Source: Tessaracoccus sp. MC1865 (GTDB lineage Bacteria; Actinomycetota; Actinomycetes; Propionibacteriales; Propionibacteriaceae). From it: DNA of 64,000 nt. The translations under genes were made by a program, and so were the position numbers. Below are positions 1 through 64,000 of this stretch, one piece after another. Each line of letters starts with the position of its first letter. Within the stretch, counting starts at the first letter, position 1. A model generated the notes under the pieces. It was not told the DNA's origin, did no database searches, and saw nothing but the letters and a program-made list of their open reading frames with translations. The DNA is taken from the NCBI RefSeq assembly GCF_017815535.1, contig NZ_CP072596.1, forward strand, positions 2,046,001-2,110,000, read 5' to 3'.

Positions 1-117
1 CGCTCGAAGAAGTACCACGTCGAAGGCAGCGGCGGCTACGACCGCACCATCGCCGAGGTCTGGTTCAACTCGGAGGAGGCGGCTGAGGCTGCCGGCTTCA
101 CGAGGGCGCAGCGCTGA
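1..117 (+). CDS. C-terminal end of a short protein (sunset-domain-like), partial
   Basis: Only the last 38 codons lie in the window; the gene begins upstream. The visible tail has a KYHVEGSGGYDRT stretch followed by AEVWFNSEEAAEAAGF. This resembles the small module (K-Y-H-x-x-G-S-x-x-Y-D-R-T, then V-W-F-x-x-E-x-E-A-x-A-A-G-F) that I recall from actinobacterial proteins annotated as sunset-domain proteins. The function is unknown. A strong terminator follows at once, so this ends its transcription unit. Confidence 0.6.
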   Translation, partial: RSKKYHVEGSGGYDRTIAEVWFNSEEAAEAAGFTRAQR

Positions 118-136
118 CGGCACTGCTCTGATCCCG

Positions 137-172
137 CCGGGCGCCGACGCATTGTCGGCGCCCGGTTCTATT
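137..172 (+). terminator. Rho-independent terminator
   Basis: A perfect 12-bp stem (137-148 with 154-165) closes a five-base loop and is followed by TTCTATTGT. It ends the partial gene at 1-117. The T-rich tail also supplies the -10 box of the next gene. Confidence 0.85.
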
Positions 173-174
173 GT
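169..174 (+). promoter_or_regulatory. -10 box, leaderless start
   Basis: TATTGT ends 7 bases before the ATG at 182 and there is no ribosome binding site, so the mRNA probably begins at the start codon. The box overlaps the preceding terminator's T tail. Confidence 0.5.
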
Positions 175-181
175 GTAGCCC

Positions 182-1384
182 ATGCCCCGCCGTCTGAGTC
201 CCGCCGCCGCACGGCGCATCGCCGTCGACGCCCAGGGCCTGGGACGGCCCCGGAAGGCAGCGGTGGGTCCGGCCGCGCTACGGGCGGTCGTCGCGCGGCT
301 CGGGGTGCTGCAACTGGACACCGTCAACGTCTTCGAGCGCAGCCACTATCTGCCGCTCCTCTCCCGCCTCGGCCCGTATGACCGCGCGGTGCTGGACCGG
401 CTCGTCCACCACGACCAGCGCGCCACCCGGCTGGGCAGCTTCACCGAATACCTCTCCCATGAGGCGGCCATCATGCCCGTGGCAGACTGGCCCCTGTGGG
501 CGTGGCACCGGGCGCGACCCGAGCGGCCCGGCTGGGAGCGCTGGGCGCAGGAGAACGGGCGCCTCATCGACGAGGTGCTGGCCGAGTTCCACCTGTCCGG
601 CCCCATGAGGGTCCGAGACCTCCACCACCCGCTGAACGCCCCCACCAGCGGGGGCTGGTGGAACAAGAACGACGTCTACTGGGCAGCGTCCAGGCTCTTC
701 CGCAAGGGCGACATCGTCGTCGTGGGGCGTGACCGGTTCGAACGGGTCTATGGGGTCGCCGGCGACGTGCTCCCGCCAGAAGCGCGGGTCGCGGTGCCGG
801 AGGACGAGGCCGTCATCGAACTCGTCCGCAGGGCCTCCGTCGCCCACGGTGTGGCCACCCTCGAGGACCTGGCGGATTATCCGCGGATCAAGCGGGCTCC
901 TGCACAGAGGGCGGTCGATGTGCTGGTGGCGCGCGGAGAGCTCGAGCCGGTCGAGGTCGACGGCTGGGCCCGCACGGCGTGGTTGGCCACGGGTCAACGG
1001 GTACCACGCTCCGTGACAGCGGCCGCGTTGCTGTCGCCGTTCGACCCCCTGGTGTGGTTCCGCCCGCGCGCCGAGCGGGTGTTCGGTTTCCGCTACCGCA
1101 TCTCCATCTACACGCCGGCAGAGCAGCGCGAGCACGGCTACTACGTGCTGCCCGTGCTGGTCGACGACGAACTCGTCGGCCGCGTCGATCTCAAGGCCGA
1201 CAGGCAGGCCGGCGTCCTGCGGGTCCAGCATGCGCATGTGGAGCCGGCCAGCGCCCACCGGCGAGAGGAACTGGCCGCCCGGGTGGCGCCGCTGCTGGCA
1301 GAGGCCGCCGAATGGCAGGGTCTGGGCTCCGTGTCGTTCACGGGCCCCGGCACCTGGGTCGCTGCGCTGAAGCCCCACTTCTGA
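182..1384 (+). CDS. YcaQ/AlkZ-family winged-helix DNA glycosylase
   Basis: 400 aa, the normal length for this family (formerly DUF1006, HTH_42). Known members unhook interstrand crosslinks or excise bulky alkylated bases. The family's catalytic Q-x-D motif is visible as Q44-L-D46 within LQLDTVNVFERSHYLPL, followed by a conserved helix-rich region (FTEYLSHEAAIMP) and a winged-helix C-terminal half. The Q-x-D form is that of E. coli YcaQ, while Streptomyces AlkZ uses Q-x-Q, so a broad-specificity repair enzyme is more likely than an antibiotic self-resistance one. It stands alone in its transcription unit. Confidence 0.85.
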   Translation: MPRRLSPAAARRIAVDAQGLGRPRKAAVGPAALRAVVARLGVLQLDTVNVFERSHYLPLLSRLGPYDRAVLDRLVHHDQRATRLGSFTEYLSHEAAIMPVADWPLWAWHRARPERPGWERWAQENGRLIDEVLAEFHLSGPMRVRDLHHPLNAPTSGGWWNKNDVYWAASRLFRKGDIVVVGRDRFERVYGVAGDVLPPEARVAVPEDEAVIELVRRASVAHGVATLEDLADYPRIKRAPAQRAVDVLVARGELEPVEVDGWARTAWLATGQRVPRSVTAAALLSPFDPLVWFRPRAERVFGFRYRISIYTPAEQREHGYYVLPVLVDDELVGRVDLKADRQAGVLRVQHAHVEPASAHRREELAARVAPLLAEAAEWQGLGSVSFTGPGTWVAALKPHF

Positions 1385-1424
1385 GTTGTCCACAGGAGCC
1401 GCCGGCCTGACCCTGTGCGCTCCC

Positions 1425-1430
1425 TAGTCT
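1425..1430 (+). promoter_or_regulatory. -10 box, leaderless start
   Basis: TAGTCT ends 6 bases before the ATG at 1437. No ribosome binding site precedes the gene. Confidence 0.5.
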
Positions 1431-1436
1431 CAGGCC

Positions 1437-2084
1437 ATGACCTGGTTCATGGCCCTTGCCACAGCGGCCTCAGCAGGCGCCGTCTGGTGGCTGATCGTTC
1501 CGCGGCTGCGCGTCGACGATCCCGACGCGCCGGATTTCGCCGCCCTCGTGTCTTGGCGCACCATGCTGGGCGTGCTCGGCACGGCCGGTGCGGCGTCGGG
1601 CGTGCTGTGGCTGGTGCCCACGCACCACCACTGGCTGTGGGTGCCCTACCTGGCCGTGGGTGTACCGCTGGTCGCCATCGACCTGCTCAGTACGTTCCTG
1701 CCGAAACGGCTCAACGCCCTCGCCGCCGCGCTGATGGCGGCGGGGCTGGCCGCCACGGCGATCACCGACTGGCGCGGGGCAGCGGCCGCAGCTCTGGGCG
1801 CGGCGGCCGCGTTCGTGTTCTTCTACCTGGCCTGGCGGCTCTCGGCGAGCCTGGGCTTCGGCGACGTGCGGCTCGCGCTGCTGATCGGCGCCGTCAGCGG
1901 ACTGGCCGGTGTGGGTACGTGGACGACGGCGCTGCTGACGGGCACGGCCCTGGGCGCCGTGCACGGCATCGGCCATGCGCTGTGGGCCCGGCGCGACGCC
2001 GGCCGCCCAAGGCACTTCCCCTTCGGCCCGGCCCTGTGGCTGGGCCCGTTGGCGGCGGCCACGCTGCAGGTCACCGCTGGGTAG
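1437..2084 (+). CDS. A24-family prepilin leader peptidase
   Basis: 215 aa, almost entirely hydrophobic, with about six membrane segments. The two catalytic aspartates of A24 aspartic proteases are present: D82 in VAIDLLSTFLPKRLN and D143 in GFGDVRLALL (the G-x-G-D motif). Such enzymes remove the leader of type IV or Flp/Tad prepilins. The N-terminal methyltransferase domain of PilD is absent, as in TadV/CpaA. No pilin genes lie nearby, so the substrate must be encoded elsewhere. The 3' end overlaps the convergent trpD by 14 bases. Confidence 0.85.
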   Translation: MTWFMALATAASAGAVWWLIVPRLRVDDPDAPDFAALVSWRTMLGVLGTAGAASGVLWLVPTHHHWLWVPYLAVGVPLVAIDLLSTFLPKRLNALAAALMAAGLAATAITDWRGAAAAALGAAAAFVFFYLAWRLSASLGFGDVRLALLIGAVSGLAGVGTWTTALLTGTALGAVHGIGHALWARRDAGRPRHFPFGPALWLGPLAAATLQVTAG

Positions 2085-3114
2085 CGGCGACCCACTTCTC
2101 CAGCGTCTGCGCGGCGTTCCCCGAATCGATCGCCTCTTGGGCTGCGGCCAGCGTGGGGCGCAGCTGGTCGATGAGCTCGGTGACCGTCGAGATGCCCCGG
2201 TAGGCCAGCAGGGCCGCCGCGGCGTTCAGGGCGACGATGTCGCGTACCGGGCCCGGCTTACCGGCCACCAGATCGCGCACCACCTGGGCGTTGTGCGCTG
2301 GCGGCCCGCCCTGCAGCTCGAAGGAGGAGGCCGGCTCAAGGCCGAGGTCCCGCGGGTCGAGCACGGTGCGGAAGACCCGGCCCTCGGAGATGAGCCACAC
2401 ATCGGATTCCGACGTCGTGGTGAGCTCGTCGAGGCCGTCGTAGCCGCGGAAGACCATGCCACGGGTGCCGCGCTCCGCCAGCACTCGGGCGATCACCGGC
2501 GCGATGTCGTCGTTCGCCACGCCCAGCGCCATGGCCCGGGGCCGGGCCGGGTTGGCCAGCGGGCCGAGGAAGTTGAACGTGGTCTGGATGCCCAGCGCCT
2601 TGCGCACGCCGGCCACGTTCTTCATGGCGGGGTGGTAGAGCTGCGCGAAAAGGAAGGCGATGCCGGTCTCTGCCAGGATGCCGGCCTGTTTGGCGGGCTC
2701 GACGTCGAGTTTGACGCCCAGCGCCTCCAGCGTGTCGGCGGTGCCGGCCTGGGACGATGCCGCGCGGGACCCGTGCTTGATCACCTTGGCGCCGGCGCCC
2801 GCAGCGACGATCGCGGCCATCGTCGAGATGTTGACCGTGTTGGCACGGTCGCCGCCGGTACCGACGACGTCCACCGCGTCGGGGTCGAGCGAGATCGGCG
2901 TTGAGTTGGCCAGCATGGCGTCGGCCAGTCCGGAGATCTCGTCCTCGCTCTCCCCCTTGGCGCGCAGCGCGGTCAGCATCGCCGCGATCTGCACCTCCGA
3001 GGCACGCCCGGCGAGGATCTCGTTGAGGGCCCATGTGGCCGCGGTCGCCTCAAGACCCTCCCTCCGGACGAGACCGGTCAGGATGTCCGGCCAGGTGTAG
3101 CTCGTCGACATCAA
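2071..3114 (-). CDS. trpD: Anthranilate phosphoribosyltransferase
   Basis: 347 aa, typical length. Transfers phosphoribosyl from PRPP to anthranilate in the second step of tryptophan synthesis. The PRPP-binding G-T-G-G-D is at residues 85-89, followed by the NTVNIST loop and the KHGSRAASSQAGTADTLEALG segment. It is the last gene of a minus-strand operon: its ATG overlaps the stop of the upstream receiver-like gene (ATGA), so it is probably translationally coupled. No other trp genes are near; trpD beside ctaE-qcrCAB is a familiar actinobacterial arrangement. Confidence 0.96.
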   Translation of the reverse strand: MMSTSYTWPDILTGLVRREGLEATAATWALNEILAGRASEVQIAAMLTALRAKGESEDEISGLADAMLANSTPISLDPDAVDVVGTGGDRANTVNISTMAAIVAAGAGAKVIKHGSRAASSQAGTADTLEALGVKLDVEPAKQAGILAETGIAFLFAQLYHPAMKNVAGVRKALGIQTTFNFLGPLANPARPRAMALGVANDDIAPVIARVLAERGTRGMVFRGYDGLDELTTTSESDVWLISEGRVFRTVLDPRDLGLEPASSFELQGGPPAHNAQVVRDLVAGKPGPVRDIVALNAAAALLAYRGISTVTELIDQLRPTLAAAQEAIDSGNAAQTLEKWVAATQR

Positions 3115-3518
3115 GCGACCTGCGCCAGGCGCGCACGGATGAGGTGGGCGGCCTGCTCAGGCATGGTGACCGGATCGATCGGGAAGGGGGTCACCGCCTC
3201 GGCGCGGGACCAGGAGGCCAGCCAGGCGTCAGCCTCACGCTTGACCAGCAGCATGATGGGGGCGCTGTCGGCGTACTCCTCCTTGACCTGGTGGGCCAGC
3301 CCGAAGCCGCCCGACGGCTGCGCGTCGCCGTCGAAGATCATCAGAGCGTAATCGGTGCCTGCGTCCAGGGTGCGCAGCAGTGCGCCCTGCGTCGCGACCT
3401 CGAAGACCTCGATCTGCGGCAGGTCCATGGCCACGCGGCGCCCCAGCGTCAGGCGGATCTGCTCACGCACCAGTCGGTCATCGGAGAACACCAGCACCTT
3501 CACGGTCGCATCGCTCAT
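3111..3518 (-). CDS. Receiver-like (degenerate response regulator) protein
   Basis: 135 aa, a single CheY-like fold without an output domain. The start KVLVFSDDRLVREQI has the acidic pair (D13, D14) and D63 or D65 in MIFDGDAQPSGG could be the phosphoacceptor. The usual K-P of the fifth strand is missing (VTPFPIDP) and the switch Thr/Ser position reads LLVKREAD, so normal phosphorelay chemistry is doubtful. It overlaps trpD by four bases and shares one base with the upstream ctaG stop (TAATG). The tight coupling suggests a shared role with CtaG, but its function is unknown. Confidence 0.7.
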   Translation of the reverse strand: MSDATVKVLVFSDDRLVREQIRLTLGRRVAMDLPQIEVFEVATQGALLRTLDAGTDYALMIFDGDAQPSGGFGLAHQVKEEYADSAPIMLLVKREADAWLASWSRAEAVTPFPIDPVTMPEQAAHLIRARLAQVA

Positions 3519-4516
3519 TATCGGTCTTCCTTCGCGTTGTCGCTGTCGACGGTGGGTTGAGATTGTTTCTGGGGGTCATGGTAGCCAAGTCCTTGCGCCC
3601 GGGCGCGCCGGGCCTCCTCGCGGTCCAGCGCCCGGTCCACCCGCCGGGCCTCCCTGTTGGAGTCCTTGATCCATTGGATGAAGATCGTGATCATCGCCGC
3701 GAACATCGTGAGATCCCCCGTGGCCCACATCAGCGCGCCGGCCCACTCCTGGTCCTGCATGGGCGACAGCCCCCAGGTCCGATCAAAGGAGAGGTACCAC
3801 TCCTCCGCGATGAGCCGGCTCGAACCCATGATCGTCACCCCGAGGAAGGCGTGGAACGGCATGGTGATGAAGAACAACAGGATCCGGATGGGGTACGGCA
3901 TCTTGATGGGCACCGGGTCCACGCCCAGGAGCGGGAAGAAGAACAGCACCCCCATGGTCACCAGGAACAGGTGGAGTAGGTCGTGCGCGACGTCGTTGGT
4001 GAGGGTGATCTCGTAGAGGCCGCTCATGTAGAGGCCGAAGGGGTAGATGACCATCAGGCCCGTGGTGAGCGGGGGGAACATCACGACCTTCCCGAACCAG
4101 GAATGCAGCACCTTCAGCAACAGCGCCCGCGACCCCTTGGGCAGGGCGCGCAGCGCAAGCGTCACGGGCGCCCCGAAGACGATGAAGACCGGCGCGATCA
4201 TGCTGAACAACATGTGCTGCACCATGTGCGACCAGAACAGGACGGTGTCGTATACCCCGAGGAAAGAGAAGGTGCCCACCGCGATGGACCCCAGGCCCAG
4301 CACGACGAAGCTGATGGTGCGCATCAGGGGCCACTTGTCGCCGCGCCGCCTCAGCCGCTGCACTCCCCACAGGTACAGGCCGCCCGCGACGAGCAGTCCG
4401 ATGACGGCGCCGAGGGGGAATTCCCAGGCGGTGAAGAACCGGGCTCCGACGAGGGGAATGATGTCGTCGTCGGGCTTGGCGTGCATCGGCAGGAGTGCCA
4501 AGGAGCCGGTAAACAT
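3518..4516 (-). CDS. CtaG-type cytochrome c oxidase assembly protein
   Basis: 332 aa integral membrane protein of the caa3_CtaG family, with about seven membrane helices and conserved motifs FWSHMVQHMLFSMIAP and AHDLLHLF whose histidines are typical of this family. It is believed to help deliver copper to the oxidase. It sits divergent from ctaE, and the rest of the oxidase is at 15663-18642. An in-frame ATG at 4525 exists, but the -10 box GATAAT overlaps it and ends 7 bases before the ATG at 4516, so I take 4516. Its tail is charged and cytoplasmic. Confidence 0.85.
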   Translation of the reverse strand: MFTGSLALLPMHAKPDDDIIPLVGARFFTAWEFPLGAVIGLLVAGGLYLWGVQRLRRRGDKWPLMRTISFVVLGLGSIAVGTFSFLGVYDTVLFWSHMVQHMLFSMIAPVFIVFGAPVTLALRALPKGSRALLLKVLHSWFGKVVMFPPLTTGLMVIYPFGLYMSGLYEITLTNDVAHDLLHLFLVTMGVLFFFPLLGVDPVPIKMPYPIRILLFFITMPFHAFLGVTIMGSSRLIAEEWYLSFDRTWGLSPMQDQEWAGALMWATGDLTMFAAMITIFIQWIKDSNREARRVDRALDREEARRARAQGLGYHDPQKQSQPTVDSDNAKEDR

Positions 4517-4523
4517 GTGGCGC

Positions 4524-4529
4524 ATTATC
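4524..4529 (-). promoter_or_regulatory. -10 box for the ctaG-trpD operon
   Basis: GATAAT on the minus strand ends 7 bases before the ATG at 4516. It overlaps the alternative ATG at 4525, which argues against that start. Confidence 0.5.
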
Positions 4530-4582
4530 GCATAGCCGCTTTCGAGGATTCGGTGGGGGTGGTCCCAATGTTCGTGCCTGGC

Positions 4583-4611
4583 GTGACCTATGGGGCTTTT
4601 GAGGCAATAAT
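4583..4611 (+). promoter_or_regulatory. Promoter of ctaE-qcrCAB
   Basis: GTGACC (4583-4588) and AATAAT (4606-4611) are separated by 17 bases, and the -10 ends 6 bases before the GTG at 4618. This gives a leaderless start for the operon. Confidence 0.5.
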
Positions 4612-4617
4612 GACCCC

Positions 4618-5322
4618 GTGGCCACGAATCATGAACTCATCCAAGCACCATCGGAGCTGCCGACCGGCGCCATCCATCAGGTGCCGCCTGCCCGGCTGAA
4701 CAAGCCCTACGGACGTCCCGACGTGACCGCCATCGGCGTGATCGTGTGGCTGGCGAGCGAACTGATGTTCTTCGGCGCCATCTTCGCCGCCTACTTCTGG
4801 ACCCGCTCCATGGCGGCGGACGCCGCCGCAGCCGCCGGCGTCCCGTCCATGTGGGCCACGGAGAGTGCGCACCTCGACCTGCTGTTCGCCAGCATCAACA
4901 CCACCATCCTGGTGCTGAGCTCGGTGACCATCCAGCTGGGCGCCAACGCCGCCGAGGCAGGCCGGGTCAACGGTTCCTGGGTGAACCCGCTGAAGTGGGG
5001 CGTGCGCCAAGGCTTCATCATCTCGGCCATCCTCGGCTCGATCTTCGTCGCCGGCCAGGTCTGGGAGTACTTCACCCTCTTCAACGAGGGCATCAGCATC
5101 TCCACCAACCAGTACTGGTCGCTGTTCTTCATCGCAACCGGTATCCACGGCATCCACGTGTTCGGTGGCGTCGTGGCCATGTGGTACGTGCTGGCCCGCT
5201 CCTACATGACCCGCATCCACACCCACGAGCAGACGGTCCACGCCCACGTCGTGTCCTACTACTGGCACTTCGTCGACGTCATCTGGATCGCCCTGTTCGG
5301 CGTCCTCTACTTCCTCCGCTAA
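4618..5322 (+). CDS. ctaE: Cytochrome c oxidase subunit III
   Basis: 234 aa with GTG start. Subunit III of the aa3 oxidase, a core membrane subunit next to subunit I. Family features include the PYGRPDVTAIGVIVWLASEL helix, the FEYF-like segment VWEYFTLFNEG, and the C-terminal THEQTVHAHVVSYYWHFVDVIWIALF helix with its conserved histidines and W-H-F-V-D. It lies at the head of the qcrCAB cluster as in mycobacteria and corynebacteria, where oxidase and bc1 complex form a supercomplex. The gap to qcrC is 25 bases with an AGACCGGGAG ribosome binding site region. Confidence 0.95.
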   Translation: MATNHELIQAPSELPTGAIHQVPPARLNKPYGRPDVTAIGVIVWLASELMFFGAIFAAYFWTRSMAADAAAAAGVPSMWATESAHLDLLFASINTTILVLSSVTIQLGANAAEAGRVNGSWVNPLKWGVRQGFIISAILGSIFVAGQVWEYFTLFNEGISISTNQYWSLFFIATGIHGIHVFGGVVAMWYVLARSYMTRIHTHEQTVHAHVVSYYWHFVDVIWIALFGVLYFLR

Positions 5323-5347
5323 GACCGAGACCGGGAGTTTCATTTCA

Positions 5348-6166
5348 GTGAAGAAATCAACCAACCTCAGGCGGCATGCTGCAGCGCGGCCACTGCTGCT
5401 GATCTTGGCCCTCCTCGTCGTCGGCCTCAGCTACTCGGTCGTGAGCCCGCCACGCTCCTCGGCGGAGACGGAGACCACCCTGCAGATCGAGCAGGGCAAG
5501 GACATCTACATGACCACTTGCTCCTCCTGCCACGGTCTGGGCGGCGAGGGCACGACGCAGGGCCCCAGCCTCATCGGCGTGGGCGCGGCCTCGGTCGACT
5601 TCCAGATGGGGACCGGCCGCATGCCGGCCTCCCGCCTCGAAGCACAGATCCGCGCGCGCAAGGTCAACTACACGCAGGAGCAGATCGAAGCGGTGGCGGC
5701 CTATGTCGCCTCGCTCGGCGCAGGCCCGGCCATTCCCGAGGAGTCGCAGTACTCCCTCGACGCGCTGAACCAGGGCGACGACGAGAAGGCGCTGGCAGTG
5801 GCTCGCGGCGGCGCCCTGTTCCGCGCGAACTGCTCTGCCTGCCACGGTGTCGTCGGCGGCGGCGGCGCCATGCCCGAAGGCAAGTTCGCCCCCAACCTGA
5901 CGGAAACGGCACCCGTGCACATCTACGAAGCGGTCCGCACCGGCCCGCAGCAGATGCCGTCGTTCTCCAAGGACGTCCTCACGGACGAGAGCGTGAGTGA
6001 GATCATCGCTTACCTCGAGGCTGCCGACGAGCAGCCCAACTACGGCGGTCTGACCATGGGCGACGCCGGCCCTGTCTCCGAGGGCTGGTGGATCTTCATC
6101 ATCGGCATCGGCGGCCTCTCGATTGTTGCCCTGTGGATTGCACGGAAGGGGGCTCGCGCCCGATGA
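5348..6166 (+). CDS. qcrC: Diheme cytochrome c subunit of the bcc complex
   Basis: 272 aa with GTG start. The N terminus is a signal anchor (about residues 12-33). Two C-x-x-C-H haem sites follow, C58-S-S-C-H62 and C162-S-A-C-H166, and a C-terminal membrane helix at about 245-265 ends in RKGARAR. This diheme form replaces a soluble cytochrome c in actinobacteria and passes electrons directly to the CuA site of CtaC. Its stop overlaps the qcrA start (ATGA), so the subunits are coupled in translation. Confidence 0.95.
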   Translation: MKKSTNLRRHAAARPLLLILALLVVGLSYSVVSPPRSSAETETTLQIEQGKDIYMTTCSSCHGLGGEGTTQGPSLIGVGAASVDFQMGTGRMPASRLEAQIRARKVNYTQEQIEAVAAYVASLGAGPAIPEESQYSLDALNQGDDEKALAVARGGALFRANCSACHGVVGGGGAMPEGKFAPNLTETAPVHIYEAVRTGPQQMPSFSKDVLTDESVSEIIAYLEAADEQPNYGGLTMGDAGPVSEGWWIFIIGIGGLSIVALWIARKGARAR

Positions 6167-7227
6167 GCTGGAAGAATCTGCCCGTCCAGGATCCTGACCG
6201 GGGTCACAGCGTCACTGATCCCGGCATGGAGGAGCACATCGAGCGCTTCACCGACGCCGACAAGGGCGCCGGTAACCGTGCCTACCTGGCCATCCTCGCC
6301 ATGCTCGGCCTCGTCCCCGTGCTGGCGATCGCCTTCGTGGTGATCTACTTCGCCGTCCCGCGCCGGGCCTACATCGACTTCGGCTGGCTGAAGGCCAGCG
6401 CGATGAACGTCGGCCTGGGCGTCACCGCCGGCCTCGCCGTGCTGCTCATCGGCCTGGCCGTCATCCAGTGGTCCCGCGTCCTGATGGGCGACCACGAGTC
6501 CGTGGATCCCCGGCACAGCGCCGCCACCTCCCCGGAGGACCGCGCGATCGTCGCCCAGAACTGGCGCGACGGCGTGGAGCAGTCGGCCATCAAGCGTCGC
6601 CCGCTCATCCTCGGCGCCCTGGGCGGTGCCCTCGGCATCGCCGTGGTGCCGGCCGTCGTGTTGCTGGCCGACATGGGGCCGCACCCCACCCGCCGCGTCC
6701 GCGAGCAGACCATCGAGAAGACCATCTGGGCCAACCAGGTGCGCCTCGTCAACGACGAGAACTGGGTGGAGCTGCGCCCGGAGCACCTCGAGGTCGGCCA
6801 ACTGGTCAACGCCCAGCCCGCCACGCTGCGCGAGCTGGAGGGCGTCGAGGCCCACCAGGCGAAGGCCAAGGCCGCGATCATCGTGGTGCGCATGGATCCC
6901 CAGTCGATCACCATCCCGCCGTCGCGGCAGGACTGGCAGGTGTCGGGCATCCTGGCGTACTCGAAGATCTGCACCCACGTCGGCTGCCCCATCTCGCTGT
7001 GGGAGCGCCAGACCCACCATCTGCTGTGCCCCTGCCACCAGTCGACCTTCGACCTCGGCAACAGCGGCACCGTCGTGTTCGGCCCCGCGGCCCGCTCGCT
7101 CCCCCAGCTGCCCATCTCCGTGGACGACGAGGGCTACCTCATCGCGACGAGCGACTTCACGGTGCCTGTCGGGCCGAGCTACTTCGAGCGCGACTCGCGC
7201 AATGACTTCCAGGACGGAGACCAGTAA
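6163..7227 (+). CDS. qcrA: Rieske iron-sulfur subunit of the bcc complex
   Basis: 354 aa from the ATG at 6163, which overlaps the qcrC stop; a longer in-frame reading from 6088 runs through qcrC and is not used. The protein has three membrane helices, as in actinobacterial QcrA, then the Rieske domain: C270-T-H272-V-G-C and C289-P-C-H292 bind the [2Fe-2S] cluster, with C275 and C291 likely forming the disulfide. It takes electrons from menaquinol in QcrB and gives them to QcrC. Its TAA shares one base with the qcrB ATG. Confidence 0.95.
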   Translation: MSWKNLPVQDPDRGHSVTDPGMEEHIERFTDADKGAGNRAYLAILAMLGLVPVLAIAFVVIYFAVPRRAYIDFGWLKASAMNVGLGVTAGLAVLLIGLAVIQWSRVLMGDHESVDPRHSAATSPEDRAIVAQNWRDGVEQSAIKRRPLILGALGGALGIAVVPAVVLLADMGPHPTRRVREQTIEKTIWANQVRLVNDENWVELRPEHLEVGQLVNAQPATLRELEGVEAHQAKAKAAIIVVRMDPQSITIPPSRQDWQVSGILAYSKICTHVGCPISLWERQTHHLLCPCHQSTFDLGNSGTVVFGPAARSLPQLPISVDDEGYLIATSDFTVPVGPSYFERDSRNDFQDGDQ

Positions 7228-8966
7228 TGGCCAAGCCAACGAGCGTCGTCGACACGTCGTCCTCGGTCGAGGCCCACGAGGCCCCCACCCAGAAGACCAA
7301 CAGCACCCCTGGCGTCCTCGGCTGGGCCGACGACCGGCTGGGGCTGGGCAAGCTGGGCCGCACCGGCCTGCGCAAGGTCTTCCCGGACCACTGGTCGTTC
7401 CTGCTGGGCGAGATCGCCCTGTACTCGTTCATCGTGCTGCTGCTGACCGGTGTCTTCCTGACCATCTGGTTCAAGCCCTCGATGGCGGAGATCCACTACG
7501 ACGGCTCCTACCAGCTGATGAAGGGCATGCCGATCTCGGAGGCCTTCGCCTCAACGCTGAACATCTCGTTCGACGTGCGCGGCGGCCTCCTGGTCCGTCA
7601 GATCCACCACTGGGCAGCACTGCTGTTCGTGGCGGCCTCGACGGTGCACATGCTGCGCGTGTTCTTCACGGGCGCGTTCCGCAAGCCGCGTGAGATCAAC
7701 TGGCTCATCGGCGTCGGCCTGCTGTCCATGGGCCTGATGGCAGGCTTCACCGGTTACTCGCTGCCCGATGACCTCCTCTCGGGCACCGGCCTGCGCTTCG
7801 TCGACGGCCTGATCCGCTCGATCCCGGTCATCGGTACGTGGGCGGAGTTCTTCGTCTTCGGCGGCGAGTTCCCCGGCAGCCTCATCATCCCCCGCCTGTA
7901 CATGGCGCACATCCTGCTGATCCCCGGCCTGCTGCTCGGCCTCATCTCCGCGCACCTGGCGCTCGTGGTCTACCACAAGCACACCCAGTACCCCGGCCCC
8001 GGCCGCACGGAGAACAACGTCGTCGGCTACCCGCTGTTCCCGGTCTACATGGCCAAGGCCGGCGGCTTCTTCTTCATCGTGTTCGGGTTCCTCGTGCTCA
8101 TGGGCGGCCTGTTCCAGATCAACCCGGTGTGGGCCTACGGCCCGTACGACCCGGCCAAGGTCACCGCGGGTTCGCAGCCTGACTGGTACATGGGCTTCGT
8201 CGAGGGCGCGCTGCGCCTCATCCCGCCCTTCTGGGAATCACACTGGGGCGGCACCACCTGGACCTGGGGCGTGTTCCTCCCCGGGGTGGGCATGATGGGC
8301 ATCCTGTTCACGCTGCTCGGAGTCTGGCCGTTCGTCGAACGCTGGCTCACGGGAGACGACCGCGAACACCACCTGCTGGACCGCCCGCGCAACGCGCCGA
8401 CGCGGACCGCGCTCGGTGTGGCAGGCATGGCGGCCTACGGGCTGTTCTGGATCGGCGGCGCCAACGACATCATCGCCACCCGGTTCTCCCTGAGCCTCAA
8501 CGCGATCACGATCTTCCTGCGCGTCGCCGTGTTCCTCGGGCCGATCATCGCGTTCATCATCACCAAGCGCATCTGCCTGGGTCTCCAGCGCGCTGACCGC
8601 GAACGGGCCCTCCACGGCTCTGAGGACGGCGTCATCGTCCGGAGCCCGGACGGCGGCTACTCGGAGTCGCACGTCCCCGTCGGCACGCATGAGCAGTTCG
8701 CGCTCACGCAGCACCTGCAGCACCCGGTGCTCGCGCCCGGCGGCGACACGGATGCGTCGGGGGTCGCCCGCAAGGGCGGTATCAGCAGGCTGCGCGCGCG
8801 GTTGTCCCGCTGGTACCTCGGCCATGAGATCGCCAAGCCCACGGCCGTTGAACTCACGGACGGCCACCACGGCGAACTCGAGGTCGGGCGCCACGGGGAG
8901 CTCCCGGCGCACGACGATGACGACGACCGCGACACCCCGGTGCTCGAAGGCTCGACGCGTCACTGA
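7227..8966 (+). CDS. qcrB: Cytochrome b subunit of the bcc complex
   Basis: 579 aa, with the actinobacterial C-terminal extension after the cytochrome b core. Haem-ligand histidines are in QIHHWAALLFVAASTVHM and MAHILLIPGLL...SAHLALVVYHKH. The quinol-site motif reads PDWY instead of mitochondrial PEWY, as in other actinobacteria. It oxidises menaquinol and is the target of QcrB inhibitors in mycobacteria. The last 100 residues are charged and probably cytoplasmic, with an Asp-rich tract (DDDDDRD) near the end. A strong terminator closes the operon. Confidence 0.96.
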   Translation: MAKPTSVVDTSSSVEAHEAPTQKTNSTPGVLGWADDRLGLGKLGRTGLRKVFPDHWSFLLGEIALYSFIVLLLTGVFLTIWFKPSMAEIHYDGSYQLMKGMPISEAFASTLNISFDVRGGLLVRQIHHWAALLFVAASTVHMLRVFFTGAFRKPREINWLIGVGLLSMGLMAGFTGYSLPDDLLSGTGLRFVDGLIRSIPVIGTWAEFFVFGGEFPGSLIIPRLYMAHILLIPGLLLGLISAHLALVVYHKHTQYPGPGRTENNVVGYPLFPVYMAKAGGFFFIVFGFLVLMGGLFQINPVWAYGPYDPAKVTAGSQPDWYMGFVEGALRLIPPFWESHWGGTTWTWGVFLPGVGMMGILFTLLGVWPFVERWLTGDDREHHLLDRPRNAPTRTALGVAGMAAYGLFWIGGANDIIATRFSLSLNAITIFLRVAVFLGPIIAFIITKRICLGLQRADRERALHGSEDGVIVRSPDGGYSESHVPVGTHEQFALTQHLQHPVLAPGGDTDASGVARKGGISRLRARLSRWYLGHEIAKPTAVELTDGHHGELEVGRHGELPAHDDDDDRDTPVLEGSTRH

Positions 8967-8980
8967 CCGCACCACCCACA

Positions 8981-9018
8981 GAATCGGCGCCGCCCACAGG
9001 GCGGCGCCGATTCTGTTC
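8981..9018 (+). terminator. Rho-independent terminator after qcrB
   Basis: A perfect 15-bp stem (8981-8995 with 8999-9013) around the loop ACA is followed by TGTTCTCCC. Confidence 0.85.
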
Positions 9019-9034
9019 TCCCCTGCCGCGAAGG

Positions 9035-9040
9035 TAGAAT
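9035..9040 (+). promoter_or_regulatory. -10 box of guaB1, leaderless start
   Basis: TAGAAT ends 6 bases before the GTG at 9047 and no ribosome binding site is present. Confidence 0.55.
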
Positions 9041-9046
9041 CCAGGC

Positions 9047-10507
9047 GTGCGATTTCTCCATGGCGACCCCTCGTATGACCTGACTTACAGCGACGTCTTC
9101 ATGGTCCCGAGCCGCTCCGGCGTGAGTTCCCGCCTCGACGTGGACCTCACCTCCTCAGACGGCCTCGCCACCCCCACCCCGCTGGTGGCCGCCAACATGA
9201 CGGCGGTCTCCGGTCGCCGCATGGCAGAGACGATGGCCCGCCGCGGCGGCCTCGCGATCTTCCCGCAGGACATCCCCACCGACGTGGTGGCCGAGTCCAT
9301 CACCAAGGTGAAGGATTCCCACCTGGTGTTCGACACTGCAGTTACCGTGTCGCTCTCCACCACCGTCGGCATGATTCTTCAGCTCATCCCCAAGCGGTCC
9401 CACGGTGTCGCGGTCGTCGTCGACTCCAACCGCAAGGTGCTCGGTGTGGTGCACCCGCGGGCGGCTGAGGGCTCAGACCGCTTCGCGCAGGCCCGCGACG
9501 TGATGACCACCGACGTGACTGTCCTGTCGGCGGACACCGCTGCGTCGGACGTGTTCGCCACCCTCTCCGAGCACCACCAGAAGGTCGCGATCGCCGTCGA
9601 CTCGGAGGAGCGCCTCGTCGGCGTGATGACCCCCGAGGGCGCGCTGCGTTCCGGCATCTACTCCCCCGCCGTGGACCACGAGGGCAGGCTCCGCGCCGGC
9701 GTCGCCGTCGGCATCAACGGCGACATCGCCGCCAAGGTCCGTGCCGCGCTGGACGCCCGCGCGGACGTGCTCGTCATGGACACCGCGCACGGCCATCAGG
9801 AGAAGATGATCAGCGCCCTGAGCACCGCCCGCGGAGAGCGCGACCGCTTCGAGGCGGAGACGGGCCGACGCATCCTGATCGTGGCCGGCAACGTGGTCAC
9901 CACGGACGGCTGCCACGACCTCATCGAGGCTGGCGCCGACATCCTCAAGGTGGGCGTCGGGCCCGGCGCCATGTGCACCACCCGCATGCAGACGGGCGTG
10001 GGCCGCCCGCAGTTCTCCGCCGTCCTGGAGTGCGCAGCCGCCGCGCGCGAGCACGGGAAGTCCATCTGGGCCGACGGCGGGGTCCGCCACCCGCGCGACG
10101 TCGCACTGGCGCTGGCGGCCGACGCCGGTTCGGTGATGATCGGCTCCTGGTTCGCCGGCACGCACGAGTCCACCGGCGACCACCTCGTCGACTCCGAGGG
10201 CAAGATGTTCAAGGAGTCTTTCGGCATGGCCTCGGCCCGCGCGGTGCGCAACCGCACCCGTGAGCAGTCCGCCTACCAGCGGGCCCGCGCGGCGATGTTC
10301 GAGGAGGGCATCTCGGCCTCGCGCATGTACCTCGACCCCCGCCGTCCGGGCGTCGAGGACCTCATCGACTGGATCACGAGCGGCGTGCGCTCGTCGTGCA
10401 CGTACGCGGGTGCCCGCAGCCTGCACGAGTTCGCCGAGCGCGCCGTCGTCGGCGTCCAGAGCGGGAGCGGCTACGAGGAAGGCCGCCCGCTCGACCGGAG
10501 CTGGTGA
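9047..10507 (+). CDS. guaB1: GuaB1-family IMP dehydrogenase-related protein (probable GMP reductase)
   Basis: 486 aa TIM-barrel enzyme of the IMPDH/GMPR family with two CBS domains inserted at about residues 95-205 (DVMTTDVTVLSADTAASDV and the following repeat). The catalytic loop GVGPGAMCTTR places the nucleophile at Cys310. The opening MRFLHGDPSYDLTYSDVFMVP is characteristic of the actinobacterial GuaB1 subgroup, whose mycobacterial member has been reported to act as a CBS-containing GMP reductase, not as IMP dehydrogenase. It would therefore return GMP to IMP, with the CBS domains sensing nucleotides. GTG start, transcribed alone. Confidence 0.88.
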   Translation: MRFLHGDPSYDLTYSDVFMVPSRSGVSSRLDVDLTSSDGLATPTPLVAANMTAVSGRRMAETMARRGGLAIFPQDIPTDVVAESITKVKDSHLVFDTAVTVSLSTTVGMILQLIPKRSHGVAVVVDSNRKVLGVVHPRAAEGSDRFAQARDVMTTDVTVLSADTAASDVFATLSEHHQKVAIAVDSEERLVGVMTPEGALRSGIYSPAVDHEGRLRAGVAVGINGDIAAKVRAALDARADVLVMDTAHGHQEKMISALSTARGERDRFEAETGRRILIVAGNVVTTDGCHDLIEAGADILKVGVGPGAMCTTRMQTGVGRPQFSAVLECAAAAREHGKSIWADGGVRHPRDVALALAADAGSVMIGSWFAGTHESTGDHLVDSEGKMFKESFGMASARAVRNRTREQSAYQRARAAMFEEGISASRMYLDPRRPGVEDLIDWITSGVRSSCTYAGARSLHEFAERAVVGVQSGSGYEEGRPLDRSW

Positions 10508-10520
10508 CCTTGACGGGGCG

Positions 10521-11504
10521 TCAGCGCTGACGACGGCGGAAGCGCGGCTTGAGGCGGATGTCCGGCAGGGGCGGTGCCTCCAACTTCCGTAGGGCGCCGC
10601 GGTAACCGCAGACCCCGCCGAAGCGGTCGTCGTCGCGCTGCCAGGCGTCGCGCAACTCGACGATCTCCTCGTGGCTGCGCCCGATGAAGTTCCACCACAT
10701 GACGATCCCCTCCTCGAAGGGGGTGCCACCCAGCAGCATCACGCGCGCCGGCTTGTCGCTCGGGTTCGACAGCCGGAGGTGGTTCAGGCCGGCGTCGCGG
10801 ACGCCCATGACGTCCTTGTTGATCTCCACGCCGTCCATCTCCACCACGCCCGAATCCACCAGCACACCGTGCTCGAACGAGCGGTCCACCTCGAACTCCC
10901 AGTCGGCGCCCGGACGCAGGATGATCTCCGCACCGAGCAGCGGCGTCTCCGTGGAGATGGGCGACGCGTCGCCCACCAGCGAACCCACCATCACCTTGGC
11001 CGTGCCGCCGGGGATGTCGAGGAGTTCCGGGCGGTGGTGCTGGAAACCACGGTGCGTGTCCTTGGCGTGCTCCGGAAGAACCACCCACAACTGCACACCG
11101 TGCAGGAACTCCGTTTGGGGGGTCGACACCTCGGAGTGCGAGATGCCGTGCCCGGACGTCATCAGGTTCACCTCGCCGGGCCGCACCAGGTCATGGACGC
11201 CGCCCGAGTCGCGATGCTCGATCTCGCCGTCGAACAGCCAGCTCACCGTCTGCAGCGAGGTGTGCGGATGGGGGGCCACGTCCATGCCGCAGGTGGCCTC
11301 CACCAGGTTGGGGCCGTAGTGGTCCGCGAAACACCACGCGCCGACGAACGAGCGTTCGAGTTGAGGGATGGTGCGTCGCACCGTCATGGCGCTGGGGCCC
11401 TCGCCCAGGCTCACCATCCGGGGCTGGAGTTGCTGGATCTCGGTGGGTCCGTGGTCCTCGTGCCCGCAGCCCAGCAGTTGGGGAGAGGTCTCGGTGTTGC
11501 TCAT
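10521..11504 (-). CDS. Pirin family protein
   Basis: 327 aa bicupin. The N-terminal cupin carries the pirin metal-binding pattern: HPHTS and SWLFDGEIEHRDSGG, then the GEVNLMTSGHGISHSE stretch with histidine and glutamate ligands. Some pirins are quercetinases and others act as redox-dependent cofactors; the substrate here cannot be told. It is convergent with guaB1 (13-base gap) and divergent from the histidine kinase gene. Confidence 0.9.
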   Translation of the reverse strand: MSNTETSPQLLGCGHEDHGPTEIQQLQPRMVSLGEGPSAMTVRRTIPQLERSFVGAWCFADHYGPNLVEATCGMDVAPHPHTSLQTVSWLFDGEIEHRDSGGVHDLVRPGEVNLMTSGHGISHSEVSTPQTEFLHGVQLWVVLPEHAKDTHRGFQHHRPELLDIPGGTAKVMVGSLVGDASPISTETPLLGAEIILRPGADWEFEVDRSFEHGVLVDSGVVEMDGVEINKDVMGVRDAGLNHLRLSNPSDKPARVMLLGGTPFEEGIVMWWNFIGRSHEEIVELRDAWQRDDDRFGGVCGYRGALRKLEAPPLPDIRLKPRFRRRQR

Positions 11505-11510
11505 GAAGCC

Positions 11511-11516
11511 ACGTTA
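11511..11516 (-). promoter_or_regulatory. -10 box of the pirin gene
   Basis: TAACGT on the minus strand ends 6 bases before the ATG at 11504; leaderless start. Confidence 0.5.
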
Positions 11517-11540
11517 CCCGTCGCCCCCGGGCCCCAGCCC

Positions 11541-11546
11541 TAGACT
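11541..11546 (+). promoter_or_regulatory. -10 box of the histidine kinase gene
   Basis: TAGACT ends 7 bases before the ATG at 11554. This fixes the start well inside a longer open frame that begins at 11368 within the pirin gene. Confidence 0.55.
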
Positions 11547-11553
11547 GCTGGAC

Positions 11554-12804
11554 ATGGTTGACGCGATCCGGGCATTCTTCGGCATGGATGAGGACTACGT
11601 CAGGCCCTCCCCCACGCGGCCCGCGTTCGGCGACATAGCCGTGGCCTCGCTGCTCTGCATCATCTCGATGGCCACGGTGATGGTGTACTCAGAGATCGAC
11701 GACATCAAGGACCACGTCGACGTGTGGCCGTCGCTGGGCGCCATCGCGCTGGCGGGGGTGTTGCTCGCGTACCGGCGGGTCTTCCCGATCACGGTCATGC
11801 TGCTGCTCACCGGCGTGCATTTCATCGTCGTGGGCAGCCTGTGGCCGGTCGTGTCCAGCACCCCGAGCATGCAGATCGTCTACTTCCTCGGCATCTACAC
11901 CGCGCTGGCCTATGCGAAGCGCCGCGACACCCTCGCGCTCGCCGCCGGCGCCGTGGTCTTGGCCATGACGGTGTGGCTGATCGTGGACGACAGCTACAAC
12001 CGCTCCATCAGTCCAGCCGAGTTCCATCCGACGGCGTGGTATTACGCGGCCACCCTGCTGATCAACGCTGCGTACTTCGGCGGCGCCATGTGGTTGGGCC
12101 GCAATGCCTGGCGGCAGGCCCGCGACGCCCACGACCTGGATGAGTCCAAGGCGCTGGTCACGCAGCAGGCACATCAACTCGCCGACCAGGCGGTGCTGGC
12201 GGAACGGCTGCGGATCGCCCGTGACCTGCACGATTCGGTCGTGCACCACATCTCGCTGATCGGTATCCAGACCGCCGCTGCCCGCCGGGCGATGGACGCC
12301 CAGCCGGAGTTGGCCGCCGAGGCGCTCGTCGAGGTCGAGGAGATGTCCCGCAGCGCCGTCTCGGAGCTGCGCACCCTGCTGGGCTCGCTCCGCGACGTCT
12401 CTCCCACCGCGGGGGCCGGCAGCTCCCTGGAGGCCCTCGAGGCGCTGTGTGAGGAGGCCTCGGGCGAGGGTCTCGACGTGAGCTACGAACTCGTCGGCGA
12501 CCCCTCGGGGGCCGCCGAGCTCACCACCACCCAGAGCGGCGCCCTCCTGCGCATCGCACAGGAGGCCCTCACCAACGTCCGTCGGCATTCGACGGCGGAC
12601 CACGCCCGCGTGGTGGTCCGGCTCGGCGACACCACTGAAGTCGAGATCACCGACGACGGGATGCCCGTGCACTGCACCGCCGGCTCGGGCCTCGGCCACG
12701 TCGGCATGCGCGAGCGGATCGCCGCCCTGGGCGGCACGATCGACATCGGCCCCCGGGCCACCCGTGGCTACCGCGTCCACGCCGTCCTCCCACGAAGGGT
12801 TTGA
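11554..12804 (+). CDS. NarL-type sensor histidine kinase
   Basis: 416 aa. The N-terminal half has about five membrane helices (residues 20-185) without a clear extracellular sensor domain, so it may sense membrane state or act with the ABC transporter downstream. A HisKA_3 dimerisation domain follows: ERLRIARDLHDSVVHH with phospho-accepting His226. The HATPase domain contains LTNVRRHS, VEITDDGMP and GLGHVGMRERI. The partner response regulator follows almost directly (8 bases between the stop and its ATG). Confidence 0.92.
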   Translation: MVDAIRAFFGMDEDYVRPSPTRPAFGDIAVASLLCIISMATVMVYSEIDDIKDHVDVWPSLGAIALAGVLLAYRRVFPITVMLLLTGVHFIVVGSLWPVVSSTPSMQIVYFLGIYTALAYAKRRDTLALAAGAVVLAMTVWLIVDDSYNRSISPAEFHPTAWYYAATLLINAAYFGGAMWLGRNAWRQARDAHDLDESKALVTQQAHQLADQAVLAERLRIARDLHDSVVHHISLIGIQTAAARRAMDAQPELAAEALVEVEEMSRSAVSELRTLLGSLRDVSPTAGAGSSLEALEALCEEASGEGLDVSYELVGDPSGAAELTTTQSGALLRIAQEALTNVRRHSTADHARVVVRLGDTTEVEITDDGMPVHCTAGSGLGHVGMRERIAALGGTIDIGPRATRGYRVHAVLPRRV

Positions 12805-12812
12805 TCACCACC

Positions 12813-13472
12813 ATGATCCGAGTCGCACTCGTCGACGACCAGGCGCTCGTGCGCCGCGCCTTCTCCCTGATGCTGAGCGTGGAGGACGACCTCGAACTCG
12901 TCGGGCAGGCGGCCGATGGGCAGGCCGCCGTCGAGCTGGCCACCGCCACCTCCCCACATGTCATGTTGATGGACATCGAGATGCCGCGGATGAACGGGCT
13001 CGAGGCCACCCGCGCCGTGCGCGCCGCGGGCGACACCCAGGTGATCATCCTGACCACCTTCGACCGCGACGACTACCTGTTCGAGGCCCTCGACGCGGGG
13101 GCCGCCGGGTTCCTGCTCAAGAACTGCGAACCTGAGCGCCTGCTGGAGGCCATCCGCACCGTCGCCGACGGCGGGGCGCTGCTCGCGCCGGAGGTCACCC
13201 GCCGCGTCATCGAGCAGGCCGTGCAGGTCGTGCACCACCTCACCGAACCCCATCCTGCCGTCGCGCGGTTGACCCAACGGGAGCTGGATGTGCTGGCCGC
13301 CTTGGCGCAGGGGCTGAGCAACGCGGAGATCGCGCGCGACCTGTATGTGAGCGAGGCCACCGTGAAGAGCCACGTCTCCAGCTGCCTCGCCAAGCTCGGC
13401 GTGCGGGACCGGGTGCAGGCCGTCATCTTCGCGTTCGAGCATGGCCTGACCCGATCTCATCCGAAGGGATGA
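12813..13472 (+). CDS. LuxR/NarL-type response regulator
   Basis: 219 aa. Receiver domain at residues 1-120 with the acidic pair in VALVDDQALVRR, phosphoacceptor Asp54 (MDIEMPRMNG), the switch Thr (IILTTFDRDDY) and Lys in LLKN. The C-terminal LuxR-type HTH covers about residues 150-210 (LTQRELDVLAALAQGLSNAEI through TVKSHVSSCLAKLGV). A TTG at 12801 overlapping the kinase stop is an alternative start, but the GAAGGG at 12794-12799 suits the ATG better. It probably controls the adjacent ABC exporter operon. Confidence 0.93.
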   Translation: MIRVALVDDQALVRRAFSLMLSVEDDLELVGQAADGQAAVELATATSPHVMLMDIEMPRMNGLEATRAVRAAGDTQVIILTTFDRDDYLFEALDAGAAGFLLKNCEPERLLEAIRTVADGGALLAPEVTRRVIEQAVQVVHHLTEPHPAVARLTQRELDVLAALAQGLSNAEIARDLYVSEATVKSHVSSCLAKLGVRDRVQAVIFAFEHGLTRSHPKG

Positions 13473-13503
13473 GGGCTGCCGACGAAGATGTGGCCGCGCG
13501 GGC

Positions 13504-13525
13504 GATGTCCTGACAAACGGACATC
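13504..13525 (+). promoter_or_regulatory. Inverted repeat, probable response regulator operator
   Basis: GATGTCC (13504-13510) and GGACATC (13519-13525) form a perfect 7-bp inverted repeat with an 8-base centre, just upstream of the -10 box of the ABC operon. It is placed where a NarL-type regulator would bind. Confidence 0.5.
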
Positions 13526-13528
13526 CGG

Positions 13529-13534
13529 CAGGCT
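13529..13534 (+). promoter_or_regulatory. -10 box of the ABC transporter operon
   Basis: CAGGCT ends 6 bases before the ATG at 13541; leaderless start, weaker match than most. Confidence 0.35.
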
Positions 13535-13540
13535 GGTGCC

Positions 13541-14422
13541 ATGCTCGAAATCCACTCTGTCACCCGAACATTCGGTGATCTCACGGCCCTGAACGACGTG
13601 TCGTTCAGCGTCCCCGACGGCCGGTTCACCGGCTTCGTCGGGGGCAACGGCGCCGGCAAGACCACCACCATGCGCATCATCATGGGGGTGCTATCCCCCA
13701 CCTCCGGCGAGGTCATGTGGGATGGCCACCCCATCACCGCCGACGACCGCGCGCAGTTCGGCTACATGCCCGAAGAGCGTGGGCTCTACCCCAAGCAACC
13801 CATCCTCGGGCAGCTCGCCTACCTCGGGGAGCTCCACGGCATGACGGCCGCCGACGCAAAGGCCGCCGCCCGGCAACTGCTGGAGCGGTTCAACCTCGGC
13901 GAGAGGACCGGCGACAAGCTGGAGAAGCTGTCGCTGGGCAATCAGCAGCGGGTCCAGATCGCGGGCGCCGTGATCGCCTCACCCAAGGCCCTCGTGCTGG
14001 ACGAGCCGTTCAGCGGCCTGGACCCTGAGGCGGTCGACGAGATGTTCGCGCTCCTCACTGAGTTCACCAAGCGCGGCGTGCCGGTGCTGTTCTCGTCGCA
14101 CCAGCTCGAACTGGTGGAGCGGTTGTGCCACCAGATCGTGATCCTGCGCAAGGGAGAGGTGATCGCCTCCGGCAGCGTGGAGGCGCTGCGTTCGGCCGGG
14201 CCGAAGCACCATCGGATCCTGGCCGGCGCGGACCTGGGCTGGCTCCGCCACGAGGGCGGCGTCACCGTCATCGACCTCGACGGCCCGCAGGCGGAGGTTG
14301 CCTTCGCCGACGACAGCGTGGCCCAGCGCGTGCTCGCTGAGGCCATCAGCAGGGGGAGCGTCCATTCCTTCGGGCCGATCGTGCGGCCCCTCAGCGAGTA
14401 CTACCGAGAGGTTTCCCGATGA
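13541..14422 (+). CDS. ABC transporter ATP-binding protein (NatA-like)
   Basis: 293 aa. Walker A GGNGAGKTTT at about residues 36-45, the family's Y-M-P-E-E-R-G-L-Y segment, signature LSLGNQQRVQIAGAV, Walker B ALVLDEPFSGLDP and the switch histidine in LFSSHQLELVE. A C-terminal DUF4162-type extension follows. It overlaps the permease start (ATGA) and with it forms a NatAB-type ABC-2 exporter. The two-component genes just upstream make it a likely stress-induced or drug-induced efflux pump; the substrate is unknown. Confidence 0.92.
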   Translation: MLEIHSVTRTFGDLTALNDVSFSVPDGRFTGFVGGNGAGKTTTMRIIMGVLSPTSGEVMWDGHPITADDRAQFGYMPEERGLYPKQPILGQLAYLGELHGMTAADAKAAARQLLERFNLGERTGDKLEKLSLGNQQRVQIAGAVIASPKALVLDEPFSGLDPEAVDEMFALLTEFTKRGVPVLFSSHQLELVERLCHQIVILRKGEVIASGSVEALRSAGPKHHRILAGADLGWLRHEGGVTVIDLDGPQAEVAFADDSVAQRVLAEAISRGSVHSFGPIVRPLSEYYREVSR

Positions 14423-15585
14423 CCGACACCCCCCGCACCCGCACCTCACCCTGGATCATCGTCGCCAAGCGCGAGATCCTGGTGCAGCTGACGGACCGCG
14501 CCTTCTGGATCGGCACGCTCACCACCATCGCCCTCATCGCACTCGGCTTCATCTTCGGCGGGTTGCTCGGGGGCGATTCCTCCGAGACCAAGGTGGCCGT
14601 GTCCTCCGACGCCGCTGCCACCGTCGTGGCGATGGCGCAGGAGGAGGGAAGCGGCAACTACACCGCCCTGCGCGTGCCGGAGGCCGATGTCATGGCCACC
14701 GTCGAGGAGGGCGATGCCTCGGCCGCGCTGACCCATTCGGAGGCCGACGGCTGGCAGCTCACCGTCAAGGACCTCTTCGAGGCACCGGATCTCCGCGCCG
14801 CCGTCGCTGACTACCAGATGGGCGTCAACGCCGCCGAGCACAACCTGGATCTGGCCGCGATCAGCGCGGGCACCGAGCTCGAACTCGTGACGATGGAAGA
14901 CGAGGAGGGCCAGGGGATGGCCGTCATCATCTCCACCATCGCCTTCGCCCTGCTCTTCATGATGTCGGCAATGACGTTCGGCATGCAGATCGCCAACTCG
15001 GTGGTCACGGAGAAAGAGTCGCGCATTGTCGAGATCCTCGCCGCCGCCATCCCCACCCGGCAGCTGCTCCTCGGCAAGGTGGTGGGCAGCACGATCATGG
15101 CGCTGGCCCAGGTGGTGTTGATCGCCGCCACGGCCCTCGTCGGCCTCTCGCTGTCCGAATGGAGCAGCATGGTGGGCCTCGTCACGCCCGTCGTCGGCTG
15201 GTTCGTCCTGTTCTTCCTGGTTGGCTTCGCGTCGTTGGCGTGCCTGTGGGCCGCTGCCGGCGCCATGGCGACCCGCCATCAGGACCTCAACCAGACCACC
15301 ACGCCCCTGATGACGATCGTGATGCTGGTCTACATGGCCGGCTTCCTCGCACGTGGCGACGTGGCGCACGTCCTCAGCTACGTGCCGATCGCCTCCACCG
15401 TATCGATGCCCGGCCGCCTCCTCAGCGGGGAGTCCACCTGGCTCGACGCTGGTCTGGCGATGGTCGTGGCCGTGGCGTTCATGGCGCTGTGCATCTGGCT
15501 CGGCTCGAAGATCTACCGCCGGGCCCTGATGCAGACCGGCTCCGTCCTGTCCTGGAAGGACGCCCTCCGGCGCCAAGCCGCCTGA
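14419..15585 (+). CDS. ABC-2 type permease (NatB-like)
   Basis: 388 aa. One membrane helix near residues 28-48 is followed by an extracytoplasmic domain of about 120 residues, then five or six helices from about residue 170. The ESRIVEILAAAIPTRQLLLGKVVG segment after the first core helix is typical of ABC-2 permeases such as NatB and YhaP. It pairs with the ATPase whose stop its ATG overlaps. A terminator follows, shared with the convergent oxidase operon. Confidence 0.9.
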   Translation: MTDTPRTRTSPWIIVAKREILVQLTDRAFWIGTLTTIALIALGFIFGGLLGGDSSETKVAVSSDAAATVVAMAQEEGSGNYTALRVPEADVMATVEEGDASAALTHSEADGWQLTVKDLFEAPDLRAAVADYQMGVNAAEHNLDLAAISAGTELELVTMEDEEGQGMAVIISTIAFALLFMMSAMTFGMQIANSVVTEKESRIVEILAAAIPTRQLLLGKVVGSTIMALAQVVLIAATALVGLSLSEWSSMVGLVTPVVGWFVLFFLVGFASLACLWAAAGAMATRHQDLNQTTTPLMTIVMLVYMAGFLARGDVAHVLSYVPIASTVSMPGRLLSGESTWLDAGLAMVVAVAFMALCIWLGSKIYRRALMQTGSVLSWKDALRRQAA

Positions 15586-15609
15586 GGCTCTTCCCCGGGC
15601 ACAAGCACG

Positions 15610-15642
15610 AAGCCCGCCCCCAGCAGGGGGCGGGCTTTCTCG
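15610..15642 (+). terminator. Terminator between convergent operons
   Basis: AAGCCCGCCCCC (15610-15621) pairs with 15626-15637 over a four-base loop. TTTCTCGTCG follows on the plus strand. It ends the ABC operon and may also serve the minus-strand oxidase operon ending at 15663. Confidence 0.8.
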
Positions 15643-15662
15643 TCGTTTCAGGGGCGCGGGGC

Positions 15663-16061
15663 TCAGTGCTTGTAGTCGCCGCGGTAGAACTCGAGAACCC
15701 AACCGGACGTGGCCCAGATACCCAGCCCGAGGAACAGGATCGTGATCCAGGCCTGGTGCAGTGCGGGGCCGAGGCAGATGCCGGCCGTGACGACCGCGGC
15801 CCAGAAGGGCCAGATCGACTTGGGGGCGAAGAAGCCCATGTCGCCGGCGCCCTCGATGACGTCGGCATCCTCACGGTCCTCCGGGCGGGCGTCGAAGTTG
15901 CGCGCCTGGAGCGTCAGGAAGGCGGCGATGAAGCCGCCGAGGAACCCGGTGGCCCCCAGCACGAACGTGCCCGCGATCTCACCCGACACGAACCAGTAGA
16001 TGGGCGTGACGATCGCGAAGAAGACGAAGATGAACCAGAAAGAGTACTTCTCGGGCTTCAC
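15663..16061 (-). CDS. ctaF: Cytochrome c oxidase subunit IV (actinobacterial)
   Basis: 132 aa with about four membrane helices, starting [19 protein letters not shown]. It matches the small actinobacterial oxidase subunit CtaF, which stabilises the aa3 oxidase. Its ATG overlaps the ctaD stop by four bases. It is the last gene of the ctaC-ctaD-ctaF operon. Confidence 0.9.
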
Positions 16062-17794
16062 TTGGCGGAACCTTCCAGCTCGGGATCGTGCGTGTCGTCG
16101 TCGAGCAGTTCGCCCGGGTCATCGTGGTGGCGCGCTGCCAGCTCCGGACGGGCCGCATCCAGCGCGGGGCTGTTGGACCGCACGCGGGGCAGCGAGTCGA
16201 AGTTGTGACGGGGCGGCGGGCAGGAGGTGGCCCACTCGAGCGAGCGGCCCCAGCCCCACGGGTCGTTGACGTTGACCAGCGGCGCCTTGCGCGTGATCCA
16301 CACATTCCAGAGGAACGGCAGCATCGAGACACCGAGCAGGAACGCGCCGAACGTCGACAGCTGGTTCAGGAAGGTGAAGCCCTCCCAGGCGCCGTAGTCC
16401 GCGATGCGCCGCTGCATGCCGCCGACACCCAGCCAGTGCTGCACGAGGAACGTGGTGTGGAAGCCGACGAAGAGGGTCCAGAAGTGGATCTTGCCCCAGG
16501 TCTCGTTGAGAATTCTGCCGGTGAACTTCGGCCACCAGTAGTAGAAGCCGGCGAACATCGCGAACACGACGGTGCCGAACAGCACGTAGTGGAAGTGGGC
16601 CACGACGAAATAGGTGTCCGTGACCTGGAAGTCCAGTGCGGGAGAAGCCAGGATGATGCCGGTCAGGCCGCCGAAGAGGAACGTGACGAGGAACCCGATG
16701 GCGAAGGACATCGACGTGTTCAATGTCAACGATCCTCGCCAGATCGTGCCCACCCAGTTGAAGAACTTCACGCCCGTGGGCACGGCGATGAGGAACGTCA
16801 TGAAGGCGAAGAACGGGAGGTTCACCGCGCCGGTGGCGAACATGTGGTGGGCCCAGACGGACACCGAGAGCGCGCCGATCGCCAGCGTGGCGAACACGAG
16901 CCCGTAGTAGCCGAAGACCGGCTTGCGGCTGAAGGCGCTGAGCACCTCCGTGATCACGCCGAAGAACGGCAGGGCGATGATGTAGACCTCTGGGTGACCG
17001 AAGAACCAGAACAGGTGCTGCCACAGGATGGGTCCACCCGACGACGGGTCGAGCACGTGCGAGCCCAGCACACGGTCCGACTCGAGCACGAGGAGGCCGA
17101 CGGCGAGCACCGGGAACGCGATCAGCACCATGATGGAGGTGACCAGGATGTTCCAGGAGAAGATCGGCATGCGGAACATGGTGAGACCGGGCGCGCGCAT
17201 GGTGATGACGGTGGTGATGAAGTTCACCGCGCCCAGGATCGACGAGAGACCCAGCAGGTAGAGGCCCATGATCCAGAGGTCGTGGCCCATGCCGGGCGAG
17301 TGGATCGAGTTCGACAACGGCGCGTAGGCGAACCAACCGAAGCTGGCCGCGCCACCGGGCATCACGAAGCCCGTGCAGGCCATCACGGCGCCGAACACGT
17401 ACAGCCAGAAGGCGTAACCGTTCATGCGAGGGAAGGCCACGTCGGGGGCCCCGAGTTGCAGCGGCAGGATGGCGTTGGCGAACCCGGAGAACATGGGGGT
17501 GGCGAACATCAGCAGCATGATCGTGCCGTGCATGGTGAAGAACTGGTTGAAGGTCTCGTAGTTCATGTAGTCCATGCCGGGGCTGGCCAACTCGGCACGG
17601 ATGCCGAGGGCGAGCACGCCGCCGATCATGAAGAAGATGAACGCCGTGACGAAGTACATGTTGCCGATGACCTTGTGATCGGTCGTGGTCAGGTACTTCA
17701 TGACGCGAGCACCGAGGCGGTGCGACTCCACCCCGACGGGCGCCTGCGCCGCGTCGGTGACGGTGGTGCGTTGGGTGACTGTGAAGCTACTCAC
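16058..17794 (-). CDS. ctaD: Cytochrome c oxidase subunit I
   Basis: 578 aa catalytic subunit with twelve membrane helices. It reduces oxygen at the haem a3-CuB centre and pumps protons. Visible signatures include [17 protein letters not shown] (CuB histidine and the cross-linked Tyr), [13 protein letters not shown] (the His-His pair) and [14 protein letters not shown] (haem ligands). The charged C-terminal tail is longer than the core requires. Four-base overlaps join it to ctaC upstream and ctaF downstream. In this actinobacterial block ctaD lies with ctaC instead of with ctaE. Confidence 0.97.
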
Positions 17795-18642
17795 TTCTGC
17801 TCCTCAGGTGCGGTGGTCTGGAGGACCGCCTGCTTGGCTGGTTCGAGCTTGCGCTCACCGGCGTTACCGCTCTCCGCCAGTTCACGAATCTTGGCTTCGT
17901 ACTCCTCTTCGGAGACAACGTGCACCTTGAACAACATCAGCGAGTGGAACTCGCCGCACAGCTCGGCGCACTTGCCGTCGTAGGTGCCGAGCTTGTTCGG
18001 CGTGGCGTCGAAAGAGTTGAGATGGCCGGGGATGACGTCCAACTTGAAATAGAACGAGGGGACCCAGAACGAGTGGATGACGTCTGCCGAGTTGAGGTTG
18101 AACCGCACCCGCTTGTTGACGGGGAGGTACAGGTCCGGGATTCTCTCCAGGGTGCCGATCTCGTGGGCAACGCCGACGTCGGGGTTACCCTCCTCCATGT
18201 AGTTGAAGGTCCAGGACCATTTCTGCCCGATGACGTTGATCACGACGTCCGGCTCGGTCTCCTGCTCGACCATCGCGTCCTGCGCCTTGATCGTGTAGAA
18301 GAACAGCACGCCGACGATCAGGAACGGCACCAACGTGTACAGCAGTTCCAGCGGCAGGTGGTAGGTGGTCTGGCGGGGAGCCGGGGCGTCGCCCTCACGG
18401 CGGCGGTACCGGATGATCGCCCAGATGATCAGGCCCCAGACGATGCCGCCGACGGCGAACGACGCGATCCACGCTCCGAGCCACAGGTTGCCGACGTGGG
18501 GGGCCTGCTCCGTTGCGGCCTCCGGCAGGCCCAGGCGCGCGGCGCCTTCAGAGCATGCGGTCAGGGCGACCAGCGCCACGGGAAGCCCAGCTGCCAGGGC
18601 CCCTCGGACCCATCGTCTCGACGGCGCAGTTTTGCCACTCAC
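17791..18642 (-). CDS. ctaC: Cytochrome c oxidase subunit II
   Basis: 283 aa with GTG start and a GGAAGGG ribosome binding site. The signal sequence ends in a lipobox (LTAC, Cys30), so it is a lipoprotein. Two membrane helices follow, then the cupredoxin domain with the CuA site: H in [11 protein letters not shown] and the cluster [12 protein letters not shown] with its cysteines, histidine and methionine. It receives electrons from the second haem of QcrC. A long insert after the first helix pair ([10 protein letters not shown]) is typical of actinobacteria. Confidence 0.96.
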
Positions 18643-18724
18643 AAGTTGCCCTTCCGTTCTACCTTTTCGGGCCCCTGTCCCCCGTCGGGAGAGCCGGGAC
18701 CTGCACTGCTGCAGCCACCTTAAC

Positions 18725-18767
18725 GCATAAAAGCCACCCCGGGTGATGCGTCTCCAGCGGGGTGGCG
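18725..18767 (-). terminator. Terminator of the IscA-like gene
   Basis: On the minus strand GCCACCCCG (from 18766) pairs with CGGGGTGGC (to 18733), followed by TTTTAT. It separates this unit from ctaC. Confidence 0.7.
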
Positions 18768-18807
18768 TAGAATCGCGCGACTCGCGCGCGACTGGTATAT
18801 GCGAGGC

Positions 18808-19152
18808 TCAGTGGAACGAGTCGCCGCAGGCGCACGAGCCGCCGGCGTTGGGGTTGTCGATCGTGAAGCCCTGCTTCTCGATCGAGTCCATGAAGTCGAT
18901 GCTCGCACCGCCCAGGTAGGGGGCGCTCATCTTGTCGGTGACGACGGTGACGCCGTCGTAGTCGGTGGCCACGTCGCCGTCGAGCGAGCGGTCGTCGAAG
19001 TAGAGCTGGTAGCGGAGGCCGGAGCAGCCACCGGGCTGCACGGCGATCCGCAGCGAGAGGTCATCGCGGCCCTCAGCGTCGAGTAGGGCGCGGACCTTCT
19101 GCACGGCGACATCGGTGAGGACAACGCCCTGAGTGGTCTGAGTATCGGTCAC
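18808..19152 (-). CDS. erpA: Iron-sulfur cluster insertion protein, ErpA/IscA family
   Basis: 114 aa A-type carrier that receives and inserts Fe-S clusters into target proteins. The three conserved cysteines are present: PGGCSGLRYQL and the C-terminal GSCACGDSFH. The GTG at 19152 has GGAG 8 bases upstream; a longer frame to 19410 lacks conservation and is not used. The neighbouring window contains several Fe-S enzymes (QcrA, LipA, IlvD). The equivalent M. tuberculosis locus (Rv2204c, from memory) also lies beside ctaC. Confidence 0.92.
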   Translation of the reverse strand: MTDTQTTQGVVLTDVAVQKVRALLDAEGRDDLSLRIAVQPGGCSGLRYQLYFDDRSLDGDVATDYDGVTVVTDKMSAPYLGGASIDFMDSIEKQGFTIDNPNAGGSCACGDSFH

Positions 19153-19258
19153 GGCTGTTTCTCCAAGTGGTTGGGTTAAGTGAGTCCTCGCCGATTCTAC
19201 GCCGGACTTGCCGGAAACCCCAGAGGACCGTCCGCCCCCGGGATTCGCCTCCGGCGAA

Positions 19259-20158
19259 CTACCAGGCCCAGGAGGCGGCGAGCCGGCTCGCGGCGGCCGC
19301 GAGCTCGTCCGGCGTCGACTCGTCCTCGGCCGCACCTTCGCGCAGCGCATGGGCGGTTTCGAGCCCGGCGATCCGCAGTTCACGCGACGAGACGTAGTTG
19401 CGGCCCGCAATGGCGATGGCCGGGCGCAACTGCTCCTCCGCCCAGCTGACGACCTTCTTCACGACAGGACCACCGACGGCGTGGAACTCCATCAATTCGG
19501 CCCCGGTGACCACCAGGTCTGCCTGCGCCACCGTGCCCGCTAGACCGTAGCGTTCGGCCAGCCAGAAGAGCGGGTCCAGGACGCGGCCCCCGAGGGCGGT
19601 GACGATGAGCCCCACGCCCCCGGCCGCGCCGGCACCCGGGCCCTGTTCCAGGCCGAGCTCAGCCAGCCACCTCTCGGCGCGCGCGTCGAAGGTGAGGACC
19701 TCCTGCAGCGTGGCGCCGGCAGAACGCAGGGCGGTGGATGCGTGGCCTTCGAGGCCGGTCAGCGGCCGGCTCACCTGGTCTGCGGGCACCAGCGCGACCA
19801 GTTGCCTGCCTGCCCAGGCGGCCCGGGCCGCGATGAGCCCCTGCACCGGGTCGTCGGCGAAGCGCGCCAGGATGGCGGCGCCGAGGCCGTCGACCTGGCA
19901 GCCGGTGAGGTCCAGCACCACGTCGGCCTCCGCGCCCGGGCGCGACAGCGCGTCCGCGACGTCGGCCGTGGTGGAGGCGCTGATGAACAGTGCCTCGGGA
20001 GCCGCGATAGCGGCCGCCTCGGCGAGGGCCTCGCCGTCGACCCCGAGAGGAACGACTGCGACCTGGGCCCCCTTGGCCGCGAAACCGCCCGCGATGGTTT
20101 CCGACGCGACGCGCGGCGTGAGCCCGGCGATCGAGTCCGCGGCGACGACCACCCTCAC
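19259..20158 (-). CDS. Glycerate kinase family protein
   Basis: 299 aa with GTG start. The opening RVVVAADSIAGLTPRVASETIAGGF matches the glycerate kinase fold's DSFKG-type start in altered form, and GPGAGAAGGVG is the family's conserved glycine-rich motif. The usual middle region is shortened (most kinases are about 370 aa). The DSFKG lysine is replaced (DSIAG), so activity as a kinase is uncertain. It is the third gene of the pspA operon, overlapping pspAA by four bases; the same link occurs in other actinobacteria. Confidence 0.75.
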   Translation of the reverse strand: MRVVVAADSIAGLTPRVASETIAGGFAAKGAQVAVVPLGVDGEALAEAAAIAAPEALFISASTTADVADALSRPGAEADVVLDLTGCQVDGLGAAILARFADDPVQGLIAARAAWAGRQLVALVPADQVSRPLTGLEGHASTALRSAGATLQEVLTFDARAERWLAELGLEQGPGAGAAGGVGLIVTALGGRVLDPLFWLAERYGLAGTVAQADLVVTGAELMEFHAVGGPVVKKVVSWAEEQLRPAIAIAGRNYVSSRELRIAGLETAHALREGAAEDESTPDELAAAASRLAASWAW

Positions 20159-20490
20159 AGGACGGAGGACTCCTCGTCGCCCTCCACCAGCTCGCCTTCG
20201 GCGTCCGGGAGGATGCCGTAGTACTCGCTGGTGGAATCGAGCAACGCCCGCACTTCTTCGAGGCTGGAATCTGTGTCCGGCAGCACGAGGTCTGATTCGA
20301 CGATCACGTCGTCGGGCACCTCGACACCGAGCCTGCGCACGCCCTCGCTGAGTTCAATGAGCGCGGCCTCGAGCGCAGCCTGGTCTCCGGCGGCGACGGC
20401 ATCCTCCAGTTGACGGTCGAGTTCGTTGAGTTCAATGAGGTGCTCAGGTTCCAACACCCACTGGCCCTGACCCATGATGCGCACGATCAT
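20155..20490 (-). CDS. pspAA: PspA-associated protein PspAA
   Basis: 111 aa, acidic. The start MIVRIMGQGQWVLEPEHLIELNELD is characteristic of the small PspAA partner found next to PspA in many bacteria. It has no membrane segment and ends in an acidic tail (EGELVEGDEESSVL). The N-terminal domain is thought to bind or modulate the PspA assembly. Four-base overlaps tie it to pspA before and the glycerate kinase gene after. Confidence 0.85.
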   Translation of the reverse strand: MIVRIMGQGQWVLEPEHLIELNELDRQLEDAVAAGDQAALEAALIELSEGVRRLGVEVPDDVIVESDLVLPDTDSSLEEVRALLDSTSEYYGILPDAEGELVEGDEESSVL

Positions 20491-21290
20491 GCCCGGTCCC
20501 CTCCCTGGCCGGTCTCGTACACGTCCGGCGTGGCCTGCGGGGTTGCTCCCTGGGGGCCGGAGTTCAGCTCCGGCCGCGCGGCGGGACCGCCGGTGAGTTC
20601 GGCCTTCATCCGGGCCAGCTCACCCTCGACCGACGAATCCGCGGCCAGGGCATCGAGCTCGCGGGTGATGTCGTCGCGCACGGTGCCGGTGGGGTCGTCG
20701 AGCGCACCGGTGGCCAGCAGTTCGTCGACGGCGGACGCACGGGCCTGCAGCTGGAGGGTCTTGTCCTCGGCGCGCTGGATGGCCAGGCCGATGTCGCTCA
20801 TCTCCTCCGAGATGCCGGTGAAGGCCTCGTTGATGCGGGTCTGCGCCTCGGCGGCCGAGTAGGTGGCCTTGATGGTCTCCTTGCGCGTGCGGAACGCGTC
20901 GACCTTGGCCTGCAGGCGGGAGCTGGCGCGCACCAGCTTCTCCTCTTCACCCTGCAGCTGCGCGTGCTGCGCCTGGAGGTCTTCGAGCTGCGACTGGAGA
21001 CCGGCCTTGCGGGTCAGCGCCTCGCGGGCCAGGTCCTCGCGGTTCGCCTCGAGCGCACGCTGGGCGGCCGACTGGAGCCGCTCCACCTCGGAGTTCATCT
21101 TCGCGGCCTGCAGCTCGACCCGCTTGCGGCTGGTGGCCACATCAGCGACGCCACGGCGCACGTTCTGCAGGAGTTCGAGTTGCTTCTGGTACGAGTAGTC
21201 GAGCGTCTCGCGAGGGTCTTCGTACTTGTCGAGCGCCTTATTGGCCTTCGATTTGAAGACCAGAGCGATGCGTTCAAAAATGCTGGCCAC
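20487..21290 (-). CDS. pspA: PspA/IM30 family membrane-stress protein
   Basis: 267 aa, almost wholly helical and charged, the coiled-coil ESCRT-III-like protein that coats stressed membranes. The N-terminal amphipathic helix ASIFERIALVFKSKANKALDK and the DPRETLDYSYQKQLELLQ segment are diagnostic. I place the start at GTG 21290 (AGGAAGGA ribosome binding site); a longer frame to 21341 is not conserved. The C-terminal 40 residues are disordered (GGPAARPELNSGPQG). It heads the pspA-pspAA-kinase operon. No clgR/pspB/pspC genes are adjacent. Confidence 0.93.
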   Translation of the reverse strand: MASIFERIALVFKSKANKALDKYEDPRETLDYSYQKQLELLQNVRRGVADVATSRKRVELQAAKMNSEVERLQSAAQRALEANREDLAREALTRKAGLQSQLEDLQAQHAQLQGEEEKLVRASSRLQAKVDAFRTRKETIKATYSAAEAQTRINEAFTGISEEMSDIGLAIQRAEDKTLQLQARASAVDELLATGALDDPTGTVRDDITRELDALAADSSVEGELARMKAELTGGPAARPELNSGPQGATPQATPDVYETGQGGDRA

Positions 21291-21318
21291 GAGGTGTCCT
21301 TCCAGGAACGTGCGGTGT

Positions 21319-21333
21319 TCAACCTTGAGGTTA
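21319..21333 (-). promoter_or_regulatory. Probable pspA promoter with inverted repeat
   Basis: TAACCT on the minus strand (21333 to 21328) is a -10 candidate about 40 bases before the pspA start. It overlaps an inverted repeat AACCT-TG-AGGTT (21321-21332) that could bind a regulator. Confidence 0.3.
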
Positions 21334-21401
21334 GCGCGCATCCGGTGGCAGGACAGCCCTACGGCCCCCTGAGCTGACCCTGAACCCCGCGCGCGGCCCG
21401 G

Positions 21402-21407
21402 TATGAT
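21402..21407 (+). promoter_or_regulatory. -10 box of the DUF3043 gene
   Basis: TATGAT lies 36 bases before the GTG at 21444, leaving a short leader that contains an AGAAGGA ribosome binding site. This gene is leadered. Confidence 0.4.
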
Positions 21408-21443
21408 GGCTGCCGACCCCTCCGATCAGAAGGACTCCCCACC

Positions 21444-22103
21444 GTGGCCCTCTTCCGCCCCTACGAGCGCAAGCAATCGACGTCGACGGACCGCATGGCG
21501 ACGCTGACCCCGAAGGGCGCCAAGGCCGCGGCGAAGGCCGAGAAGTCCGCGAAGGCGCCGCAGACGACGCAGGCCGCGCCCGCCGTCGAGACCCCGGCCG
21601 AGAAGATCAGGGTCACGCGCAAGAAGGAGGGTGCCACCCTCAGCCGCCGTCAGGCCGAGGCGGCCCGCATGGAGCGGCTCCACCCCACTCTCTCCCCCAA
21701 GCAGCAGCGCAAGGCGGATGCCCGCGCCCGCCAGGAGAGCCGGATGGAGGCGTGGGAGCGGACGGAGAATTCGCCCGCGCGCCAGTTGGTCCGCGACTAC
21801 GTCGACACCCGCTGGACCGTGGCCGAGTTCATGCTGCCAGCCATGATCCTGGTGATGGCCGGTGTGATGATCACGATGCAGAACCCGGTGCTGTCCAGCT
21901 ACATCGCGATGGGCCTCTGGGTGCTGCTCGCCATCACCATCATCAACGTGGCCATCATGTGGCGCGGCTTCAAGAAGCTGTTGGCGGAGCGCCACCCGGG
22001 CGAGCCGAAGCGCGGCCTGCTGGTCTACATGTTCAACCGGTCGCTGATGATCCGCCGCTTCCGCCAGCCAGGCCCGCGCGTCAAGCGCGGCGACGCCATC
22101 TGA
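21444..22103 (+). CDS. DUF3043 membrane protein
   Basis: 219 aa with GTG start and ribosome binding site. A long basic, Lys/Ala/Glu-rich cytoplasmic N-terminal part (residues 1-125, including TLSRRQAEAARMERLHPTLSPK) is followed by two membrane helices (about 132-150 and 155-175) and a basic tail. It is a conserved actinobacterial family of unknown function, found in the same neighbourhood in mycobacteria (Rv2206, from memory). It is divergent from the PspA operon, but no functional link is shown. Confidence 0.85.
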   Translation: MALFRPYERKQSTSTDRMATLTPKGAKAAAKAEKSAKAPQTTQAAPAVETPAEKIRVTRKKEGATLSRRQAEAARMERLHPTLSPKQQRKADARARQESRMEAWERTENSPARQLVRDYVDTRWTVAEFMLPAMILVMAGVMITMQNPVLSSYIAMGLWVLLAITIINVAIMWRGFKKLLAERHPGEPKRGLLVYMFNRSLMIRRFRQPGPRVKRGDAI

Positions 22104-22115
22104 GCCGGTGCCCAG

Positions 22116-22322
22116 ATGAGCTACCGCTGGCAACCCACGTCCGGCACCTATGCCGAATCAGACCTCGCAGCCGCAGACCTGGCCAAGACCTTCGAGGACC
22201 AGGCGGCGGCAGAGGCGTGGCTGACCCTGTTCTTCGACGACCTGCTGGAGCAGGGCGTGTCAGGGGTGAGCCTCTACGAGGAGGACCGCCTCGTGTACGG
22301 CCCCATGTCGCTCAATCCCTGA
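22116..22322 (+). CDS. Small conserved protein of unknown function
   Basis: 68 aa, acidic and soluble, with no cysteines. The sequence MSYRWQPTSGTYAESDL...FEDQAAAEAWLTLFFDDLLEQGVSGVSLYEEDRLVYGPMSL reads as one small alpha-beta unit, and similar short proteins are common in actinobacteria. It begins 12 bases after the DUF3043 gene and is probably co-transcribed. Its last 11 bases overlap the 3' end of the convergent small membrane protein gene. Confidence 0.7.
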   Translation: MSYRWQPTSGTYAESDLAAADLAKTFEDQAAAEAWLTLFFDDLLEQGVSGVSLYEEDRLVYGPMSLNP

Positions 22323-22620
22323 CGGCATTCTTGTCGGTGGCGGCTTTCAGGTCCTGGCGCAGCAGCCAGCCACCGAAAACGGCCATCCCCAACCCCGTGG
22401 CGACGGCGAACGGCACCTGGCTGCGCGCCTCGGCAACCCTGTCCTCGTAGGTCTGCACCCGGCTCGTGCGCTCGTCGGTCCGGCTGGAGTAGTGGCACAC
22501 GTCCCCCGGCCCCATCTCGACGCCGCGGCACAGCATCGTCGGCGACACCCAGGAGGAGACCCCCCACGCCACGATGATGACCCCCGCAGCGATGAAGGCC
22601 CAGAGCCCGACACGTTTCAT
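22312..22620 (-). CDS. Small membrane protein of unknown function
   Basis: 102 aa with ATG at 22620; a longer frame to 22653 is less likely because it lacks start signals. Two membrane helices (about residues 5-25 and 74-92) flank an external loop with two cysteines (C32 and C43, in MLCRGVEMGPGDVCHYSS) that could form a disulfide. The arrangement is that of a two-helix hairpin protein. Function unknown. Confidence 0.6.
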   Translation of the reverse strand: MKRVGLWAFIAAGVIIVAWGVSSWVSPTMLCRGVEMGPGDVCHYSSRTDERTSRVQTYEDRVAEARSQVPFAVATGLGMAVFGGWLLRQDLKAATDKNAVRD

Positions 22621-22663
22621 GCGGGACAAGGTAGCAGCCTGCAAACCCGACAAGCTCGTTGGC

Positions 22664-22669
22664 TAGGCT
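22664..22669 (+). promoter_or_regulatory. -10 box of pepA, leaderless start
   Basis: TAGGCT ends 7 bases before the GTG at 22677. This selects GTG 22677 over the upstream TTG at 22659. Confidence 0.55.
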
Positions 22670-22676
22670 GACGGGC

Positions 22677-24182
22677 GTGACTGAACTGTGCCCTGATCTC
22701 TCCCTGTCCACCTCTCTGCCCAAGCACACCGACGCGGTGCTCCTGGGCATGGCGACCATCAACCAGGACGAACCGGCCCTCGTCGGCCTGCTCCCCGCCC
22801 TGGACAAGGCCTATCAGAAGGCCTACGGCAGCACGGTCACGGGCATGGCCGGCGCGCTCGGCGCCTCGGCCAAGGAGGGCTGCGTCGTCGCTCTGCCCGC
22901 CGTCGACCGTACCCGGGTCTTCGTGGTGGGCCTCGGCAGCGCCGACGTGACGCCCGACGGGGTCCGCAACGCCGTCGGCACCGGCCTGCGCGCCATCGCC
23001 GCGCTGCCGGACGTGGCAGACCTCTCCGTCGCCGTGTCCCTCGAACTGTCGGATCCGGAACTCATCCAGGCCGCCGGCGAGGGGGCACTGCTCGGCGCCT
23101 ACCGCTTCAGGGCCATCACCGCGGAGCCTGCAGCATCGGCAGTGCAGTCGGTGACGCTGGTGTCGGCTGTGACGAGCGCCGGGGCCAAGGCTGCCGTCGC
23201 CACTGCCGCCATCGTGTCGGAGGCCGTGTGCCAGGCGCGCACCTGGACCAACACTCCCCCGAACCTGCTGTACCCGGAGACGTTCGCGGAGGCGGCGCGC
23301 GGCTACCTGAAGGACCAGAAGGTCGCCGTCGAGGTCCTCGACGAGAAGGCCCTGGAAAGGGGCGGCTACGGCGGCATTCTGGCCGTCGGCGGCGGTTCGG
23401 TGCGCAAGCCGCGGCTCGTCCGCATGTCCTACGCGCCCCGCGGCGCGACCGCCCACCTGGCGCTCGTCGGCAAGGGCATCACGTTCGACTCCGGTGGCCT
23501 CGACATCAAGCCGGCCGGTCAGATGGCCGGCATGAAGTACGACATGTCCGGCGCTGCGGCCGTCATCGCCGCCTTCCACGCCATCGCCGCCTCGGAGCTG
23601 AAGATCAAGGTCACGGCCTACGCCGCGCTGGCGGAGAACCTCCCGTCGGGCAGCTCCTACCGCGCCAGCGACGTGATCACCATGTTCGACGGCCAGACGG
23701 TCGAGAACTACAACACCGACGCCGAAGGCCGCCTCGTGATGGCCGACGCGATCGGGCGCGCGGCACAGGACGCCCCGGACCTCATCGTCGACGTCGCGAC
23801 GCTGACCGGGGCCTGCATGGTGGCCCTGGGACTGCGCACCGGCGGCCTCATCACCAACGGTGAGCCGACCTCCGACGTGGTGCTGGACGCTGCCGAGTCC
23901 GCCGGCGAGGACTTCTGGGAGCTGCCTCTGAACGAGTATGTGCGCGGACTGCTGAAGAGCAACGTCGCGGACCTGCGTTCCGGCGCCTCCAACCGGTGGG
24001 GCGGGGCGCTGGTGGCCGGCGCCTTCCTCGAGCGCTTCGTGCCGGAAGGCATGGGGTGGGCCCACCTCGACATCGCCGGTCCGGCCGAGAACCCGGAAGA
24101 GGCCTACGGCTGCACGCCGAAGGGCGGCACGGGCGTCGGGGTGCGCACGCTGGTGGCGCTCGCCAGGCAGTTGGCGGGCTGA
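22677..24182 (+). CDS. pepA: Leucyl aminopeptidase (M17)
   Basis: 501 aa, standard length. It removes N-terminal residues from peptides and is a hexameric cytosolic dizinc enzyme. Metal and catalytic residues are seen in GKGITFDSGGLDIKP (K266) and the family signature NTDAEGRL (346-353), with the downstream conserved LTGACMVALG. The N-terminal domain is weakly conserved as usual. The leaderless signal fixes the GTG start. A weak hairpin (24191-24204) lies in the gap to the convergent gene. Confidence 0.95.
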   Translation: MTELCPDLSLSTSLPKHTDAVLLGMATINQDEPALVGLLPALDKAYQKAYGSTVTGMAGALGASAKEGCVVALPAVDRTRVFVVGLGSADVTPDGVRNAVGTGLRAIAALPDVADLSVAVSLELSDPELIQAAGEGALLGAYRFRAITAEPAASAVQSVTLVSAVTSAGAKAAVATAAIVSEAVCQARTWTNTPPNLLYPETFAEAARGYLKDQKVAVEVLDEKALERGGYGGILAVGGGSVRKPRLVRMSYAPRGATAHLALVGKGITFDSGGLDIKPAGQMAGMKYDMSGAAAVIAAFHAIAASELKIKVTAYAALAENLPSGSSYRASDVITMFDGQTVENYNTDAEGRLVMADAIGRAAQDAPDLIVDVATLTGACMVALGLRTGGLITNGEPTSDVVLDAAESAGEDFWELPLNEYVRGLLKSNVADLRSGASNRWGGALVAGAFLERFVPEGMGWAHLDIAGPAENPEEAYGCTPKGGTGVGVRTLVALARQLAG

Positions 24183-24215
24183 TCAGCCCCGCCCGGTGAC
24201 GGGCGCCGGCTGGTC

Positions 24216-24560
24216 TCAGCGCAGACCGTCGGCGGCCCGCCGGGCCTGCTTGGCTCGCAGACCGTACTCGCGCATCCGTTTGGGGTACGGCACCACCCCG
24301 GCGTCGTAGCACGGGATGTGGTGCTGCTCTGCGAACGCGTAGCCGTACTCCGCGCTGGGCACGCCGCGACGGGTGGACTCCCCGTCTGCGGCCACCAGCA
24401 GGATCGACGGCTTGTTGAACGAGGTGGGTTGCTCCACCCACGCCTCGACGCCGCGGCGGCTGATGACGAAGGCGCTCAGGTGCTCGAAGAGCGCGTCAGC
24501 GACCTTCTTCGAGTCGCGCGCAACCTCAGCCTGCTTCTTCTTGCGTCCGAACCATCCCAC
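24216..24560 (-). CDS. Small conserved actinobacterial protein, unknown function
   Basis: 114 aa, basic at both ends. It starts with GWFGRKKKQAEVARDSKKVADALFEHL and has a central alpha-beta region (AEYGYAFAEQHHIPCYDAGVVPYPKRMREY). No catalytic motif is recognised. An ATG at 24569 would add three residues, but the -10 box CATAAT overlaps that ATG and ends 7 bases before the GTG at 24560, so I prefer the GTG. It is divergent from lpdA. Confidence 0.6.
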   Translation of the reverse strand: MGWFGRKKKQAEVARDSKKVADALFEHLSAFVISRRGVEAWVEQPTSFNKPSILLVAADGESTRRGVPSAEYGYAFAEQHHIPCYDAGVVPYPKRMREYGLRAKQARRAADGLR

Positions 24561-24567
24561 GCCTGCC

Positions 24568-24573
24568 ATTATG
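24568..24573 (-). promoter_or_regulatory. -10 box of the gene at 24216-24560
   Basis: CATAAT on the minus strand ends 7 bases before the GTG at 24560. This is the same geometry as at ctaG, with the box overlapping an unused ATG. Confidence 0.45.
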
Positions 24574-24617
24574 CCCAGTGGGCGGTAACGGCAGGGCAAC
24601 ACCCGGCAGGGACGTGG

Positions 24618-24623
24618 AAGACT
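24618..24623 (+). promoter_or_regulatory. -10 box of lpdA
   Basis: AAGACT ends 6 bases before the ATG at 24630; a leaderless start with a weaker box. Confidence 0.4.
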
Positions 24624-24629
24624 GGCCCC

Positions 24630-26027
24630 ATGACGCATCCGTTCGATCTCGCCATCCTCGGTGCCGGCTCCGCCGGTTACGCCTGCGCCCTGCGGGCCGC
24701 CCAACTCGGGCTGAGGGTCGCGCTGTTCGACGACACCCCGGTCGGCGGCACCTGCCTCCACCGCGGCTGCATCCCGGCGAAGGCCTGGCTGCAGGCGGCC
24801 AAGGTGCGCAGCACCGTGGCCAAGGCTGACGCCTTCGGTATCGGCGCCACCCTCGGCGACACCGACGTCCCCGCGCTCCGCCGCTACGTCGACGGCGTCA
24901 TCAAGCCGCTGCACAAGGGCCTGGCCGGCCTCATCGCTGCGCGCGGCATCACCCTCATCCAGGAACGCGGCGTCGTCACGAGGGACGACGAGGGCCCTGG
25001 CATCGACGTCGGCGACGCCCACTATCGGGCACGGGCGGTCGTCGTGGCCACCGGCGCGGCCCCCATCACCCTCGGGCTGCCCGTCGACGGCGAGCGCATC
25101 CTCACCAGCGACCACGCCCTCCGCCTCACTTCGCTGCCCGGCTCGGCCATCGTGCTGGGCGGCGGCGTCATCGGCGTCGAATTCGCGTCGTTGTGGACGG
25201 ATCTGGGCGTCAAGGTCACGCTCGTCGAGGCGCTGGACCGGCTGCTCCCCGGCGAGGAGCCGGCGCACTCGAGCATCCTCAAGGCAGAACTGATGAGCCG
25301 CGGGATCGACGTTCGGCTCGGCGCGCCCCTCACCGACGTCGAAGTGGGCGAGACAGTCAGTGGCCGGGTCCGCGACGACCAGGTCCGGGCCGACGTCCTG
25401 CTGGTCGCCGCGGGACGCAGGCCGGCCACCGCCGGGCTGCGCCTCGCCGAGGCCGGCGTCCGGATCGAGGACACCGGGCACGTCGCCGTCGATCAGTTCT
25501 TCCAGACCTCCACCCGCGGGATCTTCGCCGCCGGCGACCTGGTGGCCGGCCCCCAACTGGCCCATCGCGGTTATGCGCACGGCCTGTTCCTCGCGGAACG
25601 GATCGCGCAGTTACAGGGCAGGCATGCCAGCCGGCCGACGCCCCCGCGGGACCGTGACATCCCCCGCATCACCTACTCCACCCCACAGGTCGCCTCGGTC
25701 GGCCTGACCGCCGAGCAGGCGGGGCCTGACGCGCAGGTCGTCGACTACCCCCTGTCCGGCAACGGCCGCAGCCGCATCCTGCGCGCGCCCGGTGTCCGCG
25801 ACAGTGGCAGGGTCCGGCTGGTGCGCGAGCCCGACGGCGCCATCGTCGGCGTGCACCTCATCGGCGACGATGTCGGTGAACTGATCGGCGAGGGCGCGCT
25901 GCTCGTCGGCTGGCAGGCCACGCCCGAGGATGTCGCCGGGATCGTCCATGCACACCCCACCCTGGGCGAGTCCATCGCGGAGGCCAACTGGGCACTCGCA
26001 GGTCGGCCACTGCACATGCATGTCTGA
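24630..26027 (+). CDS. lpdA: Dihydrolipoyl dehydrogenase (E3)
   Basis: 465 aa flavoprotein that reoxidises dihydrolipoamide for the 2-oxoacid dehydrogenases. The FAD fold ILGAGSAGYACALRAAQLG, the redox-active disulfide C42-L-H-R-G-C47 (GGTCLHRGCIPAK), the NAD fold VLGGGVIGVEFAS and the C-terminal HAHPTLGE with the active-site His-Glu pair are all present. It precedes the E2 gene sucB by 51 bases. I place the start at ATG 24630; a longer frame to 24318 runs over the divergent gene. Confidence 0.95.
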   Translation: MTHPFDLAILGAGSAGYACALRAAQLGLRVALFDDTPVGGTCLHRGCIPAKAWLQAAKVRSTVAKADAFGIGATLGDTDVPALRRYVDGVIKPLHKGLAGLIAARGITLIQERGVVTRDDEGPGIDVGDAHYRARAVVVATGAAPITLGLPVDGERILTSDHALRLTSLPGSAIVLGGGVIGVEFASLWTDLGVKVTLVEALDRLLPGEEPAHSSILKAELMSRGIDVRLGAPLTDVEVGETVSGRVRDDQVRADVLLVAAGRRPATAGLRLAEAGVRIEDTGHVAVDQFFQTSTRGIFAAGDLVAGPQLAHRGYAHGLFLAERIAQLQGRHASRPTPPRDRDIPRITYSTPQVASVGLTAEQAGPDAQVVDYPLSGNGRSRILRAPGVRDSGRVRLVREPDGAIVGVHLIGDDVGELIGEGALLVGWQATPEDVAGIVHAHPTLGESIAEANWALAGRPLHMHV

Positions 26028-26034
26028 ATTGCCA

Positions 26035-26068
26035 TATAGGGTGGAAACACTCACGGTACGCAAAGGAG
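26035..26068 (+). promoter_or_regulatory. sucB upstream region: -10 candidate and ribosome binding site
   Basis: TATAGG (26035-26040) is a -10 candidate, and AAAGGAG (26062-26068) lies 10 bases before the ATG at 26079. Unlike many neighbours, sucB is leadered, so it may have its own promoter in addition to read-through from lpdA. Confidence 0.4.
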
Positions 26069-26078
26069 CCACAACCAC

Positions 26079-27893
26079 ATGTCAACCGAAGTCACCCTCC
26101 CCGCACTGGGCGAATCCGTCACGGAAGGCACCATTTCTCGCTGGTTGAAGGCGGTCGGAGACACTGTCGAGGCCGACGAGCCGTTGCTCGAAGTCTCCAC
26201 CGACAAGGTCGACACCGAGATTCCCAGCCCGGTTGGGGGCACCCTGCTCGAGATCCGGTTCGAGGAAGACGACGTGGCTGAGGTCGGCGCCGTGCTGGCC
26301 GTCATCGGCGAGGCCGGCGAAGCGCCCGCATCAAGCGACGAAGCACCCGCTGCCGAAACCGCACCCGAGTCACAGCCCGAACCCGAGCCGCAGCCCGAAC
26401 CCGAACCACAGGCGGCCGAAGAGGAGCCCCTCGAAGCCGCCGTTCCGGCCGACGACCAGCAGTCCCCGGCCGCGTCCCAAGCCCCTGCCGCTGGCGGCCC
26501 CGCCTCCGGCACCGAGGTGACCCTCCCGGCCTTGGGCGAGTCCGTCACCGAGGGCACCATCTCCCGCTGGCTCAAGGCCGTGGGCGACGCGGTGGAGGCG
26601 GATGAGGCACTCCTCGAGGTCTCCACGGACAAGGTCGACACCGAGATCCCCAGCCCTGTGGCGGGCACCCTGCTCGAGATCCGCTTCCAGGAGGACGAGA
26701 CGGCCAACGTCGGCGACGTGCTCGCCATCGTGGGCGACGCCTCGGCCCAGGCGGCCGCTCCGGCACCGGAGGCTGCTCCCGCGCCGCAGGCCCAGCCGGA
26801 GCCCGAGCCGAAGCCCGAGCCCGAGCCCCAGGCCAAGCCCGAACCCCAGGCCAAGCCCGCTCCCCAGGCCCAGCCGGCCAAGGAAGAACCGAAGCAGGAG
26901 CACTCCGCTGCTGTTGAGGCCGCGGTCGCGCGTCGCGCCGCCGAGGCATCGGGAGACGGTACCTATGTGACCCCGCTCGTGCGCAAGCTGGCGAAGGAAC
27001 ACGGCGTGGAGCTCAGTTCCGTGAAGGGCACCGGCGTCGGCGGTCGCATCCGCAAGCAGGACGTCATCGACGCCGCCCAGGCGGCAAAGGCCGCGCCGAC
27101 ACCCGCTGCAGAGGCCCCGAAGGCCGCTGCTGCTCCCGCCGCCAAGGCAGCCCCCGCTTCCACTGAGCAGGTCCGGGGCACCACGGAGAAGCTGTCGCGC
27201 CTGCGCAAGGTGATCGCCGCCCGGATGGTGGAATCGCTGCAGACCTCCGCGCAGCTCACGGCCACCGTCGAGGTGGACCTCACCGCGATCAGCCACCTGC
27301 GCAACCAGGTCAAGGCAGACTTCAAGCGTCGTGAAGGCGCTTCGCTGTCCTACCTGCCGTTCATCACCATGGCCGCGGTGGAGGCGCTCAAGCAGTTCCC
27401 GATCGTCAACGCCACCATCGATGTGGAGGCGGGTACCATGACCTACGCGGACGGCGAACACGTAGGCATCGCCGTCGACACCGAGCGCGGTCTGCTGGTC
27501 CCCGTCATCAAGGAGGCCGGCAACCTGAACCTCACGGGCCTGGCGAAGAAGATCGGCGACCTCGCCGCCCGCACCCGCACCGGCCAGGTCGGCCCGGATG
27601 AGCTGTCCGGTGGATCTTTCACCATCACGAACTACGGTTCCGCAGGCACGCTCTTCGACACGCCGATCGTGAACCAGCCCCAGGTCGCCATCCTCGGCAC
27701 CGGCGCGCTGGTGAAGCGTCCAGTCGTGGTCGAGGACCGCTTCGGCGCCGAGTCCATCGCCATCCGCCACATGATGTACCTGTCGCTCAGCTACGACCAC
27801 CGCCTCATCGACGGGGCCGTGGCCGCGCGATTCCTCTCCGCAGTGAAGGAGCGCCTGGAAGACGGCGACTTCGGCGGCGAATTCGGCATCTGA
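26079..27893 (+). CDS. sucB: Dihydrolipoamide acyltransferase (2-oxoglutarate dehydrogenase E2)
   Basis: 604 aa. Two lipoyl domains (about 1-75 and 140-215) each carry the D-K-V-D-T-E-I lipoylation site, at K43 and K185. Linkers are rich in Pro/Glu/Ala/Lys with repeated PEPEPQ and PKPEPQ units. An E3-binding domain is at about 290-325 (YVTPLVRKLAKEHGVEL) and the catalytic domain ends in SYDHRLIDGAVAARFL with the active-site H-x-x-x-D. Actinobacterial proteins of this type often serve pyruvate dehydrogenase as well as the 2-oxoglutarate complex. Its lipoyl groups depend on lipB and lipA nearby. Confidence 0.93.
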   Translation: MSTEVTLPALGESVTEGTISRWLKAVGDTVEADEPLLEVSTDKVDTEIPSPVGGTLLEIRFEEDDVAEVGAVLAVIGEAGEAPASSDEAPAAETAPESQPEPEPQPEPEPQAAEEEPLEAAVPADDQQSPAASQAPAAGGPASGTEVTLPALGESVTEGTISRWLKAVGDAVEADEALLEVSTDKVDTEIPSPVAGTLLEIRFQEDETANVGDVLAIVGDASAQAAAPAPEAAPAPQAQPEPEPKPEPEPQAKPEPQAKPAPQAQPAKEEPKQEHSAAVEAAVARRAAEASGDGTYVTPLVRKLAKEHGVELSSVKGTGVGGRIRKQDVIDAAQAAKAAPTPAAEAPKAAAAPAAKAAPASTEQVRGTTEKLSRLRKVIAARMVESLQTSAQLTATVEVDLTAISHLRNQVKADFKRREGASLSYLPFITMAAVEALKQFPIVNATIDVEAGTMTYADGEHVGIAVDTERGLLVPVIKEAGNLNLTGLAKKIGDLAARTRTGQVGPDELSGGSFTITNYGSAGTLFDTPIVNQPQVAILGTGALVKRPVVVEDRFGAESIAIRHMMYLSLSYDHRLIDGAVAARFLSAVKERLEDGDFGGEFGI

Positions 27894-27907
27894 CCGTTCC
27901 CCTGAGA

Positions 27908-27945
27908 CAGAGACCCCCGGCCTTGGCCGGGGGTCTCTGCGTCTG
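27908..27945 (+). terminator. Hairpin terminator after sucB
   Basis: A perfect 15-bp stem (27908-27922 with 27925-27939) has a very tight centre (TT) and no good T tract. It ends only 11 bases before the next ATG. Confidence 0.65.
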
Positions 27946-27950
27946 GTTGG

Positions 27951-28691
27951 ATGACGCTCGTGTTCATCGGGATCGGTACGGTCGTCAACGTCGCCACTGT
28001 GGTGGTCGGCTCTCTGATCGGGCTGGCCCTCGGAAACCGCATCCCTGAGCGCACGAAGGACACCGTCACCTCCGTGCTGGGCCTGTTCACCATGGTGCTC
28101 GGCGGGTTCTCCGTCGTGGCGATGAACAGCGACGCGCTCACCTCCGCCGTCGGCAGGTCAGCGATGATCGTGGTGCTGGCCGCGCTGCTGCTGGGCACCC
28201 TGCTCGGGTCGTGGTTGCGGGTGGAGGACCGGCTGGAGCAGGGCGCGCACTGGATCCGCTCCAGGTTCAGGGGCGCAGGTGACGAGAACCGCTTCGTCGA
28301 CGGACTGGTCGTGTCCACCCTCGTCTTCTGCGTGGGGCCGCTGACCATTCTGGGCTCGATCTCCGACGGTCTGGGCCGCGGGGCCGATCAACTGCTGGTC
28401 AAGGCCACCCTGGACGGTTTCGCCGCCATGGCGTTCGCCTCGACGCTGGGATGGGGCGTCCTCGCCTCCGCTGCCGCGGTGGGCGTCCTCCAGGGCTCCC
28501 TCACGGTGCTGGGCTACTTCGCCGGCGACATCCTCACCGCCGCGCAGGTCGACGCCCTGACCGCGGCGGGCGGCGTGATCCTGCTGGGTCTGGGCCTGCG
28601 GCTGCTCGGCCTGAAGCAGATCCCCGTGGGTGATCTCCTCCCCGCGTTGCTGCTCGCGCCCGTGTTCACCTGGGCTGCGGGTCTTCTCTGA
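27951..28691 (+). CDS. DUF554 family membrane protein
   Basis: 246 aa with six to seven membrane helices, starting MTLVFIGIGTVVNVATVVVGSLIGLALG. The conserved N-terminal helix with G-x-x-x-N-x-x-x-x-x-x-G, the GPLTILGSISDGL segment and the C-terminal AAGGVILLGLGLRLLGLK identify the DUF554 (YdfK/YqgA) family. Function is not established. A GTG at 27960 is an alternative start. It lies 16 bases before lipB. Confidence 0.88.
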   Translation: MTLVFIGIGTVVNVATVVVGSLIGLALGNRIPERTKDTVTSVLGLFTMVLGGFSVVAMNSDALTSAVGRSAMIVVLAALLLGTLLGSWLRVEDRLEQGAHWIRSRFRGAGDENRFVDGLVVSTLVFCVGPLTILGSISDGLGRGADQLLVKATLDGFAAMAFASTLGWGVLASAAAVGVLQGSLTVLGYFAGDILTAAQVDALTAAGGVILLGLGLRLLGLKQIPVGDLLPALLLAPVFTWAAGLL

Positions 28692-28695
28692 GGCG

Positions 28696-28701
28696 TAGTA
28701 T
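28696..28701 (+). promoter_or_regulatory. -10 box of lipB, leaderless start
   Basis: TAGTAT ends 6 bases before the GTG at 28708. Confidence 0.5.
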
Positions 28702-28707
28702 CGCTGC

Positions 28708-29352
28708 GTGTTGACGTTCGAGTACCGCGGCCTCGGGGACGATCCCGGGCTCAGCGATTACCAAGAGACCTGGGACTACCAACGTGCCGTGCACGCCGAA
28801 GTGGCCTCAGCCGCGCGGCCCGGCCACGTCATCTACGTCGAGCATCCGCCGGTCTACACGGCCGGCCGGCGCACCAAGCTCACGGACTACCCGAAGGACG
28901 GCACGCCGGTCGTCCCCGTGGACCGCGGCGGCGAGATCACCTACCACGGCCCCGGCCAGCTCGTCGGCTACCCCATCGTGCACCTGCCGGACGGCGTCGG
29001 GGTCGTGGACCACGTGCGCGCCGTCGAGGGCGCCGTGATCGACCTGCTCGACACCTATGGCATCCCCTCGGGACGCGTCGAGGGCCGCACCGGGGTGTGG
29101 CTGGCAGCCTCCGAAGACAGGCCGCAGCGCAAGATCTGCGCCATCGGCGTGCGGGTCTCGCAGCGCACCGCCCTCCACGGCTTCGCGTTGAACGTGCTGA
29201 GTTCAGCCGAGCGGTTCGGCAACATCGTCCCCTGCGGCATCGCCGACGCCGGCGTCACCTCGATCGTCGAGGAAGCGCCGGGGACCTGGTCCGTCAGCGC
29301 TGTGGCGCACGATCTGGAGCCTTTCCTCCGTGGGCGCCTCCGCCACACCTAG
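28708..29352 (+). CDS. lipB: Octanoyl-ACP:protein N-octanoyltransferase
   Basis: 214 aa with GTG start. It moves octanoate from acyl carrier protein to lipoyl domains, the first step of de novo lipoylation. Motifs include the VDRGGEITYHGPGQLVGYPIV block (R-G-G-x-x-T-Y-H-G-P-G-Q), the catalytic Lys in RKICAIGVRV, and the catalytic Cys in NIVPCGIADAGVTS. LipA, encoded at 31006, then adds the sulfur atoms. The two genes are separated here by a glycosyltransferase gene. Confidence 0.95.
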   Translation: MLTFEYRGLGDDPGLSDYQETWDYQRAVHAEVASAARPGHVIYVEHPPVYTAGRRTKLTDYPKDGTPVVPVDRGGEITYHGPGQLVGYPIVHLPDGVGVVDHVRAVEGAVIDLLDTYGIPSGRVEGRTGVWLAASEDRPQRKICAIGVRVSQRTALHGFALNVLSSAERFGNIVPCGIADAGVTSIVEEAPGTWSVSAVAHDLEPFLRGRLRHT

Positions 29353-29410
29353 CCGCGCTCCGGCGAGCCGGAGTGATGTGCTGACCACCTCCATCGAGAG
29401 GGGCCGCCAC

Positions 29411-30874
29411 ATGGGTCGAATCGCGCTTTATCTGTTCGGATACGCCGCCACGGCAGCGCTCGTGTGGGCGTTCCTCACCCTGCAGACACATCCACAACCC
29501 CCTGGCGCCTGGCTGCGCTGGGTGGTGCTGCTCGCGATGGGGCCCTCGCTGTTCCGGTATTCGGTACAACTCGTGCTCGCCCCGCTGTACGAGCTGATCA
29601 TGGCGCGCCGACGCCGACGCCAGGGTGCCCGGTGCGTCGTGCGGCGGCCGTCGGTCAGCGTGCTGGTGCCGGCCCGGAACGAAGAGGTGGGCATCGAGGC
29701 CACCGTGCGCTCCGTTCTCGCCAGCGACTATCCGGATCTCGAACTCGTCGTCGTCGACGACGGTTCAACCGACGGCACCGGGGAGGTGATGCGGCGTCTG
29801 GTGCGTGAGCACGAGGAATCACGCCGCCCCGGACGGCTGGTGTTCCGTTCCCTCCCCAACGCCGGCAAATCCCGCGCCATGAACACGGCGCTGTCCCTGT
29901 CCAGCGGCGACCTGATCATCACCGTCGATGCCGACAGCGTCGTCGAACCCGACGCCGTCAGGGAGATCGTGCGGCTCTACGACGACCCCCGGGTGATGTC
30001 TGTGGCGGGCAACGTCAAGATCGGCAACCACAAGTCCCCCATCGGCCTCATCCAGCAGTTCGAGTACCTCTACGCGTTCTTCTTCAAGAAGGCGGACTCA
30101 CTGCTCAACGCCGTGTACATCGTCGGTGGGGCCGCAGCCTCCTACCGGCGCAGCATCATCGACGAGCTGGGCGGCTTCGACGAGACGATCATCACCGAGG
30201 ACATCGAGATGTCCACCAGGATCCAGGACGCCGGCGGAAAGGTGCAGTACACGCCGAGGGCCGTGATCTGGACGGAGGGCGCCTCGGACGTGGCGGGCCT
30301 GGCCGGGCAGCGCCTGCACTGGAAGTACGGCCGCCTCATCACGTTCTGGCGCTACCGCTGGATGTTCCTCAGCATCGCGCCCCGGCACAACATGTGGCTG
30401 TCCTGGCTGGTGATGCCGGTGACCGTGATCGCCGATCTGCTGCTTCTCCTCGAGCCGTTGCTGCTGGCGCTCATCGTGGCGTACACGTGGGTGAGCCACG
30501 ACTTCCTGCCGATCATCGTCTACATCGCCCTGCTCGCGGTGGTCCTCGTCTTCCAGGTGCTGACCGACGTGCGCCGGCGTCAGAGCCTCAACCTGCTGCT
30601 GGTGGCGCCGATCGCCTGGCTGCTGATCTACTTCGTCGACGCGATCGAGTTCCAGGCGCTCACCCGCAGTCTCCTACGCATCTCCCGACGGCAGGGACTC
30701 GACTGGCAGCGCTGGGAACGCTCCGGCGTCTTCAGCGGAGAACCAGTTCCTGAACTTCCGCCGCAGGTCGCCGAGTCGACAACAGCACCGCGCCGATCAG
30801 CGGAAGCGCGCCGAGCAGCCCCGCCGGACCCAGCCGCTCCCCCGGAACCAGGAAGGCCAGCGCGGAGCCGGTGA
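29411..30874 (+). CDS. Membrane GT2 glycosyltransferase (poly-GlcNAc/hyaluronan synthase type)
   Basis: 487 aa from the ATG at 29411, with GAGAGGGG 7 bases upstream. Two N-terminal helices, a GT-A domain with VSVLVPARNEE, VVVDDGSTDGT, the D-A-D in ITVDADS, the acceptor ED in TEDIEMSTR and Q-R-x-x-W as QRLHWKYG, then three C-terminal helices. It is processive-synthase-like (PgaC/HasA). The last 47 residues are Pro/Ala/Arg-rich and lie antisense to a decayed EamA gene, so the original C terminus has probably been replaced by read-through. The polymer made is unknown. Confidence 0.88.
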   Translation: MGRIALYLFGYAATAALVWAFLTLQTHPQPPGAWLRWVVLLAMGPSLFRYSVQLVLAPLYELIMARRRRRQGARCVVRRPSVSVLVPARNEEVGIEATVRSVLASDYPDLELVVVDDGSTDGTGEVMRRLVREHEESRRPGRLVFRSLPNAGKSRAMNTALSLSSGDLIITVDADSVVEPDAVREIVRLYDDPRVMSVAGNVKIGNHKSPIGLIQQFEYLYAFFFKKADSLLNAVYIVGGAAASYRRSIIDELGGFDETIITEDIEMSTRIQDAGGKVQYTPRAVIWTEGASDVAGLAGQRLHWKYGRLITFWRYRWMFLSIAPRHNMWLSWLVMPVTVIADLLLLLEPLLLALIVAYTWVSHDFLPIIVYIALLAVVLVFQVLTDVRRRQSLNLLLVAPIAWLLIYFVDAIEFQALTRSLLRISRRQGLDWQRWERSGVFSGEPVPELPPQVAESTTAPRRSAEARRAAPPDPAAPPEPGRPARSR

Positions 30875-30926
30875 CCGGCTCGAGCAGCGCCGTGCCCCAT
30901 GCCACCCCGGCACGGACCAGGAGCAC
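30732..30926 (-). pseudogene. EamA/DMT transporter, C-terminal remnant
   Basis: A 64-codon frame on the minus strand reads WGTALLEPVTGSALAFLVPGERLGPAGLLGALPLIGAVLLSTRRP. This is the last two helices of an EamA-type drug/metabolite permease (L-E-P-V then G-E-R-L-G-x-x-x-x-x-G-A). The first 220 or so residues are missing: upstream comes the lipA promoter. It overlaps the 3' end of the glycosyltransferase by 143 bases. I call it a relic of a deletion, not a gene. Confidence 0.65.
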
Positions 30927-30993
30927 AATCCCGGATGTGAGGCAACCAGTGGAAGCACGCTGACACCCTACTCACGCCGTCTCCCGGGGGTAT

Positions 30994-30999
30994 TACTCT
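30994..30999 (+). promoter_or_regulatory. -10 box of lipA
   Basis: TACTCT ends 6 bases (all G) before the GTG at 31006; leaderless start. Confidence 0.45.
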
Positions 31000-31005
31000 G
31001 GGGGG

Positions 31006-31938
31006 GTGACAGCAGTGCAGCCAGACGGACGCAGACTCCTCAGAGTCGAAGCGAAGAACGCCGAGACACCGATCGAGCGAAAGCCCGCGTGGATCAAGAC
31101 CACCGCGAAGATGGGCCCGAACTACCAGGATCTCCAGCAGATCGTGCGTTCGGGTGATCTCCACACCGTGTGCCAGGAGGCGGGTTGTCCCAACATCTAC
31201 GAGTGCTGGGAAGACCGGGAATCCACGTTCCTCATCGGTGGGGACAGGTGCACCCGTCGCTGTGACTTCTGCCAGATCGAATCCGCCAAGCCGGAGGGTT
31301 ACGACCCGGCCGAGCCGCTGCGCGTCGCCGCTTCCGTCAAGAAGATGGGGCTGCGCTACGCCACCATCACCGGCGTATGCCGCGATGACCTGCCCGACGA
31401 GGGCGCCTGGTTGTACGCGGAGACCATCCGGCAGGTCCACGGGGTCAACCCCGGCGTCGGCGTCGAGATGCTCGCGCCGGACTTCTCCGGCAAGGAGGAA
31501 CTCCTCGCGCAACTCTTCGACGCACAGCCGGAGGTGTTCGCCCACAACGTCGAGACCGTGCCGCGCATCTTCAAGCGGATCCGTCCGGGCTTCCGCTACG
31601 AGCGCTCGCTCGAGGTGCTGAGGATGTCGCGCGATCGCGGGCTGGTCACCAAGTCCAACCTCATCCTGGGCATGGGCGAGACCCGCGAGGAGATCTCGGA
31701 GGCGCTGCAGGACCTGCACGACGCCGGTGCCGAGCTGATCACCATCACCCAGTACCTGCGCCCCAACGCGACGCTGCACCCCATCGACAGGTGGGTCACT
31801 CCGGAGGAGTTCGAGGAGCTGGATCAGGAGGCCCGCGAGATCGGATATTCTGGCGTGTTGTCCGGGCCGCTCGTTCGTTCTTCGTACCGAGCAGGCAGGC
31901 TGTACCGCACAGCGATGGACGCACGTAACAAGAACTGA
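31006..31938 (+). CDS. lipA: Lipoyl synthase
   Basis: 310 aa radical-SAM enzyme with GTG start. It inserts two sulfur atoms into octanoyl-lysine on lipoyl domains. The auxiliary cluster motif C56-x4-C61-x5-C67 and the radical-SAM motif C82-T-R-R-C86-D-F-C89 are intact, and the R-S-S-Y near the C terminus ([11 protein letters not shown]) carries the serine ligand of the auxiliary cluster. It works with LipB on the SucB lipoyl lysines. DUF4191 follows 14 bases later. Confidence 0.97.
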
Positions 31939-31952
31939 CACGAGAGGCTGTC

Positions 31953-32711
31953 ATGGCGAAGAGCGAACGCGCGAAAGCCTTCGAGGCGAAGCAGAAGGCT
32001 GAGGCCCGCGCCGAGAAGGAGCGCAAGCGCAGTTCCACAGACCCCGCAGACTGGGGTCGTTGGCGCCAGCTTGTAGAGACCTACAAGATGAGCGCCAAGT
32101 ACGACAAGGCGCTGCCCTGGCTGATGCTCGCAGGGTTCGTCGTGCCGTTCGCGCTGCTCCTGGTCGTGGGCTTCATCCTGAACCAGCCCCTCATCTGGGG
32201 CCTCGTCGGTGTGTCGGCCGGCTTCCTCGGTGCCATGGCGATCTTCGCCTGGCGGGCCCGCCGCGCCGTGTACAGCCGCTACGAGGGCCAGGCCGGCTCA
32301 GGTGAGGTGGCGCTGCAGATGCTGCCGAAGCAGTGGGTGTCTGATCCCGTCATCGCCGTGACCAAGAACATGGACGTCGTGCACCGCACACTCGGCCCCG
32401 GCGGCCTCATCCTGATCGGTGAGGGTGAAGCCGGCCGTCTGAAGCCGCTGCTGCAGGGTGAGAAGCGCAAGCATGAGCAGGTCGCCTACGGCGTCGAGGT
32501 CAAGACCATCCAGATGGGCAAGGCCGCCGGCCAGGTCCCGCTGGACCAGCTGGCCAGCCACATCAAGAAGATGCCCAAGGTGCTCACCCCCGCAAAGATC
32601 GGCGAGGTGCGCCAGCGCCTCCGTGCCCTGGACGCCATGCGCCCCAAGGCACCCATCCCGAAGGGTCCCATCTCGATGAAGGGCTCCCGAGCCGCCATGC
32701 GCGGCCGCTGA
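31953..32711 (+). CDS. DUF4191 membrane protein
   Basis: 252 aa. A Lys/Glu-rich N terminus (residues 1-45) is followed by two membrane helices (about 50-70 and 76-94) and a soluble domain with DVVHRTLGPGGLILIGEGEAGRLKPLL. It matches the actinobacterial DUF4191 family, which sits next to lipA in mycobacteria as well (Rv2219, from memory). The persistent linkage hints at a role near lipoylation, but no function is known. GAGAGG precedes the ATG. Confidence 0.88.
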   Translation: MAKSERAKAFEAKQKAEARAEKERKRSSTDPADWGRWRQLVETYKMSAKYDKALPWLMLAGFVVPFALLLVVGFILNQPLIWGLVGVSAGFLGAMAIFAWRARRAVYSRYEGQAGSGEVALQMLPKQWVSDPVIAVTKNMDVVHRTLGPGGLILIGEGEAGRLKPLLQGEKRKHEQVAYGVEVKTIQMGKAAGQVPLDQLASHIKKMPKVLTPAKIGEVRQRLRALDAMRPKAPIPKGPISMKGSRAAMRGR

Positions 32712-32714
32712 CCT

Positions 32715-34478
32715 GTGGCCAACATCGTCAATCTCGAAGCCATCACGCACGGCTTCGGTACCCGCACCCTGCTCGACAACGTCTCCTGCGGCATCTCGGA
32801 GCGCGAGGTGATCGGCGTCGTCGGCCGCAACGGCGACGGCAAGACCACCCTGCTGCGGATCATGACCGGGGAACTGGAGCCAGATTCGGGGCGCGCCATC
32901 CGCGCCACCAACTCCTCCATCGGCGTCCTGCAGCAGCAGAGCGACCCCCGTCCCGGCGAAACGGTGCGCGACCGGATCGTCGGCGGTGAACCGGACCATG
33001 TCTGGGCGGCCGACGCCGGCAAGCGCGGCGTCGTGGAGGCGCTCCTGACCGACATCGGCCTGGAACGGCCCCTGGAGAAGTTGTCCGGTGGTGAGCGACG
33101 GCGGGTGGAGCTCGTCGCGGTCCTGCTCGGCCACCACGACCTCATCGTGCTCGACGAGCCCACCAACCACCTCGACGTGGAGGCCATCGCTTTCCTGGCG
33201 GAGTATCTCCGGGCCCGCACGCAGGCCGGCCTCGCCATGCTGTTGGTCAGCCACGACCGCTGGTTCCTCGACGCCGTGTGCACCCGCATCTGGGAGGTGC
33301 ACGACGGCGTGATCGACGCCTACGACGGCGGTTACGCCGCCTACGTGCTCGCCCGCGTGGAGCGCCAGCGGGTCGCCGCGACGAACGAGGCGCGTCGGAA
33401 GAACCTCGCGCGCAAGGAACTCGCCTGGCTGCGCCGCGGCGCCCCTGCCCGCACGTCGAAGTCCAAGTTCCGCATCGAGGCCGCCAACGTCCTGATCGCC
33501 GACGAGCCGCCGCCACGCGACAAGCTGGCGCTCGAACAGTTCGCGGTGACCCGTCTGGGCAAGGACGTGTTCGACCTCATCAACGTCGACTACACGGTGC
33601 CGGACCGCACGCTGCTCGACAGGTTGACCTGGTCGATCGGTCCGGGAGACCGGATCGGACTGGTGGGCATCAACGGCGCGGGCAAGACCACCCTCCTCGA
33701 CCTCCTGGCCGATGAACGTGACCCGGACAGCGGCAAGATCAAGCGCGGCAAGACCCTCCGGTTGGCCTACCTGTCGCAGGCCGTGGCCGAACTCGATGAG
33801 GACGACCGCGTGTTGTCGTCGGTGAAGCGGTTGCGGGAGGAGACGAAGCTGGCCACCGGTCGCGACGCCTCCGCGTCGTCGCTGCTGGAGGAGTTCGGGT
33901 TCACCGGCGACAAGTTGGTGGCCCGGATCGGTGACCTGTCGGGCGGCGAGCGCAGGAGGCTGCAGTTCCTGCGTCTGCTGCTGACCGAACCCAACGTCCT
34001 GCTGCTCGACGAGCCCACCAACGACCTGGACATCGACACCCTGACCGTCATCGAGGACTACCTCGACACCTGGCCGGGCACGCTGATCGTGGTCAGCCAC
34101 GACCGGTACTTCCTGGAGCGCGTCACCGACGTGACCTACGCGCTGCTGGGCGACGGCACCTGCGTGCTGCTGCCGGGTGGCGTCGAGGAGTACCTGGACA
34201 GGCGACGGCGCGCCCAGGCCGCCGACGCGGCTGCCGCGCCTGGCCCGAGCGGGCCCGCCACCAAGTCCGACGCCGCTGCGGAGCGTCAGCGGAAGAAGGA
34301 CCTCGCGCGGCTCGAGAGCCAGCTCGGCAAGGTCGAAGCGGAGATCGTCAAGCTGCACACGGCGATGACGGAGGCGGCCAGCGACTACCCGCGGCTGGCG
34401 AAGCTCACGGCTGACCTGCAGGCCGCCGAGGCCCGCAAGGACGACCTCGAAGAGGCGTGGCTCACCGCCGCTGAGTGA
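32715..34478 (+). CDS. ABC-F family ATPase
   Basis: 587 aa with GTG start, three bases after the DUF4191 stop, so probably coupled. Two nucleotide-binding domains: Walker A GRNGDGKTTL and GINGAGKTTL, signature LSGGERRR twice, and Walker B VLDEPTNHLD and LLDEPTNDLD. There are no membrane helices. The C-terminal coiled coil (about 510-585) is typical of Uup-like members, which act on the ribosome or on DNA branch intermediates. The first Walker A has Asp in place of the usual Ala/Ser. Confidence 0.9.
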   Translation: MANIVNLEAITHGFGTRTLLDNVSCGISEREVIGVVGRNGDGKTTLLRIMTGELEPDSGRAIRATNSSIGVLQQQSDPRPGETVRDRIVGGEPDHVWAADAGKRGVVEALLTDIGLERPLEKLSGGERRRVELVAVLLGHHDLIVLDEPTNHLDVEAIAFLAEYLRARTQAGLAMLLVSHDRWFLDAVCTRIWEVHDGVIDAYDGGYAAYVLARVERQRVAATNEARRKNLARKELAWLRRGAPARTSKSKFRIEAANVLIADEPPPRDKLALEQFAVTRLGKDVFDLINVDYTVPDRTLLDRLTWSIGPGDRIGLVGINGAGKTTLLDLLADERDPDSGKIKRGKTLRLAYLSQAVAELDEDDRVLSSVKRLREETKLATGRDASASSLLEEFGFTGDKLVARIGDLSGGERRRLQFLRLLLTEPNVLLLDEPTNDLDIDTLTVIEDYLDTWPGTLIVVSHDRYFLERVTDVTYALLGDGTCVLLPGGVEEYLDRRRRAQAADAAAAPGPSGPATKSDAAAERQRKKDLARLESQLGKVEAEIVKLHTAMTEAASDYPRLAKLTADLQAAEARKDDLEEAWLTAAE

Positions 34479-34485
34479 CCGCAAG

Positions 34486-34525
34486 GCGGGCCGTGACCTG
34501 AGGTTGTCCCCCGGTTTCGGCCCGC
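34486..34525. terminator. Weak hairpin between convergent genes
   Basis: GCGGGCCG (34486-34493) pairs with CGGCCCGC (34518-34525) across a 24-base loop, between the ABC-F gene and the end of ilvD. It has no T tract and is low confidence. Confidence 0.3.
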
Positions 34526-34545
34526 AACTGCTCCAGGCTCCGCCC

Positions 34546-36243
34546 TCAGCCCAGCACCGCACCCTTGCTGGCCGAACCCACGAGCTTCTGGTACTTGCCC
34601 AGGACGCCGGTGGTGAACTTGGGCTTGATGGGGCGCCAGCCCTCCCTGCGGCGCGCGAGCTCCTCCTCGTCAACCTCGAGGTCGAGCGTCATGGTGCCGA
34701 CGTCGAGACGGATCTGGTCGCCGTCACGGACGAACGCGATGGGCCCCCCGTCGACCGCTTCCGGCGCGACGTGGCCGACGCACAACCCGGTGGTGCCGCC
34801 GGAGAACCGGCCGTCGGTGAGCAGCAGGACGGTCTTGCCGAGGTTGGCACCCTTGATAGCCCCGGTGATGGCCAGCATCTCGCGCATGCCCGGGCCACCC
34901 TTGGGCCCCTCATAGCGGATGACCACCACGTCGCCGTCGGTGATGGTGCCGTTCTCCAGCGCATCGAGGGCGGCACGCTCACGTTCGAACACCCTGGCGG
35001 TGCCTTCGAACACATCGGTCTGGAAGCCGGCGGTCTTGACCACGGCGCCCTCCGGGGCGAGCGATCCGTGCAGGATGGTGATGCCGCCGCGCGGGGCGAT
35101 GGCGTTGTCCAAGGACCGCAGCACCTTGCCGTCGGGGCGGCGGGGCGCCGACTCCTCAAGGTTCTCAGCGATGGTCTTGCCCGTGACGGTCATGCAGTCG
35201 CGGTTGATGAGCCCCGCCTCGTCGAGCAGCCGCATGATGACGGGCACGCCGCCCACCCGGTCGACGTCGTTCATGACGTAGCGCCCGTAGGGCTTGAGGT
35301 CGCCCAGGTGCGGCACCTTGGCCTGCATGCGGGTGAAGTCTGCCAGCGTGAGGTCCACGTCGGCCTCGTGGGCGATGGCCAACAGGTGAAGCACGGCGTT
35401 GGTGGACCCTCCGAACGCCATCACGACGGCGATGGCGTTCTCGAACGCCTCCTTGGTCATGATGTCCCTGGTGGTGATGCCCTGACGCAGCATCTCGACG
35501 ACGGCCTCGCCGGCCTTGAACGCAGCGATGTCGCGCCTTGGGTCGACGGCCGGCGGCGCGGCTGAACCGGGGATCGACAGGCCCATGGCCTCTGCCACGC
35601 AGGCCATGGTGTTGGCCGTGTACATCCCGCCGCAGGCACCCTCGCCAGGGCAGATCGCCTTCTCGATCACGGTCACGTCCTCGCGCGACATCAGCCCTCT
35701 GGCGCAGGCTCCCACCGCCTCATAGGCGTCGATGATCGTGACCTCGCGTTCCTCCCCTGAGGAGAGCCGCGCCAGGCCGGGCATGATGGAACCGGCGTAG
35801 ACGTAGACGGAGGCCAGGCCGAGGCGGGCGGCGGCCATCATCATGCCCGGCTCGGACTTGTCGCAGCCGGCCAGCAGCACGGATCCGTCGAGGCGTTCCG
35901 CCTGCATCACGATTTCGACGGAGTCTGCAATCGTGTCGCGGGAGACGAGTGAGTAGTGCATGCCGTCGTGGCCCATCGAGATGCCGTCGGAGACGGAGAT
36001 GGTGCCGAATTCGAGCGGGAAACCACCCGCGGCGAACACACCCTCCTTGGCCTTCTTCGCGAGCCTGTCGAGGGAGAGGTTGCAGGGGGTGATCTCGTTC
36101 CAACTGGATCCCACGCCGATCTGGGGCTTGGCGAAATCGTCGTCACCGAGGCCGACGGCACGCAACATGCCGCGGGCGGCGGTGGCTTCCAAACCGTCGG
36201 TGACCTGGCGGGAGCGGGGCTTGATGTCCGGATGCTCTTCCAT
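34546..36243 (-). CDS. ilvD: Dihydroxy-acid dehydratase
   Basis: 565 aa Fe-S enzyme of valine, isoleucine and leucine synthesis. Cluster cysteines are C54 (ITPCNLSLD), C127 ([16 protein letters not shown]) and C204 ([15 protein letters not shown]); the last two motifs are the family signatures. It is transcribed alone on the minus strand, and the other ilv genes are not in the window. The TAGACT box 6 bases before the ATG gives a leaderless mRNA, which rules out a classical attenuator leader. Confidence 0.97.
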
Positions 36244-36249
36244 TCCCGG

Positions 36250-36255
36250 AGTCTA
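36250..36255 (-). promoter_or_regulatory. -10 box of ilvD, leaderless start
   Basis: TAGACT on the minus strand ends 6 bases before the ATG at 36243. Confidence 0.55.
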
Positions 36256-36269
36256 CGGCCCCGTCCCCG

Positions 36270-37088
36270 TCACTGCCGTTCGTCGGGCGAAGTGCCGAAC
36301 CGCTGACCCCTGTCGAGTGTGGCGACGGCAGCCATGTCGTCGTCGGTCAGCGTGAAGTGCTCCACCTCCAGGTTGCTGCGCAGCCGCTCGGGGTTCGTCG
36401 ACTTCGGGATGACCGCGTTGCCCAACTGCAGGTGCCACCGGATGATGGCCTGCGCCGGGGTGACGCCGTGCCTGGCCGCGATGGCGCGGATCAGCGGGTC
36501 TTCCAGCACATGGCCGCGGCCCAGCGGGCTCCACGCCTGCGTGACGATGCCGTGCTCCCGGTGGTAGTTCCGGAGGCCCTCCTGTTGTAGGTAGGGGTGG
36601 AGCTCCACCTGATTCACGACGGGGGCCACCCCCGTCTCCGCGATGATCCTTTCGATGTGCTCCTCCGTGAAGTTGGACACCCCGATGGAGCGGACGCGCC
36701 CCGCCTCCCGCAGCTCGATGAGGGTGCGCCACACGTCGACGAACTGGTTCCGGTTGGGGCGGGGCCAGTGGATCATGTAAACGTCGACGGCCGTGCCCAG
36801 CGCCTTCTCCGTCGCCTCGAAGGAGGCGAGCACCGCGGCGCGGTCCTGGCTCTCCTCGCCCCAGAACTTGCTGGTGACGGTGAGGAGCGAGCGGTCGATG
36901 TCGACGCGGCGCAGCGCGTTGCCCAGTTCGACCTCGTTGCCATAGAACTCGGCACCGTCGACCAGCCGGTAGCCGGCGGCGACACCGGCGACCACCACCT
37001 CCTCCGTCTGCTCCGGCGGAACCTTGTAGAGGCCGAAGCCGAGCGCAGGCATGCGGAAACCGTCGAGGAGTTGCAGGTCGTCTGTCAT
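36270..37088 (-). CDS. Aldo/keto reductase
   Basis: 272 aa TIM-barrel oxidoreductase, NADPH-dependent by family. The catalytic tetrad is seen in LVDGAEFYGNEVELG (Asp and Tyr), TVTSKFWGE (Lys) and YMIHWPRPN (His), and the C-terminal cofactor loop in AVIPKSTNPERLRSNLE. It resembles 2,5-diketo-D-gluconate reductase-type AKR5 enzymes. The start at 37088 is chosen because the frame upstream is not conserved and overlaps the divergent nitrobindin gene. A weak CAGAAT box (37101 to 37096) ends 7 bases before it. Confidence 0.92.
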   Translation of the reverse strand: MTDDLQLLDGFRMPALGFGLYKVPPEQTEEVVVAGVAAGYRLVDGAEFYGNEVELGNALRRVDIDRSLLTVTSKFWGEESQDRAAVLASFEATEKALGTAVDVYMIHWPRPNRNQFVDVWRTLIELREAGRVRSIGVSNFTEEHIERIIAETGVAPVVNQVELHPYLQQEGLRNYHREHGIVTQAWSPLGRGHVLEDPLIRAIAARHGVTPAQAIIRWHLQLGNAVIPKSTNPERLRSNLEVEHFTLTDDDMAAVATLDRGQRFGTSPDERQ

Positions 37089-37124
37089 GGGCCCGATTCT
37101 GCCACCCCCGGCCGGCGCCCGGCT

Positions 37125-37130
37125 TAGACT
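37125..37130 (+). promoter_or_regulatory. -10 box of the nitrobindin gene
   Basis: TAGACT ends 6 bases before the ATG at 37137; leaderless start. Confidence 0.55.
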
Positions 37131-37136
37131 CGGGGC

Positions 37137-37610
37137 ATGGATCTCCATCCCGCACTGCAGCCCCTGGCAACGCTCGTCGGCACCTGGGAGGGCGCTGGGC
37201 ACGGGGAATACCCGAGCATCCGGCCCTACGGCTACATCGAAGAGATCACGTTCAGCAACATCGGCAAACCGTTCCTCGAGTACCGGCAGCGGACCTGGAA
37301 TTCGGACAACGCGCTGATGCACGTGGAGACGGGCTACCTGCGCCTCCCCTCCCCTGACAGGGTGGAGTTCGTGTTGGCGCTGCCCACCGGCCAGGTGGAG
37401 CTCGCCGAAGGACATCTCACGGTGGCGGACGGTGTCGTGCAGCTCTACCTGGAGGGCAGGATCCTCAACTCCTCGACGGCGAAGACCGTCAACGCGTCCG
37501 CCCGCCGCTACTCCCTCATCGACGACGAACTGGCCACCAGCTTCGACATGGCCGCCGGGGAATACCCCCTGCAGCGTCACCTGACCTCTGAACTGACAAG
37601 AACCAGGTAG
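37137..37610 (+). CDS. Nitrobindin-like heme-binding beta-barrel protein (THAP4/DUF1794)
   Basis: 157 aa, the usual length. The N-terminal LVGTWEGAGHGEYP motif and C-terminal LQRHLTSELTR are the hallmarks of the nitrobindin family, with the haem-ligand histidine in the latter. Related bacterial and human proteins bind ferric haem and react with peroxynitrite or NO. It is monocistronic and divergent from the aldo/keto reductase. Confidence 0.92.
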   Translation: MDLHPALQPLATLVGTWEGAGHGEYPSIRPYGYIEEITFSNIGKPFLEYRQRTWNSDNALMHVETGYLRLPSPDRVEFVLALPTGQVELAEGHLTVADGVVQLYLEGRILNSSTAKTVNASARRYSLIDDELATSFDMAAGEYPLQRHLTSELTRTR

Positions 37611-37659
37611 CGGCTCGGCACTGCACCCACCCGCCGCACGACGCCCCTGGGCGAGACCA

Positions 37660-38919
37660 CTAGCAGGTGCCCGTCCGCGCACCCTCCAACAGCGTGGCGA
37701 GTCGCTCCCGCGCCGCAGGCGCAAGGCCACCAGGGGACGGCGTTGGCGCAGGCACGGTCGCGCCAGCGGGCGGCGTGGGAGCCGTTCCACCCATACCGGC
37801 CAGCGGGAGGCTCATCTCCCCCCGCTCGAGTTTCCCGCGGGCCTTCGCCGACATCCGATGCGACAGGCCGGCCTCGACGAGCGCCGCGATCCAGGATCCG
37901 CAGCGCCGCTGGATCAGGGGCGCTGGTGCGTCGTCGGTCTGGCGATGGGTCTCATAGGCCTGTACTGTCACCGGACCCGTGAACAGGGAAGCGACGCGGC
38001 CCAGGGAGGCGAGTGCGTCGTCGTGGGTCACCACATTGCGCGGGGCATCCCCTGGGACGACGTCCAGAATCGACTCCGCCCATGCCCAGGACGCGTCCCT
38101 GTCTGCCGCGTAACGCATGATGTCGCGGACCTTGAGCAACACATCGGACCATCCACCCAGTCGCTGCCTGACCAGGGCGCCACTCCCCAGACCACTGCTG
38201 CGTGCGTAGTTCTCATACCCGAGAAAGGAGTAGCTCTCGAGATCCGCCGTCAGGAATTCGACGAGGGAGGCCCACAGTTCTTCGTCGGAAATAACGGGAC
38301 GAGTGCCTCCCCTCTCCCCCACGTACTGCCCAAGACCCGCCAAGGCCATGGCCTCGTTCCAACTCCCCAACCGTATGGCCACGGTCTGTTTACCGGGTAG
38401 ACCGCGCGCCTTGGCCCACTCCGAGTAATCGTCACCCGTGTGCTGGTGCGTCTGGGCTCCCCACTCGGCCAGAGCGCTGAGCAGTTCCTCTGGGCTGACC
38501 CGTGTCGAGCCGTCACGTTGTTGAGGTTCGTGAACCGGGCGGCGATGAGCGAGATGGCGCCGAACCACGGCTGTGTCCAGATCCAGCCACTCTGCCAGTT
38601 CGTCCACCGTCATTTCCGGATGAGCCAGCGACGCGCCGATAACGTGGCGCGCCACACGACGCTCCCGCCGCTCGCGAGCGGCGCGCTGCTCAGCACGCAG
38701 GTCTCCCATGTTGACGCCAGCCACCGCGGCAATCTGACGCACGCGCTCCCGGCTGACACCGAAGACATCCCCGACCGCTTGGAGCGTGCAGCCCGCCTTG
38801 AGCCCTTCGATCATGATCGCGTCGCGGTGGCGTTCCAAGTGCACACCGGACAGACTCTGTGTCCAGTCGAGCCACTCATCCGCATCCATGTCGGCCGGAG
38901 GCCTCCACACCGATTCCAT
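37660..38919 (-). CDS. HTH protein with three homing-endonuclease-associated repeats
   Basis: 419 aa, soluble. Residues about 45-70 form a sigma-70 region 4-like HTH (LQAVGDVFGVSRERVRQIA). A second HTH-like segment follows (MTVDELAEWLDLDTAVVRRHL). Three units then end in W-x-x-A-L-x-x-A-G-L-type closures: RLGSWNEAMALAGL, RLGGWSDVLLKV and RCGSWIAALVEAGL. They match the HNH_repeat module of homing endonucleases, but no HNH or other nuclease domain is present. The Pro/Ala-rich tail is disordered. Start at ATG 38919 (GGGGGAAG ribosome binding site); TTG 38940 is the alternative. Probably a DNA-binding regulator; true role unknown. Confidence 0.7.
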   Translation of the reverse strand: MESVWRPPADMDADEWLDWTQSLSGVHLERHRDAIMIEGLKAGCTLQAVGDVFGVSRERVRQIAAVAGVNMGDLRAEQRAARERRERRVARHVIGASLAHPEMTVDELAEWLDLDTAVVRRHLAHRRPVHEPQQRDGSTRVSPEELLSALAEWGAQTHQHTGDDYSEWAKARGLPGKQTVAIRLGSWNEAMALAGLGQYVGERGGTRPVISDEELWASLVEFLTADLESYSFLGYENYARSSGLGSGALVRQRLGGWSDVLLKVRDIMRYAADRDASWAWAESILDVVPGDAPRNVVTHDDALASLGRVASLFTGPVTVQAYETHRQTDDAPAPLIQRRCGSWIAALVEAGLSHRMSAKARGKLERGEMSLPLAGMGGTAPTPPAGATVPAPTPSPGGLAPAARERLATLLEGARTGTC

Positions 38920-38948
38920 GCTTCCCCCTGCTGTCGGCAACTGGTCGC

Positions 38949-38954
38949 AGCCTA
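38949..38954 (-). promoter_or_regulatory. -10 box of the HTH/homing-repeat gene
   Basis: TAGGCT on the minus strand lies 29 bases before the ATG at 38919, leaving a short leader with the ribosome binding site. The facing AAA gene has its own box 41 bases away. Confidence 0.45.
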
Positions 38955-38994
38955 ACGTCCACTACTGACAAAGCCGACTGTCATACCGTCGGTC

Positions 38995-39000
38995 TAAGCT
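38995..39000 (+). promoter_or_regulatory. -10 box of the AAA ATPase gene
   Basis: TAAGCT ends 7 bases before the ATG at 39008; leaderless start. Confidence 0.55.
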
Positions 39001-39007
39001 CGCCGAC

Positions 39008-40150
39008 ATGTACAGGACACTGGCCGTCTCCGGATACCGGTCGCTGCGCGACGTCTCCATCCGGCTCGGCAGGGTCACCGTCGTCACGGGCCCCAACGGA
39101 TCGGGAAAGTCGAGCCTCTACAAGGCCATGCGGCTCCTCGCCGGCTGCGCGTTGGGCGACGCGGTGGCCTCGCTGGCGCGCGAGGGCGGTCTGTCATCGG
39201 TGCTGTGGGCCGGCCCCGAGTCGCTCCAGGGCGCCCGGCGCACCGGGCTGGTGCAGGGCACCGTCAGGAGCGGGCCGGTGTCACTCAAGTTGGGCATCGG
39301 CGCCGATGCGCTCAGCTACCTCATCGATCTCGGGCTGCCCCAGCAGGGCCTGAGCGCCTTCGACCGAGATCCGGAGATCAAGCGCGAGGTCGTCTGGGGC
39401 GGCCCCCTCATGCGCGCCTCCACCCTCGCCGCCCGCCGGAGGCGCGGTCTGGTGGAGGTCCGCGACGAGGGCCCCTGGGAGGAACTGCCCTTCCAACTGG
39501 CGCCCCACCAGTCCATGCTCCTCGACCTTCCCGAACTCCGGGCGCTGCGGGACGAGCTCGCGGCCTGGCGCTTCTACGACACCCTGCGCACGGATGCCGG
39601 GGCCCCCGCCAGGCAGCCGCGGGTGGGCACCCGCACCTGGGCGCTGGCCGGCGACGGCGCCGATGTGGCTGCGGCCCTGCAGACGATCCGCGAACATGGG
39701 CGCGAACCCATCGGCCAGTTCATCGAGGACGCCTTCCCCGGCAGCAGTCTGGAGGTCCCCGTCGCCGACGGGATCTTCGAACTGGCGCTCCACCAGCCCG
39801 GCATGCTGCGGCCCTTGCGGGCCGCCGAACTGTCGGACGGCACGCTGCGCTATCTCATGTGGTTGGCAGCGCTACTGGCCCCGGCCCGCCCTCCTCTGAT
39901 GGCCCTGAACGAACCCGAGAACAGCCTCCACCCCACCCTCATCGCGCCGCTCGGGCGCCTCATCGCACGCTCGGCGGCAGAGACACAGGTCGTCGTGGTG
40001 ACCCATTCACAGGCGGTCATCCAGGCGCTCACCCGCGCGGTGCCCGAGGAGGACCTGGAGTTGGTGGAGCTGGTCAAAGACACAGGTGAAACGGTCGTTG
40101 CAGATCAGGGCCTACTGTCGCGCCCGAGCTGGGAATGGGGCCGTCGGTGA
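39008..40150 (+). CDS. AAA family ATPase (SMC/OLD-like, COG4637 type)
   Basis: 380 aa, soluble. Walker A GPNGSGKSS is at residues 28-36 right after an SxxSLRDVSI opening; the signature-like SDGTLRYLMWLAALL, Walker B LMALNEPENSLHPTLI and the switch histidine VVVTHSQAVI are in the C-terminal third. The layout matches predicted ATPases of the COG4637 group, related to RecF and OLD proteins, without a Toprim domain. Role unknown. It is divergent from the HTH/homing-repeat gene with an 88-base shared gap. Confidence 0.82.
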   Translation: MYRTLAVSGYRSLRDVSIRLGRVTVVTGPNGSGKSSLYKAMRLLAGCALGDAVASLAREGGLSSVLWAGPESLQGARRTGLVQGTVRSGPVSLKLGIGADALSYLIDLGLPQQGLSAFDRDPEIKREVVWGGPLMRASTLAARRRRGLVEVRDEGPWEELPFQLAPHQSMLLDLPELRALRDELAAWRFYDTLRTDAGAPARQPRVGTRTWALAGDGADVAAALQTIREHGREPIGQFIEDAFPGSSLEVPVADGIFELALHQPGMLRPLRAAELSDGTLRYLMWLAALLAPARPPLMALNEPENSLHPTLIAPLGRLIARSAAETQVVVVTHSQAVIQALTRAVPEEDLELVELVKDTGETVVADQGLLSRPSWEWGRR

Positions 40151-40170
40151 GCTCCGCACGGGCGGTCCTT

Positions 40171-40197
40171 CCATACCCCCTGGGGGTATGGTAACGT
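40171..40197 (+). promoter_or_regulatory. CsoR-type copper operator and -10 box
   Basis: CCATACCCCC (40171-40180) and GGGGGTATGG (40182-40191) form a perfect 10-1-10 palindrome, which matches the known CsoR operator pattern. TAACGT (40192-40197) abuts it and ends 7 bases before the ATG at 40205, so a bound repressor would block the promoter. Confidence 0.8.
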
Positions 40198-40204
40198 CGG
40201 TGGC

Positions 40205-42318
40205 ATGACTGCTCACCAGCATCACGGGCACCCCGCCCCCACTGCGCCAGAAGCGCGGGGTCACGACGATCACACGGATCATTCCGGCATGACCCACGGG
40301 GCGCCCCCCGAGAGCACCGGCCCCGAAGGCCACGGGGGCCGTGGCGGTCACGCCGGCCACGCAGCCCACTTCGGCCGTCTGTTCTGGATCATGCTCGCCC
40401 TGGGCGTCCCGGTCGTCGCGCTGTCGCCGATGTTCGCCCACCTGATCGGCTACGACCTCCCTGGCTGGGCCATCTGGGTGGCGGCGCTCCTCGGCACGGT
40501 GATGTACGTCTGGGGCGGTCAGCCGTTCCTGACGGGAGCCGTCAGCGAGATCAGGCTGCGGAAGCCCGGCATGATGCTGCTGATCGGGCTCGCCATCACC
40601 GTCGCATTTCTGGCCTCATGGAGCGCGACGCTGGGCATCCTCCACCACGAACTGGAGTTCTGGTGGGAACTGGCGCTGCTGATCGTCATCATGCTGCTCG
40701 GCCACTGGGTGGAGATGCGCTCGCTGGCGCAGACCACCTCAGCGCTCGATTCGCTCGCCGCACTGCTGCCGGACGAGGCCGAACGCGTCCTCGACGGCGG
40801 CGTGGAGAAGGTCTCCCCCTCTGCCCTGGCAACAGGCGACATCGTGATCGTGCGGCCCGGTGGCCAGGTGCCCGCCGACGGCAGGATCACCCAGGGCTCA
40901 GCGAGCATGGACGAGTCGATGATCACCGGCGAGTCCAAGCCAGTGGCCCGCAGCGAGGGCGACCAGGTCGTCGCAGGCACCATCGCCACAGACTCGGGCA
41001 TCCGCCTCCAGGTCACCGCTGTCGGCGACGACACCGCCCTCGCCGGCATCCAGAAGATGGTCCTCGACGCCCAGAACTCCTCGTCGAAGGCACAGCGGAT
41101 CGCGGACCGGGCGGCGGCCTGGCTGTTCTGGTTCGCCCTCGGTGCCGCCGTGATCACCGCCATCGCGTGGACCGTGCTCGGCGTGCCTGACCAGGCGATC
41201 GTCCGCACCATCACGGTGCTCGTGATCGCCTGCCCCACGCCCTGGGCCTGGCCATCCCGCTGGTGGTGTCGATCGCCACCGAGCGCGCCGCCAAGGCGGG
41301 CGTCCTGGTCAAGGACCGGCTCGCCCTTGAGGCGATGCGCACCGTCGACGCGGTCCTGTTCGACAAGACCGGCACGTTGACGGTGGGCGCCCCGGTTGTC
41401 GCGGCGGTGCACGCCGTCGGACGCTCCGACGACGAGGTCCTCGCCCTGGCCGCAGCCGCGGAGACCGACTCCGAACACCCCCTTGCCAAGGCGATCCTCC
41501 GGCGCGCGGCAGAGCGCGGCATTCAGGTGCAGCAGGCACATGACTTCTCGTCCTCCCCCGCCGTCGGCGTCAGCGCCCTGGTTGAGGGACGACGCGTCCA
41601 GGTGGGCGGCCCCCACCTCTTGTCCCAGGAGACCGCAACGGCACTTCCGGTCAGCGAGACCTGGGCGTCCTCGGGAGCCACCATCCTGCACGTGCTGGTC
41701 GACGGTGAGCCCATCGGTGCACTGCAGGTCGCCGATGAGATCCGCCCCGAGTCCCGGGCGGCCGTCGAGGCGCTCCGCCAGCGCGGGGTCACCGTCGTGA
41801 TGATCACCGGCGACGCCCGGGCGGTGGCGGAATCGGTGGCCGCAGACCTCGGCATCGAGCGGGTCTTCGCGGGGGTCCGCCCGGAGGACAAGGCAGGGAA
41901 GGTGCAGGAACTGCAGCGGGAGGGGCGGACGGTGGCGATGGTCGGCGACGGCGTCAACGACGCACCTGCCCTTGCCCAGGCCGACGTCGGCATCGCGATC
42001 GGCGCGGGCACCGACGTCGCGATCGGGTCCGCCGGCGTGATCCTCGCCGGAGACGACCCCCGGGCCGTCGTCTCCGTCATCGAGTTGTCGCGCGGCGCCT
42101 ACCGCAAGATGAAGCAGAACCTGTGGTGGGCGGCCGGGTACAACCTGGTGGCCGTACCGCTCGCCGCGGGCACGCTCGCCGCAGCGGGCGTCACCCTGCC
42201 GATGTCGGTGGGCGCCATCCTGATGTCCCTCTCGACGGTGGTGGTGGCCCTGAACGCGCAGCTGCTGCGCCGCCTGGACCTGGACCCCGCCTCCGTTACG
42301 CGCCGACAGCGCGCTTGA
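40205..42318 (+). pseudogene. copB: CopB-type copper P1B-ATPase, interrupted by one frameshift
   Basis: Read across one missing base, this is a 704-residue copper-exporting ATPase. The N terminus is His-rich and lacks CxxC domains. TGES, DKTGTLT and GDGVNDAPAL are present. The membrane motif would be CPHALGLAIPLVV, the C-P-H type of CopB pumps, but the run of four C at 41233-41236 lacks one C. The first frame stops at 41380; the correct frame resumes in the same codon region and continues to 42318. Either a real null mutation or a sequencing error. It is controlled by the CsoR-type palindrome upstream and overlaps the next gene by 23 bases. Confidence 0.85.
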
Positions 42319-42736
42319 TCAGGTCGGAGACCCTCTTCTCCACCTGCGCCGTCCACGCCGGGATCGCGAACGCGGAGGGCCAGATGTCGCCGTCGTCGAG
42401 CTTGGCGCTGTCGTTGAAGCCGAGGGTGCCGTAGCGGGTGCCGAACTTCTTCGCCGGTTGGAAGAAGAAGACGATCTCCTTGCCCACCATGTAGGCAGGG
42501 AACCCGTACCAGGTCTTGCACCCCATGTCGGGCGCGACCTCCTTCACCAGCGCGTGGAGGGACTCGGCGATCGCCTTGTCGTCGCCCTCCATCTCGGCGA
42601 TCTTCGCCAGCACATCGGCTTCGGGGTCCTTGGTGGAGCGCGCCCGCTTCAGCTCAGAGGCGCGTTCCTTCATGGCGGCCTTCTCCTCGGCGGAGAAGGT
42701 GTCTGCAGCAGCGTCGGTGCGTTTCTTGGTGGCCAT
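42296..42736 (-). CDS. DUF1801 family protein
   Basis: 146 aa, soluble, Lys-rich at both ends. Middle section DMGCKTWYGFPAYMVGKEIVFFFQPAKKFGTRYGTLGFND shows the YdhG/DUF1801 fold (related to frataxin-like iron chaperones). The helical N-terminal third (AAMKERASELKRARSTKDPEAD) is typical of the actinobacterial subgroup. Its 3' end overlaps the convergent copper ATPase by 23 bases. Function unproven. Confidence 0.85.
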   Translation of the reverse strand: MATKKRTDAAADTFSAEEKAAMKERASELKRARSTKDPEADVLAKIAEMEGDDKAIAESLHALVKEVAPDMGCKTWYGFPAYMVGKEIVFFFQPAKKFGTRYGTLGFNDSAKLDDGDIWPSAFAIPAWTAQVEKRVSDLIKRAVGA

Positions 42737-42762
42737 GGCGAAATCCTGCCACGCCGAGCGTG

Positions 42763-43182
42763 CTATTTACGATTGATGACAACAGTTCCGAGCAACAGAT
42801 CTGTCATGGCACGCCGCTCGGCGCCGATCACGACCGCCGGGATGACGAGGCACTTCAGCGCGGTGCGCACGACGGCGCGCCACCAGCCGACGTGCCGGCC
42901 GTCGAGCCGCGCGATCCCGATCCGGGCGATGAGCTGACCGAACGAGCCACCGGTGAGCGCTGTGAGGATGCTCGCCTCCACGAAGTACACCGCCAGGATC
43001 ATGAACGACCTCCACCCGGTGCCCGTCATCACCTCGATGCCGAAGACCGCTATCGCCACCAGCATGCTGGCGGCCCAGTCGCCGATCATGGCGGCGATAC
43101 GCGCGCGCCACGACGCGAGCGAGCCACGGCCACGCTCGGGCAGACCGATGGTCTGGCCCGGATAGGTGGTGGTGTCAGTCAC
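42763..43182 (-). CDS. RDD family membrane protein
   Basis: 139 aa with three to four membrane helices. The RDD-type pattern is visible: R-x-x-A-x-x-x-D-W (RARIAAMIGDWAAS) at the first helix, and GGSFGQLIARIGIARLDGR between helices. The start is GTG 43182, selected by a TAGGCT box 7 bases upstream; the longer frame to 43257 is not used. Small RDD proteins are membrane proteins of mostly unknown function. Confidence 0.88.
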   Translation of the reverse strand: MTDTTTYPGQTIGLPERGRGSLASWRARIAAMIGDWAASMLVAIAVFGIEVMTGTGWRSFMILAVYFVEASILTALTGGSFGQLIARIGIARLDGRHVGWWRAVVRTALKCLVIPAVVIGAERRAMTDLLLGTVVINRK

Positions 43183-43189
43183 GCGGCGC

Positions 43190-43195
43190 AGCCTA
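43190..43195 (-). promoter_or_regulatory. -10 box of the RDD gene
   Basis: TAGGCT on the minus strand ends 7 bases before the GTG at 43182, leaderless start. Confidence 0.55.
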
Positions 43196-43254
43196 CCAGC
43201 GGCTCCCCTGCACGCCGTCGGTGAACAGGTTTCGCGGAGTCTTCGGGGACGTGC

Positions 43255-43260
43255 CATGAT
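43255..43260 (+). promoter_or_regulatory. -10 box of the leader peptide and symporter
   Basis: CATGAT ends 6 bases before the ATG of the 22-residue leader at 43267, so translation of the leader would begin at the mRNA 5' end. Confidence 0.45.
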
Positions 43261-43266
43261 CTGTCC

Positions 43267-43335
43267 ATGCTGATGCTCGTCGGTCGACTGTGGGTCGATC
43301 TCTGCCGCGTTCCTGCCGGCACCTGTCTGCGCTGA
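43267..43335 (+). CDS. 22-residue leader peptide with a VDLCRV-C motif
   Basis: A short frame, MLMLVGRLWVDLCRVPAGTC plus two residues, precedes the symporter gene by 49 bases. Its VDL-x-R-V and late Cys match the actinobacterial putative leader peptides (R-H-V-D-L-x-R-V-x-S-x-x-C) that I recall upstream of sulfur and cysteine genes. Two Cys codons (residues 13 and 20) fall in the conserved part. A possible stem pairs CCGCGT (43305-43310) with ACGCGG (43335-43340) near the stop. I infer cysteine-dependent translation or attenuation control of the gene behind it. Confidence 0.65.
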   Translation: MLMLVGRLWVDLCRVPAGTCLR

Positions 43336-43384
43336 CGCGGACCCCTCCCGACGTTCATCCCACCCCAGCTTTCAAGGAATCCTC

Positions 43385-44737
43385 ATGTCCACCATCATCG
43401 AGGCGCGCTCTGACGCGCCCACCCGCGAACCCCGCAAACCCTTCTACACCGGCCTCGGCTTCCAGATCGCCGCAGGCCTCGTCGTCGGCCTGATCCTGGG
43501 ATTCATCGCGCTCGGCATCGGTGCGCCCGCCGAGGGCGAGCGCAACTGGCTCACCGGCCTTCTCTACGAAGTGGGCTCGGCCTACGTCAAGCTCCTCATG
43601 CTGCTCGTCGTGCCGCTCGTGGTCACCGCCGTGATCTCCTCGATCGCCCGCCTGCAGCAGGTCAGGAACGCCGCCCGGCTCGCCGTCCAGACGCTCGTGT
43701 GGTTCGCCATCACCGCCCTGGCCAGCGTCATCGTCGGCATCGTCGTCGGCCTGCTGTCCAAGCCGTGGCTGACCGCCGGGGTCTCCGGCGACGCCGCCGA
43801 ACTCCCCAGCCGCCAGGGCGACTGGGCCGCGTTCCTGCTCGGTCTGGTACCCAGCAACATCTTCGGCCTCAGCGTCAGCGCCAGCACCACCGCAGAGGGC
43901 GCCGTGACCGCTTCCCCGAGCTTCTCGGTGCTGCAGATCCTCCTCATCTCGATCCTCTTCGGCATCGCCGCGGTCAAGGTGGGCGACAAGGCCGCGCCGT
44001 TCGTCGGCTTCATGGAGTCGGCGCTGTCCGTCATCCAGAAGGTCCTGTGGTGGATCATCCGCCTGGCCCCCATCGGCACCGCTGCCCTCGTCGGCCGCGC
44101 CGTCGCCACCTACGGCTGGACCTCGCTGGCGTCGCTCGGCTCCTTCGTTCTGGCCCTCTACGTGGGCCTGGCCGTGATCTGGGTGGTCGTGTACCCCGCC
44201 GTGCTGAAGTTCAACGGCCTCGACGTGGCGCAGTTCTACCGCAACGTGTGGCCCGCCATCTCGCTGGGCTTCGTGACCCGCTCCTCGATGGGCACCATGC
44301 CCGTCACCGAGCAGGTCGTCGAGCGCAACCTGGGCGTGCAGCGCCAGTACGCCAGCTTCGCCGTGCCGCTGGGCGCGACCACGAAGATGGACGGCTGCGC
44401 CGCGGTCTTCCCGGCCATCGCCGCGATCTTCATCGCCCAGTTCTACGGCATCGACCTGAACCTCACGCACTACCTGCTGATCGCGTTCGTCGCCGTCCTC
44501 GGCTCCTCGGCCACCGCCGGCACCACCGGCGCGACCGTCATGCTGACCCTCACGCTGTCCACGCTGGGCCTCCCGCTCGAGGGCGTCGGCCTGCTGCTCG
44601 CGGTTGAGCCCATCGTCGACATGGGCCGCACGGCCCTCAACGTCACCGGCCAGGCGCTGGTCGCGGCGGTCGTGGGCAAACGCGAAGGCGTGCTGGATCA
44701 GGAGATCTACGACGCGCGTCCGCAGTTCGCCGCCTGA
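43385..44737 (+). CDS. Dicarboxylate/amino acid:cation symporter (TcyP-like, probable cystine uptake)
   Basis: 450 aa DAACS (SLC1-type) symporter with eight membrane helices and two re-entrant loops. Visible are the FVTRSSMGTMP serine-rich loop, GATTKMDGCA (helix 7), SSATAGTTGATVMLTLTLSTLGLP (loop 2) and EPIVDMGRTALNVTGQAL (helix 8). The length and sequence style are closer to cystine symporters (TcyP) than to GltP. The upstream cysteine-type leader peptide supports cystine as substrate; this is inference. AAGGAA lies 5 bases before the ATG. Confidence 0.85.
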   Translation: MSTIIEARSDAPTREPRKPFYTGLGFQIAAGLVVGLILGFIALGIGAPAEGERNWLTGLLYEVGSAYVKLLMLLVVPLVVTAVISSIARLQQVRNAARLAVQTLVWFAITALASVIVGIVVGLLSKPWLTAGVSGDAAELPSRQGDWAAFLLGLVPSNIFGLSVSASTTAEGAVTASPSFSVLQILLISILFGIAAVKVGDKAAPFVGFMESALSVIQKVLWWIIRLAPIGTAALVGRAVATYGWTSLASLGSFVLALYVGLAVIWVVVYPAVLKFNGLDVAQFYRNVWPAISLGFVTRSSMGTMPVTEQVVERNLGVQRQYASFAVPLGATTKMDGCAAVFPAIAAIFIAQFYGIDLNLTHYLLIAFVAVLGSSATAGTTGATVMLTLTLSTLGLPLEGVGLLLAVEPIVDMGRTALNVTGQALVAAVVGKREGVLDQEIYDARPQFAA

Positions 44738-44750
44738 CACACGCAAGCTG

Positions 44751-44787
44751 AGAGGGGTCCGGGCCACGCCCGGGCCCCTCTGTCGTT
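44751..44787 (+). terminator. Terminator after the symporter gene
   Basis: A 13-bp stem with one G-T pair (44752-44764 with 44768-44780) around a three-base loop, followed by TGTCGTTG. Confidence 0.75.
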
Positions 44788-44818
44788 GTGCTGAGGGGCC
44801 TTCGATACCGGGAAAGCT

Positions 44819-44845
44819 GTAACAGGGCCGTTACCCACCGGCAAC
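44819..44845 (+). promoter_or_regulatory. GlnR-like sites upstream of glnA
   Basis: GTAAC (44819-44823), GTTAC (44830-44834) and GCAAC (44841-44845) repeat with an 11-base period, as in GlnR boxes (GTNAC, six bases, GNAAC). They end 13 bases before the -10 box. Confidence 0.5.
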
Positions 44846-44858
44846 TGCCGGGCAAAGA

Positions 44859-44864
44859 TAGGCT
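44859..44864 (+). promoter_or_regulatory. -10 box of glnA
   Basis: TAGGCT lies 43 bases before the glnA ATG at 44908, giving a leader of roughly 37 bases that contains an AAAGG ribosome binding site. Confidence 0.5.
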
Positions 44865-44907
44865 CATATCGTTTGGACTCGTCAACCGAGACGTAAAGGC
44901 TATCCAC

Positions 44908-46329
44908 ATGTTCCAAGGCGCAGACGACCTACTGGCTTACATCAAGGAAGAGAATGTCGAGACGATCGACGTGCGCTTCTGCGACCTGCCCGGGGTCATG
45001 CAGCACTTCACCGTCCCAGCGACCGCCTTCGGGCCCGAGGTCTTCGAAGATGGCCTGGGGTTCGATGGTTCCTCCATCACCGGCTTCCAGAAGATCCATG
45101 AGTCCGACATGGCCCTGCTGCCGGATCCCACCACGGCCTACCTGGACCCGTTCCGCAAGTCGAAGACGATGAACGTCAACTTCTTCGTGCACGACCCGCT
45201 GACCAAGGAGCCCTACTCCCGTGACCCGCGCAACATCGCGCGCAAGGCGGAGGCGTTCCTGGGGTCCACCGGCATCGGCGACACCGCCTTCTTCGCCCCC
45301 GAAGCGGAGTTCTACGTCTTCGACGACATCAGGTTCGAGACGTCGGCGAACTCGTCGTACTACCACATCGACTCCGAGGCGGGCGCATGGAACACGGGGC
45401 GGATCGAGGACGGCGGCAACCGCGGCTACAAGGTGAGCTACAAGGGCGGCTACTTCCCCGTCGCGCCCGTGGACCACTTCGGGGACCTGCGCGACGACAT
45501 CGTGCGCCACATGGGCAACGCCGGCCTCGAGGTCGAGCGTGCGCACCACGAGGTCGGCACCGCCGGCCAGGCCGAGATCAACTGGCGCTTCGACACGCTG
45601 CTCAAGGCCGCCGACGACGTCATGAAGTTCAAGTACCTCGTGAAGAACACGGCGTGGGAGGCGGGCAAGACCGCCACGTTCATGCCGAAGCCCATCTTCG
45701 GCGACAACGGCTCCGGCATGCACGTCCACCAGTCCATCTGGGAGAACGGCAAGCCGCTGTTCTACGACGAGAACGGTTACGCCGGTCTGTCCGACATGGC
45801 CCGCTGGTACATCGGTGGCCTGCTGAAGCACGCGCCCGCCCTGCTGGCCTTCACCAACCCGTCGGTGAACTCGTTCCACCGCCTGGTGCCCGGCTTCGAG
45901 GCCCCGGTCAACCTGGTCTACTCGCAGCGCAACCGCTCGGCGTGCATCCGCATCCCGATCACCGGTTCGAACCCGAAGGCCAAGCGCATCGAGTTCCGCT
46001 GCCCGGACCCGTCGTCGAACCCGTACCTGGCGTTCGCGGCAATGCTGCTGGCCGGCGTCGATGGAATCCAGAACCGCATCGAACCGCTGGCCCCCATCGA
46101 CAAGGACCTCTACGAACTGCCGCCGGACGAGCATGACCAGGTGCCCACGGTGCCCGGTTCGCTGGGTGCGGTGCTCGAGGAGCTCGAGGCTGACCACGAG
46201 TTCCTCTACGCCGGTGACGTGTTCACTCCGGACCTCATCGAGACGTGGATCGAACTGAAGCGCGCTGAGATCCAGGCCATCGCGATGCGCCCGCACCCCC
46301 ACGAGTTCGAGCTGTACTACGCACTCTGA
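44908..46329 (+). CDS. glnA: Type I glutamine synthetase
   Basis: 473 aa, the length of GSI-beta enzymes. It makes glutamine from glutamate, ammonia and ATP. The substrate-site segments [12 protein letters not shown] and [16 protein letters not shown] are intact. The adenylylation site Tyr402 is in [15 protein letters not shown], so activity is controlled by GlnE (encoded at 56113). Start at ATG 44908, matching the family N terminus [24 protein letters not shown]; the longer frame to 44788 runs into promoter sequence. GlnR-like sites lie upstream. Confidence 0.97.
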
Positions 46330-46346
46330 GCCGGTCGCCGGTATTT

Positions 46347-46405
46347 CGAGGGAGATTGCTGCCACATCGACGCCACAGGGCGCGATGTGGCGGGAATCTC
46401 CCTCG
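46347..46405 (+). ncRNA. Long hairpin downstream of glnA
   Basis: CGAGGGAGATT and GCCACATCG (46347-46369) pair perfectly with CGATGTGGC and AATCTCCCTCG (46383-46405) across one 3-by-3 internal loop and a 13-base apical loop. No T tract follows. It could be a terminator-like barrier, an mRNA-stabilising end or a small structured RNA. Function unknown. Confidence 0.5.
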
Positions 46406-46453
46406 TACTGTCTGATCCATCCTTCGATAGAGCCTCGGTCGTCGCGACAGAGC

Positions 46454-46471
46454 GATGTTTACATCTAGGCT
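46454..46471 (+). promoter_or_regulatory. MMPL gene promoter with inverted repeat
   Basis: GATGT-TT-ACATC (46454-46465) abuts the -10 box TAGGCT (46466-46471), which ends 6 bases before the GTG at 46478. The repeat could be a repressor operator. Confidence 0.45.
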
Positions 46472-46477
46472 GCAACC

Positions 46478-48601
46478 GTGAAAACCTCCCGTGCCCTGCG
46501 CGTCGTCATCGCCGTTGTCATCACCCTCGTCTGGCTGGTGGGCGCCGGCATCGGTGGACCCTACTTCGGCAGGATCTCCGAAGTGGCGCAGAACGATTCC
46601 GCACAGTTCCTCCCTGCAGGGGCTGAGTCGACGCGGGTCGACGAGCGCTACCTCGATTTCGTCGACAGCGACACTCTTCCCGCCATCGTGATCTTCACCG
46701 CAGAGGATCCCCTCACAGAGGCCCAGTTGGGCGATCTGGGCGCACTGGCCCAGAAGCTCGGCGACGAGCGGAGCGTGCTGAGCACCTCTCCCTTGCTGCC
46801 CTCTGAGGATGGTAAGGCGGCACAGCTCTTCCTGGGCGTGGATCCAGACCTTGAGCAGGGCGAGGCGGTGTCCGAGCTTCGCGAGACCCTGAGGGCAGAG
46901 ACGCCCGCGGGCGTCGAGCAGCATGTCACGGGTCCTGCCGGCTTCACCGCGGACATCGCCGACGCATTCTCGGGCATCGACGGCCTGCTGTTGCTCGTGG
47001 CGCTGGGGGTCGTGCTGGTCATCCTGCTGATCGTCTACCGATCCCTGATCCTGCCCTTCGCCGTGCTCTCCACCAGCCTCTTCGCGCTGTGCGTGGCGTT
47101 GCTCGTGAACTGGTGGTTGGCCAAGGCAGACGTTCTGGTGCTCACGGGTCAGACGCAGGGCATCTTGTTCATCCTCGTCATCGGCGCGGCCACAGACTAC
47201 TCACTGCTCTACACCGCCAGGTACGCCGAGGAACTCAAGCGCCATCAATCCAAGGCCACAGCCACATGGCGAGCCATCAGGGGCGTCGTGGAACCTGTCC
47301 TGGCCTCGGGCGGCACAGTCATCGCTGGCCTGTTGTGCCTGTTGCTGAGCGACCTGGGTTCAAACCGGTCACTGGGGCCCGTCGCGTCCATCGGCATCGC
47401 ATTCGCCATGCTGGCCGCGCTCACCCTGCTGCCCGCCCTCCTCTACCTGATGGGCCGCGCCTCGTACTGGCCGCGCCGGCCACGGTTCCTCCCCGATCGC
47501 ACCGACGAGGACGAGATGAACCAGGGCGTCTACGCCAAGACGGCGCGGTTCGTCTCCCGCAAGCCGCGCACGGTGTGGATCGTCTGCGTGCTCCTGCTGG
47601 CCGCAGGCGCGGCCTTCGTGCCCACCTTGAAGGCCGACGGCGTCCCGCCGAGCGACTTCGTGCTGGGCGCCTCTGACGCCAGGGATGGTCAGGAGAAGCT
47701 GGGTGAGCACTTCCCCGGCGGCTCGGGCACCCCGGTGCGGGTGTTGACTGAGGAGGCCAATTTCGACTCTGTAGCCGCGGCGCTTCTCGCCACGGACGGC
47801 GTCGATTCGGTGTCCGTGGTGGCGGCCGATTCGCCGGCAGGCACCGCGCTCGTCACTGAGGATGGCATCCAGGCTTTCGGGCCTCCCGGCACCCCGGCAC
47901 CTGCACCCACAGTGAACGACGGCGAGGTCATGCTGCTCGCCACGCTGGCGGATGCTCCCGACAGCGACGCCGCCATCGACGTCGTACGTTCCCTCCGCAC
48001 CGAATTCGGGGGTACTGCCGGAGTCGGCGGTCGAACCGCTGTCGACATGGACACCCGCGACACCTCCGCGAAGGACCTGGCCCTGATCATCCCCATCGTC
48101 CTGGTGGTGATCCTGCTGATCCTCATCTTCCTGCTCCGCAGCATCCTGGCGCCCGTGCTCCTCATCGCCACCACAGCGCTCAGCTTCGGCACGGCCATGG
48201 GTACCGCCGCAATCGTGTTCAACCACATCCTCGACTTCCCGGGCGCGGACCCCTCGGTGCCGCTCTACGGGTTCGTCTTCCTCGTCGCGCTGGGTATCGA
48301 CTACAACATCTTCCTGATGACCCGCGTACGCGAGGAGACCGTGAAGCACGGCACCCGACGGGGAATCCTGCGAGGTCTGGCCGTCACCGGTGGTGTGATC
48401 ACCTCTGCCGGCCTCGTGCTCGCGGCGACCTTCGCGGCCCTGGCGGTGCTGCCCATCCTGTTCCTGGTGCAACTGGCCTTCATCGTCGCGTTCGGCGTTC
48501 TGCTCGACACGTTCCTGGTGCGCACCCTGCTGGTGCCGGCGCTCACCTACGACATCGGCTCGGCCATCTGGTGGCCGTCGAAGCTCCGCAAGAAGGGCTG
48601 A
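46478..48601 (+). CDS. MMPL family transporter
   Basis: 707 aa RND-type membrane protein with twelve helices in two repeats: helix 1, an external domain (about 30-160), five helices, helix 7, a second external domain, five helices. The MMPL motifs ATDYSLLYTARYAEEL (repeat 1) and LGIDYNIFLMTRVREE (repeat 2) hold the proton-relay Asp-Tyr pairs. Related proteins export lipids, drugs or siderophores; the substrate here is unknown. GTG start, leaderless. Only one base separates its stop from the convergent MATE gene. Confidence 0.92.
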   Translation: MKTSRALRVVIAVVITLVWLVGAGIGGPYFGRISEVAQNDSAQFLPAGAESTRVDERYLDFVDSDTLPAIVIFTAEDPLTEAQLGDLGALAQKLGDERSVLSTSPLLPSEDGKAAQLFLGVDPDLEQGEAVSELRETLRAETPAGVEQHVTGPAGFTADIADAFSGIDGLLLLVALGVVLVILLIVYRSLILPFAVLSTSLFALCVALLVNWWLAKADVLVLTGQTQGILFILVIGAATDYSLLYTARYAEELKRHQSKATATWRAIRGVVEPVLASGGTVIAGLLCLLLSDLGSNRSLGPVASIGIAFAMLAALTLLPALLYLMGRASYWPRRPRFLPDRTDEDEMNQGVYAKTARFVSRKPRTVWIVCVLLLAAGAAFVPTLKADGVPPSDFVLGASDARDGQEKLGEHFPGGSGTPVRVLTEEANFDSVAAALLATDGVDSVSVVAADSPAGTALVTEDGIQAFGPPGTPAPAPTVNDGEVMLLATLADAPDSDAAIDVVRSLRTEFGGTAGVGGRTAVDMDTRDTSAKDLALIIPIVLVVILLILIFLLRSILAPVLLIATTALSFGTAMGTAAIVFNHILDFPGADPSVPLYGFVFLVALGIDYNIFLMTRVREETVKHGTRRGILRGLAVTGGVITSAGLVLAATFAALAVLPILFLVQLAFIVAFGVLLDTFLVRTLLVPALTYDIGSAIWWPSKLRKKG

Positions 48602-48602
48602 T

Positions 48603-50006
48603 TCAGGCGGGGCACACCTGCAGGTGCGGATCTGCCTGCTCGGCGTCCCGGAGGGCGCGGGCGGCAGCTTCCCTGTCTGCCACGACGAGGCGCCGGTGCT
48701 GGTAGCGCCAGGCGATGAGCAGCGGGATCAGTGCGGCCACCCAGGCAGCCGGTGCCGCCAGGATCACGGCGATGAACCCGACGTGAGGGACCACGAAGAG
48801 GCCGATGACGCCACGGGCCACGAGCTCGAGCACGCCGGCCATCGTCGGGGCCATCGTCGAGCCGAGGCCCTGGATCACGTGGCGGATCACGAACAGGACA
48901 GCAAGGATCGCGTACAGGGCCGCGTTGATGACCAGGTACCGGTGGGCCATGTCCACAACCTGCGGTTCCCCCTCGCCCAGGAACATCCGGACCATCAGCG
49001 TGCCCCCGAAGAAGATCGCCACCCCGAGCACAAGCGCCATGCCCATGGCCAACAGGAGCGCCTGCCGCACGCCGGTGAGGATCCTGCGCCACTGCCGGCC
49101 GCCGGCGTTCTGGGCGACGTAGGTGGTCATCGCAACGCCGACGGTGGCCAGCGGGATCACCGCCACCTGATCCACGCGCATGGCCGCGGTGAAGGCGGCC
49201 ACCGCGTCGGTACCCAGCCCGTTGATGCCGAACTGCAGCAGCGCGGCGCCGATGGCGATGATCGACATCTGGAACCCGAGGGTGAGGCCGAGCTTGGTCG
49301 ACTCCCTCAGCTTGGGCATCTCCAGCCGCCAGTCGGCCCGGTGCAGGTGCAGGTTGGGCATCCGGCGCCAGATGAGGATGAGGCACAGCAACACCGACAC
49401 CGTCTGGGCGATCAGCGTGGCCAGCGCGGCGCCCCCCACTCCCGTGCCCAGCACCGCGATGAACACGACCACCAGCACCACGTTGAGGACGGTGGAGATG
49501 ATGAGGAACACCAGCGGGGTCCGGCTGTCGCCCAGGGCGCGGATGACGGAGCTGAGGTAGTTGAACGCCACCGTGGCGAACGAGCCGCTGAACAGCACGA
49601 CGAGGAACGTGGTCGACTGGGGCATCAGTTCCTCGGGCGTGCCGAGCCACGTCAGCAGCGTGCGGGCCCCCAGCGTGCCGATCAACGTGATCACCAGCGC
49701 CACCACGGCGCTGATCAGGACACCCCGCGCCACGGCGCGGCGCATCCCCGGCAGGTCCTGGGCCCCGAAAGCGCGGGCCACCGGGATCGCCAGACCCGCG
49801 GAGCAGCCGATCGCGAAACCGAACAGCAGGAACTGAAGGCTGCCGGACGCTCCGACCGCGGCCAAGGCATCGACACCCAGCAGGCGTCCGACGACGATGG
49901 CGTCGGAGACGGCATAGGCCTGCTGGAACAGGTTGCCGATCAGCAGCGGGAGCGTGAAGAGCACGATGAGCCGGAGGGGCGATCCGACGGTGAGGTTTTT
50001 GGCCAT
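48603..50006 (-). CDS. MATE family efflux transporter
   Basis: 467 aa with twelve helices in two bundles. NorM/DinF-type features include PLLIGNLFQQAYAVSDAIVVGRLLGVDALAAVGASG near the start and the matching AAFTAAMRVDQVAVIPLATVG in the second half. It exports drugs or metabolites in exchange for sodium ions or protons. The ATG at 50006 has AGAAGG upstream. A promoter about 100 bases upstream leaves a leader of roughly 90 bases, unusual in this window. Confidence 0.92.
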   Translation of the reverse strand: MAKNLTVGSPLRLIVLFTLPLLIGNLFQQAYAVSDAIVVGRLLGVDALAAVGASGSLQFLLFGFAIGCSAGLAIPVARAFGAQDLPGMRRAVARGVLISAVVALVITLIGTLGARTLLTWLGTPEELMPQSTTFLVVLFSGSFATVAFNYLSSVIRALGDSRTPLVFLIISTVLNVVLVVVFIAVLGTGVGGAALATLIAQTVSVLLCLILIWRRMPNLHLHRADWRLEMPKLRESTKLGLTLGFQMSIIAIGAALLQFGINGLGTDAVAAFTAAMRVDQVAVIPLATVGVAMTTYVAQNAGGRQWRRILTGVRQALLLAMGMALVLGVAIFFGGTLMVRMFLGEGEPQVVDMAHRYLVINAALYAILAVLFVIRHVIQGLGSTMAPTMAGVLELVARGVIGLFVVPHVGFIAVILAAPAAWVAALIPLLIAWRYQHRRLVVADREAAARALRDAEQADPHLQVCPA

Positions 50007-50103
50007 GCAGGACCTTCTGGGAAGTTGGGATGAATGGGACCGCGTCGTGGTGCATCGGGTCGTAGGACTCTCGGGTCCGACGCTCTGCGGCGATCAGCGA
50101 CAA

Positions 50104-50132
50104 ATTGTATTGCCATAGCCCAAACAACTCAA
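50104..50132 (-). promoter_or_regulatory. Promoter of the MATE gene
   Basis: TTGAGT (50132 to 50127) and TACAAT (50109 to 50104) on the minus strand are spaced by 17 bases. This is the most consensus-like promoter in the window, and the transcript would start near 50097. Confidence 0.6.
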
Positions 50133-50202
50133 CTCGGCAAGTTTCCCGCGCCGGCACCATCGTGGACGCCCTACCCGCCTCTTCGGCGGAGCGTCCACCG
50201 CG

Positions 50203-50208
50203 TAGGCT
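50203..50208 (+). promoter_or_regulatory. -10 box of the AcuI-like gene
   Basis: TAGGCT ends 7 bases before the ATG at 50216; leaderless start. Confidence 0.55.
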
Positions 50209-50215
50209 GACCCGC

Positions 50216-51187
<972 letters not shown>

Positions 51188-51216
51188 CCGGACTGTTCAT
51201 CGGGCTTTTTCCTTCT

Positions 51217-51246
51217 TTGGATTGTTTCCAGAAAAGGCGCTAAGGT
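51217..51246 (+). promoter_or_regulatory. Promoter of fur-katA
   Basis: TTGGAT (51217-51222) and TAAGGT (51241-51246) are spaced by 18 bases. The -10 ends 7 bases before the ATG at 51254, so the fur mRNA is leaderless. The spacer may hold an autoregulatory site. Confidence 0.55.
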
Positions 51247-51253
51247 TCCTGTC

Positions 51254-51667
51254 ATGCACGATTGGCCCACCGCACTCAAGGACGCCGGCATGCGCGTCAC
51301 TGCGGGCCGCGTTGCCGTCCTGACAGTCCTGGCAGACCACCCGCACATGCGGGTCGGCGACGTGACGGAGGCGGTGCGGGAACGCACCGGCAGCGCGTCC
51401 GTCCAGGCGGTCTACGACAACCTCGCCGCCCTCCACTCCCACGGCCTCATCAGACGCGTGGAACCCGCCGGACAACCGCCGCGCTACGAGTTGGAGAACG
51501 GCGACAACCACCATCACCTGATGTGCCGCAGCTGCGGAGACATGCGTGATGTCCCGTGCGCCGTCGGCGCCGCCCCCTGTCTTTCCGCAGCGGATGACCA
51601 CGGCTTCGTCATCGACGAGGCCGAGGTCATCTACTGGGGAACCTGTGCAAATTGCAACGAAAGGTAA
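51254..51667 (+). CDS. Fur family transcriptional regulator (FurA/CatR type)
   Basis: 137 aa. An N-terminal winged helix (residues 5-80, with [14 protein letters not shown] and [20 protein letters not shown]) is followed by a dimerisation domain with metal sites: [11 protein letters not shown] and the C-terminal pair C-x-x-C in [10 protein letters not shown]. Placement directly before a catalase, 2 bases apart, matches FurA/CatR repressors that respond to peroxide and usually repress both genes. Confidence 0.93.
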
Positions 51668-51669
51668 AA

Positions 51670-53166
51670 ATGACCCAGTTCTCCGGCGAGTACCAGCCCA
51701 CCGGCCCTTCGACCCGCTTGAACGGCGCCCCCGCAGAGTCGGATGCCCACTCCCTGACCGTCGGCAACGACGGCCCGATCGTCCTGCACGACGTCCACCT
51801 GGTCGAGCAGCTCGCCCACTTCAACCGCGAGCGGGTGGCGGAGCGCAGCCCCCACGCCAAGGGCTCGGGCGCCTTCGGCACCTTCACGGTCACCCAGGAC
51901 GTCACGAAGTACACCAAGGCGGCCCCGTTCCAGCCCGGCGCCGAGACCCGCATGCTGACGCGCTTCTCCACCGTCGCCGGCGAGCAGGGCTCCCCCGACA
52001 CCTGGCGCGACGTGCGTGGCTTCTCCGTGCGCTTCTACTCCACCGCCGGCAACCTCGACATCGTGGGCAACAACACGCCGGTGTTCTTCGTCAAGGATCC
52101 GCTGAAGTTCCCCAACTTCATCCGTTCGCAGAAGCGCCACCCCGCCACCGGCCTGCGCAACACGAACATGCAGTGGGACTTCTGGACCAACTCGCCGGAG
52201 ACCGCCCACCAGGTCACCTACCTCATGGGCGACCGGGGCCTGCCGGCCACCTGGCGCCACATGCACGGTTTTTCGTCCCACACCTACATGTGGGTCAACG
52301 CCCAGGGCGAGAAGTTCTGGGTGAAGTACCACTGGCGCAGCAACCAGGGTGAGAAGAACCTCACCAACGCCGAGGCCCAGCGGCTGGCCGGCGAAAACGC
52401 CGACTTCCACCGCGCCGACCTGTTCGACGCCATCGGGCGCGGCGAGTTCCCGTCGTGGACGCTGCACATGCAGGTCATGCCGTACGAGGAGGCGAAGACC
52501 TACCGCTTCAACCCGTTCGACCTCACCAAGATCTGGTCCCACAAGGACTACCCGCTGATCGAGGTCGGCGTCATGGAACTCAACGAGAACCCGGTCAACT
52601 TCTACGCGCAGATCGAGCAGGCAGCGTTCTCGCCGTCGAACTTCATCCCGGGCACCGGCATCTCGCCGGACAAGATGCTCACCGCCCGCGTGTTCGCCTA
52701 CCCGGACGCCCAGCGCGCCCGCATCGGCTCGAACTTCCACCAGCTCCCGGTGAACCAGCCCATCACGCAGACGAACAACTTCGCCGAGCAGGGCCACATG
52801 CAGTACCTGCACACGGGCGCGGCCCCGGTCCACACCTTCAACAGCTACGGGCGTGCGTACTCGGACGCCGAGGTTGTGGATGAGGCGGGCTGGGAGGCTG
52901 ACGGCTCGCTCGTGCGTGCCGCCATCAGCCGGCACGCCGAGGACGACGACTTCGGTCAGGCGGGCACGCTGGTCCGCGAGGTCTACGACGACGCCCAGCG
53001 TGAGCGCTTCGTGGAGACCGTCGCCGGCGGCCTCTCCCAGTGCGAGCAGCAGGTCCAGGAGCGCGGCTTCTGGTACTGGAAGCAGGTCGACGAGAACATC
53101 GGCCAGCGCATCGAGAACAAGGTCCGCGGCCTCTCCACCATCGAGGACGAGGATTCAGTTGCCTGA
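51670..53166 (+). CDS. katA: Monofunctional haem catalase
   Basis: 498 aa small-subunit (clade 3-like) catalase, breaking hydrogen peroxide to water and oxygen. Distal His62 is in [12 protein letters not shown], Asn in [11 protein letters not shown], and the proximal Tyr is in [14 protein letters not shown]. The start at ATG 51670 has AAAGG 5 bases upstream within the fur stop region, so the pair is co-transcribed and probably coupled. No flavodoxin-like domain, as expected for this size. Confidence 0.96.
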
Positions 53167-53179
53167 TTCAGGCCACTGA

Positions 53180-53218
53180 AGGGGCGGGCTGCTGGCGGGC
53201 GGCCCGCCCCTCTTTCCT
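53180..53218 (+). terminator. Terminator after katA
   Basis: GGGGCGGGC (53181-53189) pairs with GCCCGCCCC (53202-53210), followed by TCTTTCCTTG. Confidence 0.75.
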
Positions 53219-53262
53219 TGCCACCTTGCTGCCGCTTCTGCGCGACCCAGTGGACGAACCGC

Positions 53263-54258
53263 TCAGAGGACGTCGAGGTACGCCTCGGCCGGAGCCGCCT
53301 CGATCACGCCGGCCTGGGCGAAGAACTCGGCCATCCGGCCGAAGGCCGCGGTGTCGACGGCGACGCTGACCTGACCGTCACGCTTCCACAACTCGGCGGT
53401 GGCGGCCAGCACCTTCTCGGCGGTGGCCCGCTGCTCCGGCTCAGCCATCGCCGGGACGTGCTCCGCGGTGGCATCCAGTGCGGCCTGCGGGTCTGCCACG
53501 ACGGCCTCTTCGGCCTCCTTCATGCCGAGCGCCACGGCACGCAGGATGTCCTCGGACACCTTCGTGCCGGGCGCGATCAGGCTGGGCCCGACCAGCAGCG
53601 CCTCGCCGGGTTCGAAGATGGGGATGGAGACCGACGCGATGTTCTGGTTCTCCAGTTGGACGCCCTCGTTGTTGATGAAACCCATGGCGAAGTCCACCTG
53701 CTTGGCGGCCAGCGCAGAGAGCGTCGTGAAGCCGATGTCGACGAGCGTGACCTCGTTCTCCGTGAGGCCGGCCCGGTGGATCGCGCAGAGCGCCGCGTAG
53801 TAGCTGGAGCCGAAGTGACCCGGGATGCCCAGCGTGGCCCCGTTCAGTACGTCCAGGCCCGGGTCGGCCCCGAGCGTGGCGGGGTCGCCGCCCATCACCC
53901 GCAGCGGGTAGGTCTGGTACGAGGTGGCGAAGGTCCGCAGGTCGTTGCCGCCGGCGTTGGCCACCATCGCCTCATCGGCGGACGCGAAGACGATGTCCTC
54001 CTTGCCGCCCAGCACGGCACCCCAGAGGTCTTCCTGCTGGCCGTGGTGGCGCAGCGTCACGTCCAGGCCGTGCTTCTTGAATACACCCTCCCTCACGCCG
54101 AGGTAGAACGCGCTGAACTGCACGTTCGGGATGTAGGTGAGCCCGACGGTGAGCTTCCCGTCCCCCACCGCCTCCGGTTGCCTGCTGCCACAGGCGGTGA
54201 GGGTGGCCCCCGCTCCCACGGCGAGGCCACCCAGCAGCATGCTGCGTCGACTGATCAT
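53263..54258 (-). CDS. ribY: Riboflavin ABC transporter substrate-binding protein (RibY-like)
   Basis: 331 aa NMT1/THI5-like binding protein. The twin-arginine start ISRRSMLLGG and lipobox LTAC (Cys23) make it an exported lipoprotein. KLTVGLTYIPNVQFSAFYLGVREGVFKKHGLDV is the family signature. By sequence alone it looks like a thiamine-precursor binder (ThiY), but the FMN riboswitch upstream of the operon assigns riboflavin, as in described RibXY transporters. The start has AAGGAG 9 bases upstream and overlaps the permease stop by four bases. No ATPase gene is present. Confidence 0.8.
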   Translation of the reverse strand: MISRRSMLLGGLAVGAGATLTACGSRQPEAVGDGKLTVGLTYIPNVQFSAFYLGVREGVFKKHGLDVTLRHHGQQEDLWGAVLGGKEDIVFASADEAMVANAGGNDLRTFATSYQTYPLRVMGGDPATLGADPGLDVLNGATLGIPGHFGSSYYAALCAIHRAGLTENEVTLVDIGFTTLSALAAKQVDFAMGFINNEGVQLENQNIASVSIPIFEPGEALLVGPSLIAPGTKVSEDILRAVALGMKEAEEAVVADPQAALDATAEHVPAMAEPEQRATAEKVLAATAELWKRDGQVSVAVDTAAFGRMAEFFAQAGVIEAAPAEAYLDVL

Positions 54259-55094
54259 GTTGTTTCTCCTTGTAGGCGCGCCACTGCCGCTCGCTCCAGA
54301 AGCTGGACGAACGCGTACAGGGCCATGGCTGAGAGGCTGATCCAGGCGACCACGGCGAAGACGCCGGCGGTGTCTGCAGCCTCGCGGGACAACGTGAGCA
54401 GGGTGCCCAGACCGGCGCCGCCCATGACGAGTTCGCCGACGACCGCACCGGTCATCGCGAGCACCACACCGCCGCGCACGCCGGCCAGCACCGACGGGGC
54501 CGCCATGGGCCCCTCGATGTGGATCAGGCGTTGCCAGGCGCTGGCACCGTCGAGAAGGGCGTTCTCCACCACACGCATGTCGAGGGACCGGAATCCGACG
54601 ATGGTGGTGGTCACCATGGGGAAGAAGGCGACGATCGCACAGAGCACCGCAATCGGGATGGTCCCGTAGCCGATCCAGAGCACCAGCAGCGGCGCCGTCG
54701 CTACTAGCGGCACTGTCTGCGTGATGGCGACGACGGGCTCCATCACCGCTGCGAGCAGCCGGGAATGGGTGATGACGATTCCCAGGGGGATCGCGACAAG
54801 GACGGCGAAGGCGACACCCAGGAGGGCCGCGCTCAGCGTCGGCGACAGATAGCGCCACGCGATCCCCAGCTGCGCCTGCGAGACCATGCGGGCGACGACG
54901 TCGCCAGGGCCGGGCAGGTAGAGCGGTTCGATCAGGCCGGCGCCGGTCACCGCCCACCACACGCCCACCGCGAGGATGAGCGCAATGGTGGCAGGGATCC
55001 AGCGGCCGGCGGTGGGCCTGGTGCGTGCGGGGTAGGCGGACCAGAGCCCGAGGTGCGCAAGCCTGCGCGCCCTACGTCGCTCATCGGTGGTCAT
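54255..55094 (-). CDS. ribX: Riboflavin ABC transporter permease (RibX-like)
   Basis: 279 aa BPD_transp_1 permease with six membrane helices. The EAA-type loop is seen in ENALLDGASAWQRLIHIEGPMAAPSVLAGVRGG. It matches ThiX/SsuC-type permeases. I place the start at ATG 55094, 11 bases after AAGGAG; GTG at 55106 would sit on the ribosome binding site. First gene of the operon under the FMN riboswitch, followed by ribY with a four-base overlap. Confidence 0.8.
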   Translation of the reverse strand: MTTDERRRARRLAHLGLWSAYPARTRPTAGRWIPATIALILAVGVWWAVTGAGLIEPLYLPGPGDVVARMVSQAQLGIAWRYLSPTLSAALLGVAFAVLVAIPLGIVITHSRLLAAVMEPVVAITQTVPLVATAPLLVLWIGYGTIPIAVLCAIVAFFPMVTTTIVGFRSLDMRVVENALLDGASAWQRLIHIEGPMAAPSVLAGVRGGVVLAMTGAVVGELVMGGAGLGTLLTLSREAADTAGVFAVVAWISLSAMALYAFVQLLERAAVARLQGETT

Positions 55095-55215
55095 CTGCCC
55101 CGTCACTCCTTGTCCAGGCCCGGGGCACGCGTCGACGGTGTGAGCCTGGAGCGGACCCTCGACACCTCGCTGGGTCGCGAAGCGTCAGGGCGCGTCAGGC
55201 ACGCCGTCGGCGACG

Positions 55216-55334
55216 AGTTCCTCCCATCCAGACTTTAACTGTCGGTCTCGGAATTTCACCGAGTCAGCCCTTCTGGAGATCCAGAAGAGGTCGCGGACTA
55301 TCACCGCCGGTTCGGACTTACACCGACCCCGGAA
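55216..55334 (-). promoter_or_regulatory. FMN riboswitch (RFN element)
   Basis: On the minus strand the conserved FMN-aptamer strings occur in order: GGTCGGTGTAAGTCCGAACC, ACCGGCGGTGATAGTCCGCG, GGTGAAATTCCGAGACCGAC and AGTTAAAGTCTGGATGGGAG. P1 closes with TTCC and GGAA. A variable hairpin (TTCTGGATCTCCAGAA) sits in the middle. About 120 bases separate it from the ribX start, room for an expression platform. FMN binding is expected to switch ribX-ribY off. Confidence 0.93.
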
Positions 55335-55348
55335 CACGTTTGCCGTCA

Positions 55349-55354
55349 ACATTA
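55349..55354 (-). promoter_or_regulatory. -10 box of the riboswitch-ribXY transcript
   Basis: TAATGT on the minus strand lies 14 bases before the aptamer's first stem, a suitable distance for a transcript beginning just before P1. Confidence 0.4.
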
Positions 55355-55388
55355 GCACCGCGGCGCCGGAGTGCGCGTTTCCGCCGTC

Positions 55389-56032
55389 TCAGTAGGCGAC
55401 CGTGAACCGCTGGCGACGGTGCGCCGGGCGCTCGATCTCGTCGACGAAGGCCTGTGCGTAGTCCTCGCCCGAAATGAACGAATTGCCCTCGTCATCGGTC
55501 AGCAGCACGTCCCCGCCGAGGCGGAAACTGCCCAGCCGCTCGCCCGGCGCGAACGCACCGAAGCCACCGGCGGGGCTGAGGAAGAACCAGTCGAGCGACT
55601 CGTCGCTGCCTCGCAGGTCCTCCAGCAGCCCGGCCATCTCGGTGGCCTCCGGCTTGAGCCAGTCCGGGAAGCCGTCCGTGTCGACGAGGCGGGGGCCACC
55701 CGGGGCGACCTCCAACGACGCGGCGCCACCGACGACGGCCAGCCGGGCGCCCGCTGCCCGGGCCTCCTCGGCGATCGTCCGCATGACCTCCCGCAGGCGG
55801 CCCTCGAGTTCACCGCGGGGGACAGGGCCGTCGCGACCACGTCGGCGCCGGCGACCATCTCGCGGACGGCGTCGGGGTCGGACACGTCACAGGTGCGGTA
55901 CGTCACCGCGTCGGTCTTCTCGTCCGGGACATGGCGGGAGACCGCAGTGACCTCGTGTCCGCGGGACGAGGCCTCGCGGACGATGTTGCTGCCGGCGTAG
56001 CCGGTGCCGCCGATGATCACGATGCGTGCCAT
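55389..56032 (-). pseudogene. NAD(P)H-binding oxidoreductase, interrupted by one frameshift
   Basis: Read across one missing base it is a 214-residue atypical SDR of the NAD(P)-binding-10 type. The start ARIVIIGGTGYAGSNIVREASSRGHEVTAVSRH is in the first frame and continues to VATALSP. The frame then shifts at the G run 55817-55821 (one base short). The rest, from RGELEGRLREVMRTIAEEA to the end QRFTVAY, is in the second frame. Similar proteins are flavin reductases or epimerases. ATG 56032 has AAAGGA upstream. Possibly a sequencing error. Confidence 0.75.
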
Positions 56033-56112
56033 GGGTGCAGTCCTTTCTCCAGGGCCTCTGGTAGCTGCCCACTGGAGCAAACCTAGTCCTGCCCTCCGGA
56101 GGTCTGGCGGGA

Positions 56113-59031
56113 TCAGGCGGCCCAGAAAATGGCGTCGACGGCGTCTGCCGCTCGTCGCAACAACCGACGGGTGTCCTCCACCAGTCTGGACGCCTCACCT
56201 GCCCGGTAGCCGAGCAGCAGGGCGATGGCCGCCAGTTCGCGCGTGTCCGAGGGCAACGCGTCGCTGGCCCGACCACGCACCAGCATGATGGCGTCGCGCA
56301 GCATGCTGGCCCGGTGCCAGGCCTCCTGCAGCCGGACCGCCTGGCTCTCCGGCATGATCTCCAACGCGGCCAGCGCCGCCAGGGCGTCCATGGTGGACGT
56401 GGTGCGCAGCACCGCATGCTCGTGGCCGTGCTGCAGTTGCAGCAACTGCACCGTCCACTCGACATCCGACAGGCCGCCGGGCCCGAGCTTGAGGTGCCGG
56501 TCGCGCGGCACGCCCTTGGGGATGCGCTCGTTCTCCATCCGCGACTTCAGCTTGCGGATCTCAGAGATCTGCGCGCGGGTCAGGCCGCCGTCGGGGTACC
56601 GGAACCAGTCGATCCCGGTGAGCACCGCCTCCGAGAGCGCCCGCTCCCCCGCACCATGGCGGGCGCGCAGCAGCATCTGGGCCTCCCAGGTGGAGGCCCA
56701 CTTCGTGTAATAGGTCAGGTACGACGACACCGTGCGCACCTGGGGGCCGCCCTTGCCCTCGGGGCGGAGGTCGGTGTCGATCACCAGCGCAGGATCCGGG
56801 CCCGGTTTGCCGATGATCTCGGCGGCGCGCCGGACCAGGTCGGTCGCCCTCGTGAGCTCCTCGCCCTCCGTGCCGTCGGGAACGACGAACATGCAGTCGG
56901 CGTCGGAGGAGTAGCTCACCTCATAGCCGCCCCACCGCCCGAGCGCGATGACGCCCACCGGCGGGGCGTCGATGGTGCGGCGCGCCAACTGCAGTCCGGC
57001 CTCGACGGTGGCGGACGCGAGGTCGCTCAGCGCGCCGCCCACCGCGGCGAGGTCGGCGTGCCCCAGCACGTCGCTCAGCGCGATGCGGCACAGCTCGGCG
57101 CGGCGCAGCGCCCTGACAGAGGCGACCGACTGGTCCGGGTCGTCGTAGCGGTTGGCGGCCCGGGTGAGGGAGGCGGTGAGCTCGTCGACCGAGCGTGGCC
57201 GCAGGTCGTCGGTGCTGGCGAGCATCTTGATGTGCTCGGGCGCGCGCTTCAGGAGGTCGACCACGTAGCGGCTCGACGACGCGACCCTGGCCAGGCGTTG
57301 GGCCATGTAGCCCTCGTCGCGCAGTGCCCGCAGGTACCAGGAGGTCTTGCCGAGCGACTCCGACAGCTGGCGGAACGCGAGGAGCCCGAAGTCGGGGTTG
57401 GGCCCGTCGGCGAACCACTGCAGCATGGCGGGGAGGAGCTGGCGCTGGATCTCGGTGCCGCGGTCGCGGCCGGTGGTCAACGCGCGGATGTGGCCCAGGC
57501 CGGCCTGCGGGTCGGCGAAGCCGAGGGCCCGCATCCGGGTCTTGGCGGCTTCGGTGCTCAGTTGCAACTCGTCCGTGCGCACCTGGCTGACGACATCGAG
57601 CAGAGGCGAGAAGAACAGTCGCTGCTGCAGCTGCCGGACCCGGCGCGCGGAATCGCGCCACCGCTTCTGCAGGTCCTCGGCCGAGGAGCCCATCGAGCGG
57701 GCGACATGGCTGAGGGCCAGCTCGTCGTCCGGCATGAGGTGGGTCCTGCGGAGGCGGCGCAGTTGGATGCGGTGCTCCAGGACCCGCTGGAACCGGTAGG
57801 CGCGCGCCATCTCGGCGCCGTCGGCCCTGCCGATGTAGCCGTTGCCGATCAGTGCCATGAGCCCGTCGAACGTGCCGCGGGTGCGGATCCGCTCATCGGC
57901 GCGGCCGTGCACCAACTGCAGCAGCTGGACGGAGAACTCGGTGTCGCGCAGACCGCCGGAGCCGAGCTTGATCTCGCGGTCCTCCTGCTTAGCGGGGATC
58001 AGGGAGATCACCCGCTCCCGCATGGCGCGCACCTCCGGCAGGAACTCGGGCCGCTCCCCCGCCTGCCAGACCAGGGGCCACACGGCGTCGACGAACTCCC
58101 GGCCCAGGTCGAGGTCGCCCGCTGCGGGGCGGGCCTTGAGCATGGCCTGGAACTCCCAGTTCTTGGCCCATTTCGCGTAGTAGGCGCGGTAGCTGGCCAG
58201 CGTCCTGACGAGGGGGCCGGCTTTCCCCTCAGGACGCAGCGCCGCGTCGAGCTGCCAGATGCTGCCCTCGGAGGTGTGCGAGGAACAGATCCGGGCCTGC
58301 GCGGCGGCGAGCTTACCGGCGACGGCGACCGCTTCGTCGGCCGTTGCGCCCTCCGCCGGTTCGGCCACATAGATCACGTCGACGTCGGAGATGTAGTTGA
58401 GTTCCTGTGCGCCCGTCTTGCCCATGGCCAGCACGGCGACGCGGGCCTGCCGCCAGCCTGGCACCTCCGCGCGGGCGAAGGCCAGCGACATGTCCAGCAC
58501 CACGTCCGCGACGTGCGACAGCTCTGCTGCGATCTCATGGACCAGGGCGTCCGGCTGCGGAGCGGAGAGATCGCGCGCGGCGATTTCGATCAGCGCGGCG
58601 CGGTTGGCCAGCCGGAGCTGGTCGGCGCTGCCTGTGGCCACCCCGTCGTCCAGGTGGATCCGGGCGTCGAAGAAGGCGCGCCACCCGGACAACCCACGGT
58701 GCACGGGTTCGACGGCGAGGATGCGCGCCTCGGCCGGGTGCCTCACGAGCGTGTGGGCCAGCACGCTGGATCCGCCCATGACGAGCAGCAGCCGTCGGAG
58801 CCACGCCTCGTCCGACGCGATCTCGCGGAAAACCTCCGGCGACGCGGCCTCGAGCCGCTCGAGCGAATCGAGCGCGAGGTCCCGGTCTGCCACGGGTTCG
58901 AACAGCGCCAGATCGACCGGGGGCTCACCGCCGAGCCTGTCCGTCCAGCGCTCCCAGACGCGGGCGGCACCGCTCGCGGAATCAAACCCGCGACGGGCGA
59001 ACTCCCCCATCGGCGACTGGTATCTACCCAT
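56113..59031 (-). CDS. glnE: Glutamine synthetase adenylyltransferase/deadenylylase
   Basis: 972 aa, full length. Two nucleotidyltransferase domains: the N-terminal deadenylylase with ELNYISDVDVIYVAEP and the C-terminal adenylylase with WGGYEVSYSSDADCMFVVPD, each followed by a helical GlnD_UR_UTase domain. It adenylylates GlnA at Tyr402 when nitrogen is plentiful and reverses this when it is scarce. Divergent from the sterol-carrier-like gene. ATG 59031 preceded by TAGTCT. It lies between glnA and glnA2 as in mycobacteria. Confidence 0.96.
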   Translation of the reverse strand: MGRYQSPMGEFARRGFDSASGAARVWERWTDRLGGEPPVDLALFEPVADRDLALDSLERLEAASPEVFREIASDEAWLRRLLLVMGGSSVLAHTLVRHPAEARILAVEPVHRGLSGWRAFFDARIHLDDGVATGSADQLRLANRAALIEIAARDLSAPQPDALVHEIAAELSHVADVVLDMSLAFARAEVPGWRQARVAVLAMGKTGAQELNYISDVDVIYVAEPAEGATADEAVAVAGKLAAAQARICSSHTSEGSIWQLDAALRPEGKAGPLVRTLASYRAYYAKWAKNWEFQAMLKARPAAGDLDLGREFVDAVWPLVWQAGERPEFLPEVRAMRERVISLIPAKQEDREIKLGSGGLRDTEFSVQLLQLVHGRADERIRTRGTFDGLMALIGNGYIGRADGAEMARAYRFQRVLEHRIQLRRLRRTHLMPDDELALSHVARSMGSSAEDLQKRWRDSARRVRQLQQRLFFSPLLDVVSQVRTDELQLSTEAAKTRMRALGFADPQAGLGHIRALTTGRDRGTEIQRQLLPAMLQWFADGPNPDFGLLAFRQLSESLGKTSWYLRALRDEGYMAQRLARVASSSRYVVDLLKRAPEHIKMLASTDDLRPRSVDELTASLTRAANRYDDPDQSVASVRALRRAELCRIALSDVLGHADLAAVGGALSDLASATVEAGLQLARRTIDAPPVGVIALGRWGGYEVSYSSDADCMFVVPDGTEGEELTRATDLVRRAAEIIGKPGPDPALVIDTDLRPEGKGGPQVRTVSSYLTYYTKWASTWEAQMLLRARHGAGERALSEAVLTGIDWFRYPDGGLTRAQISEIRKLKSRMENERIPKGVPRDRHLKLGPGGLSDVEWTVQLLQLQHGHEHAVLRTTSTMDALAALAALEIMPESQAVRLQEAWHRASMLRDAIMLVRGRASDALPSDTRELAAIALLLGYRAGEASRLVEDTRRLLRRAADAVDAIFWAA

Positions 59032-59037
59032 TGGCTC

Positions 59038-59043
59038 AGACTA
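59038..59043 (-). promoter_or_regulatory. -10 box of glnE
   Basis: TAGTCT on the minus strand ends 6 bases before the ATG at 59031. Confidence 0.5.
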
Positions 59044-59108
59044 GTGGGCGGCCCTCCCCCAGGGGCGCGACGTTCCGACCTCCGCGACTGGCGCTGAGCG
59101 CCAGCCGT

Positions 59109-59114
59109 TAAGCT
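59109..59114 (+). promoter_or_regulatory. -10 box of the sterol-carrier-like gene
   Basis: TAAGCT ends 6 bases before the ATG at 59121; leaderless start. Confidence 0.55.
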
Positions 59115-59120
59115 GAATCG

Positions 59121-59549
59121 ATGTTCAAACCCACCCCGAAGGTCGTCGCCGCGCTGCGTGAGCGCCTCGACGACGAGGGCCTGACCGCGCTCGAGGTGGA
59201 GCTCAGGTTGCGCCGCCCGGATCTCACGCGGGTGCTGCTGCGCGCCGCCTCCGATCCGGCCCCGCTGGGCCGAGACCTCCTGGCCGCCGTCTGCCGCGCG
59301 GGATGTGCCCTGTTGGGCGAGCGGCATCCGGGTGCCACCATCGAGGTGCGGGTGCCGCCGTTCGCGGCGGTGCAGATCGGCTTCGAGACCGGGCCGAGGC
59401 ATACCCGCGGCACTCCGCCGAACGTGGTGGAGATGAGCGGCGAGACATTCGCGGCCCTGGCCACCGGACGCCAGCCCTGGGCAGAGGCCGACCTGCGGGC
59501 CTCGGGCGTCCATGCCCATGAGGCCTCAGCGGCCTTCCCCCTCTGCTGA
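59121..59549 (+). CDS. Sterol carrier family protein
   Basis: 142 aa, soluble. The VRVPPFAAVQIGFETGPRHTRGTPPNVVEMSGETFAALATGR stretch is the conserved core of an actinobacterial sterol-carrier-like family (related to the C-terminal domain of MDMPI proteins). The G-P-R-H-T-R-G-T-P-P-N-V-V-E box is diagnostic. The exact role is unknown. It stands alone between glnE and the aldo/keto reductase gene. Confidence 0.8.
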   Translation: MFKPTPKVVAALRERLDDEGLTALEVELRLRRPDLTRVLLRAASDPAPLGRDLLAAVCRAGCALLGERHPGATIEVRVPPFAAVQIGFETGPRHTRGTPPNVVEMSGETFAALATGRQPWAEADLRASGVHAHEASAAFPLC

Positions 59550-59622
59550 GCGTTCAGCTGGCGTTCAGCAGCCGGCACACGGACAACTGCCGAGAAGCCC
59601 CGCCCATGGGCCCGGCAACGGA

Positions 59623-59628
59623 CAGACT
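59623..59628 (+). promoter_or_regulatory. -10 box of the aldo/keto reductase gene
   Basis: CAGACT ends 6 bases before the ATG at 59635, a weaker match to the leaderless pattern. Confidence 0.4.
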
Positions 59629-59634
59629 GGACAC

Positions 59635-60540
59635 ATGAGCCCCGATGTCTCCGCGTCACACCATCCGATCCGCACCCTTCAGGTCGCCGGGCGAAGCGTC
59701 CCGGTGCTGGGCCAGGGCACGTGGCACATGGGCGACGAGTCGTCGCGCAGGGAGCGCGAGATCGCAGCGTTGCGCACCGGCCTGGACCTCGGCATGACGC
59801 TCATCGACACGGCGGAGATGTACGGCTCGGGCCGGTCCGAACAGTTGGTGGGTGAAGCTATCAAGGGCCGCCGCGACGAGGTGTTCCTGGTGTCCAAGGT
59901 GCTGCCCGGCAACGCCAGTCACGACGGCACGCTCGCCGCCTGCGAGCAGAGTCTGCGCCGTCTGGGCACCGATCACCTCGACCTCTACCTCCTGCACTGG
60001 GAGGGTTCGTACCCGCTGGAGGAGACCTTCGGGGCCTTCGAGGAACTGCGCGCGCAGGGCAAGATCGGCGCCTGGGGAGTGTCGAACTTCGACCGCACGC
60101 TCATGGCCGAAGCTGCGGTGGCGGCCCGCTCCGCAGCCGGGGCCGCGGGCAGCCGGCCTCAGGACCGGCCGGCGACCAACCAGGTGCTGTTCAACCTGCA
60201 GCGCCGTTGGCCCGAAGGCGGGCTGCTGGAGGAACTCCGCGCGTCGCACATCCCGCTGATGGCCTACTCACCGATCGAGCAGGGCGCCCTGGCCGCAGGA
60301 GGCAGGCGCGGGGCCGCGCTCACCACCGTCGCCCGTCGCCACGGCGCCACGGAGGCCCAGATCGCGCTGGCGTGGGTCATCTCGCAGCCGGGCGTGTTCG
60401 CCATCCCGAAGGCCGGATCAACGGCCCACGTGCGGGAGAACGCCGCAGCCGTCAGCATCCAACTCACCGCTGAGGATCACGCCGAGCTGGACGCGGCGTT
60501 CCCCAAGCCCGGCGATGATGCACCGCTCGAGTTGATCTGA
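59635..60540 (+). CDS. Aldo/keto reductase
   Basis: 301 aa. Catalytic residues are in LIDTAEMYGSGRSEQLVGEA (Asp and Tyr), VFLVSKVLP (Lys) and LYLLHWEG (His). The cofactor loop AIPKAGSTAHVRENAAAV is at the C terminus. It belongs to the YdjG/AKR subfamily, not to the same group as the reductase at 36270. The start is set to ATG 59635 by the -10 box; the longer frame to 59512 overlaps the preceding gene. Convergent with glnA2 (4-base gap). Confidence 0.92.
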   Translation: MSPDVSASHHPIRTLQVAGRSVPVLGQGTWHMGDESSRREREIAALRTGLDLGMTLIDTAEMYGSGRSEQLVGEAIKGRRDEVFLVSKVLPGNASHDGTLAACEQSLRRLGTDHLDLYLLHWEGSYPLEETFGAFEELRAQGKIGAWGVSNFDRTLMAEAAVAARSAAGAAGSRPQDRPATNQVLFNLQRRWPEGGLLEELRASHIPLMAYSPIEQGALAAGGRRGAALTTVARRHGATEAQIALAWVISQPGVFAIPKAGSTAHVRENAAAVSIQLTAEDHAELDAAFPKPGDDAPLELI

Positions 60541-60544
60541 ACGG

Positions 60545-61870
60545 TCACATCACGCGGATGTGGCGGTCCAGTTCCCAGGGCGTGACCTGCTGGCGGTAGG
60601 CCGCGAATTCCTTGCGCTTGTTGCGCATGAAGTACTCGTAGACGTGCTCGCCGAGTGTCTCGGCCACGAGTTCGCTCTCGTCCATGATGCGGATGGCCTC
60701 GTCGAGGTTGCGGGGCAGTTCCTGGATGCCGATCGCCTTGCGCTCGCGGTCCGAGAGGCGCCACACCTCGTCCTCGGTCTCCTCGGGCAGCTGGTATTCG
60801 CCCTCGATCCCCTTGAGGCCCGCGTTGAGCATCACGGCGTAGGCGAGGTACGGGTTGACCGCCGAGTCGATGGCGCGGTACTCGATGCGCGCGGAGGAAG
60901 TCTTCCCCGGCGTGAACTGGGGAACCCTCACGAGGGCCGAGCGGTTGGCGCGTCCCCAGCACGCGTACGACGGGGCTTCTCCCCCACCGACGAGGCGCTT
61001 GTAGGAGTTGACCCACTGGTTGGTGACGGCGGTGATCTCCGGCGCGTGGTGCAGCAGGCCGGCGATGAACTGCTTGGCCGTCTTGGAGAGGTTGTACTGG
61101 TCCGCCGCGTCGTAGAAGACGTTGGTGTCGCCCTCGAACAGCGACATGTGCGTGTGCATGCCGGAGCCCGGGTGCTCGGAGAACGGCTTGGGCATGAACG
61201 TTGCGTGGATGTCCTGGCTGACGGCCACCTCCCGCACCACGACGCGGAACGTCATGATGTTGTCGGCCATGGTGAGGGCGTCGGCGTAGCGCAGGTCGAT
61301 CTCGTGCTGCCCCGGGGCAGCCTCGTGGTGGCTGAACTCGACGGAGATGCCCATCTGTTCGAGGATGGTGATGACGTCGCGGCGGAAGTCGGTGCCGTCG
61401 CCCAGCGTGGTGTGGTCGAAGTAGCCGCCCTGGTCCAGCGGGACGAGGGGGTTGAGCGAGCGCAGCAGGAAGAACTCGATCTCGGGGTGGATGTAGAAGG
61501 TGTAGCCGAGATCGGCCGCCTTGCCGAGGGCGCGCTTCAGCACGAAACGGGGGTCCGCGAAGCTCGGTGAGCCGTCGGGCAGTTTGATGTCGCAGAACAT
61601 CCGCGCCGTCGAGCGGCCGGCCTGCCGCCACGGCAGCACCTGATACGTCGACGCGTCCGGGTGCGCCACCATGTCGGACTCGTAGACCCGGGCGAAGCCT
61701 TCGATCGCGGAGCCGTCGAAACCGACGCCCTCCGCGATGGCGCCCTCGACCTCAGCCGGAGCGATCGCCACAGATTTCAGTGAGCCGAGCACATCGGTGA
61801 ACCACAGCCTGACGAACCGGATCCCGCGCTCCTCCATGGAGCGGAGAACGAACTCCGTTTGCCTATCCAT
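60545..61870 (-). CDS. glnA2: Glutamine synthetase, second type I enzyme (GlnA2-like)
   Basis: 441 aa, shorter than GlnA. The GS substrate motifs are present: FDGSAIEGFARVYESDM, HPGSGMHTHMS and NSYKRLVGGGEAPSY. It lacks the adenylylation tyrosine loop of GSI-beta (the equivalent region reads ERKAIGIQELPRN), so GlnE should not control it. It fits the GSI-alpha GlnA2 of actinobacteria, adjacent to glnE in many of them. A GlnR-like site lies upstream on the minus strand. Confidence 0.93.
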   Translation of the reverse strand: MDRQTEFVLRSMEERGIRFVRLWFTDVLGSLKSVAIAPAEVEGAIAEGVGFDGSAIEGFARVYESDMVAHPDASTYQVLPWRQAGRSTARMFCDIKLPDGSPSFADPRFVLKRALGKAADLGYTFYIHPEIEFFLLRSLNPLVPLDQGGYFDHTTLGDGTDFRRDVITILEQMGISVEFSHHEAAPGQHEIDLRYADALTMADNIMTFRVVVREVAVSQDIHATFMPKPFSEHPGSGMHTHMSLFEGDTNVFYDAADQYNLSKTAKQFIAGLLHHAPEITAVTNQWVNSYKRLVGGGEAPSYACWGRANRSALVRVPQFTPGKTSSARIEYRAIDSAVNPYLAYAVMLNAGLKGIEGEYQLPEETEDEVWRLSDRERKAIGIQELPRNLDEAIRIMDESELVAETLGEHVYEYFMRNKRKEFAAYRQQVTPWELDRHIRVM

Positions 61871-61894
61871 GCGCGCAAGTTTGCCGCGAAGATG

Positions 61895-61910
61895 TTACAG
61901 CCGCGTGACA
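61895..61910 (-). promoter_or_regulatory. GlnR-like site upstream of glnA2
   Basis: Read on the minus strand: GTCAC (61910 to 61906), six bases, GTAAC (61899 to 61895). This fits GTNAC-N6-GNAAC. It lies 25 to 40 bases before the ATG at 61870. Confidence 0.55.
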
Positions 61911-61942
61911 TTCTGCGTTCTGGGCGCGCTCCGGACCGCCCC

Positions 61943-61948
61943 TAGACT
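61943..61948 (+). promoter_or_regulatory. -10 box of the DUF2510 gene
   Basis: TAGACT ends 6 bases before the ATG at 61955; leaderless start. Confidence 0.55.
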
Positions 61949-61954
61949 GGGCCC

Positions 61955-62800
61955 ATGGCTCAGCCCGGTTGGTATGCGGATCCCACGGCGCCCGATGGGC
62001 GCCGTTACTGGGATGGTCAGCGATGGGTGGACCCCACGCCGCCGCGCAGGGGCCGCGCGGGCTGGGTGTGGCTGTCGGTCGCCCTGGTCGTGGTCGCAGC
62101 CCTGGTGGCCGCGCTCCTCATCTTCCCCAGCCGGGCCAACCCCTTCGCCCCCACCCCCGAGGACACCCGCACGGCTCGCCCCACCGGCAAACAGTGGAAC
62201 GAACGGGTCCCGTCGGAGACGCCCACTCCCACCGAGGTCGAGTCGCAGTTCGGCGAGTCCATCGACTGCCCCTCCAGTGGGGACTGGCCGCGCAGCGAAC
62301 TGACGGACGGGCGCCTCGAAGGTGGCGGGCTGAGCGTCGAAGCACCCCAGGGCGAGAAGTGGCGGATGAGCCCCGCCCACATCGACTGGATGTACGACGG
62401 CAACTCAATGCTGCGCGAGATCGTCTTCGGCTGGATCAGCAACGTCAACGTCGGCTACATCAAGGTCTCGGACGGTTTCTCGGCCAATCCCCGCGCCGCG
62501 GCCGAGCAGTTCGTCAACTGCATGGCGTCGTCGGGCATGTTCCTCGGCTTCACCAGGCGCACCGTCCTGTGGAACGAGGAGTGGGACGTCTCCGGCAGGC
62601 CGGCGTGGCGGCTCACGTCGAACGTCTACGTCGGCGACTGGAGCCACGAAGGCATCGAGGGCGACACCGTCGACATCATCATCGTGCCCACCGACGACAA
62701 GGACCGGTTGGCGGTGTACGTCTGTTGCGTGACCATCGGACACGAGGAGAACATCAGCGAGGTCGAGCCGGTGTTGGAGTCGCTTGCGTACGAGGGCTGA
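61955..62800 (+). CDS. DUF2510 domain membrane protein
   Basis: 281 aa. The N-terminal DUF2510 motif ([21 protein letters not shown], residues 4-24) is a short W-rich module common in actinobacteria, followed by one membrane helix (36-58) and an extracytoplasmic domain of about 220 residues. The outer part contains cysteines (C85, C187 and the adjacent pair C262-C263 in YVCCVT) that may form disulfides. No enzyme motif is recognised. Probably a cell-envelope protein of unknown role. Confidence 0.8.
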
Positions 62801-62830
62801 CGCCTACAGACGGCCCGGCGGGAGCGGGGA

Positions 62831-62836
62831 TAGACT
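62831..62836 (+). promoter_or_regulatory. -10 box of map
   Basis: TAGACT ends 8 bases before the GTG at 62845, one or two bases longer than the other leaderless cases. Confidence 0.5.
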
Positions 62837-62844
62837 CGTCGACT

Positions 62845-63693
62845 GTGAATCCCGTTACTCCGCACACCATCACCCCCGTTCGCGACGTCCCCCGCAGCAT
62901 CCTGCGCCCGGAGTACGTCGGGAAGAAGGCACCGAAGCGCTACACCGGCTCCGATGTCCAGAGCGACGACGTGATTGAGAAGATGCGGGTGGCGGGGCGG
63001 ATCGCTTCCCGGGCCATGCATGAAGCGGCCAAGGCGATCGCGCCGGGCGTGACCACCGACGAACTGGACCGCATCGCGCACGAGTACATGCTCGACCACG
63101 GCGCCTACCCGTCGTCGCTGGGCTACCGCGGATTCCCCAAGTCGATCTGCACCTCCGTGAACGAGGTCGTCTGCCACGGCATCCCGGACACGCGGCCGCT
63201 CGAGGACGGCGACCTGGTCAAGATCGACTGCACCGCGTTCAAGGACGGCGTGCACGGCGACAACTGCGCCACGTTCTTCTGTGGCGATGTCGACGAGGAG
63301 TCGAGGCTGCTGGCGGAGCGCACGTTGGAGTCGCTAAACCGGGCGATCAAGGCCGTGCGGCCGGGGCGCCCCATCTCTGTCATCGGTCGGGTCATCGAGA
63401 GCTACGCGAAGCGCTTCAACTACGGCGTGATCCGCGACTACACCGGTCACGGTGTGCACACCGCCTTCCACTCCGGCCTGGTCGTCCTGCACTACGACGA
63501 GCCGCGCGTCGACACCGTGATGGTGCCGGGCATGACGTTCACCATCGAACCCATGCTCACGCTGGGCGGGTACGACACTGAGGTGTGGGACGACGACTGG
63601 ACCGTCGTCACCGCCGACCGTTCGCGCGTGGCCCAGTACGAGCACTCCCTCGTCGTGACCGCGACCGGCGCGGAGATCCTGACGCTTCCCTGA
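62845..63693 (+). CDS. map: Methionine aminopeptidase, type I
   Basis: 282 aa with GTG start. It removes the initiator methionine from nascent proteins. The five metal ligands are in [17 protein letters not shown] (two Asp), [13 protein letters not shown] (His), TFTIEPML (Glu) and QYEHSLVV (Glu). An N-terminal extension of about 40 residues precedes the catalytic fold, as in the longer mycobacterial MapB type; the extension has no zinc finger. The frame from 61969 is not used. Confidence 0.95.
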
Positions 63694-63753
63694 CGAGTCC
63701 CCGCCTCCCGTCGCTGCGAACTGGCGACGGTGTGCCGAAGGCCCGATCCACGG

Positions 63754-63759
63754 TAGAAT
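63754..63759 (+). promoter_or_regulatory. -10 box of rnpB
   Basis: TAGAAT lies about 8 bases before the expected 5' end of RNase P RNA. Confidence 0.55.
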
Positions 63760-63767
63760 CGTTGGTT

Positions 63768-64000
63768 GGACGAGACGGCCAGATGATCGCGGCTGGAAAC
63801 AGCTGAGGAAAGTCCGGGCTCCACAGAGCAGGGTGGTGGGTAACGCCCACCCGGGGTGACCCGCGGGACAGTGCCACAGAAAACAGACCGCCCAGCAATG
63901 GGTAAGGGTGAAACGGTGGTGTAAGAGACCACCAGCGCTCCGGGTGACCGGAGCGGCTAGGTAAACCCCACTCGGAGCAAGACCAAGAAGGCCGGCCTCC
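63768..64000 (+). ncRNA. rnpB: RNase P RNA, bacterial class A, 5' part
   Basis: The stretch holds the conserved core GAGGAAAGTCCGGGCTCCA (about 63805-63823), followed by the CAGGGTGGTGGGTAACGCCC element, ACAGAAA and GACCGCC strings, GGTAAGGGTGAAA and the GTAAACCCCAC region. This order is diagnostic of type A RNase P RNA, the catalytic part of the tRNA 5' processing enzyme. The 3' end lies beyond the window. Confidence 0.95.

Follow-up and report, generated by a model that had tools for sequence, protein, structure and literature searches.

Genetic organisation of the locus

The window, i.e. the whole stretch of 64,000 nucleotides of DNA that was analysed, belongs to a genome of 3.04 Mb that its relatives place in the Propionibacteriaceae. 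It contains a short open reading frame directly ahead of a symporter gene, and the features considered below are the following:

43255-43260, plus strand: putative -10 box CATGAT, ending six bases before the leader ATG, with its last T at -7
43267-43335, plus strand: leader open reading frame, 22 codons plus TGA, which reads MLMLVGRLWVDLCRVPAGTCLR
43294-43302, plus strand: codons GTC GAT CTC of the VDL motif; the peptide is kept, the codons drift synonymously
43303-43305, plus strand: first Cys codon, TGC, without conservation (Cys here in 13 of 30 symporter leaders)
43324-43326, plus strand: presumed sensor codon, the Cys codon TGT nine residues past the Asp of VDL (position D+9), two codons ahead of the stop
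43336-43373, plus strand: C-rich, G-poor spacer from the leader stop to the Shine-Dalgarno sequence; possible, weakly supported Rho-loading region
43374-43379, plus strand: Shine-Dalgarno sequence AAGGAA of the symporter gene, with a predicted mean unpaired probability of 0.80
43385-44737, plus strand: symporter of the SDF/DAACS type, 450 aa (PF00375, E 8.6e-99), a probable cyst(e)ine importer

The short frame, its VDLCRV motif and the later Cys were all recovered as an earlier, sequence-only reading of this DNA had described them, and so was the DAACS/SDF symporter, whose gene starts at 43385, 49 bases after the leader stop. The leader carries the core R-x2-V-D-L-x-R-x5-C (R7, V10, D11, L12, R14 and C20), a core that was read off the retrieved leaders and not off the NF042934 profile itself. 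Its only Cys residues, Cys13 and Cys20, are non-adjacent and there is no run of consecutive Cys codons; two isolated Cys codons are few for a classical attenuator, which would count against cysteine-responsive control. Elsewhere in the window an apparent heavy-metal P-type ATPase, judged by eye, occupies 40205-42318 and is split between two frames that overlap (40205-41380 with 41263-42318); it may be frameshifted or mis-sequenced.

The closest named relatives of the symporter (90% identity) are found in a Propionibacterium sp. and a Propionibacteriaceae MAG. For the earlier description of the protein as most like TcyP the comparison with the E. coli proteins gives a mixed picture. A one-residue insertion giving GCA is common to the window symporter and TcyP, and is absent from GltP, DctA and SstT as well as from this genome's second SDF protein. 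Identity is 30.7% to GltP and 29.1% to TcyP (DctA 26.8%, SstT 26.6%), and in the tree TcyP joins GltP/DctA, at 81% support, and not the window protein. Of 10 corynebacterial homologues, 3 are preceded by a palindrome (0-1 mismatches) that we take to be the motif of the sulfur regulator McbR, versus 0 of 114 control stretches. The GCA motif and this palindrome favour cyst(e)ine as the probable substrate. Also in favour is cg2810 of C. glutamicum, an SDF gene and possible orthologue, which is described as a member of the McbR and CysR sulfur regulons and proposed to encode a low-affinity cyst(e)ine transporter (PMC2580772). The corynebacterial loci with palindromes of the McbR type (L020, L022 and L031) had no VDL leader that we could find; perhaps another sulfur regulator is used there instead.

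Conservation of the leader ahead of symporter genes

With the symporter protein alone as query, 66 places were recovered in 197 genomes of the family. The best 30 of these 66 (the one in the window, 27 more from its genus and 2 from another genus) are all preceded by an aligned short frame, the layout of which is kept even where VDL has become VDN, ADL or AEP. Because all these places were found without using the leader, its presence is far beyond chance; the sequence-only reading had named a missing frame in relatives as the result that would speak against it, and the frame was there in 30 of 30. Of the other 36 places, 7 have an adjacent match to the leader family NF042934 by coordinates and 29 do not, and inspection of 20 of those 29 gave a leader in 11 and no leader in 9.

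A wider set of homologues was covered with named loci. The first pattern recovered a VDL frame upstream of 9 of 80 homologous symporter genes and none upstream of the remaining 71, a gap that, like the 9 leaderless places above, counts against the control proposed below; the 9 with a frame are all eight of L011-L018 (Propionibacterium, Propionibacteriaceae, Tessaracoccus and Arachnia) and an Actinomycetales MAG, L086. A wider look at 72 of the loci (L019-L090) gave short frames rich in Cys at 13 when the coding strand was read, versus 3 on the opposite strand, and among these 13 are two Georgenia loci with a DL-x7-C leader and L086 with the full form, each of which has TGT. Leaders also precede SDF genes outside the family (L133 and L216). 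The comparison of these loci supports the view that the frame in the window is a real, conserved leader peptide and that the pair of leader and symporter recurs in several genera.

The leader family and the genes it precedes

The curated family NF042934, 'putative leader peptide', aligns with residues 2-15 of the window leader at 24.9 bits (E 1.1e-5), slightly short of its 27-bit cut-off; relatives that lie before homologous symporter genes exceed the cut-off (L094 with 37.7 and L095 with 36.9 bits). The Ms5788A Cys-rich leader family, NF042933, matches the window leader weakly. When the genome was scanned with NF042934 the window leader scored 22.7 bits and no other place in this genome scored above 15.6 bits. 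The genome does have a nitrite/sulfite reductase (G000:C1:2373610-2374767), at which the sole NF042934 match falls within the gene, and, unlike in relatives, no leader was seen there in the scan. The family is present in 58 of 197 genomes of the bacterial family (E <= 0.01) and in 24 of 396 genomes of the phylum (E <= 1e-4); one genus, probably Streptomyces, has as many as 10 copies in a genome.

The genes downstream of 97 recognised leaders were clustered, and with Pfam run on one representative per cluster they comprise: 22 NIR_SIR, 11 PALP (3 of the 11 provisional, as their reads differ in length), 7 CDO_I, 7 SDF symporters (one being the same place as L163), 3 Sulf_transp, 2 TauE and 2 rhodanese. 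The PALP proteins are, judged from their motif, presumably of the cysteine-synthase kind. Beside the 7 cysteine dioxygenases there are five reads that look out of frame, at least one of them lying over a dioxygenase-like frame. Other downstream genes encode luciferase-like monooxygenases, a sulfatase, a DUF4395 protein and solute-binding proteins, and some of the proteins have no clear link to sulfur, e.g. a POR enzyme and an MFS transporter. A listing of the genes behind VDL leaders had been asked for as a check of the original proposal, and it includes genes for sulfite reductase and cysteine dioxygenase, for PLP enzymes and for the transport of sulfur compounds. On these domain assignments sulfur supply is the common theme of the genes behind the leaders, a theme into which the symporter would fit. 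Cysteine control appears well supported because the leader family precedes sulfur genes elsewhere.

A conserved position and a nearly invariant codon

The Cys at D+9 is encoded by UGU in 150 of 152 leaders, the exceptions being L145 and L200 with TGC. All 30 leaders of the symporter set have TGT there, and among distinct peptides, drawn solely from a 124-row subset of the leaders, it is UGU in 106 of 107. At the other Cys codons within the leaders UGU makes up 44 of 129 (binomial 2e-48 against D+9, with relatedness ignored), and in 43 downstream genes 1 of 84 Cys codons. Since the leaders are related to one another, p values make them look more independent than they are and serve here as a guide. 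The leaders had been found by protein profiles or by the symporter protein, searches that cannot select synonymous codons, and of the 10 leaders with a Cys at D+9 that were retrieved after the rule was noticed all 10 obey it.

The rule was derived from 170 loci (L092-L241 and L249-L268, where L120 and L163 are the same place and L152 is the window). Nine were dropped as having no leader frame by pattern (L249, L250, L252-L255, L257, L264 and L265, of which L254 is short) and nine as having a frame without Cys at D+9. In five of the latter a Cys codon lies close by, at D+10 as TGC in L118 and L226 and as TGT in L236, and at D+11 as TGT in L223 and L251; the other four (L217, L218, L219 and L229) have no Cys near D+9, or a Cys only earlier. 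Three of these four, L217, L218 and L219, have leader-like frames with IDL-x-R that are possibly decayed or differently tuned.

The strongly conserved residues of the leader are R-4, V-1, D, L, R+3 and C+9. The Arg at D-4 uses six codons, from which it follows that the frame is under peptide selection, and the conserved Asp (GAC 67, GAT 38) and Leu (four codons) are likewise free in their codons. With the codons of VDL and Arg drifting synonymously, VDL is kept as peptide and UGU is kept as codon. The codon counts indicate that two things are selected: the peptide R-x2-VDL-x-R and one in-frame codon nine after its Asp. UGU is followed by C or T in 118 of 123 leaders, and pyrimidines make up 97% of the first bases at D+10, versus 72% at D+11. 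A strict rule of a pyrimidine after UGU was considered and rejected, as 5 of the 123 break it.

Start site and spacer

The -10 box of a leaderless transcript, as put forward in the sequence-only reading, is a plausible candidate. The hexamer CATGAT is present, and the transcript could plausibly start at the A of the leader ATG; among the 30 symporter loci T occurs at -7 in 20 and C at -1 in 28. On the other hand, no sigma-70 consensus promoter was found. Purine-rich stretches precede the ATG in some relatives, e.g. L011 and L014, and could be ribosome sites instead. Upstream of the putative promoter, between the divergent genes, a stretch like GGcGAAC(n)TTT at 43216-43231 has similar counterparts, by eye, in several relatives and is a possible operator.

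The spacer in the window consists of 54% C and 17% G. Its C minus G is +0.316 on average in 29 symporter loci with a leader (L168 left out) versus +0.053 in homologues that belong to other families and have no leader (p 1.7e-10; 56 of the 72 loci L019-L090, with approximate starts). Within the family the 11 loci that have a leader give +0.21 and the 9 that lack one give +0.16 (p 0.65), and for want of a difference there the C-rich spacer has to be downgraded as a sign of Rho; the skew of C over G may be a mark of lineage. The region 43150-43500 contains 0 predicted intrinsic terminators. A search against Rfam gave no match better than E 0.9, and two matches near 44.7 kb were set aside as chance-level.

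A proposed mechanism and its alternatives

We propose, with a probability of roughly 0.58, that the leader is a cis-acting, cysteine-responsive peptide that controls the symporter gene. The mRNA would begin at or near the AUG of the leader, where translation would be immediate. The sensor would be the UGU at D+9, reached while the VDL stretch occupies the exit tunnel, a stretch that may add to the pause. The tRNA-Cys(GCA) decodes UGU by wobble pairing. If Cys-tRNA is plentiful, the ribosome would pass UGU, stop and leave, and the free spacer, having no terminator, would let Rho load and end the transcript early. If Cys-tRNA is scarce, the ribosome would wait at UGU, with two codons to go to the stop, and would shield the spacer, and expression of the symporter would rise. 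A pause at UGU, possibly aided by the nascent chain, would need just the combination of peptide selection and in-frame codon selection that was recovered above. As to the output step, transcription control via Rho, which a 2005 comparative study of related cys leaders gave as one possibility (PMC1262725), is to be taken as a tentative proposal, held at less than even odds.

The cysteine-responsive reading may be extended, likewise at less than even odds, to the VDL leaders as a class, which would then be single-codon cysteine sensors: R-x2-VDL-x-R would lie in the tunnel when the ribosome meets an obligatory wobble UGU, and one codon, and not a run, would report either the charging of Cys-tRNA or a sulfur-dependent tRNA modification, in the Propionibacteriaceae and in genomes that seem to be of the Streptomyces and mycobacterial type. 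To our knowledge bacteria have one Cys isoacceptor, so that the isoacceptor-charging theory alone cannot explain the choice of UGU.

The best surviving alternative, which we consider unlikely at this locus, is translation attenuation, in which an RNA structure would hide the Shine-Dalgarno sequence of the symporter until it is opened by a ribosome that stalls at the Cys codon; it differs from our proposal in the output step only, and the sensor is identical. It has a precedent in M. smegmatis, as given in papers citing that work, and the leader with the next 30 nt has a slightly more stable fold than shuffled sequences have (mean z -0.80 over the 30 symporter loci). Its predicted consequence was not seen, however: over 32 sequences (the 29 symporter loci other than L168, omitted for its unclear start, plus L094, L095 and L120, the last a duplicate of L163) the unpaired probability of the Shine-Dalgarno sequence was 0.467 without a ribosome and 0.456 with one at D+9 (p 0.14), and in the window it was 0.80 either way, values that are thermodynamic predictions and not those of co-transcriptional folding. 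A stop-region hairpin of the window fold was rejected, with a mean z of -0.30 over the 30 loci.

Neither a terminator in the window region nor a hairpin in the stop region that is conserved over the 30 loci was found, so that hairpins of the classical attenuator kind were not recovered here. The stem that had been proposed to overlap the leader stop, CCGCGT/ACGCGG, exists, but it is at chance level and not conserved: at least one perfect 6-bp stem occurs in 65% of shuffles of leader plus spacer, against 2 such stems in the actual sequence, and in 7 inspected relatives the longest complement at its position is 3-5 bp. Of the overall interpretation given in the sequence-only reading, the stem has therefore to be given up, and what is retained is a conserved actinobacterial leader that is tied to sulfur and cysteine genes and has a selected Cys codon.

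UGU might also be kept for a reason that lies in the RNA or DNA sequence, as a binding or cleavage site S-UGU-Y, and not for slow decoding. The pyrimidine preference behind UGU, stronger at D+10 than at D+11, would agree with such a site. We nevertheless find it rather improbable, as the position is frame-locked to VDL by a constant number of residues and is a Cys codon, and the flanking codons vary. Less probable still is that the main role of the leader is to deliver ribosomes to the symporter by reinitiation, with slow reading of UGU tuning this delivery. Reinitiation at leader peptides has reportedly been treated in a published paper, and the distance of 49 bases between stop and start in the window is short. 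The spacers of the symporter set, however, range from 36 to 111 bases, and delivery would leave the invariant UGU and VDL unexplained. That the leader acts in trans as a small protein, which its strongly conserved R-4, V-1, D, L, R+3 and C+9 would allow, is hardly credible, since selection on a peptide cannot fix a synonymous codon, the ends of the peptide vary and related leaders precede many different genes.

Comparison with known cysteine leaders

If the cysteine-responsive reading is true, a synonymous change of UGU to UGC should alter regulation with the peptide unchanged. The reading would also give concrete meaning to a family curated at NCBI under the bare name 'putative leader peptide', and would extend cysteine attenuation from the polycysteine leaders of mycobacteria to leaders with one or two Cys that gate the import of a nutrient. 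Searches of an open-access library found neither the UGU rule nor the link to the symporter, and priority is uncertain to the extent that the 2020 study mentioned below is known via the papers that cite it.

The family NF042934, annotated as cis_reg_atten, resembles the window leader in its VDL/R core and in being a short frame ahead of a gene, and its description mentions neither the amino acid that is sensed nor any rule on codons. Attenuation by leaderless short frames with polycysteine was reported in 2020 for M. smegmatis by Canestrari et al. (as cited in PMC9031893, PMC13236596 and PMC9094748). As they are described in those citing papers, the mycobacterial polycysteine attenuators (the Ms5788A family, NF042933) are, like the leader studied here, short Cys-containing frames ahead of sulfur genes; the window leader differs from them in having no Cys run and no predicted unmasking of the Shine-Dalgarno sequence, and in its target, a symporter. 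The polycysteine leaders retrieved in the present work (L122-L125, L127, L130, L131 and L142) have the core VDLCR or VELCR and, inside the Cys run, UGU at D+9; a ninth leader of this kind, L145, is the exception and has UGC at that place.

Cysteine attenuation by short leaders was predicted earlier, in 2005 (Seliverstov et al., PMC1262725), and proposed again in 2015 (PMC4633059). The candidate Cys leaders that the 2005 study gives for Mycobacterium, P. acnes and B. longum cbs share with the window a Cys near the stop, the absence of a terminator and a pyrimidine-rich spacer, and differ from it in their runs of Cys codons, where the window leader has two isolated Cys. The study itself calls its polyY evidence rather weak, and the evidence from the window spacer is weak in the same way. 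The leader uORFC-8-2, upstream of cysS in the Rhodobacterales (PMC8632094), is likewise an attenuator formed by an upstream frame with Cys codons; it is reported with tandem Cys codons, a dominance of UGC and an intrinsic terminator, unlike the window leader. The window leader would work like the leaders predicted in 2005, proposed in 2015 and reported in 2020, but without their run of Cys codons.
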